Origin: Bacteroidota bacterium
Lineage (GTDB): Bacteria; Bacteroidota; Bacteroidia; B-17B0; Aurantibacillaceae
DNA length: 64,000 bases
Direction of reading: 5' to 3'
Assembly (NCBI GenBank): GCA_013298715.1
Contig: JAAFIQ010000001.1
Location: forward strand, 186,001-250,000
Shown: piece after piece, positions 1-64,000 of the stretch
Layout of the letters: every line of letters begins with the position of its first letter
Position numbering within the stretch: position 1 is the first letter of the stretch
The notes under the pieces: generated by a model
Database searches by the model: none
The model's input: only the letters and a program-made list of their open reading frames with translations
What the model was told of the DNA's origin: nothing
Program-made: the position numbers and the translations under genes

Positions 1-1
1 C

Positions 2-3000
2 ACGTATATGAAAAATTTCTCATCGGATGGAAACGATGTTCAATTTGAAAAAGAAATACAAGTACAAAATGTATTACTACCTAATTTAAAAATGAAACTC
101 GATTTTGATAAAAAATCTTTCTCAGCAAACGAAGAAGTGGTAGCTAAGTTGTGCTTACAAACCAATGAAAACACCCCTTTGGTAAACCATCAATTAAAAT
201 ATGTTGTTTCAATAAATGGAAATAAAATTGTAGAAAAAAATGATATTACAGATGAAGAAGGTATTAAGTTCATAAAATTTAATCTTCCAAAAAAGCTAAA
301 AAGTACCGATGGTTTATTAAATATTATGATTCAATTTAACGGAACCACAGAAAGTGTTTCACGTTCAATTCCAATTTCATTAAACAACATTAAACTTGAT
401 TTTTTTGCTGAAGGTGGAGAATTACTTTCGCAGTTCAATAATAATTTAGCATTCAGGGCAACAAACGAATTTGGCAAACCTGCCGATGTTACAGGCACCA
501 TCTATAGTGCAAGTGGCGATAGCATCACTTCTTTTTCAAGTTTTCATAACGGGATGGGTTCATTTACTTTTATTCCAAAAAATAATACAAATTATTATGC
601 AAAAATTACATCACCATTAATTGAAGATGTAAAATATAATTTGCCATCAGCTTTAAACCGTGGCTATAATTTATTAGTAAGCTCAACAGAAAATAATTTA
701 AAGGTGAAAATAAACACAACTGAAGAAGAAAATTTATCTGTAATTACTCAAATTAGAGGAGCAATTGTAAACACAGCAACTTTAAGCACAAAAAATGGAA
801 TTAACGAGTTAACAATACCTACCACCACTATGCCTATTGGTGTCGCACAAATTACAGTATTTGATGCTAAGGGAATTGCAAGAGCAGAGCGTTTGAGTTT
901 TGTAAACAAACACAAACAACTTCAAATTAGTATTGAAACAGATAAAGAAAAGTATTTACCGCGCGAAAAAGTAAAACTTAACATACAAGTAAAAGATGAT
1001 AAAGGTTTGCCAATACCAGGAAACATTAGCCTTGCAGTTGTTAACGATCAACTCTTAAGCATGGCAGATGATAAACAAGCTAATATAGTTTCGCAATTAT
1101 TATTACAACAAGAAATAAAAGACAAAATTATTGAACCAAATTTTTATTTCGACAACAAAGAAGCTAAAGCAAATAAAGCCTTAGATTATTTATTACTAAC
1201 AAGTGGGTGGAGGAAATTTTCGTGGGAAAAAATTATAGCGGCAGAGCGAATACAAATGAACTACTTAGCTGAACAAACCATTTTTGCTGGTAAAGTTTTA
1301 GATGCATATACTGCAAAGCCAATTACTTCTGCTAAAATTACAATTAGTAATACGGAGCAATTAACAAGCGACATCAATGGTTCATTCTACATGAATAATT
1401 TAGATTTAACTGATGCAAAAAATATTCAAGTAAAAGCAGATGGCTACTACGCTTACAATACACCAATTTATAACTACAATCAAGAGTATATAGTGTATAT
1501 GTACCCTACTACTTATAAACAGTATAATAATTCCTCTATGAATGCTACTAGTAAATCTGTGCCAATGAGTGCTGGTGGTTTTGCAGAAAATAAACGAGCA
1601 GAAATAGCGAATGAAGATCTTGAGGCCATTGCAGATAAAGATTTTGCTGTGGTTGATTTAGTGAAAGCTGACGCAAGAGCAAAAATGCCATCACCTAAAA
1701 AAGAAATGGCAAAACCTGGTGCTTCAGAAAAAATTGTTGCAGTAAATGATAAGAAAAAAATTGATAAAAATGACAAAGAAGGAAACGTATTTAAAGCCGC
1801 GAATTTAGAAGAAGTGGAAATACAACATGTTGGTGCAAAAAGTAAATTTGTTGCAAATAACAGAAGTAAAAATTCACAAACTTATTACAGGGCCAAAACG
1901 TTTGCTGCGCCTGTTTACAAAGAAAATGAAACACCAGAGTATAGAAGTGATTTTAGAAATACCGTTTACTGGAATCCAAGTATTGATTTAGGTTATAACG
2001 GTAAAGCAAGTGTAGAATTCTATTTAAGCGATGATATAACTTCTTTTAGAGCTATTGCTGAAGGTGGAAATAATTTTGGTGATATTGGCAGAGGCGAAAA
2101 ATTATTTTACACACAATTACCGTTCAACATGTTTGTTAAAGTTCCTACTACCATTGTTGGTGAAGATGAAATTAGCATCCCTGTTACATTAAAAAATAAT
2201 ACAACTAAACCGTTAGGAGGCGCTTTACTTATTAGTGGCGGGAATCAACTTTTTGCTACATCCATTACTCAAAGTATACAAACAATTATGCCAGGGGTAG
2301 CAAAAACTATTTTGCTAAACTACAAAGCAAAAAATTGTGTAACAAAAGATACACTTTCAATTTCTTTCAAATGCTGCGGTTTAAGCGATGGCATTGTTCA
2401 ACCAATTACCATCAATTCTAAAGGGTATCCTCAAAATTTAAGCTTTGCATCTCAAGAAAAAGAAATGAATTATACCTTTGATGTAAATCATATTGTGAAT
2501 GGTTCATTAAAAATTCAATTCACCGCACATCCAAATGTAGTGAGTGATTTAATGACAGGGGTTGAAGGTATACTGCGTGAACCTAGCGGATGTTTTGAAC
2601 AAACGTCGATGACCGCTTATCCAAATGCTATGGTATTAGATTATTTGAAAGCTACAGAAAGTAAAGATGATAAGGCATTAGCTTATGCAGGACAATTATT
2701 AGATAGAGGATACAAACGTTTAACCACATTTGAAGCCAACACCAAAGGCTACGAATGGTTTGGTGCAAGTCCTGCACACCAAGGCTTAACAGCTTTAGGT
2801 ATCATGGAATTTACCGATATGAAAAAAGCAGGAGGCAAAGTAGATACAAAAATGATTGAACGTACCGCCGATTGGTTAATTGCACAAAAAGATGGTAATG
2901 GTGGCTTTTTAAGAAACACCCGCGCCTACCACGATTTTGGGAGTATTAGCAACGAAATTTTAAACAGTTATATCGTATATGCTTTGGCTGAGGCAGGTTT

Positions 3001-4009
3001 TAAAGATATTGATAAAGAATATAAAACAAGTTTAAAAACTGCTTTAGAAAAAAATGATGCTTACCAATTAGCCATGATGGCAAGTGCTGCAACAAATTTA
3101 AACGATACAAAAAATTATACAGACTTGATTAATAAACTAAAAAAATTACAAAAACAAGATGGATCGTTTACTGGCAGTAGCCATTCTATAACTTATTCTC
3201 AAGGCAATTCATTAACCATTGAAACTACTGCTTTATCTATTTTGGCTATGCTTAAAGGCTCTAATGACAATTTAATGCAGATTAGCAACGCTGTAAACTA
3301 TTTAGTAAAAAGTAGGAGTGGATATGGCGTATTTAGTAGCACACAAGGTACTATACTGGCATTAAAGGCTTTAACAGAGTTTGCAAAAGCAAGCAAAAAA
3401 ACGAGTGAAGATGGAACAATAGAAGTTTATTTGGATAACAAAAAAATTGCTGAGAAAAACTATAAAGCTGGTGATAAAGGCGCCATAGCATTATCTGGTT
3501 TAGAAAAAAACCTGATTGGTGAGGGCAAGCATAACATAAAAGTAAAATTTGTTGATGTAAAAACACCACTACCTTATTCTATTGCAATTGATTGGAATAC
3601 CACCTTACCAAACTCACAAAAAGAATGTGAAGTAGATTTAAAAACCAACATTCAACAAACGCAATTAAAAGTTGGAGAAACGGCTAGAATGAAATGTACT
3701 GTAACAAACAAAACAAATAAAGAAATTCCAAGTACTATGGTTCTTATTGGTATACCAGCTGGTTTAAGCGCACAGCCTTGGCAACTAAAAGAATTACAAG
3801 ATAAAAAAGTGTTTGATTATTATGAAATTAAAGACAATAAGTTAGCTCTATATTACAGAGGAATGGACGTAAGCGACATAAAAGAAATCAATTTAGATTT
3901 AAAAGCTGAAATTGTTGGAACATACGAAGCACCAGCATCTGTAGCTTACTTGTATTACACCAACGAATATAAAACGTGGTCTCCAAGTCAAAAAGTAACA
4001 ATTAAATAG
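2..4009 (+). CDS. alpha-2-macroglobulin family protein (5' partial)
   Basis: Probable cell-envelope protease trap of the bacterial alpha-2-macroglobulin (A2M) family. The frame is open to the left edge, so the ATG at 8 is probably internal and the N-terminus with its signal is missing. Numbering from that Met: macroglobulin-like beta domains to about residue 400, a carboxypeptidase-regulatory-like domain about 420-505, a low-complexity Lys/Ala linker, the A2M domain from about 645 (FRNTVYWNP), then the alpha-alpha toroid with GCFEQTSM, Cys at about 862. This fits the CxEQ thioester motif (GCGEQ in animals). The C-terminal half looks like a receptor-binding region. The TAG stop is formed partly by the first bases of an inserted repeat (4008-4269). 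Family assignment is firm; the protease target is unknown. Confidence 0.9.
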   Translation, partial: TYMKNFSSDGNDVQFEKEIQVQNVLLPNLKMKLDFDKKSFSANEEVVAKLCLQTNENTPLVNHQLKYVVSINGNKIVEKNDITDEEGIKFIKFNLPKKLKSTDGLLNIMIQFNGTTESVSRSIPISLNNIKLDFFAEGGELLSQFNNNLAFRATNEFGKPADVTGTIYSASGDSITSFSSFHNGMGSFTFIPKNNTNYYAKITSPLIEDVKYNLPSALNRGYNLLVSSTENNLKVKINTTEEENLSVITQIRGAIVNTATLSTKNGINELTIPTTTMPIGVAQITVFDAKGIARAERLSFVNKHKQLQISIETDKEKYLPREKVKLNIQVKDDKGLPIPGNISLAVVNDQLLSMADDKQANIVSQLLLQQEIKDKIIEPNFYFDNKEAKANKALDYLLLTSGWRKFSWEKIIAAERIQMNYLAEQTIFAGKVLDAYTAKPITSAKITISNTEQLTSDINGSFYMNNLDLTDAKNIQVKADGYYAYNTPIYNYNQEYIVYMYPTTYKQYNNSSMNATSKSVPMSAGGFAENKRAEIANEDLEAIADKDFAVVDLVKADARAKMPSPKKEMAKPGASEKIVAVNDKKKIDKNDKEGNVFKAANLEEVEIQHVGAKSKFVANNRSKNSQTYYRAKTFAAPVYKENETPEYRSDFRNTVYWNPSIDLGYNGKASVEFYLSDDITSFRAIAEGGNNFGDIGRGEKLFYTQLPFNMFVKVPTTIVGEDEISIPVTLKNNTTKPLGGALLISGGNQLFATSITQSIQTIMPGVAKTILLNYKAKNCVTKDTLSISFKCCGLSDGIVQPITINSKGYPQNLSFASQEKEMNYTFDVNHIVNGSLKIQFTAHPNVVSDLMTGVEGILREPSGCFEQTSMTAYPNAMVLDYLKATESKDDKALAYAGQLLDRGYKRLTTFEANTKGYEWFGASPAHQGLTALGIMEFTDMKKAGGKVDTKMIERTADWLIAQKDGNGGFLRNTRAYHDFGSISNEILNSYIVYALAEAGFKDIDKEYKTSLKTALEKNDAYQLAMMASAATNLNDTKNYTDLINKLKKLQKQDGSFTGSSHSITYSQGNSLTIETTALSILAMLKGSNDNLMQISNAVNYLVKSRSGYGVFSSTQGTILALKALTEFAKASKKTSEDGTIEVYLDNKKIAEKNYKAGDKGAIALSGLEKNLIGEGKHNIKVKFVDVKTPLPYSIAIDWNTTLPNSQKECEVDLKTNIQQTQLKVGETARMKCTVTNKTNKEIPSTMVLIGIPAGLSAQPWQLKELQDKKVFDYYEIKDNKLALYYRGMDVSDIKEINLDLKAEIVGTYEAPASVAYLYYTNEYKTWSPSQKVTIK

Positions 4010-4269
4010 GGTTCACTCAAAATGTATAAAAATTAACTGAATCGACCTGCCTACGGCGGGCACGGGCAGCGAAGTGAAGATGTATAGAAATACTTCGAGC
4101 TGAGCTAACGACGAGTCAGTTAATTTTTATCAAGCCAAAAACGCAAATAAAACTCTATTTTTCTCTGTAAGGATTTTCTCAAAATAGTTCAAAAAACTTT
4201 GCACATAAAAATGGTTTTAACCCTTACATCTCTTATCAGTTGGCATATTTGCGTTTTTGAGTAAACCCT
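4008..4269 (+). repeat. MITE-like inverted-repeat element, copy 1
   Basis: A 262-bp non-coding element. The ends form an inverted repeat: AGGGTTCACTCAAAA (4008-4022) against TTTTGAGTAAACCCT (4255-4269), one mismatch. It is flanked by 4-bp direct repeats AAAT (4004-4007 and 4270-4273), as expected for a target-site duplication. Inside are two long-range perfect stems: 4026-4040 with 4116-4130 (15 bp), and 4136-4149 with 4246-4259 (14 bp, overlapping the right terminal repeat by 5 bases). A near-identical copy in the opposite orientation lies at 39712-39954. This copy carries an extra GC-rich stretch of about 19-20 nt near 4043-4063. No ORF or transposase is inside. I infer a non-autonomous mobile element. 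Confidence 0.8.
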
Positions 4270-4286
4270 AAATAATTACAACAACA

Positions 4287-4320
4287 ACCTCAGCTGTAAG
4301 TTTTCACAGCTGAGGTATTT
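4287..4320 (+). terminator. intrinsic terminator, probably for the A2M gene
   Basis: Perfect 11-bp stem ACCTCAGCTGT (4287-4297) with ACAGCTGAGGT (4306-4316) around an 8-nt loop, followed by ATTTT. It lies just beyond the inserted repeat, so the insertion separated the A2M stop codon from what was probably its own terminator. Confidence 0.65.
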
Positions 4321-4355
4321 TAAATAGGAATTTTTTAATGCACAATTTTTCAACA

Positions 4356-4673
4356 ATGAAAACAGCTAAACTTCTATTTTTAGTAACGATTGTAGCGATT
4401 TATTCATGCAAGTCCAATTCATTTATAAATAAAAAAAGTATTTTATGCGATTGCAAAGATTGGCAAGCCAAAGCAGATAAAGAATTCCAAGCTATTTCCA
4501 ACAGCACTGCCGTTCAGAGCAATCAAATCATGTTAAATGATACTCCTAACAGAAACGTGGAAAAGAAATTTTTGAAAAGAAAAAAGTTTAGAAAAACAAA
4601 AGCAAAGTACGCTCAATCAAAAAGAAAAAATAAAAAGAGGTTTGAGAAAATTAGTAAATGCTTTAATTTTTAA
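4356..4673 (+). CDS. small putative lipoprotein, Lys-rich
   Basis: Unrecognised small protein. I prefer the second Met, at 4356 (105 aa), because it starts a typical signal peptide, MKTAKLLFLVTIVAIYSC, ending in a plausible lipoprotein Cys. The Met at 4338 would add six residues. The mature part contains a CDC motif, a middle region without obvious structure and a strongly basic C-terminal half (KKFLKRKKFRKTKAKY). The stop overlaps the stop of the convergent flippase gene by 3 bases. It is probably membrane anchored; no function can be assigned. Confidence 0.6.
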   Translation: MKTAKLLFLVTIVAIYSCKSNSFINKKSILCDCKDWQAKADKEFQAISNSTAVQSNQIMLNDTPNRNVEKKFLKRKKFRKTKAKYAQSKRKNKKRFEKISKCFNF

Positions 4674-5908
4674 CTACGCTTTAAAATTTTAAAATTTTTA
4701 ATATTAATTAAAAATAATTTTGATATTGGGATTTTATAGTAAATATAAAACTGTGTAACCAGAATTAAAGCCTCTATACCATAGGCAATGCTCGCTGTAA
4801 GGCAAGCCCCAACTAAGTTGTATCTTGAAATTAAAAAAGCACTCATGCAAATTGTAAAAGTTACACCAACCAAATTTGAGATTAATTGCGGCATCTGCTT
4901 TCCATTAGCCGAAAAATAATGGCTGTATAAATTACTAAGGCTAAGCGCTAAAATTCCTGGTGATAAATAAAGCATGTAGTGTTTGACTTGAATAAAATCG
5001 CCACCAAGTAAAAATTCAAAAAAGGAATTGGGAATAAAAAATAAAATTACTACAAGTAAAGCGCTTAAAATAAAAACAACTTGCGATAAAGCAATTACAA
5101 GTTCTAAATTTTTAGAACTATGGTTTGTATTAGCCACACGGCTTAATACTATTGGCGCAACGCCGTTTGTAAGAATTAATACAGATTCAATAAGTGAAGT
5201 AGCATTAGCATAAACACCAACCAAAGCGTAAATTGAAATTACATAATAAGAATAACGATTACTAAGCAAATAAGCCAAATTCCCTAACTGGTTAACGATT
5301 CCGGTTTTTAATATAATCTTTAAATCAAACGTTAAGTTAGTTCGGATTTCGCTTGCTAATAATTTTGTTACCATTAATTGAGAATAAATAAACGGTATAA
5401 TAAAAGCAAAATATAAACTTGTAATATAAACATTAATGCCTTTTAAATTAAAAGCAAACAATTGAATTACTAAAGATAAAACAAGTGCTAGTGGCTGTAA
5501 CAATATTGTAATGTTGTAGGCTCGTATCTTCGATTTACCTAATAATAAGTTGGTATTAAAGCCATTTATGTTTTGAAAAATAGAAATAACAAAGCAATGC
5601 AAAAACAAACCACTAATACCAATCTTAAAAGCAAATAAAACTAAATTACTAACACTAATTGCAATTATGGAAAAGAACAAGCCTTTGCGATAAATAGTTT
5701 TAAAATCATACTTTGCAATAAAGTGTACGAGCGATGGTCCTGTATAAACCTCATTAATTAATTGAATGAGGGTTAAATTCAAAATTAATAAACTTACCTG
5801 ACCTATAACATCTGATCCTAAATAGTTTGAGGCAACTAACAAAATAAGTAAATTAATTAGTGCAACGCTACCTCTAGTAAATACGCTATTTAAAATGCTT
5901 TTAATCAT
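4670..5908 (-). CDS. polysaccharide flippase (Wzx/MATE-like)
   Basis: Inner-membrane flippase-like protein of the polysaccharide transporter family, expected to move lipid-linked sugar units across the membrane. At 412 aa it is almost entirely hydrophobic with about 12 transmembrane segments and opens with the typical N-terminus (FTRGSVALINLLILLVASNYLG), in which the Ser/Gly-rich first helix is a family hallmark. The ATG overlaps the 3' end of the upstream glycosyltransferase fragment by 8 bases, suggesting translational coupling. No other capsule or O-antigen gene is next to it except that fragment. The substrate is unknown. Confidence 0.8.
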   Translation of the reverse strand: MIKSILNSVFTRGSVALINLLILLVASNYLGSDVIGQVSLLILNLTLIQLINEVYTGPSLVHFIAKYDFKTIYRKGLFFSIIAISVSNLVLFAFKIGISGLFLHCFVISIFQNINGFNTNLLLGKSKIRAYNITILLQPLALVLSLVIQLFAFNLKGINVYITSLYFAFIIPFIYSQLMVTKLLASEIRTNLTFDLKIILKTGIVNQLGNLAYLLSNRYSYYVISIYALVGVYANATSLIESVLILTNGVAPIVLSRVANTNHSSKNLELVIALSQVVFILSALLVVILFFIPNSFFEFLLGGDFIQVKHYMLYLSPGILALSLSNLYSHYFSANGKQMPQLISNLVGVTFTICMSAFLISRYNLVGACLTASIAYGIEALILVTQFYIYYKIPISKLFLINIKNFKILKRS

Positions 5909-6155
5909 TTTTGCTAAGTAAAACTATACACTTATTTTGTTGTTCATTTATTAATTTCTGATTAGCCTTTTCCTTAGAATATACATTAATTTCAAATTCT
6001 GTTTGTAAATCGGCAACAGAAAAAACATATTGCAACGAAGCATTACTGGGCCATGAAAATGCTTTATCAAAATTTTTAATAAATACTCTTTGTGCAACAT
6101 TGGTTTTAATTGTATACCAAGAGGAAATAAAAAGTATGTGCTTTTTTGGAAACAT
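5901..6155 (-). pseudogene. N-terminal fragment of a GT4-type glycosyltransferase
   Basis: An 84-residue ORF whose start (KKHILFISSWYTIKTN) matches the first strand and loop of group 1/GT4 glycosyltransferases, which usually read ILFISSWYPN and continue for about 350-400 residues. Here the frame stops after 84 residues and the nucleotide-sugar-binding half is absent. The stop codon overlaps the ATG of the downstream flippase, so a deletion may have removed the body of the gene and fused the N-terminus to the flippase start. It may still be translated to couple flippase expression. The alternative is an unrelated small protein. Confidence 0.55.
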
Positions 6156-6184
6156 AAATTTTGAGTAAGAAATTAGAGTAAAAA

Positions 6185-6760
6185 TTAATCTACGTTGATG
6201 GTAATTTTTAGTGAAAATAACGAGCGTATGGCATTTATTTCAAAAAATTCTGGCACCATTTTATTCCCACTTTTCATGCCAATAGTAATAAACCCAAGAC
6301 CAGCGCCTCCTTTATCACTTAGTTCATTTTTTTCTAAATGCTCTAAATAATAACTTTTTAAATCGGCAGAATTTTCAAAACCATTAATTACAGCAATATC
6401 GTGGGTCAATTTTTCTATATTGGAAGTAGCAACCAAGTTGGCCGTTTGCAATTTTACCGAATTAGCATTAGATGATAATACAAAATAATTATGTTGTGCG
6501 CCGTTATCATCCTTATTACCATGTATTAAAAGGTTTTGCAATGATTCTACACAAATAAAAAACACTTTTTTAATAACTGCCTTAGGAAAACCTTTTTCAA
6601 GAATCTTATTTTCAATTTCTGATTCTAGTTTCGATATTGTTTCGGTATTTAAAACGCCATCGTAGGCCAAAATAACTTCGCCGCTTTGTTGCGCTTCTTT
6701 CAAGTGTTTATCAAAATAAACATCAAAAAACTGGTCTTCTTTATTTATTATTTCGCTCAA
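6185..6760 (-). CDS. SiaB family protein kinase (HATPase-like)
   Basis: Resembles SiaB-type (DUF6272) proteins, a GHKL-fold family that in Pseudomonas phosphorylates the STAS protein SiaC in a c-di-GMP/aggregation switch. Visible marks are an N-box-like segment (FFICVESLQNLLIHG, about residues 66-80) and a glycine-rich ATP-lid segment (DKGGAGLGFITIG, about 149-161). At 191 aa the length is normal. It starts 3 bases after the stop of the deoxynucleoside kinase gene, so the two are co-transcribed. No SiaA phosphatase, SiaC or SiaD gene is in the window. The regulatory role is inferred from the family. Confidence 0.75.
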   Translation of the reverse strand: MSEIINKEDQFFDVYFDKHLKEAQQSGEVILAYDGVLNTETISKLESEIENKILEKGFPKAVIKKVFFICVESLQNLLIHGNKDDNGAQHNYFVLSSNANSVKLQTANLVATSNIEKLTHDIAVINGFENSADLKSYYLEHLEKNELSDKGGAGLGFITIGMKSGNKMVPEFFEINAIRSLFSLKITINVD

Positions 6761-6763
6761 GTT

Positions 6764-7381
6764 CTATTTAAATAAACCGTTCAATTCTGAATCAATCATT
6801 CTAATTACTTTACCTAAATCCTCCTTACTTTCACTAAAGTTCACATCATCTACATCCACAACCAATATTTTCCCACCATCGTAAGAGGTGCTCCAAGCTT
6901 CGTAGCGTTCGTTCAATCGCTTTAAATAATCTAAACGAATACTGTTTTCGTAATCCCTTCCACGTTTTTGAATTTGTTTAACTAAGGTTGGTACGGTAGC
7001 TCTTAAATAAATAATTAAATCTGGTGCTTTTACCAAACCATCCATCAATTTAAATAGGTTAAAATAATTATCATAATCGCGGGTGGTCATTAATCCCATT
7101 GCGTGAAGATTAGGCGCAAAAATGTAGGCATCCTCATAAATTGTTCTATCTTGAACAACTGTATGCTTGCCTTTTCTAATTTCTAAAATTTGATTAAAAC
7201 GCGTGTTTAAAAAGTATACCTGCAAATTGAACGACCAACGTTGCATATCTTCATAAAAATCGTTCAAATAAGGGTTATCATCCGCGTCCTCGTAGTGAGC
7301 ATGCCATTTATAGTGCTTAGCTAATAAAGAAGTTAATGTCGTTTTCCCAGATCCAATGTTTCCTGCTATAGCAATGTGCAT
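6764..7381 (-). CDS. deoxynucleoside kinase
   Basis: Cytosolic kinase that phosphorylates deoxynucleosides for nucleotide salvage. The protein starts directly with the Walker A loop (GNIGSGKTT, about residues 7-15), has the family QDRTIYED motif around residue 77 (ERS/DRS-type catalytic Arg) and a basic lid region (KRGRDYENS, about 139-147). At 205 aa it fits bacterial dNK enzymes of the dAK/dGK type. It is followed after 3 bases by the SiaB-like gene. Substrate preference cannot be read from sequence. Confidence 0.92.
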   Translation of the reverse strand: MHIAIAGNIGSGKTTLTSLLAKHYKWHAHYEDADDNPYLNDFYEDMQRWSFNLQVYFLNTRFNQILEIRKGKHTVVQDRTIYEDAYIFAPNLHAMGLMTTRDYDNYFNLFKLMDGLVKAPDLIIYLRATVPTLVKQIQKRGRDYENSIRLDYLKRLNERYEAWSTSYDGGKILVVDVDDVNFSESKEDLGKVIRMIDSELNGLFK

Positions 7382-7492
7382 ATTAAAATGTTAAAATAAT
7401 AGACTAAATTATGTATTTTCCTTACAAAATGCAAAAAAATGTTGATTAAATACAAAAATAATACTTTTTCCTAAATCAATGTAGTTTTTTGT

Positions 7493-8500
7493 CTAAATAG
7501 TGTGAGTAGCAACAACTTCCCTAATTACCTGATTTACAGGGGTAAAATTAAAATTTAAAGCGTTTTTGATTTTTTGGTTACTATATGTCTGTTTATTAAG
7601 AGCTGAATTAATTATGGCTTTGGTAATAATTGCTTCGTTGTTACTAAAAAAAGATCGAAGCGATTCTGCAATTCTACCGAGGTGTAAAATAAATTTAGTT
7701 GCCTTAATAGTTGGCGGCTTTTTTCCGAATGCATATTGTATTGAAGAAAAAATTTCTTTAAACGAATAATTACCTTCAACTAAAATAAAACGTTCGTTAC
7801 TTACTTTTTTTTCTACAAGCGCTATCATGCATTTCGCTACATCAATTGCAGAGATATAACCAGCATTGCCTTCTGTAAAAAATTTATTTCCTTTCTTACA
7901 GGTTGAAAAAATTTTAGTACTACTTTGATTTAAAAATCCTGCAGATAAAATTACACCTGGATTTACAATCACAGCGTTTAAACCTTCTTCAATCCCTCGC
8001 CAAACTTCGCGTTCAGCATTGTACTTGCTTATGGCGTAATAACTTTCTTTGCCCGATGTTTTCCAAAAAACGGTTTCGTTTAATTCTGCCTTGTAATCTA
8101 AATTATTTATAGCAGCCACTGAACTTACATGGCATAATTTTATTTCTGGAAATTGCAAACATGCGTTTACAATATTTCTTGTGCCAAATTCATTTACATT
8201 TTGCAATTGTTTATATTTTTTATTGCTAAAACTTACAAAGCCCGCGCAGTGGTATACAGTAGTTATTTTATGTTGCTTTAGCGCCTCTTCAATAGCAAAA
8301 ACATCAGTTATATCTAAATCAATCCAAGTAATTTTTGAGTACCAGTTATCAAAGTTGGCATCGTAAATTTTAAAAAGATTTTTAACTTCGTTTAAATTGG
8401 AAGTATTTCTTTTACAGGCCACCACAGGTTTATTACTGAGCAACAATTGCCAAACAACATTACTCCCTACAATACCAGATGCGCCTGTAACTAAATTCAA
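7493..8500 (-). CDS. NAD-dependent epimerase/dehydratase (extended SDR)
   Basis: An extended short-chain dehydrogenase of the dihydroflavonol-reductase/epimerase type. The Rossmann motif is at the extreme N-terminus (TGASGIVGSNV), the catalytic YxxxK is in SYYAISKYNAE (about residue 155), preceded by the Ser of CHVSSVAA. The substrate-binding C-terminal part ends at residue 335. It is the last gene of a compact operon with the PAP2-like gene (11-bp gap) and gpsA. The substrate is unknown; membrane sterol-like, sugar or polyketide substrates are all possible. Confidence 0.88.
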   Translation of the reverse strand: MNLVTGASGIVGSNVVWQLLLSNKPVVACKRNTSNLNEVKNLFKIYDANFDNWYSKITWIDLDITDVFAIEEALKQHKITTVYHCAGFVSFSNKKYKQLQNVNEFGTRNIVNACLQFPEIKLCHVSSVAAINNLDYKAELNETVFWKTSGKESYYAISKYNAEREVWRGIEEGLNAVIVNPGVILSAGFLNQSSTKIFSTCKKGNKFFTEGNAGYISAIDVAKCMIALVEKKVSNERFILVEGNYSFKEIFSSIQYAFGKKPPTIKATKFILHLGRIAESLRSFFSNNEAIITKAIINSALNKQTYSNQKIKNALNFNFTPVNQVIREVVATHTI

Positions 8501-8511
8501 AATAAAAAGTT

Positions 8512-9144
8512 TTAAGCAAAGGTGAGGTTTTGAAAAATAAAAAACAAAATTACTTGTACTGTAAACCCTAGTCCAAAACCTAAATAAATTTGCGCAGGGG
8601 TGTGTTCTTTTAAGTACAACCGAGCAAATCCAGTAAGTCCTGCCAGAAAAATTACAATCAGATAGACATACGTAAAATCGAATTTTATTAAAATAGATAT
8701 CATTATAAAAAATGCCAACAAGCCGCCAAGCCCAACTAAGTGCGCACTTATTTTATACTTTAAATTAATTAAAGCAACTATCACAATAGATATACCTGCG
8801 CTTACTACAAATAATTTTAAACTATCCCAAATTCTTACATCTTTAAGCAAATAAAACAAACCTAAGTAAAACATGGCGGTAATTAAATAAGGTATTGTTC
8901 TTTCATTTCTGTTGGATAAGATAAGTGAGGGCAAACGTTTTAATTTATATAGCACATAAATATTACTTACAGGAAATAAAAAGGAAAATAAAAACATAAT
9001 TAAACACACACGCCATTTAGTCTCGGGTGGAGTCATTATATAGTATACAGTATTAGGGTCGATATAAAAAACAAATAAACATGCATAGGTAAGTAACAAT
9101 GCTGGATGCAATAAAAACGAAATTATTAAGGCAGTGTTTTTCAT
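8512..9144 (-). CDS. PAP2-like integral membrane protein
   Basis: Membrane protein of 210 aa with about six transmembrane helices. It keeps partial traces of the PAP2 phosphatase signature: SAH (about 134-136) where PSGH is expected and RLYLKEHTPAQ (about 176-186) where SRxxxxxHxxxD is expected. The acidic residue of the third motif is Gln and the first motif (KxxxxxxRP) is not evident. It could be a diverged lipid phosphatase or a catalytically dead relative. The ATG overlaps the gpsA stop (TAATG), tying it to glycerol-3-phosphate synthesis, so a phospholipid-related role is a fair inference. Confidence 0.65.
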   Translation of the reverse strand: MKNTALIISFLLHPALLLTYACLFVFYIDPNTVYYIMTPPETKWRVCLIMFLFSFLFPVSNIYVLYKLKRLPSLILSNRNERTIPYLITAMFYLGLFYLLKDVRIWDSLKLFVVSAGISIVIVALINLKYKISAHLVGLGGLLAFFIMISILIKFDFTYVYLIVIFLAGLTGFARLYLKEHTPAQIYLGFGLGFTVQVILFFIFQNLTFA

Positions 9145-10136
9145 TACGATAAAAGCGTTGATAAATGAGCCATCTGCATTTTTGCTGATTGATTAAGATA
9201 GATTACGTTATACACGGCATTTGTAATTGGCATATCTACATTGTATTTTTTATTTATTTCAAAAACGCATTTTACTGCATAATAACCTTCCGCAACCATG
9301 TTCATTTCTAGTTGGGCTTGTTTTACGCCATAGCCTTTGCCCAGCATGTTTCCAAACATTCTGTTTCTGCTAAATTGTGAATAGGCTGTTACTAACAAAT
9401 CTCCCAAATACGCCGAGGCATTAATATCTCTATCTATTGGGTGCACCACATCTACAAAACGTTTTATTTCTTGTATGGCGTTACTTACAAGTACGGCTAA
9501 AAAATTATCGCCATAACCCAAACCATGACAAATGCCACCCGCCACCGCAATTACATTTTTTAAAACAGCGCTGTATTCGGTGCCGTAAATATCATCGCTT
9601 ACGGTTGTTTGTAGGTAACGACAAGTAAGTAACTCGCCTATTAGTGCAGCATTTTTTGTGTTTTGCGATGCAATAGTTAAATAGCTTAGTTTTTCTAAGG
9701 CTACTTCTTCAGCATGGCAGGGGCCTGTAATAACCCCAATATTCTCAAGCGGCACATTGTAAATTTGATTTAAGTAATCCCCTACAATTAAATTATGTTG
9801 CGGAACTATACCTTTAATAGCCGAAAAAATAATTTTATGTGAAACGGATTCTTTGGTTAATGTTACAAAGGCATCATTTAAAAAAGCAGATGGAATGGCT
9901 AAAATGAGATATTCAGAAGCGTACACACATGCTTGCAAATTGGTATAAAAATTAATTTTTGAAACATCAAAATTTACCCCACTTAAATATTTAGGATTTG
10001 AATGTTGTTGTTTGAAAAAATCAACATCGGCCTCGCTCCTAATAAACCAATTAATTTGATTGCAATTATTTAAAAACAATTTTGCTAAAGCTGTTGCCCA
10101 ACTTCCACTTCCAATAATTGCTATGCGTGTTTGCAT
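9144..10136 (-). CDS. gpsA: glycerol-3-phosphate dehydrogenase [NAD(P)+]
   Basis: Reduces dihydroxyacetone phosphate to sn-glycerol-3-phosphate, the backbone of phospholipids, in the cytosol. The N-terminal dinucleotide motif is clear (IGSGSWATALAKLF, residues 8-21), followed by the FSAIKGI and GPCHAEEV segments of the family and the C-terminal catalytic region (SAVLKNVIAVAGG, Lys about 191) with RNRMFG. At 330 aa it is full length. It is the first gene of the gpsA/PAP2-like/epimerase operon. A TAAATATA at 10145-10152 (TATATTTA on the coding strand), 8 bases before the ATG, is a possible -7 box. Confidence 0.95.
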   Translation of the reverse strand: MQTRIAIIGSGSWATALAKLFLNNCNQINWFIRSEADVDFFKQQHSNPKYLSGVNFDVSKINFYTNLQACVYASEYLILAIPSAFLNDAFVTLTKESVSHKIIFSAIKGIVPQHNLIVGDYLNQIYNVPLENIGVITGPCHAEEVALEKLSYLTIASQNTKNAALIGELLTCRYLQTTVSDDIYGTEYSAVLKNVIAVAGGICHGLGYGDNFLAVLVSNAIQEIKRFVDVVHPIDRDINASAYLGDLLVTAYSQFSRNRMFGNMLGKGYGVKQAQLEMNMVAEGYYAVKCVFEINKKYNVDMPITNAVYNVIYLNQSAKMQMAHLSTLLS

Positions 10137-10296
10137 TTTGTATGTAAATATAAATTAAAAATAGTATTATTTATTTAAATTCCTTTTTAGTGTCTTTATA
10201 TTTGCGCAACTTGTTGTTGCGTAATTACAAATTTTTTGTTTTTAAAAGTATGCTTTACTACAATCGGTTATACCACTCAGGTTTGCACACAAGTTG

Positions 10297-10992
10297 TTAC
10301 ACAAACACCACATCCTCATCTTTTAAATCGCCCAATCCTGCAAATCTATTGTAAACGCGCGCTAATGTTATTACATCTTTTTTGCAATAGGTTTCAATTT
10401 TTTCTAAATTATTATCCTCATAAAATGTTTTTGCAACTTGGCTACCATCTATATCATCTTTAGGCGATGGTATTCCCAGAACATGCGCCAATAAGTTTAA
10501 AGAGCTAAAATTTTTCACATCGCCAAACTTCCATAAATCCATGGTATCAATATGTTTCACATCCCAAGGTTTTAATCCTTGTAATTGCAATAGTTTAGGT
10601 AAGGGTAAATTATTTATTAAAAACCTTCGGCATAAAAATGGGAAATCAAATTCTTTACCATTATGCGCGCATAGTAGGTGTTGCGGTGTATTAAAATATT
10701 TTTCTAAGAGCGCCGAAAATTGCTTTAACAAATCAACTTCATTTGCACCAGCAATAGTTTTTACTCTAAATTTATTATCATTATAATAACCTACGCCAAT
10801 AACTAAAACCTTTGCAAACTCAGCAAAAATACCTGCTTTACTGTATTGGGTTTCGCCTTTAAGATCTTTGTTGTAAGCCCACTTTTTATCCCACAAATCC
10901 TTAGTTGTAAGGTCTAAGTTTTTGTATTCATAAGTTACAGGTACAGTCTCAATATCTAAAAACAAAATATTTGTAATTTTAATTGCTTGCAT
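10297..10992 (-). CDS. DEDD-type 3'-5' exonuclease (PolB-exonuclease-like)
   Basis: A stand-alone 3'-5' exonuclease related to the proofreading domain of family B DNA polymerases. The three exonuclease motifs are visible: ILFLDIETVP (about residues 9-18), HNGKEFDFPFL (about 109-119) and ETYCKKDVITL (about 199-209). The last has the Tyr/Asp arrangement of the DEDDy class. At 231 aa it has no polymerase part. It lies 9 bases downstream of rnhA, so a nucleic-acid-processing pair is likely. Biochemical substrate (DNA or RNA ends) is not determinable here. Confidence 0.82.
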   Translation of the reverse strand: MQAIKITNILFLDIETVPVTYEYKNLDLTTKDLWDKKWAYNKDLKGETQYSKAGIFAEFAKVLVIGVGYYNDNKFRVKTIAGANEVDLLKQFSALLEKYFNTPQHLLCAHNGKEFDFPFLCRRFLINNLPLPKLLQLQGLKPWDVKHIDTMDLWKFGDVKNFSSLNLLAHVLGIPSPKDDIDGSQVAKTFYEDNNLEKIETYCKKDVITLARVYNRFAGLGDLKDEDVVFV

Positions 10993-11001
10993 AACTTAAA
11001 T

Positions 11002-11481
11002 TTAAAAAATTTTATCTCCTTTGTTAATAAAACCATTGTCTGCTTGCAACACCAGACTTTTACTAGCAGCAACCGCGAGTTCGTCGCATCGGTTATTTTC
11101 TACATTACTTGCATGGCCCTTTACCCAAAAAAATTTATGAGTGTTAGGGTTATAAATTTTTAAAAAGCGTTGCCATAAATCTACATTCGCTTTGTTTTTA
11201 AATCCAGTTTTTTTCCATCCTACTAACCAATTCAAATTTATGGCATCTACCACGTATTTGCTGTCAGAATATATATGGACTAATAATTCTTTGTTTTTTA
11301 TAACTTCTAATCCAATAATAACGGCCAATAATTCCATACGGTTGTTGGTAGTTTTAACAAATCCTGCAAACAATTCTTTCCGATGAGGCCCGTGTTTTAA
11401 AACTACGCCGTAGCCGCCAGGACCAGGATTGCCAGAGCATGCGCCATCAGTATATAACTCTATAATTTGTGAGTTTTGCAA
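11002..11481 (-). CDS. rnhA: ribonuclease HI
   Basis: Endonuclease that degrades the RNA strand of RNA-DNA hybrids. All four acidic active-site residues are visible: Asp in YTDGACSGNPGPGGYG (about residues 10-25), Glu in NNRMELLAV, Asp in YSDSKYVVDAI and Asp in ENNRCDELAV. The handle region KKTGFKNKANVDLW typical of HI enzymes is present. At 159 aa it is full length. It heads a two-gene unit with the DEDD exonuclease and is divergent from the T9SS cargo gene at 11563. Confidence 0.95.
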   Translation of the reverse strand: MQNSQIIELYTDGACSGNPGPGGYGVVLKHGPHRKELFAGFVKTTNNRMELLAVIIGLEVIKNKELLVHIYSDSKYVVDAINLNWLVGWKKTGFKNKANVDLWQRFLKIYNPNTHKFFWVKGHASNVENNRCDELAVAASKSLVLQADNGFINKGDKIF

Positions 11482-11562
11482 CTTTTAAAACAAATTTTTG
11501 TTAAATCTAATAAAATAAAAAGTAATAGTAAAAGTAATGCATAAAATTATTAATTTAGTATA

Positions 11563-14289
11563 GTGAATAAATTTATAAAATACATATTGGTTTTATTGGT
11601 GTTTACATCTATAAAACTTAAGGCTACACATAACCGTGCGGGCGAAATTTTATACAAACGCATTGCACCTTTTACTGCTTTGGTTGGAGGAGTTACTAAG
11701 GAAGTTTACACCTATTCCATTACTGTTATAAAATACACAAACGATGGCAGTCAAATTGCAGATAGATGTGCAGACACTGTTTATTTTGGAGATGGAACAA
11801 GAGGCGTGGCTCCAAGAATTAACCATAATGGTTCTGTATCATGTAATGAATGCCCAACTAAGTGCGGCGAGATGATTCTAACATTACCAAACTTCAGGGT
11901 AAAGAAAAGTATTTATACAATAATCCATACCTATCCTGGCATTGGTTCTTATAAAATCCGATCGTTTGACCCAAATAGAAATGAAGGTGTAATAAATATA
12001 CCTTTATCTATAAATCGACCCTTTTATATTGAATCCTACTTAGAGATAAATTCCTTTACTGGATCAAACTCTTCACCTCAATTTAATTATCCGCCAATTG
12101 ACAGAGGTTGTACATTCAATTGTTTTTTTCATAACCCTGGTGCATATGACTCAGATGGTGATAGTTTAAGTTACGAAATTGCAGTTTCGCGAGGCGAGAG
12201 CGGAGATCCTTTACCGGGCTATACTTTTCCTGATCCAGGACCAGGCGGCATATATGAAATTAATGCCATGACTGGCAAACTTACATGGTGTACCCCACAA
12301 TTACAGGGTGAATACAATTTGGCCTTCATAGTTAGAGAATGGCGTAAAAATACAAGTGGCAGGTATTTTCAAATTGGCTATGTGTTGCGAGATATGCAAG
12401 TATTAGTGGGCGTTTGTATAAATAATCAACCACCTAATATTGTTGTACCGCAAGATACTTGTGTTGAGGCAGGAACTTTAATAAACAAAAAATTAATTAT
12501 TAGCGATCCAAATCCTGGTAATATAATCAGACTAGAAGGAGAAGGCGGTGCATTCTCTGCAGCCAGCCCAACAGCGAACATTGCTCCAATTAGCGGAACT
12601 TCGTCTTATATTAGCAATTTTTCTTGGCAAACAGATTGCAACCACATACGCGTAATGCCCTATTTTAGCACCTTTAAGGTAAATGATCAAGTTCAGCCAA
12701 TAAATCAAGTTAATTTTGGCACTTACAGTATAAAAGTAGTGCCACCAAAAATTAATGGTTTGGTAGCGCAACCCCTCGGTACTGCTGTAAGCCTCACTTG
12801 GCAACCAAGTAGTTGCAACCCGCCGCTAAATCCGTTGGTGAAGTATGTAATTTATAGAAGCAACAACTGCGCCACGTTTACCTATGTGCCATGCAAGCCA
12901 GGTGTTGATCCTACAAGTGGTTACATAAAAGTTGGAGAAACTTCTGCCACTAATTTTACCGACAATAACAACGGCGCTGGCTTAACCGTTGGAGAAAATT
13001 ACAGCTATGTTGTTGTTGCAGTATATACAGATGGTTCTTCAAGCTTTGCCAGCAGTGCAATTTGCGCGCAACTAAAAAAGGATATACCAATAATAACGAA
13101 TGTAGATATTGAAGCAACTTCTGCCACAACTGGCTCTATACTTGTTAAGTGGGTTAAACCATTTACCAATGCAGGTAATTTTGATACGCTTGCATTTCCA
13201 GGTCCTTACACCATTAAAGTGAATTACAAATCTCAAAGCAGTGCCACTTTAACCACAATTTTTGCTACCAGCACGCCTAATTTTTACCAACTGGCTACCC
13301 AAACTACGCATACAGCGGTTAATACAGCAGATGAGCGCAAAGAGTATAAATTAGAGTTTTCTTCAGGAACAGTTACCATAGGAAGTTCGCAATTAGCTAC
13401 CTCCATTTTTTTAAGTGCTACTCCTGGCGATAGATTAATAAAACTTGCTTGGGCAAGTAGCACACCTTGGTCAAATTACAAATACACCGTTTATCGTAAA
13501 AACCCCGGACAAACTACTTTTACAGCAATTGCTACGTCATCAGTTACAAATTTTATTGATAGTATTAACGTTGCAAACCGTTCAACGTATTGTTATTACA
13601 TTTTATCTGAAGGACAATATTCTGATGCCACCATACCACGCCCATTACTCAATAAATCTCAAGAGGCTTGCGCAACTGCCGTAGACTTAACGCCTCCATG
13701 TACACCAACTCTTAGCACAAATGCCGATTGTATAACAGGATTTGTAAATTTAAGTTGGACCAATACTAAAATCTGCCCTGGTGGTAATGATGTAATAAAA
13801 TACATTTTGTATTACAAACCTACAGTAGATGATGAATACAAGGTGTTAGATACAGTAAAGGGAATTGATAAAACAGTTTATAACATTGATTATGCCAGTA
13901 ACAATCAAGAATTTATTTCAGGGTGCTACGCCATAAGCGCAATGGATTCTAGCAAAAATGTAAGTACCAGAAGCCAAGATTATTGCATTGATATTTGTCC
14001 ACTTTTTGAACTACCAAATATTGTTACTGTGAATGGTGATGGTGTTAATGATTTTTATAAAGCCATAAAAGTGCGCCAAATAAAAGAGATTAATTTATTA
14101 ATTTTTGATAGATGGGGCAACCTTGTTTACGAAACTAAAGACCCTTATTTTAAATGGGATTGCAAGAGCAAACAAAGCGGACAAACCGTAAGCGACGGAA
14201 CATTTTTTTATGTATGCGATGTTTATGAACAGCGCGTAACCGGTAAAAAAACCAGAAAACTTAAAGGCTTTATGCAAGTAGTAAAATAA
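11563..14289 (+). CDS. T9SS type B cargo with fibronectin-like repeats
   Basis: A 908-residue secreted protein. It starts with GTG at 11563; the ATG at 11537 is closed by a stop immediately upstream. A signal peptide (about residues 1-21) is followed by a Cys-containing N-terminal region, then fibronectin type III-like segments from about residue 395 ([20 protein letters not shown], and later repeats of the same pattern). The C-terminal 95 residues form the gliding-motility-associated C-terminal (CHU_C) domain with [10 protein letters not shown] and [12 protein letters not shown], a type B signal for export through T9SS. Anchoring and function are unknown; adhesion or matrix roles are typical. 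The next gene, rocD, follows after 20 bases. Confidence 0.85.
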
Positions 14290-14309
14290 TTAGTTTAGAA
14301 ATAAGTAAT

Positions 14310-15539
14310 ATGATAGCAACTATGACAAAAAGTGAGTATTTAATGGAGTTAGAAGATAACCATGGTGCGCACAATTATCACCCAATTCCGGTGGTATTAG
14401 AAAGAGGAGACGGGGTTTATGTATGGGATGTGGAAGGGAAAAAATATTTCGACTTTTTGGCGGCATATAGCGCAGTTAACCAAGGCCACTGCCATCCAAG
14501 AATTATTAATGCACTCACAACTCAAGCACAAAAACTAACATTAACATCGCGTGCATTTTACAACAACCAATTAGGCGAATACGAAAAATTTATTACCGAG
14601 TATTTTGGTTATGATAAAGTATTGCCTATGAATACAGGAGTTGAAGGCGGAGAAACAGCTTTAAAATTAGCGCGCCGCTGGGCTTACGATATTAAAGGTG
14701 TTGCAGAAAATAAGGCTAAAATTGTTTTTGCAAATGGTAATTTTTGGGGAAGAACATTGGCGGCTATTAGCTCAAGCAACGATCCAAGCAGTTACAAAGG
14801 CTTTGGCCCTTACATGCCAGGTTACGAATTGGTAAATTACAACGACTTAACCGCATTAGAAAATGCAATAAAAGACCCGAACACCGCAGCCTTTATGGTA
14901 GAGCCAATTCAAGGAGAAGCAGGGGTTGTTGTGCCAGATGCAGGTTACTTAAAAGGCGTACGCGATTTATGTACAAAATACAACGTGTTGTTTATAGCTG
15001 ACGAGGTGCAAACAGGCTTAGGAAGAACAGGTAAATTATTAGCGTGTGATTACGAAGAAGTAAACCCAGATATTTTAGTTTTAGGAAAAGCATTAAGTGG
15101 CGGAACAATGCCTGTGGCTGCTGTTTTAGCAAGTAATGAAATCATGCTTACAATCAAGCCAGGCGAGCACGGCAGCACCTATGGCGGTAATCCTTTGGCG
15201 TGTGCGGTAGCTATGGAAGCCTTAAAAGTATTGAAAGAAGAAAAATTAAGTGAAAATAGCTTTGAGCTTGGTGTATTATTTAGAGAAGCGTTAAGCAAAC
15301 TAATGGCAGAAACAGATGTTATTACTGCCGTAAGAGGTAGAGGCTTATTTAATGCAATAGTAATAAAAGAAAAAAATGGCAAAACAGCTTGGGATGTTTG
15401 TTTACAGTTTGCCGAAAACGGCTTACTGGCAAAACCAACCCACGGCGACATTATACGCTTTGCCCCACCATTAGTAATAACAAAAGAACAATTAATGGAA
15501 TGTGTGGCAATAATTAGGAAAGTGATTTTGGCGTATTAA
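14310..15539 (+). CDS. rocD: ornithine--oxo-acid transaminase
   Basis: PLP enzyme moving the delta-amino group of ornithine to 2-oxoglutarate, giving glutamate semialdehyde; it links arginine and proline metabolism. Class III aminotransferase features are clear: [19 protein letters not shown] (substrate and PLP phosphate region), [20 protein letters not shown], and the Schiff-base lysine in [13 protein letters not shown] (Lys260). The N-terminal [19 protein letters not shown] is diagnostic of ornithine aminotransferase rather than acetylornithine aminotransferase. Length 409 aa is normal. A strong terminator begins within the stop codon. Confidence 0.95.
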
Positions 15540-15563
15540 GCAAAATAGGTTGCTTACTTTTTT
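15537..15563 (+). terminator. intrinsic terminator of rocD
   Basis: Perfect 7-bp stem TAAGCAA (15537-15543) with TTGCTTA (15550-15556), loop AATAGG, then C and a run of six T. The first three stem bases are the rocD TAA stop codon itself. Confidence 0.7.
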
Positions 15564-15626
15564 GATTAACAATTTAGAGCCAATTTAAAATTAAAAAAAC
15601 TGATTGGTTCGATAGCACAAACACAC

Positions 15627-16100
15627 GTGATTTTACGATTAAGTCTATTCATCTTGCTTTTCTGCATCGGTTGTAGAACCGAATCAAAAATTGCTAAAAT
15701 GAAACTTATTGCAGAGAAAAACAAAGACGTTGTGGTACTCTCCTCAATTATTCACCACCATCTGCGAAAAACACGCTATGCCAGTTTTACACTTGAAGAT
15801 ATACTAAAATACGACACGTTAGGTCGTATCACAAAAAATTTTTCTAGTATTGAGGTGGGTGCGTGGCCAAATATTTGGCGTGGTGGCTACGCTGTATATT
15901 TTAAGTTTAGTAAAGAAAGAAAACAAGATACTATTAAATTAACCACATCCGAAAGAATTCCGCCTACCGTGAAAATCAAAAAGAAAATTGGTATTAGTTG
16001 GGTTGTACGAGATAAAAATTTTGATGGTGTTATTCATTATTGTTATCCAGAAAGGTTTTACTCGCTCAGAGAAATAATTTTGAGAGGTGCAAAAAAGTAA
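15627..16100 (+). CDS. hypothetical lipoprotein
   Basis: A 157-residue protein starting at GTG (15627). It has a short hydrophobic signal and a lipobox-like end (LSLFILLFCIGC), so it is probably a lipid-anchored envelope protein. The mature part is mixed alpha/beta with a Trp-rich middle (VGAWPNIWRGGYAVYFKFS) and a basic C-terminus. I do not recognise a family. It follows the rocD terminator, so it needs its own promoter; none is convincing. Confidence 0.55.
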   Translation: MILRLSLFILLFCIGCRTESKIAKMKLIAEKNKDVVVLSSIIHHHLRKTRYASFTLEDILKYDTLGRITKNFSSIEVGAWPNIWRGGYAVYFKFSKERKQDTIKLTTSERIPPTVKIKKKIGISWVVRDKNFDGVIHYCYPERFYSLREIILRGAKK

Positions 16101-16207
16101 ATCGATTGCCTAGTAAAAAAACTTGAAGGAAAACTTTTTATGACGTTTATGATTTTGTTGCGAAAAGAATGCAATAAATTAACAAACAAGTTAATAGAAA
16201 TCTAACT

Positions 16208-17143
16208 CTAAAACTTACTTCTTAATTTCGCTTTTTTGCGACGTTGTTGTTTAAAAGTATAACCCACCGTAACTTCTAAACTTAAATAACTATCAATGTT
16301 TTTATCGCCACGTTGTGCTGGATTACCCGACCCATCAGGTGATGTAGCACCAAAAATATTTCCCTTACTAGGATCGGCAAAGGCAGCAGACTGAGGGCCA
16401 TAAGCAGCGGCCAAAGCAGCATTATCGTAGTATACTGTACTTACATCATCAATGTAATCCGTGAACGTTTTTCTCCAACACAGTTCAGCGCCAACAGTCC
16501 AAACTTTTTGAAACGTACATCTATATAAAATTCCCATAGGAATAGAAATGCTGTAATTACTGTATTTTTTTGCGCCTCCTGGTAAGCCTTGACCCTCAGT
16601 ATTTAGAGGCTTCAGCTTAACACCTGACAAGCTTTTTGGATTAAAGTAGAAACCACCAACGCCAACAAATCCAAAAACACCATGACTCACACCTTTCATA
16701 CGTCGGCCTAATGTTTTCTTAATCCCATACCTATTCCCAGATTTTGAGCTTCCAAAGCCAAGTTCAACTCTTGCTGAAACTTCAAAAATATTCGATTTAA
16801 AATTTAGATTTCTATTATTCCTGAATTGTTCCGTTGTTAAAGCGTCATTCCCTTGAATTCTTAAATAATTAAACTTACCACTTACCGCAAACCACTTTTC
16901 TATTTTATAACGGTATCCTGCGCCAAAAGCTGTTTTAGTTGCTGGGAAATCTAAATCAACAGGACTAAAGTCCTTTCCAATTTTATTTCTTCCGCCTAAA
17001 TCGCCTAAAAAGCCTGACGCACCCATAGACACAAACACTTCTTTGCGGTAGCGTTTCCAATCACCAGGTCTAGTAAAGCCTTGAGCAAACACATTACCTA
17101 AAAAAGTTAACAATAATAAGTTTACGAAAAGAATCTTTTTCAT
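16208..17143 (-). CDS. outer-membrane beta-barrel protein (DUF6089-like)
   Basis: Probable outer-membrane barrel of 311 aa. The N-terminus is a signal peptide ending VFAQ, followed by EVFVSMGASGFLGDLGG, a start often seen in Bacteroidota DUF6089-type barrels. Alternating hydrophobic beta strands run to the C-terminus (SYLSLEVTVGYTFKQQ), ending in a basic tail KKAKLRSKF. A Gly/Pro-rich loop is at about 250-285. It is monocistronic, with about 140 bp of AT-rich DNA carrying two weak inverted repeats (17190-17220 and 17255-17275) upstream. The function is unknown. Confidence 0.7.
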   Translation of the reverse strand: MKKILFVNLLLLTFLGNVFAQGFTRPGDWKRYRKEVFVSMGASGFLGDLGGRNKIGKDFSPVDLDFPATKTAFGAGYRYKIEKWFAVSGKFNYLRIQGNDALTTEQFRNNRNLNFKSNIFEVSARVELGFGSSKSGNRYGIKKTLGRRMKGVSHGVFGFVGVGGFYFNPKSLSGVKLKPLNTEGQGLPGGAKKYSNYSISIPMGILYRCTFQKVWTVGAELCWRKTFTDYIDDVSTVYYDNAALAAAYGPQSAAFADPSKGNIFGATSPDGSGNPAQRGDKNIDSYLSLEVTVGYTFKQQRRKKAKLRSKF

Positions 17144-17285
17144 ATAATCAGCAATAAAAATAACAATTTTTTGGTGATGTTGGTTAAGAACTGGTCTAAA
17201 TAGTTCTTTATTAAATGGTTATTAATTTTTAAGGTTTAGTAAATAATTTGGCAATTAAGGCAGTAATTCTTAATTTACGGAGCAA

Positions 17286-18704
17286 CTAAAAAAATAGTTC
17301 GTTAAAATTAATTAAGTAAATTTTACTCGAAGCCCTTGTTATTGCAGTATACAGCCATCTTAAAAATTCACTATTTAATTGCTCATCCTGTAAATAGCCC
17401 TGATCAATAAATACGCAGGGCCATTGTCCGCCTTGGCTTTTATGGCAGGTAAATGCGTAGCTAAACTTTACCTGCAAGGCATTATAAAACGGGTTGGTTT
17501 TAATATAGGCCATTTTATTTGTTTTAATTCCTAAAGCACCATATTCTAAAAGTAATTCTTGATAGAGTTGGTTCATTTCCGCACTGCTTAAGGCAGATGT
17601 GTTGCTGTATAAACTATTCAGGTTTAATTTTACTTTAATAATTGGTAAGTCATCGTTTTCGGTAAATCGAATATCGCAATCACAAAAATCAAAGCCATAA
17701 AGCGAGGTTCGGTTGTAAATTTTTACAATTTCACATACATCGCCATTAGCAATAAATGCATTTTTTATGTTTTCTTCTTTCAACCAATAGTAATTATTTT
17801 TTACAATCATTAATTTATCGCCTGTGCATAAATCTTCTTCGTAATATTTTATTCTATTGCGGTAATTTTTGTTGTAAAGCACGGCTCGGTTATTGCTACG
17901 AGTAATAATCACCACATCTTCGTCGCCGTATTTTGAAATAGCCGAGTTTAAAGTGTCCTCAAGCTCATCACCCATTAGCCTAACAAAATTTTTATCGCAT
18001 TCAAATTTCGGAATTTCAAATTCTGGTTTTAATAGATTGATGCGTAGCTTTGTGGCATTGTATAAAATACTGCTATCGTTTGCCTGCCGCTCAACATCGG
18101 TTAATTCATAAAAAAAAATATTCAAATTAAAATTGGCTTTTAAAAAAATTTGATTCAAGGCAGGACTCTCCGTTTCGCCAACAGGAGGTAACTGAGCCGT
18201 GTCGCCAATAAAAATTAATTTGCAATTTACCCCACTGTACACGTATTCAAACAAATTTTGAAGAACATTTATATTTCCGCCTGAGTCACTATCTTTTGTA
18301 GAAATCATACTGGCTTCATCCACAAAAAAAACTGTATTGGTGTGCAAATTGTCGGCTAATCCGAATGAAACGGTGCCATCGCTATTTAAGGTGTTTTGAT
18401 AAATTTTTTTATGAATGGTGAGTGCAGCGCTTTTTGAATAAGCACTCATTACTTTTGCCGCCCTGCCTGTAGGAGCCAATAAAACGTGTTTTAGTTTCAC
18501 TTGTGGTAATGCTTTGGTTATGGCTGAAATAATACTCGTTTTACCTGTACCAGCATAACCTTTTAAGAGAAAAATACTGTTTTCGTATTGATTAAAAACA
18601 AACTTACTTATCTTACTTATAGCTTGCAATTGATTTGGGTTAGGACTGAATGGCAAGTTGATTGTGATTAAATCTTCTAACTTTTTTATTGCAAGTGTTT
18701 GCAT
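17286..18704 (-). CDS. RecD-like superfamily 1 DNA helicase
   Basis: ATP-dependent DNA helicase of the RecD/Dda type. SF1 motifs in order: Walker A GYAGTGKTSI (about residues 48-57), PTGRAAKVMS (Ia), FFVDEASMIS (Walker B, about 130-139), IFIGDTAQLPPVGE (III), a UvrD-like C-terminal motif FTCHKSQGGQWPCVFID and LYTAITRASSKIYL (VI). At 472 aa it lacks the N-terminal RecB-interaction region of exonuclease V RecD, so it is likely a stand-alone enzyme in repair or replication restart. It is divergent from the DUF3822 gene with a 48-bp gap. Confidence 0.9.
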   Translation of the reverse strand: MQTLAIKKLEDLITINLPFSPNPNQLQAISKISKFVFNQYENSIFLLKGYAGTGKTSIISAITKALPQVKLKHVLLAPTGRAAKVMSAYSKSAALTIHKKIYQNTLNSDGTVSFGLADNLHTNTVFFVDEASMISTKDSDSGGNINVLQNLFEYVYSGVNCKLIFIGDTAQLPPVGETESPALNQIFLKANFNLNIFFYELTDVERQANDSSILYNATKLRINLLKPEFEIPKFECDKNFVRLMGDELEDTLNSAISKYGDEDVVIITRSNNRAVLYNKNYRNRIKYYEEDLCTGDKLMIVKNNYYWLKEENIKNAFIANGDVCEIVKIYNRTSLYGFDFCDCDIRFTENDDLPIIKVKLNLNSLYSNTSALSSAEMNQLYQELLLEYGALGIKTNKMAYIKTNPFYNALQVKFSYAFTCHKSQGGQWPCVFIDQGYLQDEQLNSEFLRWLYTAITRASSKIYLINFNELFF

Positions 18705-18752
18705 TCGTATTTAAAAACTTAAATTTACCAATTAATAATTATTTAAAGCTAC

Positions 18753-19592
18753 ATGTTAGCCGAAAACTATAAAACACATTTTTCTTTCACTAGCTCCATT
18801 AAATCAGATAAGTTAACGCATTTGAGTTTGACCTTAAGCGATAATGAATTTACTTTTGTAATAATAAATGAGTCCCAACAAATACTAAGTGCACATAAAA
18901 TAGAAATACTAAACACAATTAGCTCTAATTTATCTGCAACAAAAGATTGGGAATACCTAATTGCCAATTTTTCTTTAGCACAAACAAGTTTTAAAACAAT
19001 TAAAATTTACCGCCTCACAAAAAATTTTACACTAATTCCTAAGGCGTTTTATACCCCCAATCAGGCCAAGGTAGCATTAAAAACTTCACTTATTGATATA
19101 AAGAATAGTTCACAGATTAATCAAAACATCAATGATTTTTACGTGAGTTGGATTTTGAACTTGAACGAAAAAAATTTCTTAGAAAAAAACTTTCAAAATG
19201 CTCAAATTTCGCATGCAGGAAGTTTACCTATTAACACGTTGCTCTACGCACCTGCATTAGCGAACTGCAACGTGCTATTAAAAGTAAATGTTGGCTTTAT
19301 AGAAATTTGCATTAAACAAAAAAACACTTTAGCTGTTTACAATGCATATTCAGTAACCAGTACCGAAGATAGTTTATACTACCTCTTATTTTTGATGCAA
19401 GAATTTAACCTTAATCCACTCACTTGTAATCTAGCTATTTTAGGCGAAATTTCTACCGATAACGAATTAGTGAGTTGTATTAAAAAATACATTAAGCATG
19501 TAAATTTTCCAATCGCATCCATCTACAAACAAACAGAAAACATAAACATTGCCCCTAATCATTATTTTTATACCTACTTTGCAAACACGTGA
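18753..19592 (+). CDS. DUF3822 family protein
   Basis: A 279-residue Bacteroidota protein of the DUF3822 family. Parts of the sequence suggest an actin/ribonuclease-H-like ATPase fold similar to type IV pilus ASKHA proteins (LTLSDNEFTFVIINESQQIL near the start, LLKVNVGFIEICIKQ in the middle), but no complete phosphate loop can be pointed out. Its TGA stop overlaps the GTG start of rsmD (GTGA), a coupling that I recall as common in the phylum. The function is unknown; a link to ribosome or RNA modification is inferred from position only. Confidence 0.8.
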   Translation: MLAENYKTHFSFTSSIKSDKLTHLSLTLSDNEFTFVIINESQQILSAHKIEILNTISSNLSATKDWEYLIANFSLAQTSFKTIKIYRLTKNFTLIPKAFYTPNQAKVALKTSLIDIKNSSQINQNINDFYVSWILNLNEKNFLEKNFQNAQISHAGSLPINTLLYAPALANCNVLLKVNVGFIEICIKQKNTLAVYNAYSVTSTEDSLYYLLFLMQEFNLNPLTCNLAILGEISTDNELVSCIKKYIKHVNFPIASIYKQTENINIAPNHYFYTYFANT

Positions 19593-20122
19593 GAATTATA
19601 GGCGGCATACATAAAGGTAAGGTATTAAAAGTTTCGAAAGGCTTACCAGTAAGACCTACAACCGATTTTGCAAAAGAAGCTCTATTCAACATTTTACAAA
19701 ATAAGTTTGAAATTGAAACCCTTAGCATTTTAGATTTGTTTAGCGGTACAGGCCACATCTCACTTGAGTTTGCATCGCGTGGCTGCCAAAATGTTATGGC
19801 GGTAGATAAACACTTTGCGTGTGTAGGTTTTTTAAGGCAGCAAGCCAAAGAATTAAATTTGCCAATTTACACAACCAAATCGGATGTGTTTGATTTCTTA
19901 AAAAAATGCAACACACAATACAGTTTAATTTTTGCCGACCCACCCTACGATTTAGAAAACATTAATGAAATACACGCATTAATTTTTAAAAATAATTTAT
20001 TAAAAAGTAGTGGCACGTTAATTATTGAACATGGCGCTAAAACAGCGCTACACGAACTTTTACATTTTACACAACATAGAAAATACGGAAACGTAAATTT
20101 TAGTTTTTTTGAATTTGATTAA
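19589..20122 (+). CDS. rsmD: 16S rRNA (guanine(966)-N(2))-methyltransferase
   Basis: SAM-dependent methyltransferase for the N2 of G966 in 16S rRNA. The N-terminal substrate-binding loop (MRIIGGIHKGKVL, then RPTTDFAKEALFNIL) is diagnostic. The SAM motif is LDLFSGTGHISLEFASRG (about residues 49-66) and the catalytic N6/N2-methylase motif is FADPPYD (about 114-120). At 177 aa it is normal for Bacteroidota. The start is GTG at 19589, overlapping the upstream stop codon, so translation is probably coupled. Confidence 0.93.
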   Translation: MRIIGGIHKGKVLKVSKGLPVRPTTDFAKEALFNILQNKFEIETLSILDLFSGTGHISLEFASRGCQNVMAVDKHFACVGFLRQQAKELNLPIYTTKSDVFDFLKKCNTQYSLIFADPPYDLENINEIHALIFKNNLLKSSGTLIIEHGAKTALHELLHFTQHRKYGNVNFSFFEFD

Positions 20123-20145
20123 ACATAATTTTTCTTTTTACAACT

Positions 20146-21282
20146 ATGGAAAAGCTAACATATGCAGAACCTGAAATTATTTTAGGAACAATAAAAAATA
20201 CAGAACTAAAACAAATTGCAGAAAAAGTTTTTAATTTACAACGCATAAGTTTTGAGGAGTGCCTAACACTTTATAAGCAAGCAGATTTGGCATACTTAGG
20301 TGTTTTAGCGAATTTTTTAAAGCAAAAAAAAACGGGTAACTATGTTTACTTTAACCATAATTTTCATGTAGAACCTACAAATGTGTGTGTTTACACCTGT
20401 TCATTTTGTTCTTATTCCCGCTTAATTAAACACCGCGATCAAGGTTGGGAGTTAAGCGTAGAAGAAATTTTAAATATCATTAAAAAGTACGATGGGCAAG
20501 CTGTTACAGAGGTGCACATTACAGGCGGTGTTGTTCCAAAACAAGATTTAGAATTTTATAAAGAACTATTTGTTGCTATAAAAAAACACCGACCGGAACT
20601 ACATATTAAAGCACTTACTCCTGTTGAGTTTCATTACATTTTCAAAAAAGCAAAAGTAAGTTACCATGAAGGATTAAAAATTTTAAAAGAAGCAGGCTTA
20701 GATAGCTTACCTGGCGGCGGTGCAGAAATTTTTGACAAAGGAATTCGTGACCAGATTGCAGGAGGAAAATGCACGAGCGAAGAGTGGTTGGAGCTGCACA
20801 AAATTTGGCACACCATGCGAAATTTTTCAAACGCAACAATGCTATACGGTCATATTGAAACCTTTGAACACAGAGTAGATCACATGAATCGTTTGCGATT
20901 ATTACAAGATGAAACAAAAGGATTTAATGCATTTATTCCATTAAAATTTAGAAACAAAGAAAACCAAATGGCGCATGTGCCAGAGGTAAGCGTAATTGAA
21001 GATTTACGAAATTATGCCATTGCTCGAATTTTTCTTGATAATTTTAATCATATTAAATCCTACTGGGCAATGATAGGTAGAAATACAGCGCAGCTCTCGT
21101 TAAACTTTGGAGCCGACGATTTAGATGGTACTATTGATGACACCACTAAAATTTATAGCATGGCTGGCTCAGAGGAACAGAGTCCAAAACTCACAACTCA
21201 GCAACTGGTTGATTTAATTAAAGGTGTTGGAAAAATTCCAGTAGAAAGAGATACACTTTACAACAGTGTTAAAACTTTTTAA
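20146..21282 (+). CDS. mqnE: aminofutalosine synthase
   Basis: Radical SAM enzyme of the futalosine menaquinone pathway, joining a SAM-derived adenosyl radical to 3-[(1-carboxyvinyl)oxy]benzoate. The 4Fe-4S cluster cysteines are Cys81, Cys85 and Cys88 (CVYTCSFC). HNFHVEPTNVC just before them, HITGGVVP and SLPGGGAEIF further on are typical of MqnE. At 378 aa it is full length. No other mqn gene is in the window; UbiE/MenG at 33072, the last step of menaquinone synthesis, fits the same pathway. Its relative MqnC is less likely because of the EPTNVCVYTC context. Confidence 0.92.
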   Translation: MEKLTYAEPEIILGTIKNTELKQIAEKVFNLQRISFEECLTLYKQADLAYLGVLANFLKQKKTGNYVYFNHNFHVEPTNVCVYTCSFCSYSRLIKHRDQGWELSVEEILNIIKKYDGQAVTEVHITGGVVPKQDLEFYKELFVAIKKHRPELHIKALTPVEFHYIFKKAKVSYHEGLKILKEAGLDSLPGGGAEIFDKGIRDQIAGGKCTSEEWLELHKIWHTMRNFSNATMLYGHIETFEHRVDHMNRLRLLQDETKGFNAFIPLKFRNKENQMAHVPEVSVIEDLRNYAIARIFLDNFNHIKSYWAMIGRNTAQLSLNFGADDLDGTIDDTTKIYSMAGSEEQSPKLTTQQLVDLIKGVGKIPVERDTLYNSVKTF

Positions 21283-21337
21283 CTTTTTGGTACTGATATA
21301 TTTCGCCTAAAAATTTAGCAAGTTTAGAATTGCTTAC

Positions 21338-21345
21338 TATTTTTG
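21338..21345 (+). promoter_or_regulatory. -7 box TATTTTTG of the DUF3078 gene
   Basis: Perfect match to the Bacteroidota -7 consensus TAnnTTTG, 16 bases before the ATG at 21362. Twenty bases upstream stands TTTA instead of TTTG, an acceptable -33 element. Confidence 0.5.
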
Positions 21346-21361
21346 CCAAAAATTTAAACAA

Positions 21362-22324
21362 ATGAAAAAATTATTTACTTTATTAAGTCTTGTCCTAGTA
21401 GTTACTGTTTACGCTCAAGATGCAACGCCGAAAACGGCAACAAAAGATACCTCTTGGAAAACTAGTGGGTTCTTTGGTGTAAACTTAAGTCAAACTGCTT
21501 TAAGCGACTGGCAAGGTGGTGGACAAAACAACGTAGCTGCCAACGCAATATTTAATGGTGATGCCGTTTACAGAAAAAATAAACTTACATGGACTAATAA
21601 AGTAGATGCTCAATACGGAATAATCAAGCCAGGTGAAGCAAAATTATTCAGAAAAAATATTGATCAATTGTTTGGTTTATCTAAACTAAATATTGATGCT
21701 TTTCACAAATCATGGTTCTACGCAGCTCAAGCCGATTTTCGTTCACAATTAGCGCCAGGGTATAAGTACATTGGCGATTCTATTGCAGGGCCTGCAGGTT
21801 CTGATTTTATGTCGCCTGCTTACATTCAATTAGCTTTAGGTTTAGATTATAAACCAGCGCCTTATTTCTCAGCTTTTGTGGCTCCATTAGCAGGGAAAAT
21901 AACGGTAGTTAATCGTCAGTACTTAGCAGATGCCGGAGCTTATGGAGTTGAGAAAGCTGTATTTGATGATGCGGGTGTTAGAACAGCTGCTGGTAAAAAA
22001 ACACGTTTAGAGTTTGGAGGGCGTTTAGTCCTTAAATTCAAAAAAGACTTAGTAAAAAACATCAACCTAGATTCTTATTTAGATTTATTCTCTAATTACA
22101 TGAATAACCCACAAAATATAGATGTTGTTTTTAATAACTTACTTACATTTAAAATAAGTAAATACTTCACGGCTAACGTAATTTCACAAATGGTGTATGA
22201 TGATGATATTATTATTAAACGTGATTTTGATAAAGATGGAAAATACGAACACCCAAGCGATATTAATGGGCCTCGCTTACAACTATTAACAACCTTTGCG
22301 GTTGGCTTTGGGTACAAATTTTAG
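21362..22324 (+). CDS. DUF3078 domain-containing outer-membrane protein
   Basis: A 320-residue exported protein. The signal peptide ends YAQ (about residue 19). The mature N-terminus contains WKTSGFFGVNLSQTALSDW, the hallmark start of DUF3078, followed by WQGGGQNNVAANAIFNG and alternating beta strands to the C-terminal TTFAVGFGYKF, a terminal aromatic typical of outer-membrane barrels. No biochemical function is known for the family. It has its own -7 box and terminator and so is monocistronic. Confidence 0.85.
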   Translation: MKKLFTLLSLVLVVTVYAQDATPKTATKDTSWKTSGFFGVNLSQTALSDWQGGGQNNVAANAIFNGDAVYRKNKLTWTNKVDAQYGIIKPGEAKLFRKNIDQLFGLSKLNIDAFHKSWFYAAQADFRSQLAPGYKYIGDSIAGPAGSDFMSPAYIQLALGLDYKPAPYFSAFVAPLAGKITVVNRQYLADAGAYGVEKAVFDDAGVRTAAGKKTRLEFGGRLVLKFKKDLVKNINLDSYLDLFSNYMNNPQNIDVVFNNLLTFKISKYFTANVISQMVYDDDIIIKRDFDKDGKYEHPSDINGPRLQLLTTFAVGFGYKF

Positions 22325-22342
22325 TCACTATTTTATTTATAG

Positions 22343-22368
22343 AAAAGCCACCTTGTGTGGCTTTTTTT
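22343..22368 (+). terminator. intrinsic terminator of the DUF3078 gene
   Basis: AAAAGCCAC (22343-22351) pairs with GTGGCTTTT around the 5-nt loop CTTGT and runs into seven T. It isolates the riboswitch operon downstream. Confidence 0.8.
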
Positions 22369-22387
22369 AATTCTGTATTAAAAGTTA

Positions 22388-22418
22388 TTTTTTTATATCA
22401 ACTAAAAGATTACCTTTG
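22388..22418 (+). promoter_or_regulatory. promoter of the cobalamin riboswitch operon
   Basis: TACCTTTG (22411-22418) matches the TAnnTTTG -7 box exactly. A TTTT element lies 19 bases upstream (22388-22391). Transcription would start near 22423-22425, just before the riboswitch aptamer. Confidence 0.55.
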
Positions 22419-22423
22419 GCAAC

Positions 22424-22640
22424 GTTCTGGTTTTTAGGTAAAACTAAAATTAAAAGGGAATAAGGTGCAAATCCTTAGCTGTCGCGCAACTGTAAGTTTT
22501 ATGCGATTTTTACAAGTAGTTAAATAAAAACTACAAGCCATTGTTTGTTATCTGTAACAAATGAGAAGGTGTAAAAATTTAAAACAAGTCAGGAGACCTG
22601 CCAAAACAAAACACGTGAACCTTCGCGAAAAAAGGTGGTG
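22424..22640 (+). promoter_or_regulatory. cobalamin (B12) riboswitch with SD-sequestering hairpin
   Basis: The aptamer spans about 22424-22603. Conserved blocks are AAAAGGGAATAAGGTGCAA (22453-22471), GCTGTCGCGCAACTGTAAG (22478-22496) and the 3' B12-box strand GTCAGGAGACCTGCC (22588-22602). The expression platform follows: ACCTT (22619-22623) can pair with AAGGT (22632-22636), and this strand contains the Shine-Dalgarno-like AAGG, 9 bases before the ATG at 22645. Control is therefore probably translational, reducing expression when B12 is bound. The platform loop CGCG (22624-22627) is complementary to CGCG at 22483-22486 in the aptamer, which would fit the kissing-loop contact of this riboswitch class. 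Confidence 0.9.
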
Positions 22641-22644
22641 TATT

Positions 22645-23013
22645 ATGTCAAAATTAGAAGTTAAAAAATATTGCGGTCGCTGCAATTGCAACATTATTTG
22701 CAATGTAATTGATATAAAAAATTGTCAATGCGCAACCGTGCAAATCTCGCAAAACACTAAAGATTTTTTGCTTGAAACACATTACGATTGCTTGTGCGCT
22801 AATTGTCTAACTGAAGTAAACAATTTAGTTACAAATAATAAACGAGAACCTTTAAACCCAACACGTTTTATTGAAGGAAAACACTTCTATAAAGAAGGTG
22901 AGTTTTTTGTATTTACAGAATTGTACCACTATTTAAAAGGTAGTTGTTGCGGAAACGCCTGCCGCCATTGCGCTTACGGACTTAGAAAAAACAAAACAAT
23001 CAAACAATTATAA
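22645..23013 (+). CDS. Cys-rich CWC domain-DUF5522 fusion protein
   Basis: A 122-residue protein with two small Cys-rich modules. Residues about 7-52 (KYCGRCNCNIICN, then YDCLCANCL) match the cysteine-rich CWC family. Residues about 78-115 (HFYKEGEFFVFTELYHYLKG, then CCGNACRHCAYG) match DUF5522. Sixteen of the residues are Cys, arranged in CxxC and CC pairs, so metal binding is likely. The ATG at 22645 is chosen because longer forms would start inside the riboswitch aptamer and because AAGG lies 9 bases upstream. It is the first gene controlled by the B12 riboswitch and is followed after 7 bases by the DUF4465 gene. A role in cobalamin or cobalt handling is inferred only from that context. 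Confidence 0.8.
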   Translation: MSKLEVKKYCGRCNCNIICNVIDIKNCQCATVQISQNTKDFLLETHYDCLCANCLTEVNNLVTNNKREPLNPTRFIEGKHFYKEGEFFVFTELYHYLKGSCCGNACRHCAYGLRKNKTIKQL

Positions 23014-23020
23014 AAAACTC

Positions 23021-24007
23021 ATGAAAAAACATTTCAAAAAAATTGCACTTATTGCAACTTTAACCGCCTCAACTGGTTTTGCACAAACCACTTCCGATTT
23101 TCAAAATCTTGCCTTAAGCACCGGCACATTTTATAATGGTTCAACCAATACACCTTCTGTAGCCACATCTACTTCATTTACGAGTGGCAATTGTATATTT
23201 AATACGAAATGGAGCGGTGGAAATTTTCCTTATTGGGAGAAAGGCTGGGCATATAGCAACATGACAAATACTATTACAGCCGGACTGGGCAATTTGTACA
23301 GTGCTTACGCAGGTTCAGGCTTTAATAACTCCACAAATTATGCAGTTGGTCAAAGTAACTCGGTACTAAAGTTTAATACAATCGCACAAAGCAAACAAAT
23401 TGCAGGATTCTACATAACTAATGGAACCTATGCAGGTATTAGCATGCGCGATGGCGATCAATTTGCAAAAAAGTTTGGTGGAGTTAGTGGTAACGACCCC
23501 GACTGGTTTAAACTCAAGGTGCAAAAATATCTTAATGGCGTATTAGTAAATGATAGTGTTACATTTTATTTAGCCGATTTTCGATTTACAAACAATACGC
23601 AAGATTACATAGTAAACACCTGGCAATACGTTGATGTAACAAGCTTAGGTAATGCCGACAGTTTAATTTTTAAGTTAACATCTAGCGATGTAGGAAATTT
23701 TGGAATGAATACTCCCGCATTTTTTTGTATTGATAATATCACGACGCTCAATTCTGCTACTTCTGTTTTTGAAAATAAAAATCATGAACTTGGAATTTCA
23801 TTGTTCCCAAACCCAGCAACAACAAGCTTTACAATTAAATCAAATTCTGAAATTGAACTAGTTAATTTGTATGATATAACAGGAAAACTAAAAAATACTT
23901 TTAGCACTAATTCAATTTCTACTGAAGGTTTGCAAAAAGGAATTTATTTTATTGAAGCTGTAAGTATGAATGGAATAAGGACGACGAAAAAAATTATTTT
24001 AGAGTAG
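23021..24007 (+). CDS. DUF4465 protein with T9SS type A sorting domain
   Basis: A 328-residue exported protein. The signal peptide ends GFAQ (about residue 21). The DUF4465 region (about 25-240) shows Trp/Tyr-rich beta segments such as FPYWEKGWAYSNMTN, YAVGQSN and PAFFCIDNI. A C-terminal type A sorting domain (about 258-328: ISLFPNPATTSFTIKS, IYFIEAVS, KKIILE) directs it through T9SS to the cell surface or medium. It is the second gene of the riboswitch operon, 7 bases after the Cys-rich gene. I recall DUF4465 proteins being found in Bacteroidota corrinoid-uptake loci, so a surface B12-binding accessory role is plausible. No TonB receptor accompanies it here. Confidence 0.85.
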   Translation: MKKHFKKIALIATLTASTGFAQTTSDFQNLALSTGTFYNGSTNTPSVATSTSFTSGNCIFNTKWSGGNFPYWEKGWAYSNMTNTITAGLGNLYSAYAGSGFNNSTNYAVGQSNSVLKFNTIAQSKQIAGFYITNGTYAGISMRDGDQFAKKFGGVSGNDPDWFKLKVQKYLNGVLVNDSVTFYLADFRFTNNTQDYIVNTWQYVDVTSLGNADSLIFKLTSSDVGNFGMNTPAFFCIDNITTLNSATSVFENKNHELGISLFPNPATTSFTIKSNSEIELVNLYDITGKLKNTFSTNSISTEGLQKGIYFIEAVSMNGIRTTKKIILE

Positions 24008-24014
24008 TTAGTTT

Positions 24015-27000
24015 TTACTTAATAATTGTAACATGGCCAACGTAGTTATGTAATTTGCGGTTGTTATCCTGAACATCAATCTTCCAAATGTAAACATCAT
24101 CCTTCACTTTAACACCTTTATAAGTACCGTCCCAGCCATCGTAGCAATTAGTTGTTTTAAAAATAAGTTCTCCCCATCTATCGTAAATAGACATGTTAAA
24201 CTTTCCTTCATCCCAACCAGTGCCTTTTGCTTGAAATAATTTACTTACACCAAACTCACCAACGTTAAAACAATTTGGGACGTAAAATGTAAACTCTGGT
24301 TTTACAGTAAATACCTTTATAACAGTGTCGGCGCAACCGCTTGCCTTGTTAACTGCCACCAATACCATAGGATAAGTACCTACATCATCATACGTTTTTA
24401 TTATACTGTTTGCCACCGTTGGCGTATTATTTGCAAACCAAGTGATACTGTCTGCGTAAAGCGAGGTATTTGTAAAGATGAATGTAGAATTATATTCGAT
24501 GCTTGTGTTTCCAATATTAGAAGTAAAATCAGCTATTGGTATTTTAGCAACCTTTATCGTAGTAAATTTAGGATAGGTATACAAACAATTATTAATGGTT
24601 TGAAGTGTTAGCGTACCACTATAACTGCCTGCGTTTGAAAAACAAACAGTTGGCGTTATCTCACTGGTTACTTGCCCATCTGAGAAAGACCAAAACCAGT
24701 TTTTAATTATCCCTGAATTAATAAGTGATTCGTCTTTATAATTTACACAAACTGGTGCACAGCCTTTGCTTGTTGGTAAATTCGGAAATTGAGGTCGGTT
24801 TTCTACAGATACAGTTGTAACAGCACTCCTAGTAGAACAAGCATCTGCGGCAATAAGTGTATATTGAGTTGATGAATTAGCGGTTAATGAAACACTTGTT
24901 GTATTTACATTAATTGGCAACCAAGTGTAAGTTAGCGAACTTGGAAAAGAGCTAATCGCACTCGCTGTTAAAGTTACAACTCCTCCGCTACACGCAATAA
25001 TATTAGTATTGGTTACCAAACTTAGAGCACCAGCCACATTTACTGTTATGGTTTTAGGCGCAGATTGACAATTAAAAACATCACTTACTACCAAGCTATA
25101 TACCGTTGTTGTGGTTGGAGAAAGTGTAACCAAATTAGATCCTTGCAAAGCAGGCTGCCAATTATAAGAATATTGCGGAGTACCACCTACCGCAACCACA
25201 TTAAGAGTAGCAGATTGCCCGCTACAAAGGCTTAAACTCGAAACACCATTAACTGCAACGGCTTGGGCAGGCTCAGTTACATCAACCGTTTGAGATACAT
25301 TACAGCCTAAGGCATCGGTAACATTTATAACGTAGGTTCCGATTTGTAAATTTAAAGCTGTTGAACTATTAGATACCGAGGGAAGCCAAGAATATTGATA
25401 AACTCCATTTCCTCCGCCAGCGCTAACACTAATACTACCAGTAGAAGCTCCCTTACAATTCACACTTGCTATATTTATAGCCAAAGTTACCGCGCTTGGC
25501 GGAGCTATCAAAAACGTTTGAGTGTTTATGCATGATAACGGATCTGTTACTGTTAAGGTGTATAATCCGCTGGTTAAACCTGTTGCTACAGAATTAGTAT
25601 TTGTACTCGGTTGCCAATTAAAATTTAATACACCGTTTCCTCCTTGCACAACCGCCGTAGCGCTTCCGCTAGCAGGCAAGTTACAAGATACAGGCGTTAC
25701 AGCAACAGAAGCATTTAATGCAACCGGATTTGTAAGTTGAACACTTGCCGTGCTAACACAATTATTATTATCAGTAACTGTAATGCTATATACACCTTGG
25801 GTTAAATTAGTTGCAACACTTGAGCTACTTACAGCAGGTAACCAATTATAGATATAGGAGCCTACACCACCATTAGCGTTTGCCACTATACTGCCAGAGT
25901 TTAAAGATTGACAAGTAATATTTGAGTTATTTAAAATTAATGCAAGAGCAGTTGGTTGTATAATTTGAAAGATAGAGGAAGTTGTGCAACTATTAGCATC
26001 AGTAATATTCAAGGTATAACTGCCAGAAGCCAAGCCATTTACAGAACTAAGCGTATTTGTTAATGGCAACCAAGCAAAAGAGATAGGCGCTGTTCCACCA
26101 TTAATAGATGCCGTTGCACTTCCATTACTTAAACCAAAACAAGTAATAGATGTCGTGGTTAAATTGAGTGTTGGTCCAGAAATAGTAAAGATACTAGTAG
26201 TTGCAGTAAAATTGCAAGCGTTTGCATCTGTAATAACTACCGAATAAACTCCTGGCGCCATTGCCGTTGCAATTGAATTTGTACCTCCGCTTGGTAGCCA
26301 ATTGTAAGTAAATCCTGCACTTCCTCCTGCTGCCGTAACACTAGCAGAACCAGTAGCACTTGTACAACTTGAATTACTTGTTGTTATAACAGCACTAACA
26401 GACGAACTCGGCTGAGTAATATTGAAAGTAACTGTTTGTTGACAATTATTAAAATCATTTACCGTTACCGAATAATTTCCAGCAATTAAACCAGTACCAA
26501 GCGATGAAACACTTACAGATGGTGTCCAAGTATATGTGTATGGTCCTGTTCCGCCACTTGCGGTTACAGAGGCAACACCAGTAGCTCCACCAAAACATTG
26601 AACATTTGTTACGGTAGGGGTAATACTTATAGAAGAAGGAGGAGTTGCAACAACAATAATAGCGGAGTTAGAACAAGCTCCAGAAGTAACAGTAATGGTT
26701 TGTGAACCAGCCCCTAAACCCGATGTAGTAGAAGCGGTTGATGCAGATGGATTCCAAGCATAACCATATCCACCTGTGCCGCCTGAAGCACTTACCGTTG
26801 CAGAGCCAGTAGAACCAAAGCAAAGTGGTTGAGTAACAGAAGTATTGATAACAATAGCGGCTGGAGCAGCAGTAACCGTAATAATGGCCGAATTAGAACA
26901 AGCCCCCGAAGTAACAGTAATAGTTTGTGTACCAGCCCCTAAGCCAGATGCAGTAGAAGCGGTTGATGAAGCTGGATTCCAAGCATACGTAAATGCTCCA

Positions 27001-29003
27001 GTACCACCCGTAGCGCTTACCGTTGCAGAACCAGTAGAACCAAAACAAAGCGGTTGGGTAACAGAAGTATTGATAACAATAGCGGCTGGAGCAGCGGTAA
27101 CAGTAATTACCGCGGAATTAGAACAAGCACCCGAAGTAACAGTAATGGTTTGTGTACCAGCCCCCATACCTGAGGCGGTAGATGCAGTTGACGCTGATGG
27201 ATTCCAAGCATACGTAAATGCTCCAGTACCACCGCTAGCAGCAACACTTGCCGATCCGGTTGATGTTGTGCAATTAGGTTGAGTAACTGCTGTAGCTAAA
27301 GTTATTGCTACTGGAGCAGCGGTTATGGTAACAACCGCTGAGTTAGTACATAAGCCAGATGTTACGGTAATGGTTTGAGTTGTTGCGCCGGTTAAGCCTG
27401 CGGATGTGGATGCCGTAGAGGCCGATGGATTCCAAGCATAGCCGTAAGCTGTACTTGGGCCACCAATAACGGAAACAGTAGCCGAACCTGTTGCATTAGT
27501 ACAGTTAGGTTGCGTAACAAAGGTATTGATGATAATTGCTGTAGGCGCAGTAGTTACAGTAATAATAGCCGAATTAGAACAAGCACCTGAAGTAACAATA
27601 ATAGTTTGTGTGCCAGCCCCTAAGCCAGATGTGGTTGAGGCAGTTGAAGCAGATGGATTCCAAGCATAGCCGTATGTTGTGCTTGGACCACCGCTGGCAG
27701 AGACAGTTGCCGAACCAGTTACGCCAAAGCAATCAGGTTGAGTAACTGAGGTATTAATAGTAATAGCTGAAGGGGGAGCAGCTATTGTAATTGTTTTTGT
27801 AGATATACAACCTCCAACCCCAACACTTACTGTGTAATTTCCTGCTGTCAAACCGCTTGCTGCAGAGCTTGTGCTAACAGAAGGAGTCCAAGTATACGTA
27901 TATGGTCCAGCTATACCACTAGGTGTGATGGTTGCAGAACCAGTAGATCCAAAACATATTGGGTTTGTAGCAGCAGTAGCGGTTGTTAACGCAGCAGAGT
28001 TAGTTAAAGTGTAAGTAGCGGTTAAAGTACAATTATTTGATGAAGTAGTAGTAACAGTATGGACTCCTGCACATAAAGCAGAAGCACTTGCAGCATTGCC
28101 GCCACTTGGCGCCCAGGTATAAGTATAAGGAGCAATAGCCCCAGTTGGAGTAATAGAGGCTAAGCCATTACACGTACAGCCTGGATTAGTTGATGATGTG
28201 GTAGCGCCAAAAGGTTGAATAATTGTACAACCATTGTTCATAGAGTTTATCCAGGCAGCATTTGCTGAATTGTTGGGAGCGCCTGGGGTTTCGTTTGTTG
28301 TGGTAGCGCCAGTTGACCAATTTGAGGATAACGCCGGATTATTATTGGTGCCGTTTGTCATTGAAAATACAGTTCCACCAACTGCGGAAGAAGCATTTAC
28401 ATAAACTATTGTAGAAGAGCTATTACTTCCCCAGCTAACAGCGTGAACCAGCGTTGAGGAAGCATCCCTCGTTTGAAAAGAATCTCCTTGGGTATTTGAC
28501 ATACCAATGGTGTTCCATGCAGTTGCTGCGGGTGCTACAAACCCTGTTGTAGGGTATGTTGCTAAAATATTTGAAGGCTGCGCGGTATGTTTTTCAAATA
28601 AAGTAGCATTTGATACAGGAATTACGAGTAAACAATTTCCATCTACCATTGATAAATCATTTGCTGGCATTAACGGATTTGAATCAGCGTCATTATGAAT
28701 TACGATTATTGTACCGTATGGTATAGCGGACCAAAAAGCAACATTAGCAAAACGTATGCAGCCAGATGCTATTCCAACACCAGCACCAGTGGCAAAAGTG
28801 CCATTATTATCGTCGATGTAATAACCCCTTAAGTCCATGGTTGGGATTCCATTACATGTAGGACTACCTACTACGATTAATTCTACATATTCTTTTGTAC
28901 CTGAAGGCCCCTGTGAAACTTCATTAATAACTAATTGTTGCGAATAAATTCGTAACAAGGATAAAAAAAACAAGAAACAACTTATAAGTAATTTTTTTTT
29001 CAT
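24015..29003 (-). CDS. giant SprB-repeat T9SS type B cargo
   Basis: A 1662-residue secreted protein. After the signal peptide comes a lamin-tail-like domain (LVINEVSQGPSGTKEYVEL, about residues 24-250), then about 13 SprB-type repeats of 75-80 residues (pattern CxGxxGSATVxxxGGxxxYxYxW) from about 255 to 1230, two Ig-like repeats, PKD-like domains (NWFWSFSDGQ, about 1440) and a type B CHU_C domain (SIYDRWGELIFKT). Such proteins are gliding adhesins or surface filaments. Five repeats are nearly identical at DNA level (26660-27780). It converges on the DUF4465 gene with a 7-base gap. Similarity to SprB is by repeat type only; this is shorter than Flavobacterium SprB. Confidence 0.88.
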   Translation of the reverse strand: MKKKLLISCFLFFLSLLRIYSQQLVINEVSQGPSGTKEYVELIVVGSPTCNGIPTMDLRGYYIDDNNGTFATGAGVGIASGCIRFANVAFWSAIPYGTIIVIHNDADSNPLMPANDLSMVDGNCLLVIPVSNATLFEKHTAQPSNILATYPTTGFVAPAATAWNTIGMSNTQGDSFQTRDASSTLVHAVSWGSNSSSTIVYVNASSAVGGTVFSMTNGTNNNPALSSNWSTGATTTNETPGAPNNSANAAWINSMNNGCTIIQPFGATTSSTNPGCTCNGLASITPTGAIAPYTYTWAPSGGNAASASALCAGVHTVTTTSSNNCTLTATYTLTNSAALTTATAATNPICFGSTGSATITPSGIAGPYTYTWTPSVSTSSAASGLTAGNYTVSVGVGGCISTKTITIAAPPSAITINTSVTQPDCFGVTGSATVSASGGPSTTYGYAWNPSASTASTTSGLGAGTQTIIVTSGACSNSAIITVTTAPTAIIINTFVTQPNCTNATGSATVSVIGGPSTAYGYAWNPSASTASTSAGLTGATTQTITVTSGLCTNSAVVTITAAPVAITLATAVTQPNCTTSTGSASVAASGGTGAFTYAWNPSASTASTASGMGAGTQTITVTSGACSNSAVITVTAAPAAIVINTSVTQPLCFGSTGSATVSATGGTGAFTYAWNPASSTASTASGLGAGTQTITVTSGACSNSAIITVTAAPAAIVINTSVTQPLCFGSTGSATVSASGGTGGYGYAWNPSASTASTTSGLGAGSQTITVTSGACSNSAIIVVATPPSSISITPTVTNVQCFGGATGVASVTASGGTGPYTYTWTPSVSVSSLGTGLIAGNYSVTVNDFNNCQQTVTFNITQPSSSVSAVITTSNSSCTSATGSASVTAAGGSAGFTYNWLPSGGTNSIATAMAPGVYSVVITDANACNFTATTSIFTISGPTLNLTTTSITCFGLSNGSATASINGGTAPISFAWLPLTNTLSSVNGLASGSYTLNITDANSCTTSSIFQIIQPTALALILNNSNITCQSLNSGSIVANANGGVGSYIYNWLPAVSSSSVATNLTQGVYSITVTDNNNCVSTASVQLTNPVALNASVAVTPVSCNLPASGSATAVVQGGNGVLNFNWQPSTNTNSVATGLTSGLYTLTVTDPLSCINTQTFLIAPPSAVTLAINIASVNCKGASTGSISVSAGGGNGVYQYSWLPSVSNSSTALNLQIGTYVINVTDALGCNVSQTVDVTEPAQAVAVNGVSSLSLCSGQSATLNVVAVGGTPQYSYNWQPALQGSNLVTLSPTTTTVYSLVVSDVFNCQSAPKTITVNVAGALSLVTNTNIIACSGGVVTLTASAISSFPSSLTYTWLPINVNTTSVSLTANSSTQYTLIAADACSTRSAVTTVSVENRPQFPNLPTSKGCAPVCVNYKDESLINSGIIKNWFWSFSDGQVTSEITPTVCFSNAGSYSGTLTLQTINNCLYTYPKFTTIKVAKIPIADFTSNIGNTSIEYNSTFIFTNTSLYADSITWFANNTPTVANSIIKTYDDVGTYPMVLVAVNKASGCADTVIKVFTVKPEFTFYVPNCFNVGEFGVSKLFQAKGTGWDEGKFNMSIYDRWGELIFKTTNCYDGWDGTYKGVKVKDDVYIWKIDVQDNNRKLHNYVGHVTIIK
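26660..27780 (-). repeat. DNA-level tandem repeats inside the SprB-like gene
   Basis: Five tandem units of 225-231 bp (75-77 codons). Equivalent positions recur at 26671, 26896, 27121, 27346 and 27577. Neighbouring units share long identical tracts, for example the stretch encoding VTQPLCFGSTGSATVSA. Identity is far above that of the flanking repeats, pointing to recent duplication or gene conversion and to possible length variation between strains. Confidence 0.85.
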
Positions 29004-29447
29004 TTAATTCTTAAACTAACTTTTATCTCAAAATTAGGCCTTAAAATTTACCGCAAAGATAAGGTAATCAGCGCCATTAATTGGCATAATTACTTTACGA
29101 AAGTGTTAAGGAAACAGGAATTGTGTAAAGTAAATCTGTTTGAATAAATACTTTGGCTTTAACCTGAGTAGAACGTTCAATAAAAATCAGTTATAGCGAT
29201 TACGTAACTCTTAGGGTTTCCAGATAAACCACATTTCAGGGACTAAATCAAAACCTCTGCAATATTGATTTAGGGAATTAGACCAAATGTATTTAATAAA
29301 TAATCCAAAAATCTGATGAAAATTTTCAATTATACAAAGAACCGCAAATTTCTAATAAATATTTGAGCTAGCTTGTGTGAATTACTAGGCACAGCTTAAA
29401 GTTAAGCGAGTCTTTATAACGAATCAAAAACTGTTTAAAACTTAAAC
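29004..29447. other. 444-bp intergenic region
   Basis: No ORF of note. It holds the upstream region of the giant SprB-repeat gene (-7 box at 29054-29061) and the 3' side of the desaturase gene. A 9-bp inverted repeat CTAAATCAA/TTGATTTAG lies at 29243-29251 and 29265-29273 without a T-run. It is otherwise AT-rich with nothing I can assign. Confidence 0.5.
29054..29061 (-). promoter_or_regulatory. -7 box TATCTTTG upstream of the SprB-repeat gene
   Basis: CAAAGATA on the plus strand reads TATCTTTG on the minus strand, a perfect TAnnTTTG. It lies about 50 bases before the ATG at 29003. No clear TTTG partner is seen. Confidence 0.45.
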
Positions 29448-30539
29448 CTAAGCTCTCCCAAACTTATACAACATTTTTTCGTGGCTCCATAACGCACCTA
29501 AAAAGGTGCTTTTATTATTGTAAGGTAAATTAAACTCTTCGGCTGTTTGTTTTACAATTTTGGCAATTTTATGGTAATGAACATGGCAAATTGTTGGAAA
29601 CAAATGGTGTTCTACCTGGTAATTTAAGCCGCCAACTAGCCAAGAAAATACACGGTCGCGCGTGCCAAAATTCATTGTAGTTTTTATTTGGTGTACTGCC
29701 CAATCGTTTTCTAAATTTACTCCGTCAACTGGTAAAGGGTACTCCGTTTCTGAGGCTACATGCGCAGGCTGAAAAATACAGGCTAGAATAAATCCAGCAA
29801 CATAATGCACAGTTACAAAACCAAGTAACCATTGTAAAATAGTTAAATCTTTAACTAAAAAATAAGGTAATAACATGTATCCGAAATAAAACAATTTAGA
29901 TAAAACAATAACTGTTATTTCCTTCTTTAAATCAGTATTTGCAGCGGTTAAATGTCCTTTTTTATGGTAACGAATTATTTGTTTAAAATCCTTGGTTGTA
30001 CTCCACATCAACGACATCATACCATAAAAAAACCAAGCATAAATAAATTGAAAACGGTGAATAGTTTTCAACTTCGAATGTGGGTCAAAGCGCATAAATC
30101 CTGGGGGCGCAATATCTTCGTCTACCTCGTGTACATTAGTAAACGTGTGGTGAATTACATTGTGCTGTATTTTCCAATTAGTAGCGTGGCCACCCAAAAA
30201 ATTCAACGTTAATCCTAAAAAGTTATTCAAATTTTTGTTTTTGCTGTAGCTTCCGTGGTTTGCATCGTGCATCACACAAAGCCCAATGCCAGCCATAGCC
30301 ATTCCCATAACCCCACTAAACAACCACCACATTAATTTTGATTCGAAAGCAGAAAACGTGATTAAAAAGTAGGGTATAATATAAAGAGACAACATAAATA
30401 CCGTTTTTAAATACATATTTAAATTCCCGTATTTAGAAATATTGTTTTCTTTAAAATAGGCATCAACACGTTTTTTTAATTCAGAATAAAACTGACGGTT
30501 GGCATTATTGAAACGAAGCATTGTAGATGAAGCACTCAT
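29448..30539 (-). CDS. membrane fatty acid desaturase (linoleoyl-CoA desaturase-like)
   Basis: Integral membrane di-iron desaturase acting on acyl chains of CoA or lipids. The three His boxes are present: HDANH (about residues 91-95), HNVIHH (about 126-131) and QVEHH (about 310-314). The Gln in the third box marks the front-end (delta-5/delta-6-like) type. Four or more hydrophobic helices separate the boxes. At 363 aa it is full length; no cytochrome b5 domain is fused. It has its own promoter and is probably monocistronic. Regiospecificity is not predictable. Confidence 0.9.
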   Translation of the reverse strand: MSASSTMLRFNNANRQFYSELKKRVDAYFKENNISKYGNLNMYLKTVFMLSLYIIPYFLITFSAFESKLMWWLFSGVMGMAMAGIGLCVMHDANHGSYSKNKNLNNFLGLTLNFLGGHATNWKIQHNVIHHTFTNVHEVDEDIAPPGFMRFDPHSKLKTIHRFQFIYAWFFYGMMSLMWSTTKDFKQIIRYHKKGHLTAANTDLKKEITVIVLSKLFYFGYMLLPYFLVKDLTILQWLLGFVTVHYVAGFILACIFQPAHVASETEYPLPVDGVNLENDWAVHQIKTTMNFGTRDRVFSWLVGGLNYQVEHHLFPTICHVHYHKIAKIVKQTAEEFNLPYNNKSTFLGALWSHEKMLYKFGRA

Positions 30540-30557
30540 AACATTTTTTTAGTGATG

Positions 30558-30565
30558 CAAAGATA
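30558..30565 (-). promoter_or_regulatory. -7 box TATCTTTG of the desaturase gene
   Basis: Plus-strand CAAAGATA reads TATCTTTG toward the desaturase ATG at 30539. A GTTG (CAAC at 30584-30587) stands 18 bases further upstream as a possible -33 element. Confidence 0.5.
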
Positions 30566-30702
30566 ACTTTATTATCGCATTAACAACTATTAAATTAACA
30601 CAATAAAACCACTTTATTAACATAACTAACTGTAAATAAGGGTATTCGGCACCTAAATTGTAGGATTTTATCGCTTAAATTGAGTTTTTAATCGCTAAAA
30701 AA

Positions 30703-31923
30703 TTATTTCTTTTTAAAAAATCGCTTTTTTCCACCCTTCGATTTGTTGAATGGGCGTTTTTCTGGCTTATTTTCTGTTGGGTTGTAAAGAGGGGCTTCGC
30801 CTAATTCAACCGGGACAGGAAGTTTTTCTACCTCAATACCCATTAAACTTTCTATGTTAAAAAATTTATGTTGGTCGCGCGGATTTATAAACGTTATTGC
30901 TCTGCCTGTTTTTTCGGCTCTGGCAGTTCTTCCAATTCTGTGAATGTAATCTTCAGGGTCGGGCGGTGCATCGTAATTAATTACTAAACTTATTCCTTCT
31001 ACATCAATCCCTCTCGATAAAATATCTGTCCCAATTAAGACGCGTAAACGTTTTCCTTTAAACTCACGCATAATCTCTTCGCGTTCTGCCTGCTCCAAAT
31101 CGCTACTAAAAGCCTTAGCGGGAATATTGAATTGTTTGCAAAATTTATCTAACTCTTTTACTTTTTCTTTGGTTGATGAAAAAACAATAATGCTTGTAAA
31201 TTCTTCATTCGCCAATAAAGTTTTTAAAATTTCGTTTTTTTGTCCATCAAATAAAACATAGGCTTGCTGCAAAATACCCGCTGCTGGCTTGCTAATAGCT
31301 ATGTTAATGGTTTCAACATCTTTTGTTATCTGGTTTGCCAACAACCTAATTTTTGGTGGCATGGTGGCAGAAAATAAAATTGTTTGTCGTTCTTTTGGTA
31401 AATAATTTATTATAGTTTTTAAATCATCAAAAAAACCCATGTCTAACATTCTATCTGCCTCATCCAAAACCAAATGCTGTAAGTGCGTAAAATTAATGTT
31501 ACCACTTTGTAATAAAGCAATTAACCTTCCAGGCGTGGCGCAAATTATATCCGCACCATTTTCTAATGCGTGTTGCTGAGCAGCCCAGGTAATACCATCG
31601 TTTCCACCATAAATAGCAATAGAACTAATACCGCCATAATAACCTATGCCATCAATTTGTTGATCTATCTGTAGCACCAATTCACGAGTTGGAGCAATAA
31701 TCAAGGTATTTAAGTGTCTAACTTCAGTTTTCAAAATTGCATCAATTATAGGAATTAAGTACGCTGCCGTTTTGCCGGTGCCGGTTTGCGCACAAGCAAT
31801 TAAATCGCGTTTACTTTTTATTATAGGAATAGCCTGTACTTGAATTGGCGTAAATTGCTTATAGCCCATGCTTGCAATGCCACTTAACAAGTCCTCATTA
31901 AAATTATAGTCGTTCAAATTCAC
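30703..31923 (-). CDS. DEAD-box RNA helicase (RhlE-like)
   Basis: ATP-dependent RNA helicase. Motifs in order: Q motif (FTPIQVQAIP), Walker A AQTGTGKT (about residues 40-47), PTRELVLQ, VLDEADRMLDMGF (about 153-165), LFSATMP, and HRIGRTARAEKTGRA near the end of the helicase core. The C-terminal 40 residues are very basic (KKRFFKKK), typical of RhlE-type proteins that bind structured RNA. At 406 aa it fits the family. Likely roles are ribosome assembly or cold adaptation. A TACCTTTA at 31936-31943 (minus) may be its -7 box. Confidence 0.92.
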   Translation of the reverse strand: MNLNDYNFNEDLLSGIASMGYKQFTPIQVQAIPIIKSKRDLIACAQTGTGKTAAYLIPIIDAILKTEVRHLNTLIIAPTRELVLQIDQQIDGIGYYGGISSIAIYGGNDGITWAAQQHALENGADIICATPGRLIALLQSGNINFTHLQHLVLDEADRMLDMGFFDDLKTIINYLPKERQTILFSATMPPKIRLLANQITKDVETINIAISKPAAGILQQAYVLFDGQKNEILKTLLANEEFTSIIVFSSTKEKVKELDKFCKQFNIPAKAFSSDLEQAEREEIMREFKGKRLRVLIGTDILSRGIDVEGISLVINYDAPPDPEDYIHRIGRTARAEKTGRAITFINPRDQHKFFNIESLMGIEVEKLPVPVELGEAPLYNPTENKPEKRPFNKSKGGKKRFFKKK

Positions 31924-32022
31924 TCAGTTTTTTTGTAAAGGTAAGGTTTTGATGCGCATAAAATAATGTACTTGTATTTTAAAAACTCTTACATTTACCA
32001 TTCGTATTTTTTTTGTTATAAA

Positions 32023-33039
32023 ATGAAGAAGTATTCTATAAAAAAGGAGCATGTGCGCGAAATTTTTAAATCGTTTAATAATTTAAATGTTTTAATTATT
32101 GGCGATGTAATGGTAGATAGTTATATGTGGGGCAAGGTAAACCGCATTTCGCCCGAGGCACCTGTGCCTATTGTTGCTGTTAACAAAAAAGAAAGAAGAT
32201 TAGGCGGCGCAGCAAACGTGGCGTTAAATATTCAGGCGCTTGGAGCCAATCCGATTTTATGTTCGGTTATTGGTGTAGATTATGAAGGACAAAACTTTTT
32301 AGATTTATTAAAAACACAAAAGTTAAGTCAAAAAGGAATATTAAAATGCCGTGATAGAATTACCACCGTTAAAACCCGTGTTATAGGTAATAATCACCAA
32401 TTGGTGCGTATTGATGAGGAAGTTGAAAATGACATTACGGCAAGCGAAACACAACAATTACTCATGTTAATTTCCTACATTATTAATCACGATAAAATTG
32501 ATGTAATTATTTTTGAAGATTACAACAAAGGATTAATAAATCAAAAATTAATTAATAAGGTGGTTGAATTGGCCAAGGCCAAAGGGATTCCGACTTGTGT
32601 TGATCCTAAAAAGAAAAATTTTGGTGTTTACAAAGGCGTAAATTTATTTAAACCAAATTTAAAAGAATTACGTGAAGGTTTAAAGTTAGATATTAGTGGC
32701 GATAACATTAACGAGCTACAGCGGGCAGTTAGTAGCTTTAGAGTGAAATTAAAGGCAGAAACAATTTTGGTTACACTTGCTGAAAAAGGAGTGATAACAA
32801 ATTCACGCAAACAAAAAGAACATGTTTTAGCACACATTAGAACCATTGCCGATGTAAGTGGCGCCGGAGACACGGTTATAAGTGTTGCAGCACTTTGCAG
32901 AGCGTTAGAGTGTAATGATATAATGACAGCTGCATTATCAAATTTAGCTGGCGGTTTAGTGTGCGAAGAGGTGGGTGTGGTGCCAATAGATAAATCAAAA
33001 TTATTGAACGAAGCATTAGAACTTGAGTTTGTAAAGTAA
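32023..33039 (+). CDS. D-glycero-beta-D-manno-heptose-7-phosphate kinase
   Basis: PfkB/ribokinase-family kinase making heptose 1,7-bisphosphate for ADP-heptose and LPS core synthesis. The N-terminal signature NVLIIGDVMVDSYMWGKVNRISPEAPVPI matches RfaE1/HldE kinase domains in family residues VNRISPEAPVPI, followed by RRLGGAANVALN, and the catalytic Asp lies in DVSGAGDTV (Asp283). I prefer the start at 32023 (MKKYSIKKEH) over the Met at 31966, because the 19 extra residues are hydrophobic non-conserved sequence over AT-rich leader. No cytidylyltransferase domain is fused, so it corresponds to RfaE domain I only. Confidence 0.9.
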   Translation: MKKYSIKKEHVREIFKSFNNLNVLIIGDVMVDSYMWGKVNRISPEAPVPIVAVNKKERRLGGAANVALNIQALGANPILCSVIGVDYEGQNFLDLLKTQKLSQKGILKCRDRITTVKTRVIGNNHQLVRIDEEVENDITASETQQLLMLISYIINHDKIDVIIFEDYNKGLINQKLINKVVELAKAKGIPTCVDPKKKNFGVYKGVNLFKPNLKELREGLKLDISGDNINELQRAVSSFRVKLKAETILVTLAEKGVITNSRKQKEHVLAHIRTIADVSGAGDTVISVAALCRALECNDIMTAALSNLAGGLVCEEVGVVPIDKSKLLNEALELEFVK

Positions 33040-33071
33040 ACACTTTCTTAAATTATTTGTTACTATAAAAT

Positions 33072-33800
33072 ATGTTACACAACAGCGTTACACCATACAA
33101 CACCCCTCAAGAAAAAAAAGAGCAAGTAGCGCAGATGTTTGATAATATTGCTAATCGCTACGATGCATTGAACAGCGTATTATCATTCGGCACTCATAAA
33201 AGTTGGCGAAAAAAGTGCGTTAAAAAGTTGCAAGTTATTCAACCAAAAACAATTTTAGATGTAGCAACTGGAACAGCAGATTTTGCTATTGAATGCGCAC
33301 CGCTTCAACCTACCAAAATTACTGGTGTAGATATAAGTGAAGGCATGATGAAATTTGGCAGAGAAAAATTAGAGAAATTAAATTTAAGTAAACTCATTAC
33401 GCTTGAAAACGGAAACGCTGAAACGCTTAGTTATGCCGATAATTCGTTTGATGCCATAGTTGTAGGATTTGGCGTGCGTAATTTTCAAAATTTAGAAAAA
33501 GGTTTGGCAAACTTAAACCGCATTTTAAAACCAGGTGGCAAACTAGTGGTTTTAGAATTTGCTTACCCAACAAATTTTTTTGTAAAAGGTATCTACAATT
33601 TTTACTTAGGTGTAATAACACCGCTTATTGGTAAACTTTTTTCAAAAGATAATAGGGCTTATAGTTATTTGGCCGAAAGTGTAAAAGCTTTCCCAAACAA
33701 CAATGCCTTTGTTGAAATTATGAATAAAAACAATTACAAACATACGAGCTATAGCCCTTTATTTTTAGGCGTTGCAGCAATTTACGAAGGAAGTAAATAA
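33072..33800 (+). CDS. ubiE: demethylmenaquinone methyltransferase
   Basis: SAM methyltransferase for the last step of menaquinone synthesis (MenG/UbiE). The N-terminal QMFDNIANRYDALNSVLSFG and the SAM site DVATGTADFAIE (about residues 64-75) are diagnostic, as are DNSFDAIVVGFGVRNF and RILKPGGKLVVLEFAYP. At 242 aa it is full length. It lies 32 bases after the heptose kinase and 33 bases before the enoyl-CoA hydratase-like gene. Together with MqnE at 20146 it indicates menaquinone as respiratory quinone. Bacteroidota lack ubiquinone, so menG is the better functional name. Confidence 0.94.
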   Translation: MLHNSVTPYNTPQEKKEQVAQMFDNIANRYDALNSVLSFGTHKSWRKKCVKKLQVIQPKTILDVATGTADFAIECAPLQPTKITGVDISEGMMKFGREKLEKLNLSKLITLENGNAETLSYADNSFDAIVVGFGVRNFQNLEKGLANLNRILKPGGKLVVLEFAYPTNFFVKGIYNFYLGVITPLIGKLFSKDNRAYSYLAESVKAFPNNNAFVEIMNKNNYKHTSYSPLFLGVAAIYEGSK

Positions 33801-33833
33801 TCAAACTTTAAAAACAAAAATAAATTATTACGC

Positions 33834-34589
33834 ATGGAAGCATTTGTAAAATCAGAAATCAAAAACGGAATTGGAACAATAACATTTTTTCATCCGCAAA
33901 GTAATTCAATGCCAGGTAGCCAATTAAAAAATTTAGCGATTGAAATTGAAACATTAGGAAACAATCCAGAAGCAAAAGTAATTGTTTTAAAAAGCGAAGG
34001 AGACAAAGCCTTTTGCGCTGGCGCAAGTTTTGACGAATTAATATCTATAAAAGATAAAGAAACAGGCTTGGCATTTTTTAGCGGATTTGCAAGCGTAATT
34101 AACGCCATGCGCAAAGCTCCGAAATTTGTAATTGCACGTGTGCAAGGTAAAGCTGTTGGCGGTGGTGTTGGCATTGCTGCCAGTGCCGACTATTGTTTTG
34201 CCGTACAAGGAGCCTCATGTAAATTAAGCGAATTGGCTGTTGGTATTGGCCCTTTTGTTGTTGGTCCGGCAGTAGAACGTAAAGTTGGTAAATCTGCTTT
34301 TTGCGAGCTAACTATTAACGCAACCGAGTGGCGCAGTGCCCAATGGGGAAATGAAAAAGGTTTATACACTGATTTGTTTGATAGCATGAGCGATATGGAT
34401 AGAGCAATTTTGGACTTAGCTACAAAACTAGCAGCCAGTAGTCCAGAAGCTATGGCAATGCTTAAAAAAGTAATGTGGGAAGGTACAGAAAATTGGGATA
34501 CACTTTTAATTGAGCGTGCTGGAATGAGTGGCACATTGGTTTTTAGCGATTTTACAATTAACGCCATTAATAAATTTAAAGCAAAATAA
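33834..34589 (+). CDS. enoyl-CoA hydratase/isomerase family protein
   Basis: Crotonase-fold protein of 251 aa. The oxyanion-hole segments are visible: DKAFCAGASFDEL (about residues 58-70) and GKAVGGGVGIAASADY (about 105-120). A Glu in KLSELAVGIGPFVVGP (about 131) matches the first catalytic Glu of hydratases; the second is not clear because PGxGG is replaced by PFVVGP. Exact reaction is uncertain (hydratase, isomerase or other acyl-CoA chemistry). It is likely cytosolic in fatty or aromatic acid metabolism. Confidence 0.85.
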   Translation: MEAFVKSEIKNGIGTITFFHPQSNSMPGSQLKNLAIEIETLGNNPEAKVIVLKSEGDKAFCAGASFDELISIKDKETGLAFFSGFASVINAMRKAPKFVIARVQGKAVGGGVGIAASADYCFAVQGASCKLSELAVGIGPFVVGPAVERKVGKSAFCELTINATEWRSAQWGNEKGLYTDLFDSMSDMDRAILDLATKLAASSPEAMAMLKKVMWEGTENWDTLLIERAGMSGTLVFSDFTINAINKFKAK

Positions 34590-34640
34590 GTTTGTTTTAA
34601 TTACTCAACACCTACATTGACTCATTTTTAGGGCAAATTA

Positions 34641-34672
34641 TTTGTATGTTTAAATAATTTTTACTATTTTTG
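34641..34672 (+). promoter_or_regulatory. Bacteroidota promoter of the lipoprotein gene
   Basis: TTTG (34641-34644), a 20-nt spacer, then TATTTTTG (34665-34672): both elements fit the phylum consensus. The ATG follows at 34691, giving a leader of about 14 nt. Confidence 0.7.
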
Positions 34673-34690
34673 ATAATCAATACATGAGTT

Positions 34691-35257
34691 ATGAACAAAA
34701 AAATTACTTTAGGATTAGGAATTGTTGCGTTTGCAACTCTTTTGGTTTTTGCTTGTACAAAAAAGAAGGCTGATAATTCGATTACCCCAACCTATAAATC
34801 AGAAGCAACAGGCACTGGTGCAAACCCTAACGTTAACAACCAAACTGTAACAGGTACAAATACAATCACTAATCCAGCAACGGCAAATAGTGGTGTTAAT
34901 ACATCTGATAATACTGGTGGTGTTTGGACTTATCCAAACTGTGCCTCTACTAATAGTTTGGTTTTAAAAGCAAACAATGGTTCTTGTAACATAACTGTTT
35001 CTTTTGCGGTGCCGCCTTCTATTGGTACAACTACTTATGCTGTAGCATCATCTCCTGTTGGAAGCTCGGCTGTTTCGGTTGTGGTAAATAATGCTATTAA
35101 TCAACCAAGTGGCATTGTGTGGTATGGCAGAAGTGGCACTGTAGCTGTAACTACAACAACCAATGGCATCTCAGCTCAAATGAATAGTATTGTTTGCACG
35201 CAGCAAAACTTTAATTTTCCTACGGTTGCTATTAACGGCCCAATCTCTTGTAATTAA
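34691..35257 (+). CDS. hypothetical lipoprotein, Thr/Asn-rich
   Basis: A 188-residue predicted lipoprotein. The signal peptide ends in the lipobox LVFAC (Cys22), followed by a Lys-rich tether and a Thr/Asn/Gly-rich linker (to about residue 75). A small beta-rich domain with four Cys (YPNCAST, GSCNIT, SIVCTQ and C-terminal ISCN) follows, so two disulfides are plausible. I do not recognise a family. It has a strong promoter and its own terminator, suggesting an abundant monocistronic product. Confidence 0.7.
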   Translation: MNKKITLGLGIVAFATLLVFACTKKKADNSITPTYKSEATGTGANPNVNNQTVTGTNTITNPATANSGVNTSDNTGGVWTYPNCASTNSLVLKANNGSCNITVSFAVPPSIGTTTYAVASSPVGSSAVSVVVNNAINQPSGIVWYGRSGTVAVTTTTNGISAQMNSIVCTQQNFNFPTVAINGPISCN

Positions 35258-35280
35258 AAATTTTAATAATGGTTATTAAA

Positions 35281-35305
35281 GTATCCTAAAAGGGATGCTT
35301 TTTTT
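35281..35305 (+). terminator. intrinsic terminator after the lipoprotein gene
   Basis: GTATCC pairs with GGATGC (one G-T pair) around TAAAAG and runs into seven T. Confidence 0.65.
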
Positions 35306-35417
35306 ATATTTCTAATAGTTTGATTTTATTGTAAACGTCTGCAAAAAATCAAAAACCAAACGTTCAAAACTAATTTATCATTCGCACTATTCAGACCCAC
35401 TTTTCTTTTAAAATCCT

Positions 35418-35425
35418 TATTTTTG
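35418..35425 (+). promoter_or_regulatory. -7 box TATTTTTG directly before gldF
   Basis: Perfect TAnnTTTG ending 6 bases before the gldF ATG (35432). The transcript would be leaderless or nearly so. No TTTG is found at the expected -33 distance. Confidence 0.5.
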
Positions 35426-35431
35426 CACTTT

Positions 35432-36178
35432 ATGTTTACCCTTTATATAAAAGAAATACGCAGTTTTTTAAGTTCGCTTATTGGCTACATTGCTATTGGC
35501 GTATTTATTACATTTATTGGGGTGTTTATGTGGATTTTACCAAGCGAAGGTGGCGGTTCAAACATTTTAGATAATGGTTTTGCAAACATTGATCCCTTGT
35601 TCACTGTTGGCCCATGGGTGTATTTATTTTTAATTCCTTCCATTACTATGCGTAGCTTTTCAGATGAAAAAAAAACCGGAACGATTGAATTGTTACTAAC
35701 CCGCCCTTTAACCGATTTACAAATTGTACTAGCTAAATATTTTGCAGGCGTTACGTTGGTTTTAGTATCCTTATTACCAACCCTAATTTATTATTACAGC
35801 GTCAATGTTTTAAGCTACAATAAAGAATATGCTGGAGTTGATACAGGTGGCATGTGGGGCTCTTACTTTGGCTTACTTTTTTTAGGGGCTGGTTTTGTTG
35901 CTATTGGTAATTTTGCAAGCGCCATTTCCGAAAATCAGGTTGTAGCTTTTATTATTGCATCCTTACTTTGTTTTTTATGTTACATAGGTTTTGATTTTAT
36001 CTCCGAAAGTGGATTTTTTGGTAAAAATGATGCCTTTGTAAAAAATTTAGGAATTAACGAACACTATGTGAGCATGAGCCGTGGAGTGTTTGATACACGT
36101 GATGTAATTTATTTTGTAAGCGTTGCCACTTTGTTTAATTTATTAACCAAACTAAGTTTAGAGAGCAGAAAATGGTAA
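35432..36178 (+). CDS. gldF: gliding-motility ABC transporter permease GldF
   Basis: Membrane subunit of the GldA-GldF-GldG ABC transporter associated with gliding in Bacteroidota. At 248 aa it has six or more hydrophobic helices and the ABC-2 type segment MRSFSDEKKTGTIELLLTRPLTDLQIVLAKY, which includes family residues EKKTGTIELLLTRP. I start at ATG 35432; an upstream TTG (35423) is part of the promoter box. It overlaps gldG by 7 bases (ATGGTAA). The ATPase GldA is not adjacent, as is usual. Confidence 0.92.
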   Translation: MFTLYIKEIRSFLSSLIGYIAIGVFITFIGVFMWILPSEGGGSNILDNGFANIDPLFTVGPWVYLFLIPSITMRSFSDEKKTGTIELLLTRPLTDLQIVLAKYFAGVTLVLVSLLPTLIYYYSVNVLSYNKEYAGVDTGGMWGSYFGLLFLGAGFVAIGNFASAISENQVVAFIIASLLCFLCYIGFDFISESGFFGKNDAFVKNLGINEHYVSMSRGVFDTRDVIYFVSVATLFNLLTKLSLESRKW

Positions 36179-37881
36179 GTAAGTCAACTACAACAAGTGC
36201 AAACAAAAAACGCAATATTATTAGTTTGGTAATTTTGCTTACCATTGTTTTAATAGTAAATTACATTGGTTCTTTTGTGTTTAAACGTTTTGATTTAACA
36301 ACGGAGAAACGCTACACACTTGCTACTACAACCAAAACGATGCTAAGTAAAATTGACGATGAGGTTTACCTAAAAGTTTATTTACAAGGCAATTTTAACC
36401 CCAGTTTTACTCGCCTAAAAAACGAGGTAAAAGAAATGTTAGATGAGTTTAGAGCTTATTCAAACAATCAAATTCAATATGAATTTATAACTCCTGGAGA
36501 AGGAATGACAAAGGATGAGGCCACAGCCTTTCAAAGGCAATTGTATGATAAAGGATTAGTTCCTGAGCAAGTTATAGAAAATAAAAGTGATAAAAAATTA
36601 GAAACATTAATTTGGCCAGGTGCCATTGTTAGTTATAAAGGAAAAGAAACGGTTTGGCAAATTTTTAAAAGGCAAGTTGGCGTTCCGCCCGAAGAGTGCA
36701 TAAACAACAGCGTTCAAGAATTGGAATACAGTTTAAGTAACGCTTTGAGAAAATTAAACTTGAATAAAAAACAAGAAATTACATTCATTGAAGGTCATGG
36801 AGAACTTGATACACTTGAGCAATACGATTTAATGCGTTCTTTTAGCGAATATTATGAAGTTAATCGTACGCCAATTTTAGGTAAACTAGGTTCTTTTAAA
36901 GATGCGGCTGCCATTGTAATTGCGCAGCCCGATAGTACTTTTTCAGAAAAAGACCAGTTTGTAATTGACCAATACATTATGAACGGTGGTAAAGTTTTGT
37001 GGATGATAGACCCCGTTGATGTGAACCGAGATAGTTTGCAAATGCGTGGCTTTAGTATTGGCCTAAATAAACCACTAGGGATTGAAGAAATGTTATATAA
37101 ATATGGCGTGCGCTTAAATCAAGTTTTAGTCCAGGATTTACAATGTGCTTCCATCCCAATTAACGTTGGCTTTAAAGCTGGACAACCTAATTACAAATTT
37201 TTTCCTTGGGTTTATAATCCTTTAATGCTACCAGATAATAATCATCCTATCGTAAAAAATTTAGATTTAATTCGTTTAAATTATTGTAGCACGCTTGATA
37301 CCATTGCATCTGCCCGCGAAATTAAAAAGACTATTTTACTTAAATCATCAAAATACACGCGCACACAGCCAACACCAGCACGCATTTATTTAGGTAGTGT
37401 GCAATACAAGCCAAACGAAAAACAATACAAAAACAGTTATCAAACAGTAGCTTGTTTGTTAGAAGGAGCATTTAGCAGTTTTGTGGAATATCGGATACCA
37501 TCTCGCCTATTGGCAGATAGTAATTTCAAATACATGGATAAAGGAAAACCAACAAAAATGATTGTGGTAGCCTGTGGTGATATTGGCAAAAATGAAATTA
37601 GCAAAAGCACCAATCAAATTTTTCCGTTAGGATATGATAAGTATAATAAACAAACATTTGCAAACAAAACTTTTTTATTAAATTGCATGAATTATTTGTT
37701 AGACGACGAAGGCTTATTACAATTAAGAAGTCGTGAAGTTAAATTACGCTTGCTTGATAGAAAGAAAATTGTAAATCAACGTAGCAAATGGCAAATGATA
37801 AACGTGGCTATGCCCTTATTCTTAATTTTTATGGTTGCAAGTATTCAATTTTGGTTAAGACGCAAAAGATTTGGCGTATAG
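36172..37881 (+). CDS. gldG: gliding-motility ABC transporter component GldG
   Basis: Partner of GldF, 569 aa. One N-terminal transmembrane helix (about residues 15-37) is followed by FDLTTEKRYTLATTTK, the characteristic start of the GldG/ABC-type uncharacterised transport domain, then a large periplasmic region (TFIEGHGELDT, VLWMIDPVDV) and a C-terminal helix (about 540-562) before the basic tail RRKRFGV. It is translationally coupled to gldF. Its exact mechanical role in gliding is not established. Confidence 0.92.
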   Translation: MVSKSTTTSANKKRNIISLVILLTIVLIVNYIGSFVFKRFDLTTEKRYTLATTTKTMLSKIDDEVYLKVYLQGNFNPSFTRLKNEVKEMLDEFRAYSNNQIQYEFITPGEGMTKDEATAFQRQLYDKGLVPEQVIENKSDKKLETLIWPGAIVSYKGKETVWQIFKRQVGVPPEECINNSVQELEYSLSNALRKLNLNKKQEITFIEGHGELDTLEQYDLMRSFSEYYEVNRTPILGKLGSFKDAAAIVIAQPDSTFSEKDQFVIDQYIMNGGKVLWMIDPVDVNRDSLQMRGFSIGLNKPLGIEEMLYKYGVRLNQVLVQDLQCASIPINVGFKAGQPNYKFFPWVYNPLMLPDNNHPIVKNLDLIRLNYCSTLDTIASAREIKKTILLKSSKYTRTQPTPARIYLGSVQYKPNEKQYKNSYQTVACLLEGAFSSFVEYRIPSRLLADSNFKYMDKGKPTKMIVVACGDIGKNEISKSTNQIFPLGYDKYNKQTFANKTFLLNCMNYLLDDEGLLQLRSREVKLRLLDRKKIVNQRSKWQMINVAMPLFLIFMVASIQFWLRRKRFGV

Positions 37882-37957
37882 TAATTAAATGAAAAAGCGT
37901 TCAATTCCTCTAATTTATATCTTTAAAAAAACCCTATATTTACCTTTCTAAAATTTT

Positions 37958-38671
37958 ATGTTTCAAAAAATTAAAATACCCTTGTTTACTATTTTAGGAG
38001 TATTGTTTATTGATCAATTTATTAAAATTTACATCAAAGCCAATTATCCTTTGGGCGAAGTTGGGAGAGTGGGTGATTGGTGTATTTTACATTTTACTGA
38101 AAATCCGGGAATGGCATTTGGGCTAGAGTTTGGAGGCTCATACGGAAAACTTATTCTCAGCATTTTTCGGATAATGGCTTGTATTGGCGGCTTTTATTAC
38201 ATACGTCATCTTATTCAAAAAAAAGAACATGCAGGGTTTATTTTTTCGGTTTCACTGGTACTTGCTGGCGCTATTGGTAACATTTTAGATAGTGCATTTT
38301 ACGGAATGATTTTTGATAAAGGCACCACCTTTAATTTAGACATTCATGAGTACGAACCTTACAGCGGTGTTGCAAACTTTACACGTGGTGGCTATGCGCC
38401 AGCCATGTATGGTTGTGTGGTAGATATGTTTTATTTCCCATTAATAGAAGGTCATTTCCCATCTTGGTTCCCAATTTGGGGAGGAGAAGAGTTTCAATTT
38501 TTTAGACCAATATTTAACTTTGCAGACTTTTCAATTTCGTTTGGCGTAGGTATTTTATTAGCCTTTCATAAACGCTTTGCAAAATCAAAAGCACCTGAAT
38601 TAGCTCTAGAACAAACAAACACACAAACACCTCCGTCATCTGAAAATAATTTAAACACTCCGGCGAATTAG
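37958..38671 (+). CDS. lspA: lipoprotein signal peptidase (SPase II)
   Basis: Inner-membrane aspartic peptidase removing signal peptides from prolipoproteins. FIDQFIKIYIK (about residues 20-30) and the TENPGMAFGL segment (about 49-58) are typical. The catalytic pair lies in GNILDS (Asp about 111) and NFADFSIS (Asp about 190). At 237 aa it is longer than the roughly 165 aa of E. coli LspA because of a periplasmic insert of about 60 residues between these motifs and a Thr/Gln-rich tail. It is followed by hemH after 13 bases. Confidence 0.93.
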   Translation: MFQKIKIPLFTILGVLFIDQFIKIYIKANYPLGEVGRVGDWCILHFTENPGMAFGLEFGGSYGKLILSIFRIMACIGGFYYIRHLIQKKEHAGFIFSVSLVLAGAIGNILDSAFYGMIFDKGTTFNLDIHEYEPYSGVANFTRGGYAPAMYGCVVDMFYFPLIEGHFPSWFPIWGGEEFQFFRPIFNFADFSISFGVGILLAFHKRFAKSKAPELALEQTNTQTPPSSENNLNTPAN

Positions 38672-38684
38672 TTGTTAAAGTTAC

Positions 38685-39701
38685 ATGCAAAAGCAAGCAA
38701 TTCTTTTAGTAAACCTTGGCACCCCCGATGCGCCAACGCCCGTTAAAGTTGGAAAATACCTAACTCAATTTTTAAATGACAAACGAGTGATTGATGTAAA
38801 TCCTATTCTGCGATTTATTTTAGTAAACTTAATTATTGTGCCGTTTAGAAGTTTTAAAAGCGCTAAATTGTACTCTCACATCTGGACAAAAGAAGGCTCA
38901 CCTCTTTTACTAAATAGTATTGATTTAAAAAATAAAGTACAGGAAGCTGTTGGAAGCAACGTAATTGTTGAGTTAGGTATGCGTTACCAAAGTCCGAGTA
39001 TAAAATCTGCCTTAGAAAAAATAAGAGAGCAACGTCCTGAAAAAATTCATATAATTCCGGTTTACCCACAGTATGCAAGTTCCAGCACCGGAAGCAGTTT
39101 AGAGGAAGTTTTAAATCAACTAAAGCGATGGGAAGTTATACCAAGTTTAAACATTATAAGCAAGTTTTACGATCACCCAAGTTTTTTAAAAGCCCTGCTG
39201 GTTGAAGGAAATAAACACAACATTGCTGATTATGACCACGTTGTGTTTAGCTACCACGGCTTGCCAGAGAGGCAAATACGTAAAGGCTCAAAACACTACG
39301 GCGCTAATACTTGCCAAATGGGGGACTGTTGCAATAGTATAACAAAAAATAATCAGTATTGTTATCGCGCAAATAGTTTTGAAACCACACGCCAATTAGT
39401 AAGAGAACTTAATATCCCTGAAGGAAAGCATACCACCGCATTTCAAAGTAGATTAGATAACAAATGGCTGAAACCCTTTAGTGATAAAGTAATTGAGGAC
39501 TTAGCAAAAAAAGGAGCAAAAAATGTTTTGGTTTTTTCTCCAGCGTTTGTATCTGATTGTTTAGAGACCATTCATGAAATTGGCACTGAATACGATGAAA
39601 TTTTTAAAGAACATGGCGGCCAAAAAATTACCTTGGTGGATAGTTTAAACAGTAATGCTGTTTGGGTGAATGCCGTAAAAGAAATTACTTTAGGGCACTA
39701 G
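38685..39701 (+). CDS. hemH: ferrochelatase
   Basis: Inserts ferrous iron into protoporphyrin IX, the last step of protoheme synthesis. The N-terminus LLVNLGTPDAPTP is diagnostic; the metal-binding His is in FSYHGLPERQ (about residue 189), and the C-terminal Glu lies in SDCLETIHEIG (about 288-298). At 338 aa it is full length. A CQMGDCC segment (about 210-216) contributes several Cys, which could hold an iron-sulfur cluster as in some bacterial ferrochelatases; this is a suggestion only. The stop is 10 bases before repeat copy 2. Confidence 0.94.
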   Translation: MQKQAILLVNLGTPDAPTPVKVGKYLTQFLNDKRVIDVNPILRFILVNLIIVPFRSFKSAKLYSHIWTKEGSPLLLNSIDLKNKVQEAVGSNVIVELGMRYQSPSIKSALEKIREQRPEKIHIIPVYPQYASSSTGSSLEEVLNQLKRWEVIPSLNIISKFYDHPSFLKALLVEGNKHNIADYDHVVFSYHGLPERQIRKGSKHYGANTCQMGDCCNSITKNNQYCYRANSFETTRQLVRELNIPEGKHTTAFQSRLDNKWLKPFSDKVIEDLAKKGAKNVLVFSPAFVSDCLETIHEIGTEYDEIFKEHGGQKITLVDSLNSNAVWVNAVKEITLGH

Positions 39702-39711
39702 TTAAATATTT

Positions 39712-39954
39712 AGGGTTCACTCAAAAACGCAAATATGCCAATTGATAGGAGATGTAAGGGTTAAATCCATTTTTATATGCAAAGTTTTTTAACCTCTTTT
39801 GAGAAAATCCTTATAGATAAAAATAGAGTTTTCTTTGCGTTTTTGGCTTGATAAAAATTAACTGACTCGTCGTTAGCTCAGCTCGAAGTATTTATATACA
39901 TCTTCACTTCGCTGCCTTGATTCAGTTAATTTTTATACATTTTAAGTGAACCCT
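39712..39954 (-). repeat. MITE-like inverted-repeat element, copy 2
   Basis: A 243-bp second copy of the element at 4008-4269, in opposite orientation. The ends are AGGGTTCACTCAAAA (39712-39726) and TTTTAAGTGAACCCT (39940-39954). It is flanked by ATTT direct repeats (39708-39711 and 39955-39958), the complement of the AAAT at copy 1, so in element orientation both copies have AAAT on each side. By eye about a dozen substitutions separate the copies, plus the GC-rich stretch missing here. It inserted in the narrow gap between convergent hemH and the 39922 gene and supplies the latter's last codons. Confidence 0.8.
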
Positions 39955-40365
39955 ATTTATCTCGCTTCTTATTTCCTTTATCCTTCCAATTCTTTTAAGA
40001 GAATAACTTATGCTATTCTCGTTTGCGTACTCGTATAATGTAAGGCTTTTTTCTAAAAAAGTTATTCTATTTTCCATAGCTGCCTCTATACCCAAAACAA
40101 ATAAAATTTCTGCTATCTGCTCTAAATTTTCATTGGTGAATTTTTTTTCTGTTTGAAGAAAATTAATTAAAATTTTATTCTCTAGTTGTAAAATTTCATT
40201 TATGTTTAGGTTAAGTTCATCTTTTAGCGCTTGACTGGTTATCTCAAAACATCCATTAATTTCGCCTTCTTTATTAAGTTTTAAAAGGTTACTAAGAATC
40301 TTACCAAGAATCCGTCCTAACATATCAATTTGTTTTAAAAAATAGTCGTCTTGTCTCATGGTCAT
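39922..40365 (-). CDS. small helical hypothetical protein with element-encoded C-terminus
   Basis: A 147-residue, mostly alpha-helical protein (DYFLKQIDMLGRILGKILSN at the start) resembling small DUF6483-type proteins, an uncertain match. The last 11 residues (RVHLKCIKIN plus the junction Asn) are encoded by the inserted repeat. Removing the element and one ATTT in silico gives the ending SEIN-Ile-stop (TAA at 39702-39704), immediately beside the hemH stop. The gene is thus intact apart from a replaced tail. A 9-bp gap separates it from the upstream barrel-like gene, so the two are probably co-transcribed. Confidence 0.65.
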   Translation of the reverse strand: MTMRQDDYFLKQIDMLGRILGKILSNLLKLNKEGEINGCFEITSQALKDELNLNINEILQLENKILINFLQTEKKFTNENLEQIAEILFVLGIEAAMENRITFLEKSLTLYEYANENSISYSLKRIGRIKEIRSEINRVHLKCIKIN

Positions 40366-40374
40366 GCTTAAAAT

Positions 40375-40860
40375 TCAAAATAAATTTAAAGAGAATGCTA
40401 CTCTAAGCAACTGCGTGATATTGTCGCGATAAGTTGAAGTAGGGATATTAAAGCCAATGGAAAGATTACACCATTCCCATTTAATGCCAAGTTCGGGAGT
40501 AACTCGGTGGTCATATTTGTTTTGAATGTTTGTATTTGAATGACCAACCGATGCAAACCAAGCTAGGTGCGTAAATTTTTTTCGCTTGTGTGGCATAATT
40601 CTAAGTTTTGTTATCGGAGTAAAGTAGGTAACTCCATTGTAAAACATTAAATTTCCACTAATAAGTAGGCCAATATTGCTGTGATCTTTTCTTGCATCTA
40701 AAAGTAATGTTGGTCCAAGGCCAAAATCTATATTATGTGTTCCTTGCCACATATAACCCGTCCCAAACATTGGTATAATTTTTTCACGCTTAGAGTTTTG
40801 TGCGAATAAATTAATTGAAAAAAGAAATAAAAACAGCATTATGGATTTTATAGTGCTCAA
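40375..40860 (-). CDS. small outer-membrane beta-barrel-like protein
   Basis: A 161-residue exported protein. The signal peptide ends LFAQ (about residue 21). The mature part alternates hydrophobic and polar residues in beta strands (MFGTGYMWQGTHNIDFGLGP, LLISGNLMFYNGV) and ends VAFSLNLF, with a terminal aromatic residue typical of outer-membrane barrels. I do not recognise the family. It is probably co-transcribed with the 39922 gene. Confidence 0.65.
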   Translation of the reverse strand: MSTIKSIMLFLFLFSINLFAQNSKREKIIPMFGTGYMWQGTHNIDFGLGPTLLLDARKDHSNIGLLISGNLMFYNGVTYFTPITKLRIMPHKRKKFTHLAWFASVGHSNTNIQNKYDHRVTPELGIKWEWCNLSIGFNIPTSTYRDNITQLLRVAFSLNLF

Positions 40861-40912
40861 TTTGAAGCGCTTTTACTTAGGAGAAATCGTTTCTTCGTTT
40901 CTTTTAAGTAAA

Positions 40913-41293
40913 TTACTTATTGTACTTTATCAACCCACCAATAAATTGTATCCCGCCAAAAACCATTGCTCCCCAAAATATAGCGCCAATATCTGCCATG
41001 GTTGCAACTAATCCGCCAAAAAACCAAAGCGCACCATACAACATATCTTTGCTTGCTTTTTCACGCACAGCATCTTCCATAGCTTGGTTATAACTATTGT
41101 TAGTATTTTGGTTAGCGTTTGGATTATTTGTAGTACCTGAATTTATACCGTATTGGCTGGCATTAGGATTTGAAGAGCCATTATTAATGCCGTATTGGCT
41201 ATTTGTATTATTAGGGTTTGTGTTACTTGAGGTGGTGGTGTTACCATTGTTGTTATTTAGCATATCATTTATGCCATAATTTGAATTGCTCAT
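40913..41293 (-). CDS. Asn-rich membrane protein with YGIN repeats
   Basis: A 126-residue protein in two parts. Residues 1-70 are extremely rich in Asn, Ser and Thr and contain three YGIN motifs (SNYGINDM, SQYGINNG, SQYGINSG). After a short charged segment (EDAVREKASKD) come two hydrophobic helices (about 85-105 and 107-122) ending KYNK. There is no signal peptide, so the disordered tail is probably cytoplasmic and the C-terminus sits in the inner membrane. No family is recognised and no function can be assigned. Confidence 0.65.
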   Translation of the reverse strand: MSNSNYGINDMLNNNNGNTTTSSNTNPNNTNSQYGINNGSSNPNASQYGINSGTTNNPNANQNTNNSYNQAMEDAVREKASKDMLYGALWFFGGLVATMADIGAIFWGAMVFGGIQFIGGLIKYNK

Positions 41294-41323
41294 GCTAAAT
41301 CTGTTTTAGTTACGTAAATATAA

Positions 41324-42124
41324 TTAATAGGGGCTTTGTTTCCTAATAATTCTTGAAAAAAGTTTAGGGAAAAATCGTTTTATTTTTACAATGAGTAATT
41401 CTTTTCCACCAATAAAAATTTCTTCTTTATCTTTTACTACTCCAGTAATAATTTGTTTTGCACACTCCTCAGCGCTCAAAGCATTAACGTGGCTTTCGTC
41501 CATTTGGTTGTGCGCGGTGCCACTATTAGTAATGGCATTTATACTTACGTTTGTTTTTATTTTCCCTGGACAAACAATTAAAATTTTAATGTTTTGTTTT
41601 TCGGTTTCTAAACGCAAACTTTCAAAAAAACCATGCAATGCATGCTTTGCAGCGCTATAACTGCTTCTTAAATAAAACCCAAATTTACCAGCAATACTGC
41701 TTATTACAATTATATGACCTCCTTTTTGTCTTATCATATAAGGCAATACCGCCTTGGTTAAGTTAATGTAAGAAAAATAATTTACCTCCATTAATTGTCT
41801 ATCAATGGCAATGCTAGTTTTTATAGCTTCGCTTCGTTGACTAAACCCTCCATTATTAACTAAAAAATCAATTCTTCCAAACTTATTTATTATTTGAGCT
41901 GTGAGTGCACTCGCGTTTTCAGTATTACTTAAATCAAATGGTAGCAACATTAAATCCAACTCTGGTAATTGTGTAAGTTTTCCTACACGTTCAAGCTCAT
42001 CTAATCTTCTTGCTGATAATATTAAACGTGCTCCATGCTTTGCGAACCTTAAAGCCAATGCCTCCCCAATGCCCGAACTAGCCCCCGTTATCCAAATTAT
42101 TTTATCTTTAAAATTTATATTCAT
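41324..42124 (-). CDS. short-chain dehydrogenase/reductase
   Basis: Classical SDR of 266 aa. The cofactor motif is TGASSGIGEALALRFAKHGA (about residues 13-32), with NNGG (about 90), catalytic Ser in VISSIAGKFG and YSAAK (Tyr about 156, Lys about 160). The C-terminal FPKLFSRIIRKQ could be a membrane-associating tail, as in DHRS7-like enzymes. Its ATG overlaps the GT9 stop (ATGA), so it is the last gene of the GT2-GT9-SDR operon. The substrate is unknown. Confidence 0.9.
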   Translation of the reverse strand: MNINFKDKIIWITGASSGIGEALALRFAKHGARLILSARRLDELERVGKLTQLPELDLMLLPFDLSNTENASALTAQIINKFGRIDFLVNNGGFSQRSEAIKTSIAIDRQLMEVNYFSYINLTKAVLPYMIRQKGGHIIVISSIAGKFGFYLRSSYSAAKHALHGFFESLRLETEKQNIKILIVCPGKIKTNVSINAITNSGTAHNQMDESHVNALSAEECAKQIITGVVKDKEEIFIGGKELLIVKIKRFFPKLFSRIIRKQSPY

Positions 42125-43134
42125 TCGCTTTCTGTAATTGCTTTAATAACCTGATTTACTTTTATATTTTTAATACAAGCGCAATCAATAGATTTAGCGC
42201 ACGAATTACAATTTTTATTTTCAACTATCACCTTAGCGTGTTTGCCAATAGGTGCCCAGCGTGTAGGAAAAATAGGACGCATGGGAGCAAACAAGCCTAT
42301 TGCTTTTTTGTTAAGTGCTGCAGCTATATGCAAAGGGCCTGTGCTGGCTGCAATTAACACATCTGCTGAATTTATGAACGCTATAAATTCTTGTAAGCTT
42401 AACCTCCCTGTAATATCAACAACATTAGGCATATTAATTAATGCCTTTACTTGTTCCGTATCTTGCTTGGTACCACTCACAAAAACTTTATACTTATTTT
42501 TATCTAATTGTTTAGCAAGCAACATAAAATTATCTAAGCCCCACTCGCGTGCGCTACCTTTACTTTTAGGGTGAAGTACAATGTTTGTTTTTGAATAATC
42601 AATAAGACCTATTATCTTTTCCGATGGTTTTGGAAGATTAGTAAATCCGTAATAATTTGTGATATCTGCTATTGAAATATTAGAACTGATACTTAAAGGT
42701 TCGAGTAATTTAAAATTAAGTTGGGCTTCATGCAAATTAGAATTTTTTCTTTTTAAAGAAATTAGTTTGTTACAGGTAAGCCAGTGGTAAATCCTGCTTT
42801 TAGTGCCAATTCGTGTTTTAACGTTTGCTGCCTTGGCAAGCTTTGCAATATTTTTATTTGGGAATACATGAATAAAAAAAGCTGACTTCAAATTATGGAT
42901 AAGAGCTACTTGGTCTATAAAAGGTAATTTTTCAATATCGTCGTAATTTAAAAATTCTGAAACATGTTCACTTAAATTTACCACATCTTTTGTGTAACTT
43001 CTTCCTAAAAATATAATATTGGCATTTGGGTAGTACTCTTTAATTAAACCGGCCATGGGTAGTGTAAGCACCACATCACCAATACCATCGGTTCGGCTTA
43101 AAATAATTGTTGGATTATGATTATTTGTGGCTAT
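42121..43134 (-). CDS. GT9 heptosyltransferase-like glycosyltransferase, probable ATA start
   Basis: Family 9 glycosyltransferase (ADP-heptose:LPS type) acting in outer core or surface glycan synthesis. Conserved elements are SRTDGIGDVVLTLPM at the N-terminus, and STGPLHIAAALNKKAIGLFAP (pieces GPLHIAAAL and GLFAP) near the C-terminus; Cys-rich NCNSCAKSIDC follows. The first standard start is GTG at 43074, but that would remove SRTDGIGD, which the family requires. The frame is open back to a stop before 43146 with no ATG, GTG or TTG. I therefore place the start at ATA 43134, which overlaps the TAG stop of the GT2 gene (ATAG). An ATT at about 43098 is an alternative. Confidence 0.8.
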   Translation of the reverse strand: MATNNHNPTIILSRTDGIGDVVLTLPMAGLIKEYYPNANIIFLGRSYTKDVVNLSEHVSEFLNYDDIEKLPFIDQVALIHNLKSAFFIHVFPNKNIAKLAKAANVKTRIGTKSRIYHWLTCNKLISLKRKNSNLHEAQLNFKLLEPLSISSNISIADITNYYGFTNLPKPSEKIIGLIDYSKTNIVLHPKSKGSAREWGLDNFMLLAKQLDKNKYKVFVSGTKQDTEQVKALINMPNVVDITGRLSLQEFIAFINSADVLIAASTGPLHIAAALNKKAIGLFAPMRPIFPTRWAPIGKHAKVIVENKNCNSCAKSIDCACIKNIKVNQVIKAITESE

Positions 43135-43883
43135 GCGTATAGTGCTTTAAGTTTTTTATATTTCAAGTAAGTGGCGTAAGCACTAATTTTACTGATGGAA
43201 TAGCCTGCTTTACCATCTAAAAATCCTAAGGCTAAGAAATAATGATGTATAAATTTTGCGATTGGATTTAAAATTAGTTTATACACGGGTGCTTTCTTTC
43301 CTTTTTCAAAGTAAGCTTTGGCACTAATGTTTGTAAAATATTCTACTTGTTTATAATGATCATTAATAGTGTAATAACTGTAGTGCAAAATATCTCCTTT
43401 TAAAACCCCAGATTCTTTATCGCCCGCAGCTAACTCAAATTTATCGTGTGGGTTAATACCACCCCAACTGCCTTTGGTTTTATCCCACAACCTCAGCTTC
43501 GTATCAGGATACCAACCACAATGTTTCACCCAATGGCCACAATAATTTGTTAAGCGATTCATGTAATAGCCCTGCTTTTCAAAATTGTTTTTTACAGCTA
43601 ATATGGATTTTATTAAGGTTTCATCAAGTGCTTCATCGGCATCTAACGACAGTACATGCTGATTTGTAGAATAAGATATTGCGCGGTTTTTTTGTTCAAT
43701 ATGACCATCAAAGGCGTGTTGAAAAAATTTAACTCCGTGCTTCAAACATATTTCTTGTGTTTTATCCTTGCTAAAGGAATCTAATACAACAATTTCATCG
43801 GCAATAGATTTTACAGAAAGCAAACAGCGCTCAATGTTTTTCTCTTCGTTAAACGTAATAATTACTACCGACAATTTTATCAC
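43131..43883 (-). CDS. GT2 glycosyltransferase (WaaE/KdtX-like)
   Basis: Inverting family 2 glycosyltransferase of the lipopolysaccharide-core WaaE type. The N-terminus LSVVIITFNEEKNIERCLLS and EIVVLDSFSKDKT form the nucleotide-sugar site, and the DxD-like motif is SLDADEALD (about residues 78-86). C-terminal YATYLKYKKLKALYA probably lies at the membrane. At 250 aa the length is normal. It is the first gene of a coupled operon with GT9 and SDR and is divergent from the TPR gene at 43926 (42-bp gap). Sugar specificity is unknown. Confidence 0.9.
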   Translation of the reverse strand: MIKLSVVIITFNEEKNIERCLLSVKSIADEIVVLDSFSKDKTQEICLKHGVKFFQHAFDGHIEQKNRAISYSTNQHVLSLDADEALDETLIKSILAVKNNFEKQGYYMNRLTNYCGHWVKHCGWYPDTKLRLWDKTKGSWGGINPHDKFELAAGDKESGVLKGDILHYSYYTINDHYKQVEYFTNISAKAYFEKGKKAPVYKLILNPIAKFIHHYFLALGFLDGKAGYSISKISAYATYLKYKKLKALYA

Positions 43884-43913
43884 GGTATAAAGTTATTAAA
43901 ATTATAGAATTGT

Positions 43914-43921
43914 TACATTTG
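43914..43921 (+). promoter_or_regulatory. -7 box TACATTTG next to the TPR gene start
   Basis: Perfect TAnnTTTG, ending 4 bases before the TTG start at 43926. The mRNA would start at or within a base or two of the initiation codon. Confidence 0.5.
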
Positions 43922-43925
43922 CTTA

Positions 43926-45746
43926 TTGATTAGCTTAAACAAAAATACATTAAAGGATAATTGGCAATTACTTCTGGTTTTAGTTGCCACGCTTTTGGTT
44001 TATGCTAAATTTATTGGTTATGGGCATATAAGTTGGGATGACCCTGAAATGGTTTTTAAAAATAAAGATGTCATAAATTTTAATGTTTATAATTTCTTTA
44101 AAAGCCATTATGTGGGGAACTATTTGCCAATTACCATGTTGGTTCATGCCTTTGTGTACCAATTATTTGGCGCCAGTGATGCTGCACACCACGCCGTAAA
44201 TATTTTGCTTCATTTAATTAATGGAATTGTACTTTATAAACTCACCGCCTTACTTTTTAATAAAAAATCGGTTTCGATATTAACGGTTTTAGTTTTTTTA
44301 TTACACCCGTTGCAAATTGAAAACGTAGGCTGGATAAGCGAATTAAAAACGCTTTTAAGTAACTTGTTCTTATTGCTTGCGCTGATACAATTTCATAATC
44401 ACCTTGCTTCAACAAAGCTAAAACACTTACTTAATTGTTTTTTATTTTTTATTTTAGGAGCATTGTGTAAGCCAAGCGCAGTAATACTTCCAGTACTTCT
44501 CATTTTGTTCATTTTGTTTTATTATAAAACGTTAAAGCGGAAAGAAACAATATACTCAATTCCATTTTTTGTGGTTGCCATATTTTTTGGTGTTGTAAAC
44601 TTAAAAACACAAGCAGCAGATTTGTTCATTAATCATGCACACGAGTTCCCCTATTATCAAAGGATAGGAATGGCAGGCTTTGCTTTACTGAATTATTTTA
44701 AACTCAGTTATTTTCCTATTAATCAAAGTGTAATTTATCCTTATCCGGAGATTACGAATACTAAACTAATTATAGGTTATTTGGTGTTACTATTAATAAT
44801 TGGGTTGTTGTTATTTTCATTAATCAAAAAGAAAATTAATACTCTGTTTTTTATTCTGTTCTTTATTGTTTCTTTAGGTCTAGTGTTACAATTAATTCCT
44901 TTTGGCGAAGTTTTAAATGCCGATAGGTACATGTACTTAGCCATTGTACCGTTAATTTGGTTGGTAGCAACTCTTATTAAAAACAATTATAAAATTTATT
45001 ACTATGTTGCCTTGTTGTTTCTTCTAACCACAGCATCGTTTATTAGAGGATCTGTTTGGAAAAGCGCCTTGTCCATTTATGAAGATATAATTCAGAAATA
45101 CCCAGATTCTTTTGTGGCTTTGAATAGTGCTGGCAGCGAGTGCATGTTTTTAAACTACGATACAAAAAGTTTAGATTATTTTAATAAAGCTACACAAGTT
45201 GCGCCGCAAAACTATAAAGGGTTTTATAACAGAGGGTTGCTCTTTTTAAAAATGAATAAACCCGAGTTAGCAGTGCAAAGCTTTAACCAAACCCTAGCAC
45301 TTTATGATTACAACAAGGCTTTGGTAGGTAGGGCAAACGCGTACTATTTATTACAAGATTTTTCAAAGGCATTGAACGATGCAAATAGCGTGTTACAGAA
45401 AGATAGTAAAAACGACAAGGCCTATTTTGTAATTGCAAATTGTAATAACGACATTAATCAATTAGAAGAAGCGATTAAAAATTACAACATTTGTATTTCA
45501 ATAAATCCAGATAACGCTGATTATTATTTTAAACGATCGATTGCTTTTGGTAAAACTCAAAACTTTGAAAAATGTTTACAAGACTTGAACTTATGTATTG
45601 AGATAAATCCCAACTATCACGAAGCTTATTATTGGCGCGGTGTAGTAAAAGTTAATATTAAACAAAATCCATGTGAAGATTTTTCTGTTGCCGCAAAAAA
45701 TAATTACGAGCCTGCAATTAACGCCATTAATAAATATTGTAAGTAA
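43926..45746 (+). CDS. TMTC-like membrane protein with TPR repeats
   Basis: A 606-residue protein: a polytopic N-terminal half (about 10-12 helices, residues 15-385) resembling PMT/TMTC-type glycosyltransferases (SWDDPEMVFKNKDV in the first loop, LLHLINGIVLYKL, VFLLHPLQIENVGWISE), then at least five TPR units (about 395-600; e.g. YKGFYNRGLLFLKMNKPELA). Acidic DD in the first loop matches the catalytic Asp position of GT-C enzymes. The start is TTG at 43926; an upstream stop at 43905-43907 leaves no other standard choice. Its stop overlaps the nitrilase ATG (TAATG). A protein O-mannosyl-type activity is a hypothesis. Confidence 0.78.
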   Translation: MISLNKNTLKDNWQLLLVLVATLLVYAKFIGYGHISWDDPEMVFKNKDVINFNVYNFFKSHYVGNYLPITMLVHAFVYQLFGASDAAHHAVNILLHLINGIVLYKLTALLFNKKSVSILTVLVFLLHPLQIENVGWISELKTLLSNLFLLLALIQFHNHLASTKLKHLLNCFLFFILGALCKPSAVILPVLLILFILFYYKTLKRKETIYSIPFFVVAIFFGVVNLKTQAADLFINHAHEFPYYQRIGMAGFALLNYFKLSYFPINQSVIYPYPEITNTKLIIGYLVLLLIIGLLLFSLIKKKINTLFFILFFIVSLGLVLQLIPFGEVLNADRYMYLAIVPLIWLVATLIKNNYKIYYYVALLFLLTTASFIRGSVWKSALSIYEDIIQKYPDSFVALNSAGSECMFLNYDTKSLDYFNKATQVAPQNYKGFYNRGLLFLKMNKPELAVQSFNQTLALYDYNKALVGRANAYYLLQDFSKALNDANSVLQKDSKNDKAYFVIANCNNDINQLEEAIKNYNICISINPDNADYYFKRSIAFGKTQNFEKCLQDLNLCIEINPNYHEAYYWRGVVKVNIKQNPCEDFSVAAKNNYEPAINAINKYCK

Positions 45747-46531
45747 TGAATGTAAGTATTATTCAAACTACCTTGTTTTGGGAAAACCCTGAACAGAACC
45801 GCACACATTTTGAAAAATTAATTAATCAAGTTACTGAAACAGATTTAATTGTTTTACCCGAAATGTTTACAACAGGTTTTTCGATGCAACCTGAAACTGT
45901 TGCCGAAGAAAACTTAACAACTACTTATAATTGGCTAAAAACACAAGCCGCAAAAAAAAACTGTTCAGTTGTTGGAAGCGTTGCTATTAAAGAAAAAGAA
46001 AGCTATTACAACCGAATACATTTTGTGAAAAGTAATGGGGAAACATCTTTTTATGATAAACGTCATTTGTTTAGAATGGGCAAAGAGGATAAATATTACA
46101 AAGCTGGAAATGAAAAAATAATTGTTACATCAAGCAACTTTAAAATTTGTCCTTTAATTTGTTACGATTTACGCTTCCCTATATGGAGCAGAAACAGGTT
46201 CAATAAAGAAACAAAAACTTGGGATTACGATGTGCTGATTTACGTTGCTAATTGGCCCGAAGTAAGAAGTTATCCCTGGAAACAATTATTGATTGCGCGC
46301 GCTATTGAAAATCAATGTTATGTAATTGGTGTAAATAGAATTGGAGAAGATGGAAACGGCATTAAGCATAGTGGCGACAGCCTTGTAATAAATCCAAAAG
46401 GTGAAATCATTAGCAAAACCAAACCAAACAAAGAAAGCGTGGAAACTGTTTTTTTAGATAAAAATTATTTAGAAGAGTTTAGAAGTATTTTTCCGGTAGG
46501 GTTGGATGCAGATGAATTTGAAATTTTATAA
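45746..46531 (+). CDS. carbon-nitrogen hydrolase, omega-amidase (YafV/Nit2)-like
   Basis: Nitrilase-superfamily amidase of 261 aa. The catalytic triad is visible: Glu39 in LPEMF, Lys in FYDKRHLF (about 104) and Cys139 in LICYDLRFP. The sequence context resembles omega-amidases that hydrolyse 2-oxo acid amides made by glutamine-dependent transaminases. A methionine aminotransferase-like enzyme, the usual partner, is encoded 8 kb downstream (53776). It is co-translated with the TPR gene by a TAATG overlap and converges on the porP/sprF-like gene with 2 bases between. Confidence 0.9.
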   Translation: MNVSIIQTTLFWENPEQNRTHFEKLINQVTETDLIVLPEMFTTGFSMQPETVAEENLTTTYNWLKTQAAKKNCSVVGSVAIKEKESYYNRIHFVKSNGETSFYDKRHLFRMGKEDKYYKAGNEKIIVTSSNFKICPLICYDLRFPIWSRNRFNKETKTWDYDVLIYVANWPEVRSYPWKQLLIARAIENQCYVIGVNRIGEDGNGIKHSGDSLVINPKGEIISKTKPNKESVETVFLDKNYLEEFRSIFPVGLDADEFEIL

Positions 46532-46533
46532 TA

Positions 46534-47487
46534 TCAAAACGAACAATCATCTAAAATACGTTGTGTAGTTTCTTTCCCCAACTCACCACCAAAAAGCGGC
46601 GAAAAACTTACCATAATCTCGCCAGTATGCGCCGCTGGTCTAAACATGCGGTTAATACTTAAATCATACGCCAAACCAATACTTAAGTTTTTAAGCATTC
46701 TAAATTGAATAATTGCTGCGGCAAAATTCTTACTTCTTACACTTGCCCCTACTGCAAATTTTCTATTGTAATAATTCATCACGTTTATTTCAAACGTTGG
46801 TAACATTCTAAAAGAACCTCTAATATTTAAAGCAATTTGCAAATTATCAAAATCGTTTACCTTAAATTTTTTTCCAATACTAGAATTATAATTTAATACC
46901 ACTTTTGATGGCGAGCCAATTGCCCCGCCAATACCACGTTGAGAAAAGACGGTTGCATGTTGCACACAAAAATCCATAAAAAATTTCTTGCTCGATAGCC
47001 TTATGCCTGGTACCACATCTGGTATCGCAAAAAGGCTTCTGCTGCTGTTTTTTATTGCAGGGTCGTTCGGATCTAAAAAACTATTATTTAATCGGAATTG
47101 TTTTGTTCCAGCGAATATACCCGCCGATAACAACATCTTTCGTGAAACCATTAAATGAAACGAGTAACTTAACCAAATATCATTGTGTATAAATGCCCCG
47201 TTGTTATCTTGTGCAATGTAGGCACCCACGTTGTGCCATTTTTTAAAACTACGAGTTGGCACAAAATTATAATTAAATGACACAAAGGCACTTTTAGGAT
47301 TATTTTCGAAGCCAATCCATTGAGTACGTCCTCCAAAAATTACTTCATACAACGCATTTGGCGAAGTACCGCTAGCTGCAGGATTGTATCCAATTTTATT
47401 AAATACAAACTGCGTGTATTGCGGAAATTGTTGTGCAAACGAATTTAATGTAACAATTAAAAAAAATATACTTGCAAATTTTTTCAT
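46534..47487 (-). CDS. PorP/SprF family T9SS membrane protein
   Basis: Outer-membrane barrel of the PorP/SprF family, needed for export or anchoring of type B T9SS cargo. The signal peptide ends SFAQ (about residue 18), and the mature start QFPQYTQFVFNKIGYNPAASG is the family hallmark, followed by RTQWIGFENNPKSAFVSFNY and beta strands (LSIGLAYDLSINRMFRPAAHTGEIMVS, in which the GLAYD and TGEIM parts are typical). At 317 aa it is normal. It overlaps the upstream type B cargo gene by 1 base, the usual cargo-SprF pairing. Confidence 0.92.
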   Translation of the reverse strand: MKKFASIFFLIVTLNSFAQQFPQYTQFVFNKIGYNPAASGTSPNALYEVIFGGRTQWIGFENNPKSAFVSFNYNFVPTRSFKKWHNVGAYIAQDNNGAFIHNDIWLSYSFHLMVSRKMLLSAGIFAGTKQFRLNNSFLDPNDPAIKNSSRSLFAIPDVVPGIRLSSKKFFMDFCVQHATVFSQRGIGGAIGSPSKVVLNYNSSIGKKFKVNDFDNLQIALNIRGSFRMLPTFEINVMNYYNRKFAVGASVRSKNFAAAIIQFRMLKNLSIGLAYDLSINRMFRPAAHTGEIMVSFSPLFGGELGKETTQRILDDCSF

Positions 47488-48059
47488 TAACGCAAAATAG
47501 TTACTGATCCTTTTAAATAATTTTTTTTATTATTTGCTTCAAAATAAAAAACATAATAGTAGGTCCCGTCAGCAACAGCAATACCTTGCCAAGTGCCATC
47601 CCAAGGTACATAATTATTTTTTTGGTTATGTATCTCTTGCCCCCATTTATTAAAAACAAAAACTTCAAACTTAGGAAATTTATATACATTAAAAATTTCC
47701 CACCTGTCGTTATAATTATCTCCATTTGGTGTAAAATGATTGCTAATTATTACTGGGCATTCAACTTTATCAACTTTAAAATTAATGGTAGTATCCTTTT
47801 TATTTTTTATTTTAATTTGTACCGAGTAATCTCCAGCATCTAAATTAGCAATGCTTAAAACATTCTTTTCTCCATTACTCCACTTTAAAGTAAGTGTATC
47901 ATTAGTTTTGATAGAATCTATTTGGACTATTGCTGCGCCTTTAGAACAAGATTCGTCTGTCTTTGTAAGAATAATTGGATAACTATTAGACTGGGCCTTT
48001 AAAAGAAATTGAATTACAAAACATCCAAAAATTAAAATATTTCTTATGTTATTTTGCAC
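47487..48059 (-). CDS. minimal T9SS type B cargo protein
   Basis: A 190-residue exported protein: signal peptide (about 1-23), a single SprB-like repeat (about 25-100: CSKGAAIVQIDS, LKWSNGEKNVLSIANLDAGDYSVQIK) and a complete type B CHU_C domain (about 102-190: ISNHFTPNGDNYNDRWEI, VFNKWGQEIHNQ, DGTYYYVFYF). It is much smaller than typical type B cargo, so it could be a minimal adhesin or a plug for its partner barrel. It is directly followed by its PorP/SprF partner with a 1-base overlap. Confidence 0.85.
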   Translation of the reverse strand: MQNNIRNILIFGCFVIQFLLKAQSNSYPIILTKTDESCSKGAAIVQIDSIKTNDTLTLKWSNGEKNVLSIANLDAGDYSVQIKIKNKKDTTINFKVDKVECPVIISNHFTPNGDNYNDRWEIFNVYKFPKFEVFVFNKWGQEIHNQKNNYVPWDGTWQGIAVADGTYYYVFYFEANNKKNYLKGSVTILR

Positions 48060-48127
48060 AAACTGAGTTAGTAAATCTATAACAAATTTTAATACAATTT
48101 AGTATTTATTTTTTGCGTTTAGAACTG

Positions 48128-48135
48128 TATATTTA
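48128..48135 (+). promoter_or_regulatory. -7-like box TATATTTA before the OlsB-like gene
   Basis: One mismatch to TAnnTTTG, ending 6 bases before the ATG at 48142. This is the same tight spacing as at 35418, 43914 and 53763. Confidence 0.35.
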
Positions 48136-48141
48136 CCGATT

Positions 48142-49086
48142 ATGCAACTACAAGAAATAATACCAGCAGTTAGTAAAGATGCCTTGTTGAGCGAACTTAC
48201 AAAAGAACGCTATGTGCGCAAAACAAATAACGGCAACAATGAAATTTATATAATCACACATCACAACTCTCCTAATGTAATGCGCGAAATTGGACGCTTA
48301 CGAGAGGTTACCTTTAGGCATGCGGGCGGCGGAACAGGAAAAGATATTGACATTGACGATTTTGATACAAGCACACATCCTTACCAGCAATTGCTTGTTT
48401 GGAACCCTGAAGATAAAGAAATTGTAGGTGCTTACCGCTTTATTTTATGTAAAGATGCTGAGTTTATTAATGGAAAAATAAATTTAGCAACCACTAAACT
48501 TTTTAACTTTAGCGAAACGTTTTATAAAAATTATATAAATTACACTATCGAATTAGGACGTTCTTTTATTCAACCTGCCTACCAACCTAGCGAGCAATTT
48601 AGAAAAGGTTTATTTAGTTTAGATAACTTGTGGGATGGGCTTGGCGCAATAGTTGTAGACAATCCAAGTCAAAAACATTTTTACGGTAAAGTAACAATGT
48701 ATACCGATTTTAACGTTACAGCGCGCGACTATATTTTATCCTTCCTGCACCATTATTTTCCTGATGCGGAAAAACTAGTAACACCAATACACGGTTTAAC
48801 CAATAAAACGGATGTATCTGAGTTTGTAAATCAGTTAAAGGCACTAAACTACAAAGAGGGTCATGCCTTGCTCAATAAAAGTGTGCGTGCTTTAGGAGAA
48901 AACATTCCTCCTTTAGTAAATGCTTACATGAATTTAAGTCCAACAATGAAAAGCTTTGGAACTGCTATTAATCCTACTTTTGGTGGGGTTGAAGAAACTG
49001 GAATTTTAGTTAGCATTGCAGATATTTACGAATCTAAAAAAGAACGCCACTTAAATTCTTACCTAAAAGAAAAAGGCATATTATAA
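48142..49086 (+). CDS. GNAT acyltransferase, OlsB/GlsB-like
   Basis: A 314-residue protein of the hemolysin/OlsB N-acyltransferase group (GNAT fold), which uses acyl-ACP to acylate amino acids in aminolipid synthesis. Typical elements are IGRLREVTFRHAGGGTGKDID (parts REVTFRHAGGG and DIDIDDFD), HPYQQLLVWNPEDKEIVGAYRF and ELGRSFIQPAY, which carries the LGRS motif. A C-terminal segment of about 60 residues completes it. In Bacteroidota such enzymes make glycine or ornithine lipids, but the exact amino-acid substrate is not known here. engB follows after 1 base. Confidence 0.82.
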   Translation: MQLQEIIPAVSKDALLSELTKERYVRKTNNGNNEIYIITHHNSPNVMREIGRLREVTFRHAGGGTGKDIDIDDFDTSTHPYQQLLVWNPEDKEIVGAYRFILCKDAEFINGKINLATTKLFNFSETFYKNYINYTIELGRSFIQPAYQPSEQFRKGLFSLDNLWDGLGAIVVDNPSQKHFYGKVTMYTDFNVTARDYILSFLHHYFPDAEKLVTPIHGLTNKTDVSEFVNQLKALNYKEGHALLNKSVRALGENIPPLVNAYMNLSPTMKSFGTAINPTFGGVEETGILVSIADIYESKKERHLNSYLKEKGIL

Positions 49087-49087
49087 A

Positions 49088-49696
49088 TTGAAAATTTCTA
49101 AAGCAATATTTTTAAAAAGCGCGGGTCAGTTTAAAGATTGTAAACGAACTGATATGCCTGAGTATGCGTTTATTGGAAGAAGTAACGTAGGCAAATCATC
49201 GCTTATTAATATGTTATGCAACAACAACAAATTGGCCAAAACATCGGCCACGCCAGGAAAAACGCAACTTATTAATTTTTTTGTGATTAATGAAAATTGG
49301 CATTTGGTAGATTTGCCAGGTTATGGTTACGCCAAAAAAAGCAAAGCTCTAAGGGATACTTTTTCTGCATTAATTATAGACTATTGCACCAAGCGTGAAA
49401 ATTTAACCTGCTTGTTTGTATTGATTGATAGCCGCTTACCACTTCAACAAATAGATTTAGAATTTATGCAATGGTGTGGCGAAAAGAATATCCCTTTTTG
49501 TATAATTTACACTAAGGCCGATAAAAATAGTAAAAGTGAATTGACAAAAAACATTAATACAATAGAAAAAGAATTGCTAAAACATTGGGAAGAACTACCC
49601 AACACGTTTGTTACGAGTTCAGAAAAGGGACTTGGCAAAGAAGATATACTAGAGTTTATTGATCATACTAACAAACAAAAACAAAGTGAAATCTGA
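49088..49696 (+). CDS. engB: ribosome biogenesis GTPase EngB/YsxC
   Basis: TRAFAC GTPase needed for 50S subunit assembly. G1 is GRSNVGKSS (about residues 29-37), G2 region SATPGKTQ, G3 DLPGYGYAKK (about 75-84), G4 YTKAD (about 139-143). At 202 aa it is normal. The start is TTG at 49088, one base after the stop of the OlsB-like gene; the residues that follow (KISKAIFLKSAGQFKDC) are the family's first strand, so the weak start codon is credible. Confidence 0.93.
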   Translation: MKISKAIFLKSAGQFKDCKRTDMPEYAFIGRSNVGKSSLINMLCNNNKLAKTSATPGKTQLINFFVINENWHLVDLPGYGYAKKSKALRDTFSALIIDYCTKRENLTCLFVLIDSRLPLQQIDLEFMQWCGEKNIPFCIIYTKADKNSKSELTKNINTIEKELLKHWEELPNTFVTSSEKGLGKEDILEFIDHTNKQKQSEI

Positions 49697-50015
49697 TTGG
49701 GAACAACTACAAGCCAAACTAGAAGAGCGTTTTGGAACACCAATGGATTTTGATGCCATTTTATTTACCATTGGTTTGCAAGAATTAGGCAAGCCCTTTA
49801 AAAAATATAAAAAAGACGAAAAGCTAGAAGTAATGCATATTGCAATATGTACACTTCTAGAACCTTACGGTTTTTATGAATACAAAGGCAAAGACGATGA
49901 CGGCTGGCCTCACTGGGAACTAAAAGAAAACCTACCTTACCTAGAAGCCAAACAACAAAACAAATTAATTATTGATGCAATAATTGATTACTTTAAAAAA
50001 GCAGAAGTTATTTAA
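49686..50015 (+). CDS. conserved small hypothetical protein
   Basis: A 109-residue protein starting at GTG 49686 (KSDWEQLQAKLEERFGTPMD), overlapping engB by 11 bases. A TTG at 49659 would add nine residues copied from the engB end and is less likely. The protein is charged and helical, with a distinctive middle: FTIGLQELGKPFKKYKKDEK and YEYKGKDDDGWPHWEL, ending in a helix. There is no signal peptide. The family looks like a small cytosolic Bacteroidota protein of unknown function; linkage to engB is positional only. Confidence 0.75.
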   Translation: MKSDWEQLQAKLEERFGTPMDFDAILFTIGLQELGKPFKKYKKDEKLEVMHIAICTLLEPYGFYEYKGKDDDGWPHWELKENLPYLEAKQQNKLIIDAIIDYFKKAEVI

Positions 50016-50060
50016 TGCTTTTTTTTGCAATATTATTTAACTACTTTAGTTAAATAGTTT

Positions 50061-53000
50061 ATGAGGTATTTTTTAATTATTGTAAGCATTATTGGGAGTT
50101 TATTCCAAAGCTTCGCACAATCCAAAGCAAAATATAATTCTCTTTTTTGGGAAATAACAGGCAAAGGACTCTCTAAACCAAGCTACCTATACGGAACAAT
50201 GCACGTAAGTAATAAAGTAGCTTTTCACCTCAACGATACATTTTTTATGGCGCTACAAAATGTTGATGAAGTTGCACTAGAAACCAACCCCGAGTTTTGG
50301 ATGAAGGAAATGTATGAAACTGAAAAAAATGACATTACAATTTCAAAATCTCAACCTGCTTCTAGCAATTTATACAGAGCAGGCTTCTATTTAAACATTC
50401 CACAAAAAAAAGATTTAAAAAGTGTTTTACGTTATTACCCAAACGTTGTAAATAGCTTGCTGTATCGTAAACAAGAAGGAAACGATAATTTTGAAGAAAA
50501 TACATATTTAGATTTATTTATTCTACAAGCTGGAAAAAAACTAGGGAAAAAAGTTACAAGTTTAGAAGACTATAAGTACTCACAAAAACTAGTTGATTTG
50601 GCGTATGAAAGTCTCGATGAAAGTGATGAAGAAAAATTAAGTTATGCAAAACGTACAAAAATTTTGAAAGGCACAAGCTACAACGAGCTTATTGAAGATG
50701 CTTACAGGCGTGGCGATTTAGACATGATTGATTCATTATCGCGATTATTTACTGCTTCAAAAAATTACCATAAGTACATGCTCGATGTGCGCAATGAAAT
50801 TATGGTAAAGGGAATGGATAGCATTATGAAACTACACCCTTTATTTACTGGCGTTGGCGCAGCACATTTGCCGGGCGAAATGGGTGTAATTAATCTATTA
50901 AGAAAAAAAGGATACACAATACGACCCATTAGTATTGCCAGCGATTTGGTAAGTAAACGAAAAGAAGAAATTGAAAAAATGTCGGTGCCAATAACGTTTA
51001 AACCATTTACAGATGAAGATAGTACCTTTTCTGTTGATGTGCCTGGTAAAATGTACGATGTAGCAAAGTTTAAGAGCCATCGCTATTACTTGTACCCTGA
51101 TATGGTGAATGGTTGCTTTTATATGGTAATGGTTGTGCAAACATACAATGCCTTATTGGGAATTAAACCTAACGATTATCAAAAAAGAATTGATAGTTTG
51201 TTATTTGAAAATATTCCAGGAAAAATTCTGAAAAAAACACCAATTATACAAAATGGATTTAGCGGGATCGAACTTGAAAATGTTACAAAACGTGGCGATT
51301 ATCAAAAGTATAGAATTATAATTATGCCACAACAGCTTGTGGTTGTGAGGGTGAATGGCAATGGCGAATACGTAAAAGGAAAAGAAATAGATAAATTTTT
51401 TAGTTCATTTAAACTACGCGAGCCAATAAAAAAAGGATTTGTAACCGCTACGCTCAATTTAGGAAATGCTAAAGCGCTTATGCCTACTAAGTTTCATACT
51501 GAAGGAACCAAAACATACAACTACAGCCTTGTAACCGCAAACATATTAAATGGTATAGATGAAAACAATAAACAATATGTGTTGGCGAAAGCTGCTTACA
51601 GTGATTTTAAATACTTAGAAGAAGATACCTTTGAGCTGAATAGTTTTGTACAAACATTTTGTAAAGAACAAGATTTTAAACTAAAAAGTAGTAAACTTTC
51701 GCTACAAAAAAATAGTTCTAAAATAGATTTTGTTGCAACGCATAACAACAATGAGTTTTATGGTAAAATAACTTTGAACCAACCTTTTTATTATTTACAA
51801 CTTACCAATGCTAAAGATAAAAACGCAACTCAATTTTTTAATTCGTTACAAGTAAACTTGCCCTATTCAGAAACACAGCGTTTCGAAAAATATACCGATA
51901 GTTCGTTATTTTTTAATGTATCTACCTATAAATTTAATAATTTAGAAAAAGAAAAATTAGCTGCCTATAAATTTAAAAAACTAAGTGCTGCCAAGGCTGA
52001 GAACGAAGCCGCAAGAAATTCTTATGCACGCACGCATTACTATTACAATAAAGAAACGAACGAGTGTGCTGAAATTAGTTTTATCCGCTTCTCAAAATAT
52101 TTATCGTTTGCAAACCCTGATACATTCTGGACAAGAAGATTTGACAGATATACTTCTAACAAAAGTTTAATAATAAAATCTAAAAAACAGTACCTCCGCA
52201 ACGGACTACAAGAAGGTTTTGCAACATACACCGATACCAACACCAATCAACAAATTAATGTAAGAATCATTATAAAAAATGAGGCTTTGTATGTTATCAA
52301 AACTAATTCCGATACAATTTCTGGTAGTGAGTTTACAAAAAAGCTACTTAAAACATTAGCACCTACCGATACTGTTTTCGGAACAAGTTTATTCGCTTCT
52401 AAAGCAAATTTATTTTTTACTGACTTGTATAGCAAAGATAAACCTACATACTTAATGGCGCGTGAAGCCTTATCCAACAACGAAGTGGAGTTTTTATCAC
52501 AAGACGATAGTCTTTTATTAATTAACATACAGAAAAAAGAATTTGATGCCTTACCTCCTAAATACAAAAAAATACTTTTAAAGGAGTTGTCATGGTGCAA
52601 GAAAAAATACATCCCTGAAGCAGTTAAAAAACTTTATGATAAATACGCTGATTCTACTGAAATACAAATTGCTTTGCTACAAGCACTATCAAGACACAAA
52701 ACAAAAGAAGCCACAAATGTACTTGCTGATATCTTATTTAATGATACACCAGCACTAAGTAGTAACGAGGAGTCTATGGATATTTTATATCCTTATTTTG
52801 ATACCTTGCAATTGGCAAAACAACTCTTCCCAAAACTACTTGATTTAACAAGGTATTTTGAATATAAGTACACAGTGCATAAATTATTGGCTTATGGTTT
52901 TTATAACAATGTTTTTAATGCCGATTCGTTTGCGTTCTACAAACCAATTTTGTTTAAAGAATATAAAGATGAAATTAAACGCCAATATGGCAACACACAA

Positions 53001-53702
53001 GATTTAACTGAGGACAGCGATAACAAAGAAGATACAAAGGAAAAGCCGTTAGAACGCTCTGTTTTTGTGTATTCGAATAATAATTCGGAATCGCAATTTG
53101 GAAATGACTATTTGTATGCCTTAACTATTATAGCTGAGGCATACAACAAAGACCCTCAGTTTACTAACTTTCTCGAAAAGATTTATAAGCTTAAACCCAG
53201 TATTACCAAAGCAACTATTCTTTCGTATTTACTAAATAAAAACTATAAAGTTAACGATACTGTTATCAAAGCCTTGTGTAACAACAATTCTATAATGCCT
53301 TATTTTTACAAACGCTTAATAAAATATAGCAAAGAAACTTTTTTCCATATAGCTAAACTTAATCAATCAAGTTTTTCAAAAGCAATTGCGTTTATGAAAA
53401 GTAAAAGCGAAGCCAACGGAGACAGTTTAGTGTTTATGGATAAAAGAAAAGTAAACATTAAAAACACGCCAGGCACTATTTATTTTTACAAACTACGCGA
53501 TAAAGACTCTAAATTCTCAATCTATAACGGAGGCGTTTTTCCAATTGATGAGAAACAGATATATCCTTACAAAGCTGTTACTACAGATTACAAATCAGTA
53601 AGCAAAGGAGATAACGAAAAAGAAATTTTAGATGAATTGATAGAATCGCTTAGAAACAAAGGAAGAAAGCGTGTGCAATCGAATAGTTATTATGATTACT
53701 AA
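50061..53702 (+). CDS. TraB/GumN protein fused to repeats and helical tail
   Basis: A 1213-residue exported protein. The signal peptide ends SFAQ (about residue 20). Residues about 25-295 form a TraB/GumN (Tiki-like) domain with the metal motif LYGTMHVS, VALETNPEFW and TGVGAAHLPGEMGVINLLR. Next come three similar alpha/beta units (about 310-450, 455-605, 625-770) with the shared ending FFxSFK or FFNSLQ, perhaps PsbP/DcrB-like. The rest (about 790-1110) is helical and HEAT-like (LLQALSRHKTKEATNVLADI), then an acidic/charged stretch and a C-terminal domain. Stand-alone TraB proteins have about 280-300 aa. A metallopeptidase-like envelope function is inferred from the first domain only. Confidence 0.8.
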   Translation: MRYFLIIVSIIGSLFQSFAQSKAKYNSLFWEITGKGLSKPSYLYGTMHVSNKVAFHLNDTFFMALQNVDEVALETNPEFWMKEMYETEKNDITISKSQPASSNLYRAGFYLNIPQKKDLKSVLRYYPNVVNSLLYRKQEGNDNFEENTYLDLFILQAGKKLGKKVTSLEDYKYSQKLVDLAYESLDESDEEKLSYAKRTKILKGTSYNELIEDAYRRGDLDMIDSLSRLFTASKNYHKYMLDVRNEIMVKGMDSIMKLHPLFTGVGAAHLPGEMGVINLLRKKGYTIRPISIASDLVSKRKEEIEKMSVPITFKPFTDEDSTFSVDVPGKMYDVAKFKSHRYYLYPDMVNGCFYMVMVVQTYNALLGIKPNDYQKRIDSLLFENIPGKILKKTPIIQNGFSGIELENVTKRGDYQKYRIIIMPQQLVVVRVNGNGEYVKGKEIDKFFSSFKLREPIKKGFVTATLNLGNAKALMPTKFHTEGTKTYNYSLVTANILNGIDENNKQYVLAKAAYSDFKYLEEDTFELNSFVQTFCKEQDFKLKSSKLSLQKNSSKIDFVATHNNNEFYGKITLNQPFYYLQLTNAKDKNATQFFNSLQVNLPYSETQRFEKYTDSSLFFNVSTYKFNNLEKEKLAAYKFKKLSAAKAENEAARNSYARTHYYYNKETNECAEISFIRFSKYLSFANPDTFWTRRFDRYTSNKSLIIKSKKQYLRNGLQEGFATYTDTNTNQQINVRIIIKNEALYVIKTNSDTISGSEFTKKLLKTLAPTDTVFGTSLFASKANLFFTDLYSKDKPTYLMAREALSNNEVEFLSQDDSLLLINIQKKEFDALPPKYKKILLKELSWCKKKYIPEAVKKLYDKYADSTEIQIALLQALSRHKTKEATNVLADILFNDTPALSSNEESMDILYPYFDTLQLAKQLFPKLLDLTRYFEYKYTVHKLLAYGFYNNVFNADSFAFYKPILFKEYKDEIKRQYGNTQDLTEDSDNKEDTKEKPLERSVFVYSNNNSESQFGNDYLYALTIIAEAYNKDPQFTNFLEKIYKLKPSITKATILSYLLNKNYKVNDTVIKALCNNNSIMPYFYKRLIKYSKETFFHIAKLNQSSFSKAIAFMKSKSEANGDSLVFMDKRKVNIKNTPGTIYFYKLRDKDSKFSIYNGGVFPIDEKQIYPYKAVTTDYKSVSKGDNEKEILDELIESLRNKGRKRVQSNSYYDY

Positions 53703-53708
53703 ATACGC

Positions 53709-53732
53709 AATCTACAAATAGATTAATTTTTT
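53709..53732 (+). terminator. weak terminator after the TraB-fusion gene
   Basis: AATCTA pairs with TAGATT around CAAA, followed by AA and a run of six T. Confidence 0.45.
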
Positions 53733-53762
53733 ACTAGCCAATTCAATATATTAAAATCGAAA

Positions 53763-53770
53763 TATTTTTG
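53763..53770 (+). promoter_or_regulatory. -7 box TATTTTTG next to the aminotransferase start
   Basis: Perfect TAnnTTTG, ending 5 bases before the ATG at 53776. A leaderless transcript is implied. No -33 TTTG is visible at the usual distance. Confidence 0.5.
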
Positions 53771-53775
53771 CAACA

Positions 53776-54915
53776 ATGATAAAGAGTAAATTACCAAACG
53801 TAGGCACAACCATATTTACAACCATGAGTGCATTGGCAAAAGAGCACAATGCAATCAACATTTCACAAGGCTTTCCTGATTTTGAATGCGACAAAAAATT
53901 ATTAGAGTTAGCTCAAAAGCACATGAATTCTGGTTTTAACCAATATGCGCCCATGCCAGGAGCGTTAGCTTTACGTGAACGAGTAGCAGAAATAATTTTT
54001 AATAGTCATGGTGCAAACTATCATCCAGAAACTGAAATTACAATTACGGCTGGTGCTACACAAGGCATTTATACATGCATTGCTGCTATTATAAATCCAG
54101 GAGATGAAGTAATAATTTTTGAACCGGCTTATGATTGTTATCAGCCAGCTATTGAGGTACATGGCGGAATAGTAATTCCTATACAGTTAACTTACCCTAA
54201 TTTTACAGTTAATTGGGCAGAAGTGAAAAACAAAATTTCTGCTAAAACAAAAGCTATTATCATTAATACACCGCACAATCCCAGCGGCACAACGCTTTCG
54301 CAAGAAGATTTAATAGCCTTAGAAAAATTGGTTGTTGGAACGAACATTATGGTTATAAGCGACGAGGTATACGAACACATGGCCTTTGATAACAAGCCTC
54401 ACCAAAGCGTTGCGCGCTTTTCTGGATTAAGAAAACAAACGTTTATCGTTTCTTCTTTCGGAAAAACTGTACATACTACTGGCTGGAAAATTGGATATGT
54501 GGCAGCACCAAAAGAATTAATGATTGAGTTTAAAAAGATACATCAATTTTTAGTGTTTGCTGTTAATCACCCATTTCAATTGGCTTTAGCTGATTATTTA
54601 GCTGATACATCTACTTACAAAGAGTTGAATCAATTTTACCAAGAGAAAAGAAATTTTTTTAGGGAGCAAATAAAACATTCGCGTTTTAAATTAGAACCTT
54701 GTACGGGAACGTATTTTCAATTGGTAAATTATTCTTCTATCACCAATATAAATGATGAGGAGTTTACAATACATTTAACCAAAGAAAAAAAATTAGCTAC
54801 CATTCCTTTGTCTGTTTTTTATACTAATAAAACGGATAATAAACTTTTACGTTTATGTTTTGCAAAGAAAGAAGAAACACTTTTAAGAGCCGCAGAAATA
54901 ATAAATACAATTTAA
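53776..54915 (+). CDS. methionine aminotransferase-like enzyme (YbdL type)
   Basis: Class I PLP aminotransferase of 379 aa. NISQGFPDFECD (about residues 28-39) and YAPMPGALALRE are typical of the YbdL/kynurenine transaminase group. NTPHNPSGT (about 168-176) and SDEVYEHM are PLP contacts, and the Schiff-base lysine is in SSFGKTVHTTGWKIG (about 232). Enzymes of this group often use glutamine as amino donor and 4-methylthio-2-oxobutyrate as acceptor, and are paired with an omega-amidase such as the one at 45746. Substrate is inferred, not proven. Confidence 0.88.
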   Translation: MIKSKLPNVGTTIFTTMSALAKEHNAINISQGFPDFECDKKLLELAQKHMNSGFNQYAPMPGALALRERVAEIIFNSHGANYHPETEITITAGATQGIYTCIAAIINPGDEVIIFEPAYDCYQPAIEVHGGIVIPIQLTYPNFTVNWAEVKNKISAKTKAIIINTPHNPSGTTLSQEDLIALEKLVVGTNIMVISDEVYEHMAFDNKPHQSVARFSGLRKQTFIVSSFGKTVHTTGWKIGYVAAPKELMIEFKKIHQFLVFAVNHPFQLALADYLADTSTYKELNQFYQEKRNFFREQIKHSRFKLEPCTGTYFQLVNYSSITNINDEEFTIHLTKEKKLATIPLSVFYTNKTDNKLLRLCFAKKEETLLRAAEIINTI

Positions 54916-55046
54916 TTTTTCTTGTATTAAACAGTTTAATTTTATAGTCTAATATTTTGAAAATCAGAAAGTTGTAAAATTAAACAAGTCTCGCACAATA
55001 AACAAAATATACATTCGTTATTAATGTATAAACCTTCAAAAAGCCT

Positions 55047-55235
55047 ATGATAGAAACATCTACTTTACATTTTAACGAAAACACTTTAAAAGTAAAAACA
55101 ACTACGCCGAAATGCGAGTTGCCTGAATTTGCAAGCGCAAAAAAAAGCACGCTTCAAAACATTTTAAACTACAGCAAAAGTTTACAAATTAAAAAATCTG
55201 AATTAGTGGGGGAGTTGGAGATTGTGAATGCATAA
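55047..55235 (+). CDS. small hypothetical protein (62 aa)
   Basis: A short ORF with protein-like composition and no overlap with another gene: a polar N-terminal part (HFNENTLKVKTTTPKCELPE) and a helical, charged C-terminal part (TLQNILNYSKSLQIKKSELV). There is no signal peptide or membrane helix. I cannot name a family. It stands alone between the aminotransferase and convergent pepT. Confidence 0.55.
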   Translation: MIETSTLHFNENTLKVKTTTPKCELPEFASAKKSTLQNILNYSKSLQIKKSELVGELEIVNA

Positions 55236-55339
55236 TATTTTCTATATTTTTAATAAAAGCATTCATTAAGGATAATAGGGAATTGGCACTAAAATATTTC
55301 AATTGTATTGATTCACAAACGTATTTTTTTTAAATAACC

Positions 55340-56587
55340 CTAACCCCTCTCCGCCCAAATACCAACTAAATGTACAATTGTTTCCACGGCCTTTTGCATG
55401 TCTTGCACACTTACCCATTCTTGTTTGCTATGAAAAGCGTGTTCGCCAGCATAAATATTTGGGCAAGGTAATCCCATAAAAGATAAACGCGAACCATCTG
55501 TTCCTCCACGAATACTAGATAATACAGGCGTTACGCCCGTGCGCTTAACTGCTTCTACTGCATAATCTACAACGTGTTGGCAAGTATCCAAAACTTCGCG
55601 CATGTTTCTGTATTGTTCCGTTACTTTAAACTCGTAACTACATTTATCATAATTTTTTAAAACTTCAATTGTAATTTGTCGTAACTCTTCCTCTAAGGCC
55701 AACAAGGTTGGTGTATCAAACGCACGAATAATAAATTTTAATTCTACTTGCTCAAGCCCGCCATTAATAGCTGTTGGATGCATGAAAGGTTCTTTACATT
55801 CAGTTGTTTCGGGTGTTTTAGTAATAGGAATTTTTGAAATTATTTGCGATGCAATCTTAATAGCGTGTTGCATTTTGTTTTTTGCAAAACCTGGATGTGT
55901 TGGAAAACCTTTAATAACAATACTTACACCATCAGCACTAAACGTTTCGTTCTCAATATGTCCTAAGGTTTCGCCGTCCATGGTATAACCAAATTGAGCG
56001 TTTAACTTTTTCATATCCACTTTATCCGTACCTCTGCCAATTTCTTCATCAGGCGTAAATAACACCCTTATGTCGCCATGTTTAACGTCTGGATGCGTTA
56101 CTAAATAATTTATTGCATCCATTATCTCTGCCACACCCGCCTTGTTATCTGCACCTAAAAGTGTGTGGCCATCAGCTGTTACAATATCATTTCCTATTTG
56201 CTTGGCTAATGCAGGGTGCTCGTTAAACTTTATTATTTGCGAGTTATCGTTTGGCAAAATAATATCTTGTCCTTTATAGTTTTTATGAATAATAGGATTT
56301 ACATTGGTTCCGCTGCAATCGGGCGAAGTATCCATGTGCGAACAAAAACAAATGGTAGGAATGTTTTTTGTGGTGTTACTTTTTAAGGTGGCATACACGT
56401 AGCCATACTCATCTATTTCCGCATCGCTTATCCCTATTGCTTTTAATTCTTCTACCAAAAGTCTACCTAAGTTTTTTTGCTTTTCTGTACTCGGGCAAGT
56501 AGCTGATGTTGGATCACTTTGTGTATCTATTTTAGCGTAACGCATAAAACGTTCGGTAACTGTGAAATTGTAGTTTGAAAAATTCAT
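55340..56587 (-). CDS. pepT: peptidase T (tripeptide aminopeptidase)
   Basis: Di-zinc M20 peptidase cleaving the N-terminal residue from tripeptides in the cytosol. Zinc and catalytic motifs are visible: FCSHMDTSPD (about residues 77-86), LLGADNKAGVAE (Asp bridging both zincs), TPDEEIGRGTD (catalytic Glu pair), MDGETLG and the final His in AGEHAFHSKQEWV (about 385-397). At 415 aa it is full length. It is monocistronic. The start NFSNYNFTVTERFMRYAKID is the family N-terminus. Confidence 0.95.
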   Translation of the reverse strand: MNFSNYNFTVTERFMRYAKIDTQSDPTSATCPSTEKQKNLGRLLVEELKAIGISDAEIDEYGYVYATLKSNTTKNIPTICFCSHMDTSPDCSGTNVNPIIHKNYKGQDIILPNDNSQIIKFNEHPALAKQIGNDIVTADGHTLLGADNKAGVAEIMDAINYLVTHPDVKHGDIRVLFTPDEEIGRGTDKVDMKKLNAQFGYTMDGETLGHIENETFSADGVSIVIKGFPTHPGFAKNKMQHAIKIASQIISKIPITKTPETTECKEPFMHPTAINGGLEQVELKFIIRAFDTPTLLALEEELRQITIEVLKNYDKCSYEFKVTEQYRNMREVLDTCQHVVDYAVEAVKRTGVTPVLSSIRGGTDGSRLSFMGLPCPNIYAGEHAFHSKQEWVSVQDMQKAVETIVHLVGIWAERG

Positions 56588-57089
56588 AGCAGATTTAATG
56601 AAGTGCTAAATTAACAAAAAACGAATTTAAGTTCATGATGTAGATTTTATTTTTTACAAACTAATTAGGATTCAATCAAAATGTATAACTAGGGTTCACT
56701 CAAAATGTATAAAAATTAACTTATCTGACTTTTGGCAAATGCTTCATGTAAAAAGAAGGTCTTTTTCAAATTAACTTATTTATATAGTTTCTCATTTAGT
56801 TAAACTTATAATCTATTTAATAACCAAAATATGAATTTTACATACATAACAATTCAACCTTTATAACAAACATAAACCAGATTGTGTCATTTAATTTATT
56901 TAACGGCCTACCCCTTCGAGATTCAATATTTACAATCGTTTTAGGCGCATGCTGTGAAAAACGAACTCTTTTTGATAAATAAATAATATAAGTTACCCAA
57001 CCTAATCTTAAAATGAAGTGTATAGGTGAAACAAGAAAGGTAAAAGTTTAAAACCTAAAATTTAAACTAATATAAAAAAACAAAACAAA
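56588..57089. other. 502-bp intergenic region with repeat remnant
   Basis: Divergent promoter region between pepT (minus) and the PKD cargo gene (plus). It holds the decayed repeat end at 56667-56721, a second TTAACTTAT tract near 56768, and A-rich leader sequence before 57090. No convincing ORF or promoter box was found. Confidence 0.6.
56667..56721 (+). repeat. remnant of the inverted-repeat element (left end, twice)
   Basis: AGGGTTCACTCAAAATGTAT (56691-56710) followed by AAAAATTAACT matches the first 31 bases of the element at 4008. Just upstream, 56667-56690 is an imperfect 24-bp tandem copy of the same end (AGGATTCAATCAAAATGTAT). The rest of the element is missing and no AAAT flank is present. 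Confidence 0.7.
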
Positions 57090-58019
57090 ATGAAAAAAAT
57101 TATTTTTAAAATCAAAAAAGCCACACTAACATTTAAAAGCGTTGTGGCTTGTGCATTGCTGTTTACATCGGTAAATATAAATGCGCAATGTAGTGCAAAT
57201 TTTACTTATACTGTAGGTGCAAATGGTGTAGTAAATTTTAGTAGTAGTTCATCAGGAACAACGATTAGTACAGCTCATTTTTGGAATTTTGGTGGAATGA
57301 ACATTTTGGGCGGACCTAATATGACGCATTCCTTTACTTCAAGTAATACGCAAACAGCTTGTCTAACTATTATTTCCAACACTACCAGTCCAAACAGTTG
57401 TACTAGCACAGTGTGTTACACATTAACGCCAACCTCAACTTCCACAGCTTGTACTCCAACCGTAAACTATTCTTTATTAAAAGATAGCCTAGTAAATCTA
57501 ACATGGTATGCTTTCCCAGTGTATCCATCAAATGTTACAAATGCAACGTGGAGTTGGGGTGATGGAAGCAGCACAGTTGGTCTTTATCCCAGTCATACAT
57601 ACTCTGCAGCGGGAACTTATTCAACATGTGTTACGATAAGTGTTTCTTGTGGAACAACAACTGCAACCTATTGCATTAATGCCAATATTTATAAATCATC
57701 AGAAAACAATGCTATGATTAATCTACAGGTTAAACCTCAACTTACACCTACTTCCATTAAGAATGCTAAAAATTCAAACCTCGGACTAACAATTTATCCA
57801 AACCCAAGTAATGGTCAAGTAAACTTAAATTTAGAAAATTCAACGTCAAAAGAGTTTAAAGTGGTTGTATATAATTTAGTTGGCGAAATGGTTCACACTT
57901 CTCTAAAAAACGCATCAAGCCCTCAAGTTGATTTATCTGCTCTAGTTGATGGAAGTTATTTTGTTGAAGTTACAAGCGATAATAGCAAAACGGTAAAAAA
58001 ATTAGTAATAAGCAAATAA
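57090..58019 (+). CDS. PKD-domain T9SS type A cargo protein
   Basis: A 309-residue secreted protein. The long N-terminal signal has a basic start (KKIIFKIKKATLTFK) and ends INAQ (about residue 33). Two PKD-like beta domains follow (about 35-110 with AHFWNFGG; about 120-200 with ATWSWGDGSSTV and YSAAGTYSTCVTIS), rich in Cys pairs. A type A sorting domain is at about 230-309 (LTIYPNPSNGQVNLN, VYNLVGEMVHTS, GSYFVEVTSDNSK). It is exported through T9SS. The function is unknown; PKD domains usually bind surfaces or polysaccharides. A strong terminator follows. Confidence 0.85.
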   Translation: MKKIIFKIKKATLTFKSVVACALLFTSVNINAQCSANFTYTVGANGVVNFSSSSSGTTISTAHFWNFGGMNILGGPNMTHSFTSSNTQTACLTIISNTTSPNSCTSTVCYTLTPTSTSTACTPTVNYSLLKDSLVNLTWYAFPVYPSNVTNATWSWGDGSSTVGLYPSHTYSAAGTYSTCVTISVSCGTTTATYCINANIYKSSENNAMINLQVKPQLTPTSIKNAKNSNLGLTIYPNPSNGQVNLNLENSTSKEFKVVVYNLVGEMVHTSLKNASSPQVDLSALVDGSYFVEVTSDNSKTVKKLVISK

Positions 58020-58038
58020 TTTTTTACCTAATAAAGTT

Positions 58039-58071
58039 AAAGGCTACTGCTAAAACGCAGTGGCCTTTTTT
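58039..58071 (+). terminator. intrinsic terminator of the PKD cargo gene
   Basis: AAAGGCTACTGC (58039-58050) pairs with GCAGTGGCCTTT (58057-58068) with one T-G pair, loop TAAAAC, followed by more T. It lies between convergent genes. Confidence 0.75.
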
Positions 58072-58101
58072 AATTTTAAACCCAAAAACAGAAAGTTCAA
58101 A

Positions 58102-59394
58102 TTAGAAGTATGTTTTCGCGGCAGGGGAATTTTTAATAAGAATTATGTAGTGAAAAAAGTTTGTGGTTGCTTTATTTGTTTTTAAGTCGTCAATAAAAAG
58201 AGAGTGATTACCAAAAGGAGTTTGAATAGAATTTAGCTTAAATAGAGTAGCAGAGCTATTGCTATTTTCTTTCAGTATTCCGATGTGTTTTTGGCGCTCG
58301 AAGAATCTATCGTTGCTTCTTAATTTAGTTGTAAAATATGGTTTGTTTGAGTAAAACACCCGAATAATCTTTGGTAAATAATGGCTAGGTATACTGGTTT
58401 CGCAATTAGAATACAGAGCAATTATAGAAGTTGCTTTAATTTGATTTTCTTTCAAATATGTTCCAAAATATTTTGCATTTTCAGTTTTTTCCAAATAGCA
58501 ATGATCAATACCAAAAAATCCAAACATTTTTTCTTTATTTAAATTAATGTGTTTGGCTTTTAATTTAAAATTTTCAAACATTAGGCTATCTCTAGCTAAA
58601 TCTTTTTTATCTGAGTTAGCTATAAATTTATTGTTTATGTTATTAATCAAATACTCAATTTCAGAAAAAGTTGTGTCAAATTCTTTTATGAGTTCTTCTC
58701 TATTATCTTTTAAATGTTTTGCATAATTTGAATAAGTTACGCGGTATTCATTTGTCTTTTCAGGATTGTTTTTATAAAAAAATTTTAAAAAGTGGCATGT
58801 ATCTTGCTTACCTTTTAAATGGTTGTTAAAAGTATTAAGTAACATTGCATGGCTATATTTATATTGGTGTTCAACATCAATACAAATAAACTTGATTTTG
58901 TCTTTTGATTCTAAACTTGCATTTAGTTCATAAATCTTTTTAAAGAAGTTGTAAAATTCTTTATTAGCATAAAAAGTTCCTTTTGCTTGGTAGAAAGTAT
59001 TTTTGAGGTAATTTTCATTACCCGTAGTGAAGTAGGCATTAAGATTTTTTTCCCAATAGAAAGGTGCTTCTAACAAAAAGTATTTAAAATTTGTTTTTTC
59101 TTTTATCTGACAAAATATTTTATATACAGCATCATAGGTATATGCTACACCGTGTCTTTCTCCCACTAAAAAAATATTGTTTTGATAAAAATCATCATAA
59201 AAAAAATTAGACCAATCAGGACAAGAAGTTTCAATCTCCAGCTTGTTCTTAATTAGATAAGGTCTTAATTCTTTCTTAATTTGAGCATAAAGAATTTCAT
59301 TGCTTATAAGTATCAAGGAGGTGATAGTTGTTAACAATCTATGATTTGGTAGTGCTTGAAAAAGACGCAACTTAAATTTTACAAATAAAATCAT
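58102..59394 (-). CDS. erythromycin esterase-like (EreA/ChaN fold) protein
   Basis: A 430-residue protein with an N-terminal hydrophobic segment (about residues 15-37) that may act as signal or anchor. IFLVGERHGVAYTYDAVYKI (about 75-94) matches the GExxHG start of the EreA/ChaN-like family and KMFGFFGIDHCYLEKTENAK (about 305-324) its second His-containing motif. Between them is a helical, lysine-rich region. The family hydrolyses esters or has unknown roles; there is no basis to call this an antibiotic resistance gene. It converges on the PKD cargo gene. Confidence 0.6.
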   Translation of the reverse strand: MILFVKFKLRLFQALPNHRLLTTITSLILISNEILYAQIKKELRPYLIKNKLEIETSCPDWSNFFYDDFYQNNIFLVGERHGVAYTYDAVYKIFCQIKEKTNFKYFLLEAPFYWEKNLNAYFTTGNENYLKNTFYQAKGTFYANKEFYNFFKKIYELNASLESKDKIKFICIDVEHQYKYSHAMLLNTFNNHLKGKQDTCHFLKFFYKNNPEKTNEYRVTYSNYAKHLKDNREELIKEFDTTFSEIEYLINNINNKFIANSDKKDLARDSLMFENFKLKAKHINLNKEKMFGFFGIDHCYLEKTENAKYFGTYLKENQIKATSIIALYSNCETSIPSHYLPKIIRVFYSNKPYFTTKLRSNDRFFERQKHIGILKENSNSSATLFKLNSIQTPFGNHSLFIDDLKTNKATTNFFHYIILIKNSPAAKTYF

Positions 59395-59551
59395 AAATCA
59401 TTACCACTTGCCTTATCCATTCTATGAGCGAAATAGTAAATGAAGTTACTCATTTTATTAAAGATATTTCTTTTTGTGTGTTTCACAAGTTAGAATCCAT
59501 GTGTTTTTAAGACATTATCAAACCTACTTCCTCTTCGAGATTAATCATTTT

Positions 59552-59926
59552 TTAGGCTGTCTCTGCCAATAAATTGGGTTTTAATCGAATTTCAATTAAA
59601 TTCCACAGCCTTTCAATTTCTAACGATAAAAACTTATTTCGTAATTGCAATTCCTCTATGAGTTTATCGTTACTTGGATTAGCAACAATTTTATTTAGAT
59701 TATTGTTCTTACCTTGAGGTAGCATTTCACCTTCGCCTAATAGAAGCCAATCTTGCGAAACAAAATAAGTTTTTACTAATTTTTCAATGGTTTCTGTTCG
59801 TATTAATTTTCTTTCTTCAGATTCTAAGTAATAAACTGCCACCGAAGACAATCCGCATTGTTTCGCAAATTTATTCACACTTAAATTATACGACATCCTA
59901 AGTTGTTTAATTCTATTTCCTAACAT
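59552..59926 (-). CDS. XRE family transcriptional regulator
   Basis: A 124-residue DNA-binding protein. Residues about 3-58 form the Cro/CI helix-turn-helix (LRMSYNLSVNKFAKQCGLSS, VAVYYLESEERKL), followed by the DWLLLGEGEML motif common in XRE repressors, and a C-terminal coiled coil (KLIEELQLRNKFLSLEIERL, about 88-112) for dimerisation. There is no ligand-binding or protease domain. It lies between the EreA-like gene and the giant cargo gene, all on the minus strand; its targets are unknown. Confidence 0.85.
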   Translation of the reverse strand: MLGNRIKQLRMSYNLSVNKFAKQCGLSSVAVYYLESEERKLIRTETIEKLVKTYFVSQDWLLLGEGEMLPQGKNNNLNKIVANPSNDKLIEELQLRNKFLSLEIERLWNLIEIRLKPNLLAETA

Positions 59927-59970
59927 GTTACTATTATTTTTGATAATTGTTCTTCTTTAAGTTTCACTTT

Positions 59971-62900
59971 TTATTTTTGAACTAATATTTTCCCTACTTT
60001 TTCAAATGTTTTTTTATTATAAAAATTACCTACAAGTTTGAATGTATATATATCATCCTTTACCAATTCCCCTTTATACATCCCATCCCAACTGTCAGTT
60101 TTGTTTTTTAAAGTGTAAATTAATTGCCCCCATCTGTTGTAAATGTAGCATGTATGATTCTCTAGGCATTCGCTTATAACTTTCCAATTATCATTCAGTC
60201 CGTCACTATTTGGTGTAAAGGTATTAGGAATGTATACCAAGTTTTCAAACAAATTATCCGTTTTTATTTTTCTAGTAAAACTACTTGTACAGCCATATAT
60301 ATTCTTTACTTTAAGATCTATCCTTTCCTCTTCATTATGTTCAAGTGGCACGTATAATTCATTTGCATTCGATTTAAAATTACCGTTCAAATACCATTCA
60401 TAATTATTAATCAATGTATTGGATACGCCTGCGAATTTATATAGATAAGTACAATCTATTAACGTAGAATCGCTAACGAAACTTGCTTTGGTTACTGGAT
60501 TAACAGTATAATTTATTGACGTAAAACCTTTACATCCTGCATCGTTAAATCCTTCTACACTCATTGCACCGTTGGTGGTTGGGGTTAAAACAACTATTTC
60601 ATTACCACTAGTATTCTCCCATATATAATTGCTTGCCCCTGTAACGTATAGCTTAAGATTTTCTCCTTGGCAAATAGTAGTTTTACCCGTTATACTTAAT
60701 GTTGGTACTTTTGCTACTGATAAATCATAAAGTTTAGTTGCGCTACAACCTGTTTGAGTATTTTGTCCAACAACGGTATACGTTGTTGAGCTTAATGGTG
60801 AAATGCTAATTGAATTTGAAGATACAGATTCGTTCCAAGTATATGTATTTGCACCACCAGCTATTAATGTTGCGTTTTGTTTTTCACAAATTACATCAGG
60901 CCCAGTAACAGTTATGAGTGGAAGTTGATTTACATTTACTGTAAATGTACTGCTATTACTACATCCTGTTGTTGGGTTTGTGCCCATTACAGAATAAAAG
61001 GTTGTTGTTAATGGAGTTACCTCAATACTTGTTGAAGTTAAACCGGTGTTCCAAATAAAAACATTTGCACCATTAGCTGTTAATATACTAGAATTGCCAA
61101 AGCAAATATTGTTTTTTCCATTAATTGTAATAATTGGTGAAGGACTAACTGTAACTTGATATACGGCTGTATTTGTGCAACCAGCAATGCCGTTGCCTCC
61201 AACAACAGTATAGGAAGTTGTTGAAGAAGGGGCGATAGAAATAGAACTTGTTACTGCTCCTGCATTCCAAGTACAACTTGAAGCGCCTAATGCAGTTAAG
61301 GTGGTGGTTTGTCCACTACAAATAGCATTATTTCCAACTACGGTTAATGTTGGAAATCCTTGTACGAAAACAGTTGTGTTTACCATACCACTACAACCTG
61401 TTAATGCACTTGTTCCAACAACATTTATTGTGGTTGAAACAGTTGGAGATAAAATTAGTTGATTGGATAAATTAACAGCATTCCAAGTGTAACTATTAGC
61501 CCCGTTTGCCGTGAGGGTAGTGGTTTGACCTACACAAATAGTTTGATTACCTGAAATAGATATAGTTGGATTTTGGTTTACTAACACACTAAATATTGCA
61601 GTATTTGTACACCCGTTAAGCCCAGTGCCACTAACGCTATAAGTTGTACTAACGCTCGGAGTTAACGATACTGAAATTGAGTTAGATAAATTAGGACTCC
61701 ATGAATAACTGATTGCTCCAACTGCATTCAATTGCGTACTTTGTCCATTACAGATTATAGAATTTCCAGTAATGCTTATAACGGGTCTCGGGATAACACT
61801 CACAGGATAGATAATGGTGTTTGTGCAATTTCCTGGATTGGATGACTGCAAAGTATAATTAGTTGATGTGCTCGGAGTAATTACAATACTCGACGAACTA
61901 TTTATACTTGGAAGCCATGTATAATTTGTGGCTCCAAAAGCACTTAAACTTGCGCTTGCCCCAGCACACAAAGGACTGCTTCCTGTATAGGCTATGCTAG
62001 GATTTGGAATTGCAGAAACTATAACGTTAACAGTGCCTGTAGAAATACAACCTAATGAATTAGTTGTACTTGCAGAATAAATACCAGAATTGGATGTTTG
62101 TGCATTACTAATAGTAGGACTTTGGAGATTACTCGTAAAACCGGAAGGACCTATCCAGGTTAAATTAGAATTTACGGCAGAGCTTAGTGATAAATTAGAG
62201 CCAGAGCAAATTGGACCATTACTTGAAACAGAAATGGTTGGTGTAGGATTAACAATTACACTTACCGTTCCAATTGATGAGCAGCCGGAAGGATTTATTA
62301 AGGACAAGGTATAATTACCAGAGTTGCTTACCTGTGAATTATTTATTGTAGGGTTTTGCAAGTTGCTATTAAATGCTGAAGGGCCACTCCATGAAAAGGT
62401 GCCTGTACCAATTGCACTTAACGATAGAGTTGCACCGGCACACAAAGGACTATTGCTAGTTGGAGTAATGGTTGGATTTGGATTAACTACAATAACTTTT
62501 TGTATTACATCAGAGCCTACACAGTTAGCAGCGGTTAGCTGTAGTGTGTATGTGCCAGGAGTAGTAAAAATTATTTGTGTTTGATTTTGCAAAAAAGGAT
62601 TAGGAATATTATTAGCGGTGCTGCTCCAAGTATAAGAGGTAGGAGAATTAGATGACTGATTAATTAATGAAATTGGTTGGTTTACGCATATAAAAGACTG
62701 TGGTGTAAACGATGCAATTGGACAGCCACACAGAATGGTTTGATCAATTTGAGTACTTTGTGCCACAGCTGGTAGAGCTAATTGAACAGAATTATTTTCG
62801 ATATTTGAAGCAGAAAAAACTACATAATTCATACTCGTTTTAACAAATGTTGAATTAATAACAACACACGTACCTCCATTGTAACTGCCATTTAAGGATA

Positions 62901-64000
62901 ATTTATTTATTGTAATTGAATAATCGTTTGAAGCGCTCAAAGGTGCGGTATTACCAGCAGTAAATATACTATTACCAACTACAACGCTGTTATAAAACGA
63001 ATCTTCATTCAATGGGTCTCCATAAAGTTTTTGCCAAACCATGTTGCCGGCATTATCTAGCTCAAACAGCATACCTTTTAAATTATTACCTGCACTAAAG
63101 CTATTAGAATAGCCTGAAAACAACAGATTGCCATTTGGCAAAATTTGAATATTTCTAGGCGTGTTGTTATTACCATTACCAACGTATTTGTTCGCCCAAA
63201 TTATGCCACCGTTGCTGTTTAACCTAAGTATTGTTAAGTCAGCATTTCCATTAGCGCTAGAAGATGTTCCCGCCACAATAATATCGTTATTAGCAAGTAC
63301 TTTTAAGCAATAACCCTTGTCATCAAAAGGTGTTGCAATGTTGTTTTCCCAAATTATATTACCATTTACATCTGTTTTAATTAAATGGATATCATCAGAA
63401 TTGGTGTTCGAAAACGAAATGTTTTGTCCTACAAAATAATATTCAGTTGCATTTGAGTTATTATCACATTGCCAACCGTTTTCCCATGTTACATCTACTA
63501 AACCAGTGAGTTTACTCCAAATAACATTTCCATTAGCATCAAGTTTTGAGAATAAAATATCTTTAAAATTTCCTGTGCGTGAAGCGTAACCTGTAACCAA
63601 TTGTTCACCATTAGGTAATCTTTTCCCATAAGCAATGTGCGCATCAATTGCGGTTGCATTGGTATAAAACCCGTTGCTAGAACTTAAACTTCCTGTTGGT
63701 GCAGAAAAATTTAAAATTGCACCCATAAAACCGGCGGCAATTCCTGATTCAGATCCATACAAAGTAGCAACCCCATTTTGATATGCGAAACTATTGATAA
63801 ATGATGTGTTTGGTGAAATAATATGATTTGAATAAATTACTTGTCCACAGGTATCTAAACACATAATGCCAGGCGCCATAGAAGAACCATTGTAGCCACT
63901 GGCACTAACGATTAGTCGGTTTGTGATATTATCGTAAAAAATGTTTTGTGTAATTATTCCACTAAAGTTTGGAATACTAGCACCATAAGTTTTACCAAAA
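59971..64000 (-). CDS. giant Ig-repeat T9SS type B cargo (5' partial)
   Basis: At least 1342 residues; the frame stays open past 63879 to the right edge, so the N-terminus is outside. The visible N-terminal part is a beta-propeller-like region with repeats such as LDANGNVIWSKL and TDVNGNIIWENN (about to residue 400 from the Met at 63879). A PKD-like unit follows, then nine Ig-like repeats of about 75-85 residues (ICxGxxxxLxAxGAxxYxW, about 460-1165), and a type B CHU_C domain (IPNTFTPNSDGLNDNWKV, IYNRWGQLIYTLKN). It is a surface or secreted adhesin-like protein exported by T9SS. Function is unknown. Confidence 0.85.
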   Translation of the reverse strand, partial: FGKTYGASIPNFSGIITQNIFYDNITNRLIVSASGYNGSSMAPGIMCLDTCGQVIYSNHIISPNTSFINSFAYQNGVATLYGSESGIAAGFMGAILNFSAPTGSLSSSNGFYTNATAIDAHIAYGKRLPNGEQLVTGYASRTGNFKDILFSKLDANGNVIWSKLTGLVDVTWENGWQCDNNSNATEYYFVGQNISFSNTNSDDIHLIKTDVNGNIIWENNIATPFDDKGYCLKVLANNDIIVAGTSSSANGNADLTILRLNSNGGIIWANKYVGNGNNNTPRNIQILPNGNLLFSGYSNSFSAGNNLKGMLFELDNAGNMVWQKLYGDPLNEDSFYNSVVVGNSIFTAGNTAPLSASNDYSITINKLSLNGSYNGGTCVVINSTFVKTSMNYVVFSASNIENNSVQLALPAVAQSTQIDQTILCGCPIASFTPQSFICVNQPISLINQSSNSPTSYTWSSTANNIPNPFLQNQTQIIFTTPGTYTLQLTAANCVGSDVIQKVIVVNPNPTITPTSNSPLCAGATLSLSAIGTGTFSWSGPSAFNSNLQNPTINNSQVSNSGNYTLSLINPSGCSSIGTVSVIVNPTPTISVSSNGPICSGSNLSLSSAVNSNLTWIGPSGFTSNLQSPTISNAQTSNSGIYSASTTNSLGCISTGTVNVIVSAIPNPSIAYTGSSPLCAGASASLSAFGATNYTWLPSINSSSSIVITPSTSTNYTLQSSNPGNCTNTIIYPVSVIPRPVISITGNSIICNGQSTQLNAVGAISYSWSPNLSNSISVSLTPSVSTTYSVSGTGLNGCTNTAIFSVLVNQNPTISISGNQTICVGQTTTLTANGANSYTWNAVNLSNQLILSPTVSTTINVVGTSALTGCSGMVNTTVFVQGFPTLTVVGNNAICSGQTTTLTALGASSCTWNAGAVTSSISIAPSSTTSYTVVGGNGIAGCTNTAVYQVTVSPSPIITINGKNNICFGNSSILTANGANVFIWNTGLTSTSIEVTPLTTTFYSVMGTNPTTGCSNSSTFTVNVNQLPLITVTGPDVICEKQNATLIAGGANTYTWNESVSSNSISISPLSSTTYTVVGQNTQTGCSATKLYDLSVAKVPTLSITGKTTICQGENLKLYVTGASNYIWENTSGNEIVVLTPTTNGAMSVEGFNDAGCKGFTSINYTVNPVTKASFVSDSTLIDCTYLYKFAGVSNTLINNYEWYLNGNFKSNANELYVPLEHNEEERIDLKVKNIYGCTSSFTRKIKTDNLFENLVYIPNTFTPNSDGLNDNWKVISECLENHTCYIYNRWGQLIYTLKNKTDSWDGMYKGELVKDDIYTFKLVGNFYNKKTFEKVGKILVQK

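Follow-up and report, generated by a model that had tools for sequence, protein, structure and literature searches.

The window, a stretch of 64,000 nucleotides from the genome of a Bacteroidota bacterium (GenBank assembly GCA_013298715.1, contig JAAFIQ010000001.1, positions 186,001 to 250,000), contains a complete 243 bp element, copy 2, between hemH and the gene for a 147-aa protein (Table 1). On the plus strand this element reads AGGGTTCACTCAAAA...TTTTAAGTGAACCCT (39712-39954), and its ends are terminal inverted repeats (TIR) of 15 bp, AGGGTTCACTcAAAA. The neighbouring hemH is intact and stops at TAG in 39699-39701, whereas the convergent minus-strand reading frame crosses into the element at 39954 and closes at the TGA ending at 39922.

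Table 1. Positions of the features discussed, numbered from the first letter of the window.
Feature	Positions	Strand	Remarks
hemH (ferrochelatase), convergent neighbour	38685..39701	+	Intact; Pfam PF00762, E = 6.6e-92
Ancestral TAA stop of the 147-aa gene (inferred)	39702..39704	-	Now separated by the element; in silico empty site and homologue ends
Target site duplication ATTT, left of copy 2	39708..39711		Read directly
MITE copy 2	39712..39954	+	243 bp, complete, both TIR; 44 matching places in its own genome
Left TIR of copy 2	39712..39726	+	AGGGTTCACTCAAAA
Right-hand internal hairpin of copy 2	39850..39938	+	GATAAAAATTAACTGA... / ...TCAGTTAATTTTTAT; best-conserved interior part
Right TIR of copy 2	39940..39954	-	AGGGTTCACTTAAAA on the minus strand
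Target site duplication ATTT, right of copy 2	39955..39958		Read directly
Gene for the 147-aa protein, altered end	39922..40365	-	No Pfam match
C-terminal tail RVHLKCIKIN and TGA stop, element-encoded	39922..39954	-	Last 33 nt of the ORF, inside the element
Target site duplication AAAT, left of copy 1	4004..4007
Junction stop codon T/AG of the gene upstream of copy 1	4007..4009	+	TAA in the joined empty site
MITE copy 1	4008..4269	-	262 bp, includes the second 19-bp module
Target site duplication AAAT, right of copy 1	4270..4273
Two tandem right-end element fragments (remnants)	56662..56721	-

An altered C-terminus next to hemH

The flanks of copy 2 were joined in silico with a single ATTT kept. 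The minus-strand protein then ended in ...EIRSEINI, and its TAA (39704-39702) abutted the hemH stop. The earlier note had placed copy 2 between hemH and the minus-strand gene ending at 39922 with ATTT on both sides, which is seen directly in the sequence, and its prediction that excision leaves ...SEINI and a TAA beside the hemH stop was reproduced by the joining.

Searches of relatives gave three homologues of the 147-aa protein, all from the same genus (G052, G014 and G009) and divergent, with 27-33% identity. When aligned, they ended at -1 to +3 aa of the reconstructed SEINI end, and the tail RVHLKCIKIN was present in none of the three. Since all three homologues end at about the same point without it, the tail is element-derived. 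The replacement of the last Ile by ten element-encoded residues ending at an element TGA, as the note had proposed, is thereby borne out by the sequence, the empty-site join and the homologue ends, and the alignment suggested as a check gave no counterexample carrying the tail. As far as sequence comparison can tell, the element appears to have removed the original C-terminus of the 147-aa protein and supplied its own tail, a reading that is well supported. No natural empty site was found at the hemH locus, and because the homologues are divergent and located in different gene neighbourhoods, the joined empty site is a reconstruction.

Copies and forms of the element

Copy 1 is 88% identical to copy 2. 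Its insertion changed the stop codon of the upstream gene from TAA to TAG only, leaving the protein tail unaltered. The tandem fragments at 56662-56721 are probably a deletion remnant.

The source genome (G000; 4.01 Mb, 46 contigs) contained 44 matching places, a figure that includes fragments and pieces as well as full copies. The end motif occurred 90 times in this genome, compared to 3 times in the reversed control. The near-complete copies that could be delimited (n = 42) were spread over many contigs, and nearly all carried AGGGTTCACTcAAAA at both ends. Copy 2 is thus not a chance structure, given these 42 paired-end copies, the additional fragments and the exactly equal 4-bp flanks of 28 copies. 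Most copies were 242-244, 261-262 or 279-288 bp long, and deletion forms of 152/153 bp and 222/223 bp were also present. The length steps result from two precise 19-bp quasi-palindromic modules, each of which is absent, single or double. These modules, CCTGCTTGCCGCAGGCAGG and CGTGCCCGCCGTAGGCAGG, were exactly present or absent in otherwise alike copies of several subfamilies (L016-L018 versus L005-L007 versus L001-L004). Independent mobility of the modules as palindromes was rejected, for all the matches listed for G000 coincided with copies of the element, and each further genome of the genus had 0-2. As the core word is rare in those genomes, hairpin deletion, or else recombination among copies, is the likelier origin of the pattern.

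The element is a non-autonomous MITE: it is short (below approximately 600 bp), multi-copy and dispersed, has TIR and a 4-bp target duplication and lacks a transposase gene. The palindrome-associated elements of the IS200/IS605 type have neither TIR nor target duplication, and membership in that group is ruled out by the presence of both.

Relatives of the element were detected in three genomes of the same genus, G043 (the MAG 'Bacteroidetes bacterium isolate bin55', JAAFIL010000005.1), G052 and G044. The same TIR with TANNT targets were located at many sites in G050, of the same genus, and in G231, of another family. As far as searched, the family is limited within the searched genomes to a few genomes of one Bacteroidota genus, and the same ends recur in G231. 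An earlier description of these ends was not found in the literature, which is weak evidence as subscription papers were outside the search. The family is new; the kind of element and the donation of tails are already known from other MITEs.

Target sites

Both copies in the window are flanked by the same word, AAAT or its complement, and a target preference had been suggested on that basis together with a genome-wide count of the flanking 4-mers. This count gave duplicated ANNT words and not random ones, with exactly equal 4-bp flanks in 28 of 42 copies against a mean of 7 (maximum 14) when the partner flanks were shuffled. The flank consensus of all 42 copies was the palindrome Y-T-[A-N-N-T]-A-R with the central ANNT duplicated; T was found at position -5 in 39 copies, A at -4 in 41, A at +5 in 36 and Y at -6 in 34. 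As the target motif is palindromic, duplications of 2, 4 or 6 bp are indistinguishable on these data alone. The words duplicated exactly were AATT (n = 10), AAAT/ATTT (n = 9), AAGT/ACTT (n = 6) and AACT/AGTT (n = 3). The preference is therefore real and resides in the YTANNTAR palindrome, but AAAT, which is the most abundant TANNTA word in G000, is not the preferred word, being outnumbered by AATT even when counted with ATTT.

Gene context of the insertions

Gene calling relied on a simple ORF rule, the cut-off being 60 aa for the copies and 80 aa for the background, and the context figures given here are accordingly approximate. On empty sites, convergent genes bordered 24 of the 42 copies, tandem genes 12 and divergent genes 1, and the remaining 5 interrupted ORFs; in 464 kb of G000 the corresponding counts for these words were 53 convergent, 215 tandem, 87 divergent and 2181 in ORFs. 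Convergent positions were in large excess among the intergenic copies (24/37 versus 53/355 words, or 15%; p = 2e-10). Divergent positions were depleted (1/37 versus 87/355, p = 0.001), as were positions inside ORFs (5/42 versus 2181/2536, p = 5e-26).

This location might reflect function and not tolerance if the host keeps the element as a structured part of the 3′-UTR, ending transcription in both directions or stabilising the mRNAs of convergent genes. The strong convergent-gene bias agrees with such a role, and both strands folded far more strongly than shuffled sequences (z = -5.1 and -6.7). The nested inverted repeats of the element lead one to expect strong folding, however, as MITE folding derives from inverted repeats anyway. 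Between species, the right hairpin was more conserved (89%) than the left half (68%), and two stem pairs showed paired changes, A-U to G-C in one copy subfamily and C-G to U-A in G044. On sequence grounds this conservation and these changes are a hint, not proof, of constraint and would favour the 3′-UTR role; the covariation, however, involves few pairs and is explainable by subfamily inheritance or templated palindrome repair, and the left-arm stem is broken throughout one subfamily. A consensus scan detected no terminator or promoter at the locus, and no Rfam family matched the element above the gathering score, which further argues against the role. All considered, maintenance as a 3′-UTR part is conceivable but rather unlikely. 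The sole Rfam match in the window was a cobalamin riboswitch elsewhere, at 22411-22619 (RF00174, 99 bits).

Active targeting of gene 3′ ends or stop codons by the element is improbable. It would account for the flanks facing gene 3′ ends in 14 of 18 cases in G231 (p = 0.008) and 12 of 18 in G050 (p = 0.095), as well as for the overlap with a stop codon in 11 of the 37 intergenic copies. This overlap, however, equals the expectation for the TANNTA word alone (80/355, p = 0.31), five of the 42 insertions are inside ORFs and purifying selection predicts an equal bias. Targeting of stop codons was rejected since the overlap was not enriched. The claim that the element enters at gene 3′ ends consequently holds as a strong statistical bias and fails where stop codons as targets are concerned.

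The convergent share was 14/25 for copies with exact target site duplications and 10/12 for degraded copies, a comparison that only hints at selection behind the 3′-end bias. Purifying selection would be the economical explanation: we infer that copies are common between convergent genes chiefly because selection removes those that enter genes, promoters and operons.

Effects on host proteins

Protein effects were scored for reading frames of 60 codons or more that enter an element. In five genes, including the gene upstream of copy 1, the stop TAA was rebuilt as T/AG (the slash marks the junction) and the protein length was unchanged. A TAG at the junction shortened two ORFs (from 189 to 110 aa and from 167 to 113 aa), one gene lost 15 residues and gained VGFT, and another, at a degraded copy, lost 14 residues and gained 1. 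A gain of ten residues was seen among the scored frames in the 147-aa gene of the window only; L004 is a possible second instance, though its ORF is short (61 aa). That the element can donate protein tails is true, yet it is a rare event, with ten residues once and four residues once among the 42 copies.

As read from the sequence, the protein ends are set by stop codons in all three frames near both element ends. It appears unlikely that the element has evolved to cause low damage at stop codons, its insertion keeping TAA or rebuilding T/AG. This reading draws on the potential TAA/TAG in each half of YTANNTAR, on the element ends, which start with AG after the duplicated T, and on the five genes with a TAA-to-TAG change and unchanged protein length.

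Most probably the RVHLKCIKIN tail arose as a neutral side effect of the insertion, as genes entering the element close fast at the stops of either end. A selected function of the tail in the 147-aa protein is very improbable: the reading frame is still open with the tail in frame and the gene is real and has homologues, but these homologues do without the tail, its residues simply follow from translating the element end in that frame, and it occurs in no second genome that could show conservation.

Search for an autonomous parent

No full copy contained a transposase ORF, and no intact autonomous element with these ends was found in G000, G050 and G231. An apparent full element of 1.7 kb in G000 (L061, C1:86244-87939) was really a MITE split by an unrelated IS4/Tn5-like IS, which has the TIR CTGTGTGGACACA and a dead, frame-broken transposase. 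Likewise, an apparent full element of 1.76 kb in G231 (L243:3048-4803) was an IS110-family element (Pfam PF01548/PF02371) inside a 358-bp MITE with the same AGGGTTCACT ends. Ends identical to those of the family were numerous in both G050 and G231, and every complete element there was a MITE. The MITEs of G231 (358-392 bp) harbour a short ORF with EQTRCRV...SFSRAHRHSEKWRE.

In G050, 18 contig ends (C1, C2, C3, C5, C6, C8, C21 and others) break approximately 120-125 bp inside an element whose interior is absent from the assembly. This element has the ends AGGGTTCACTTAAAC / AGGGTTCACTCAATA and TANNT targets, and is a recently multiplied element of identical copies. L079 in G000 (C10:74491-74725) was rejected as a parent; its ends are similar, and its interior is different and belongs to other repeats. 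The end AGGGTTCACTTAAAC of L079 adjoins a contig end, and behind it come pieces of two or more other repeat families, found at approximately 30 dispersed places in G000.

A proposed course of the insertion and its known parallels

The course of events may be depicted as follows: A transposase supplied in trans would recognise the AGGGTTCACTcAAAA ends, pick a YTANNTAR palindrome and duplicate its central ANNT, the target rule itself being evident from the 42 copies. Copy 2 would have landed one codon upstream of the TAA stop of the small gene convergent on hemH, and the reading frame would then have extended ten codons into the element and halted at TGA, so that RVHLKCIKIN took the place of the last Ile. 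Taken as a whole, a MITE moved in trans and inserted before the stop, replacing Ile by this tail, is very probably the best explanation.

The locus shows cleanly how a mobile repeat rewrote the end of a protein, and it establishes a MITE family of Bacteroidota whose target rule is precise. Tails derived from an element in this way will go on being labelled native by annotation pipelines. Given the parent transposase, the convergent-end bias makes selection versus targeting testable.

The Rickettsia palindromic elements are small palindromic repeats that add amino acids to host proteins. They are in-frame inserts within genes, whereas the MITE family of the window changes gene ends only. In Erwinia, RU-1/ERIC is fused to the 3′ end of the ECA3499 amidase gene, where it removed the stop and provided a C-terminal tail (Delihas 2007, PMC2759123). 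There, as here, a MITE is located at a gene 3′ end, the normal stop is lost and the tail ends at an element stop. The two differ in that the Erwinia tail is approximately 35 aa long and the element there has open frames, whereas the present tail has 10 aa and all three frames are soon closed at either end of the element; sequence and host are also unrelated. MITEAba12 of Acinetobacter is a geneless, short TIR element with stops in all six frames, and in one copy 31 of its bases are fused to a gene and give a premature stop (PMC6382973). Unlike the MITE of the window it has a known parent IS (ISAba12), and it belongs to a different sequence family.

QMITE2 of Coxiella burnetii is located mainly in 3′ untranslated regions (PMC10969869), and RUP of pneumococcus has stops in all six frames (PMC10969869; PMC2229807). 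Together with the Correia elements, these resemble the present family in being non-autonomous, AT-rich, stem-loop-forming and intergenic (PMC10969869; PMC2229807). Their sequences are unrelated to it, and the present family differs by its YTANNTAR target with a 4-bp ANNT duplication.
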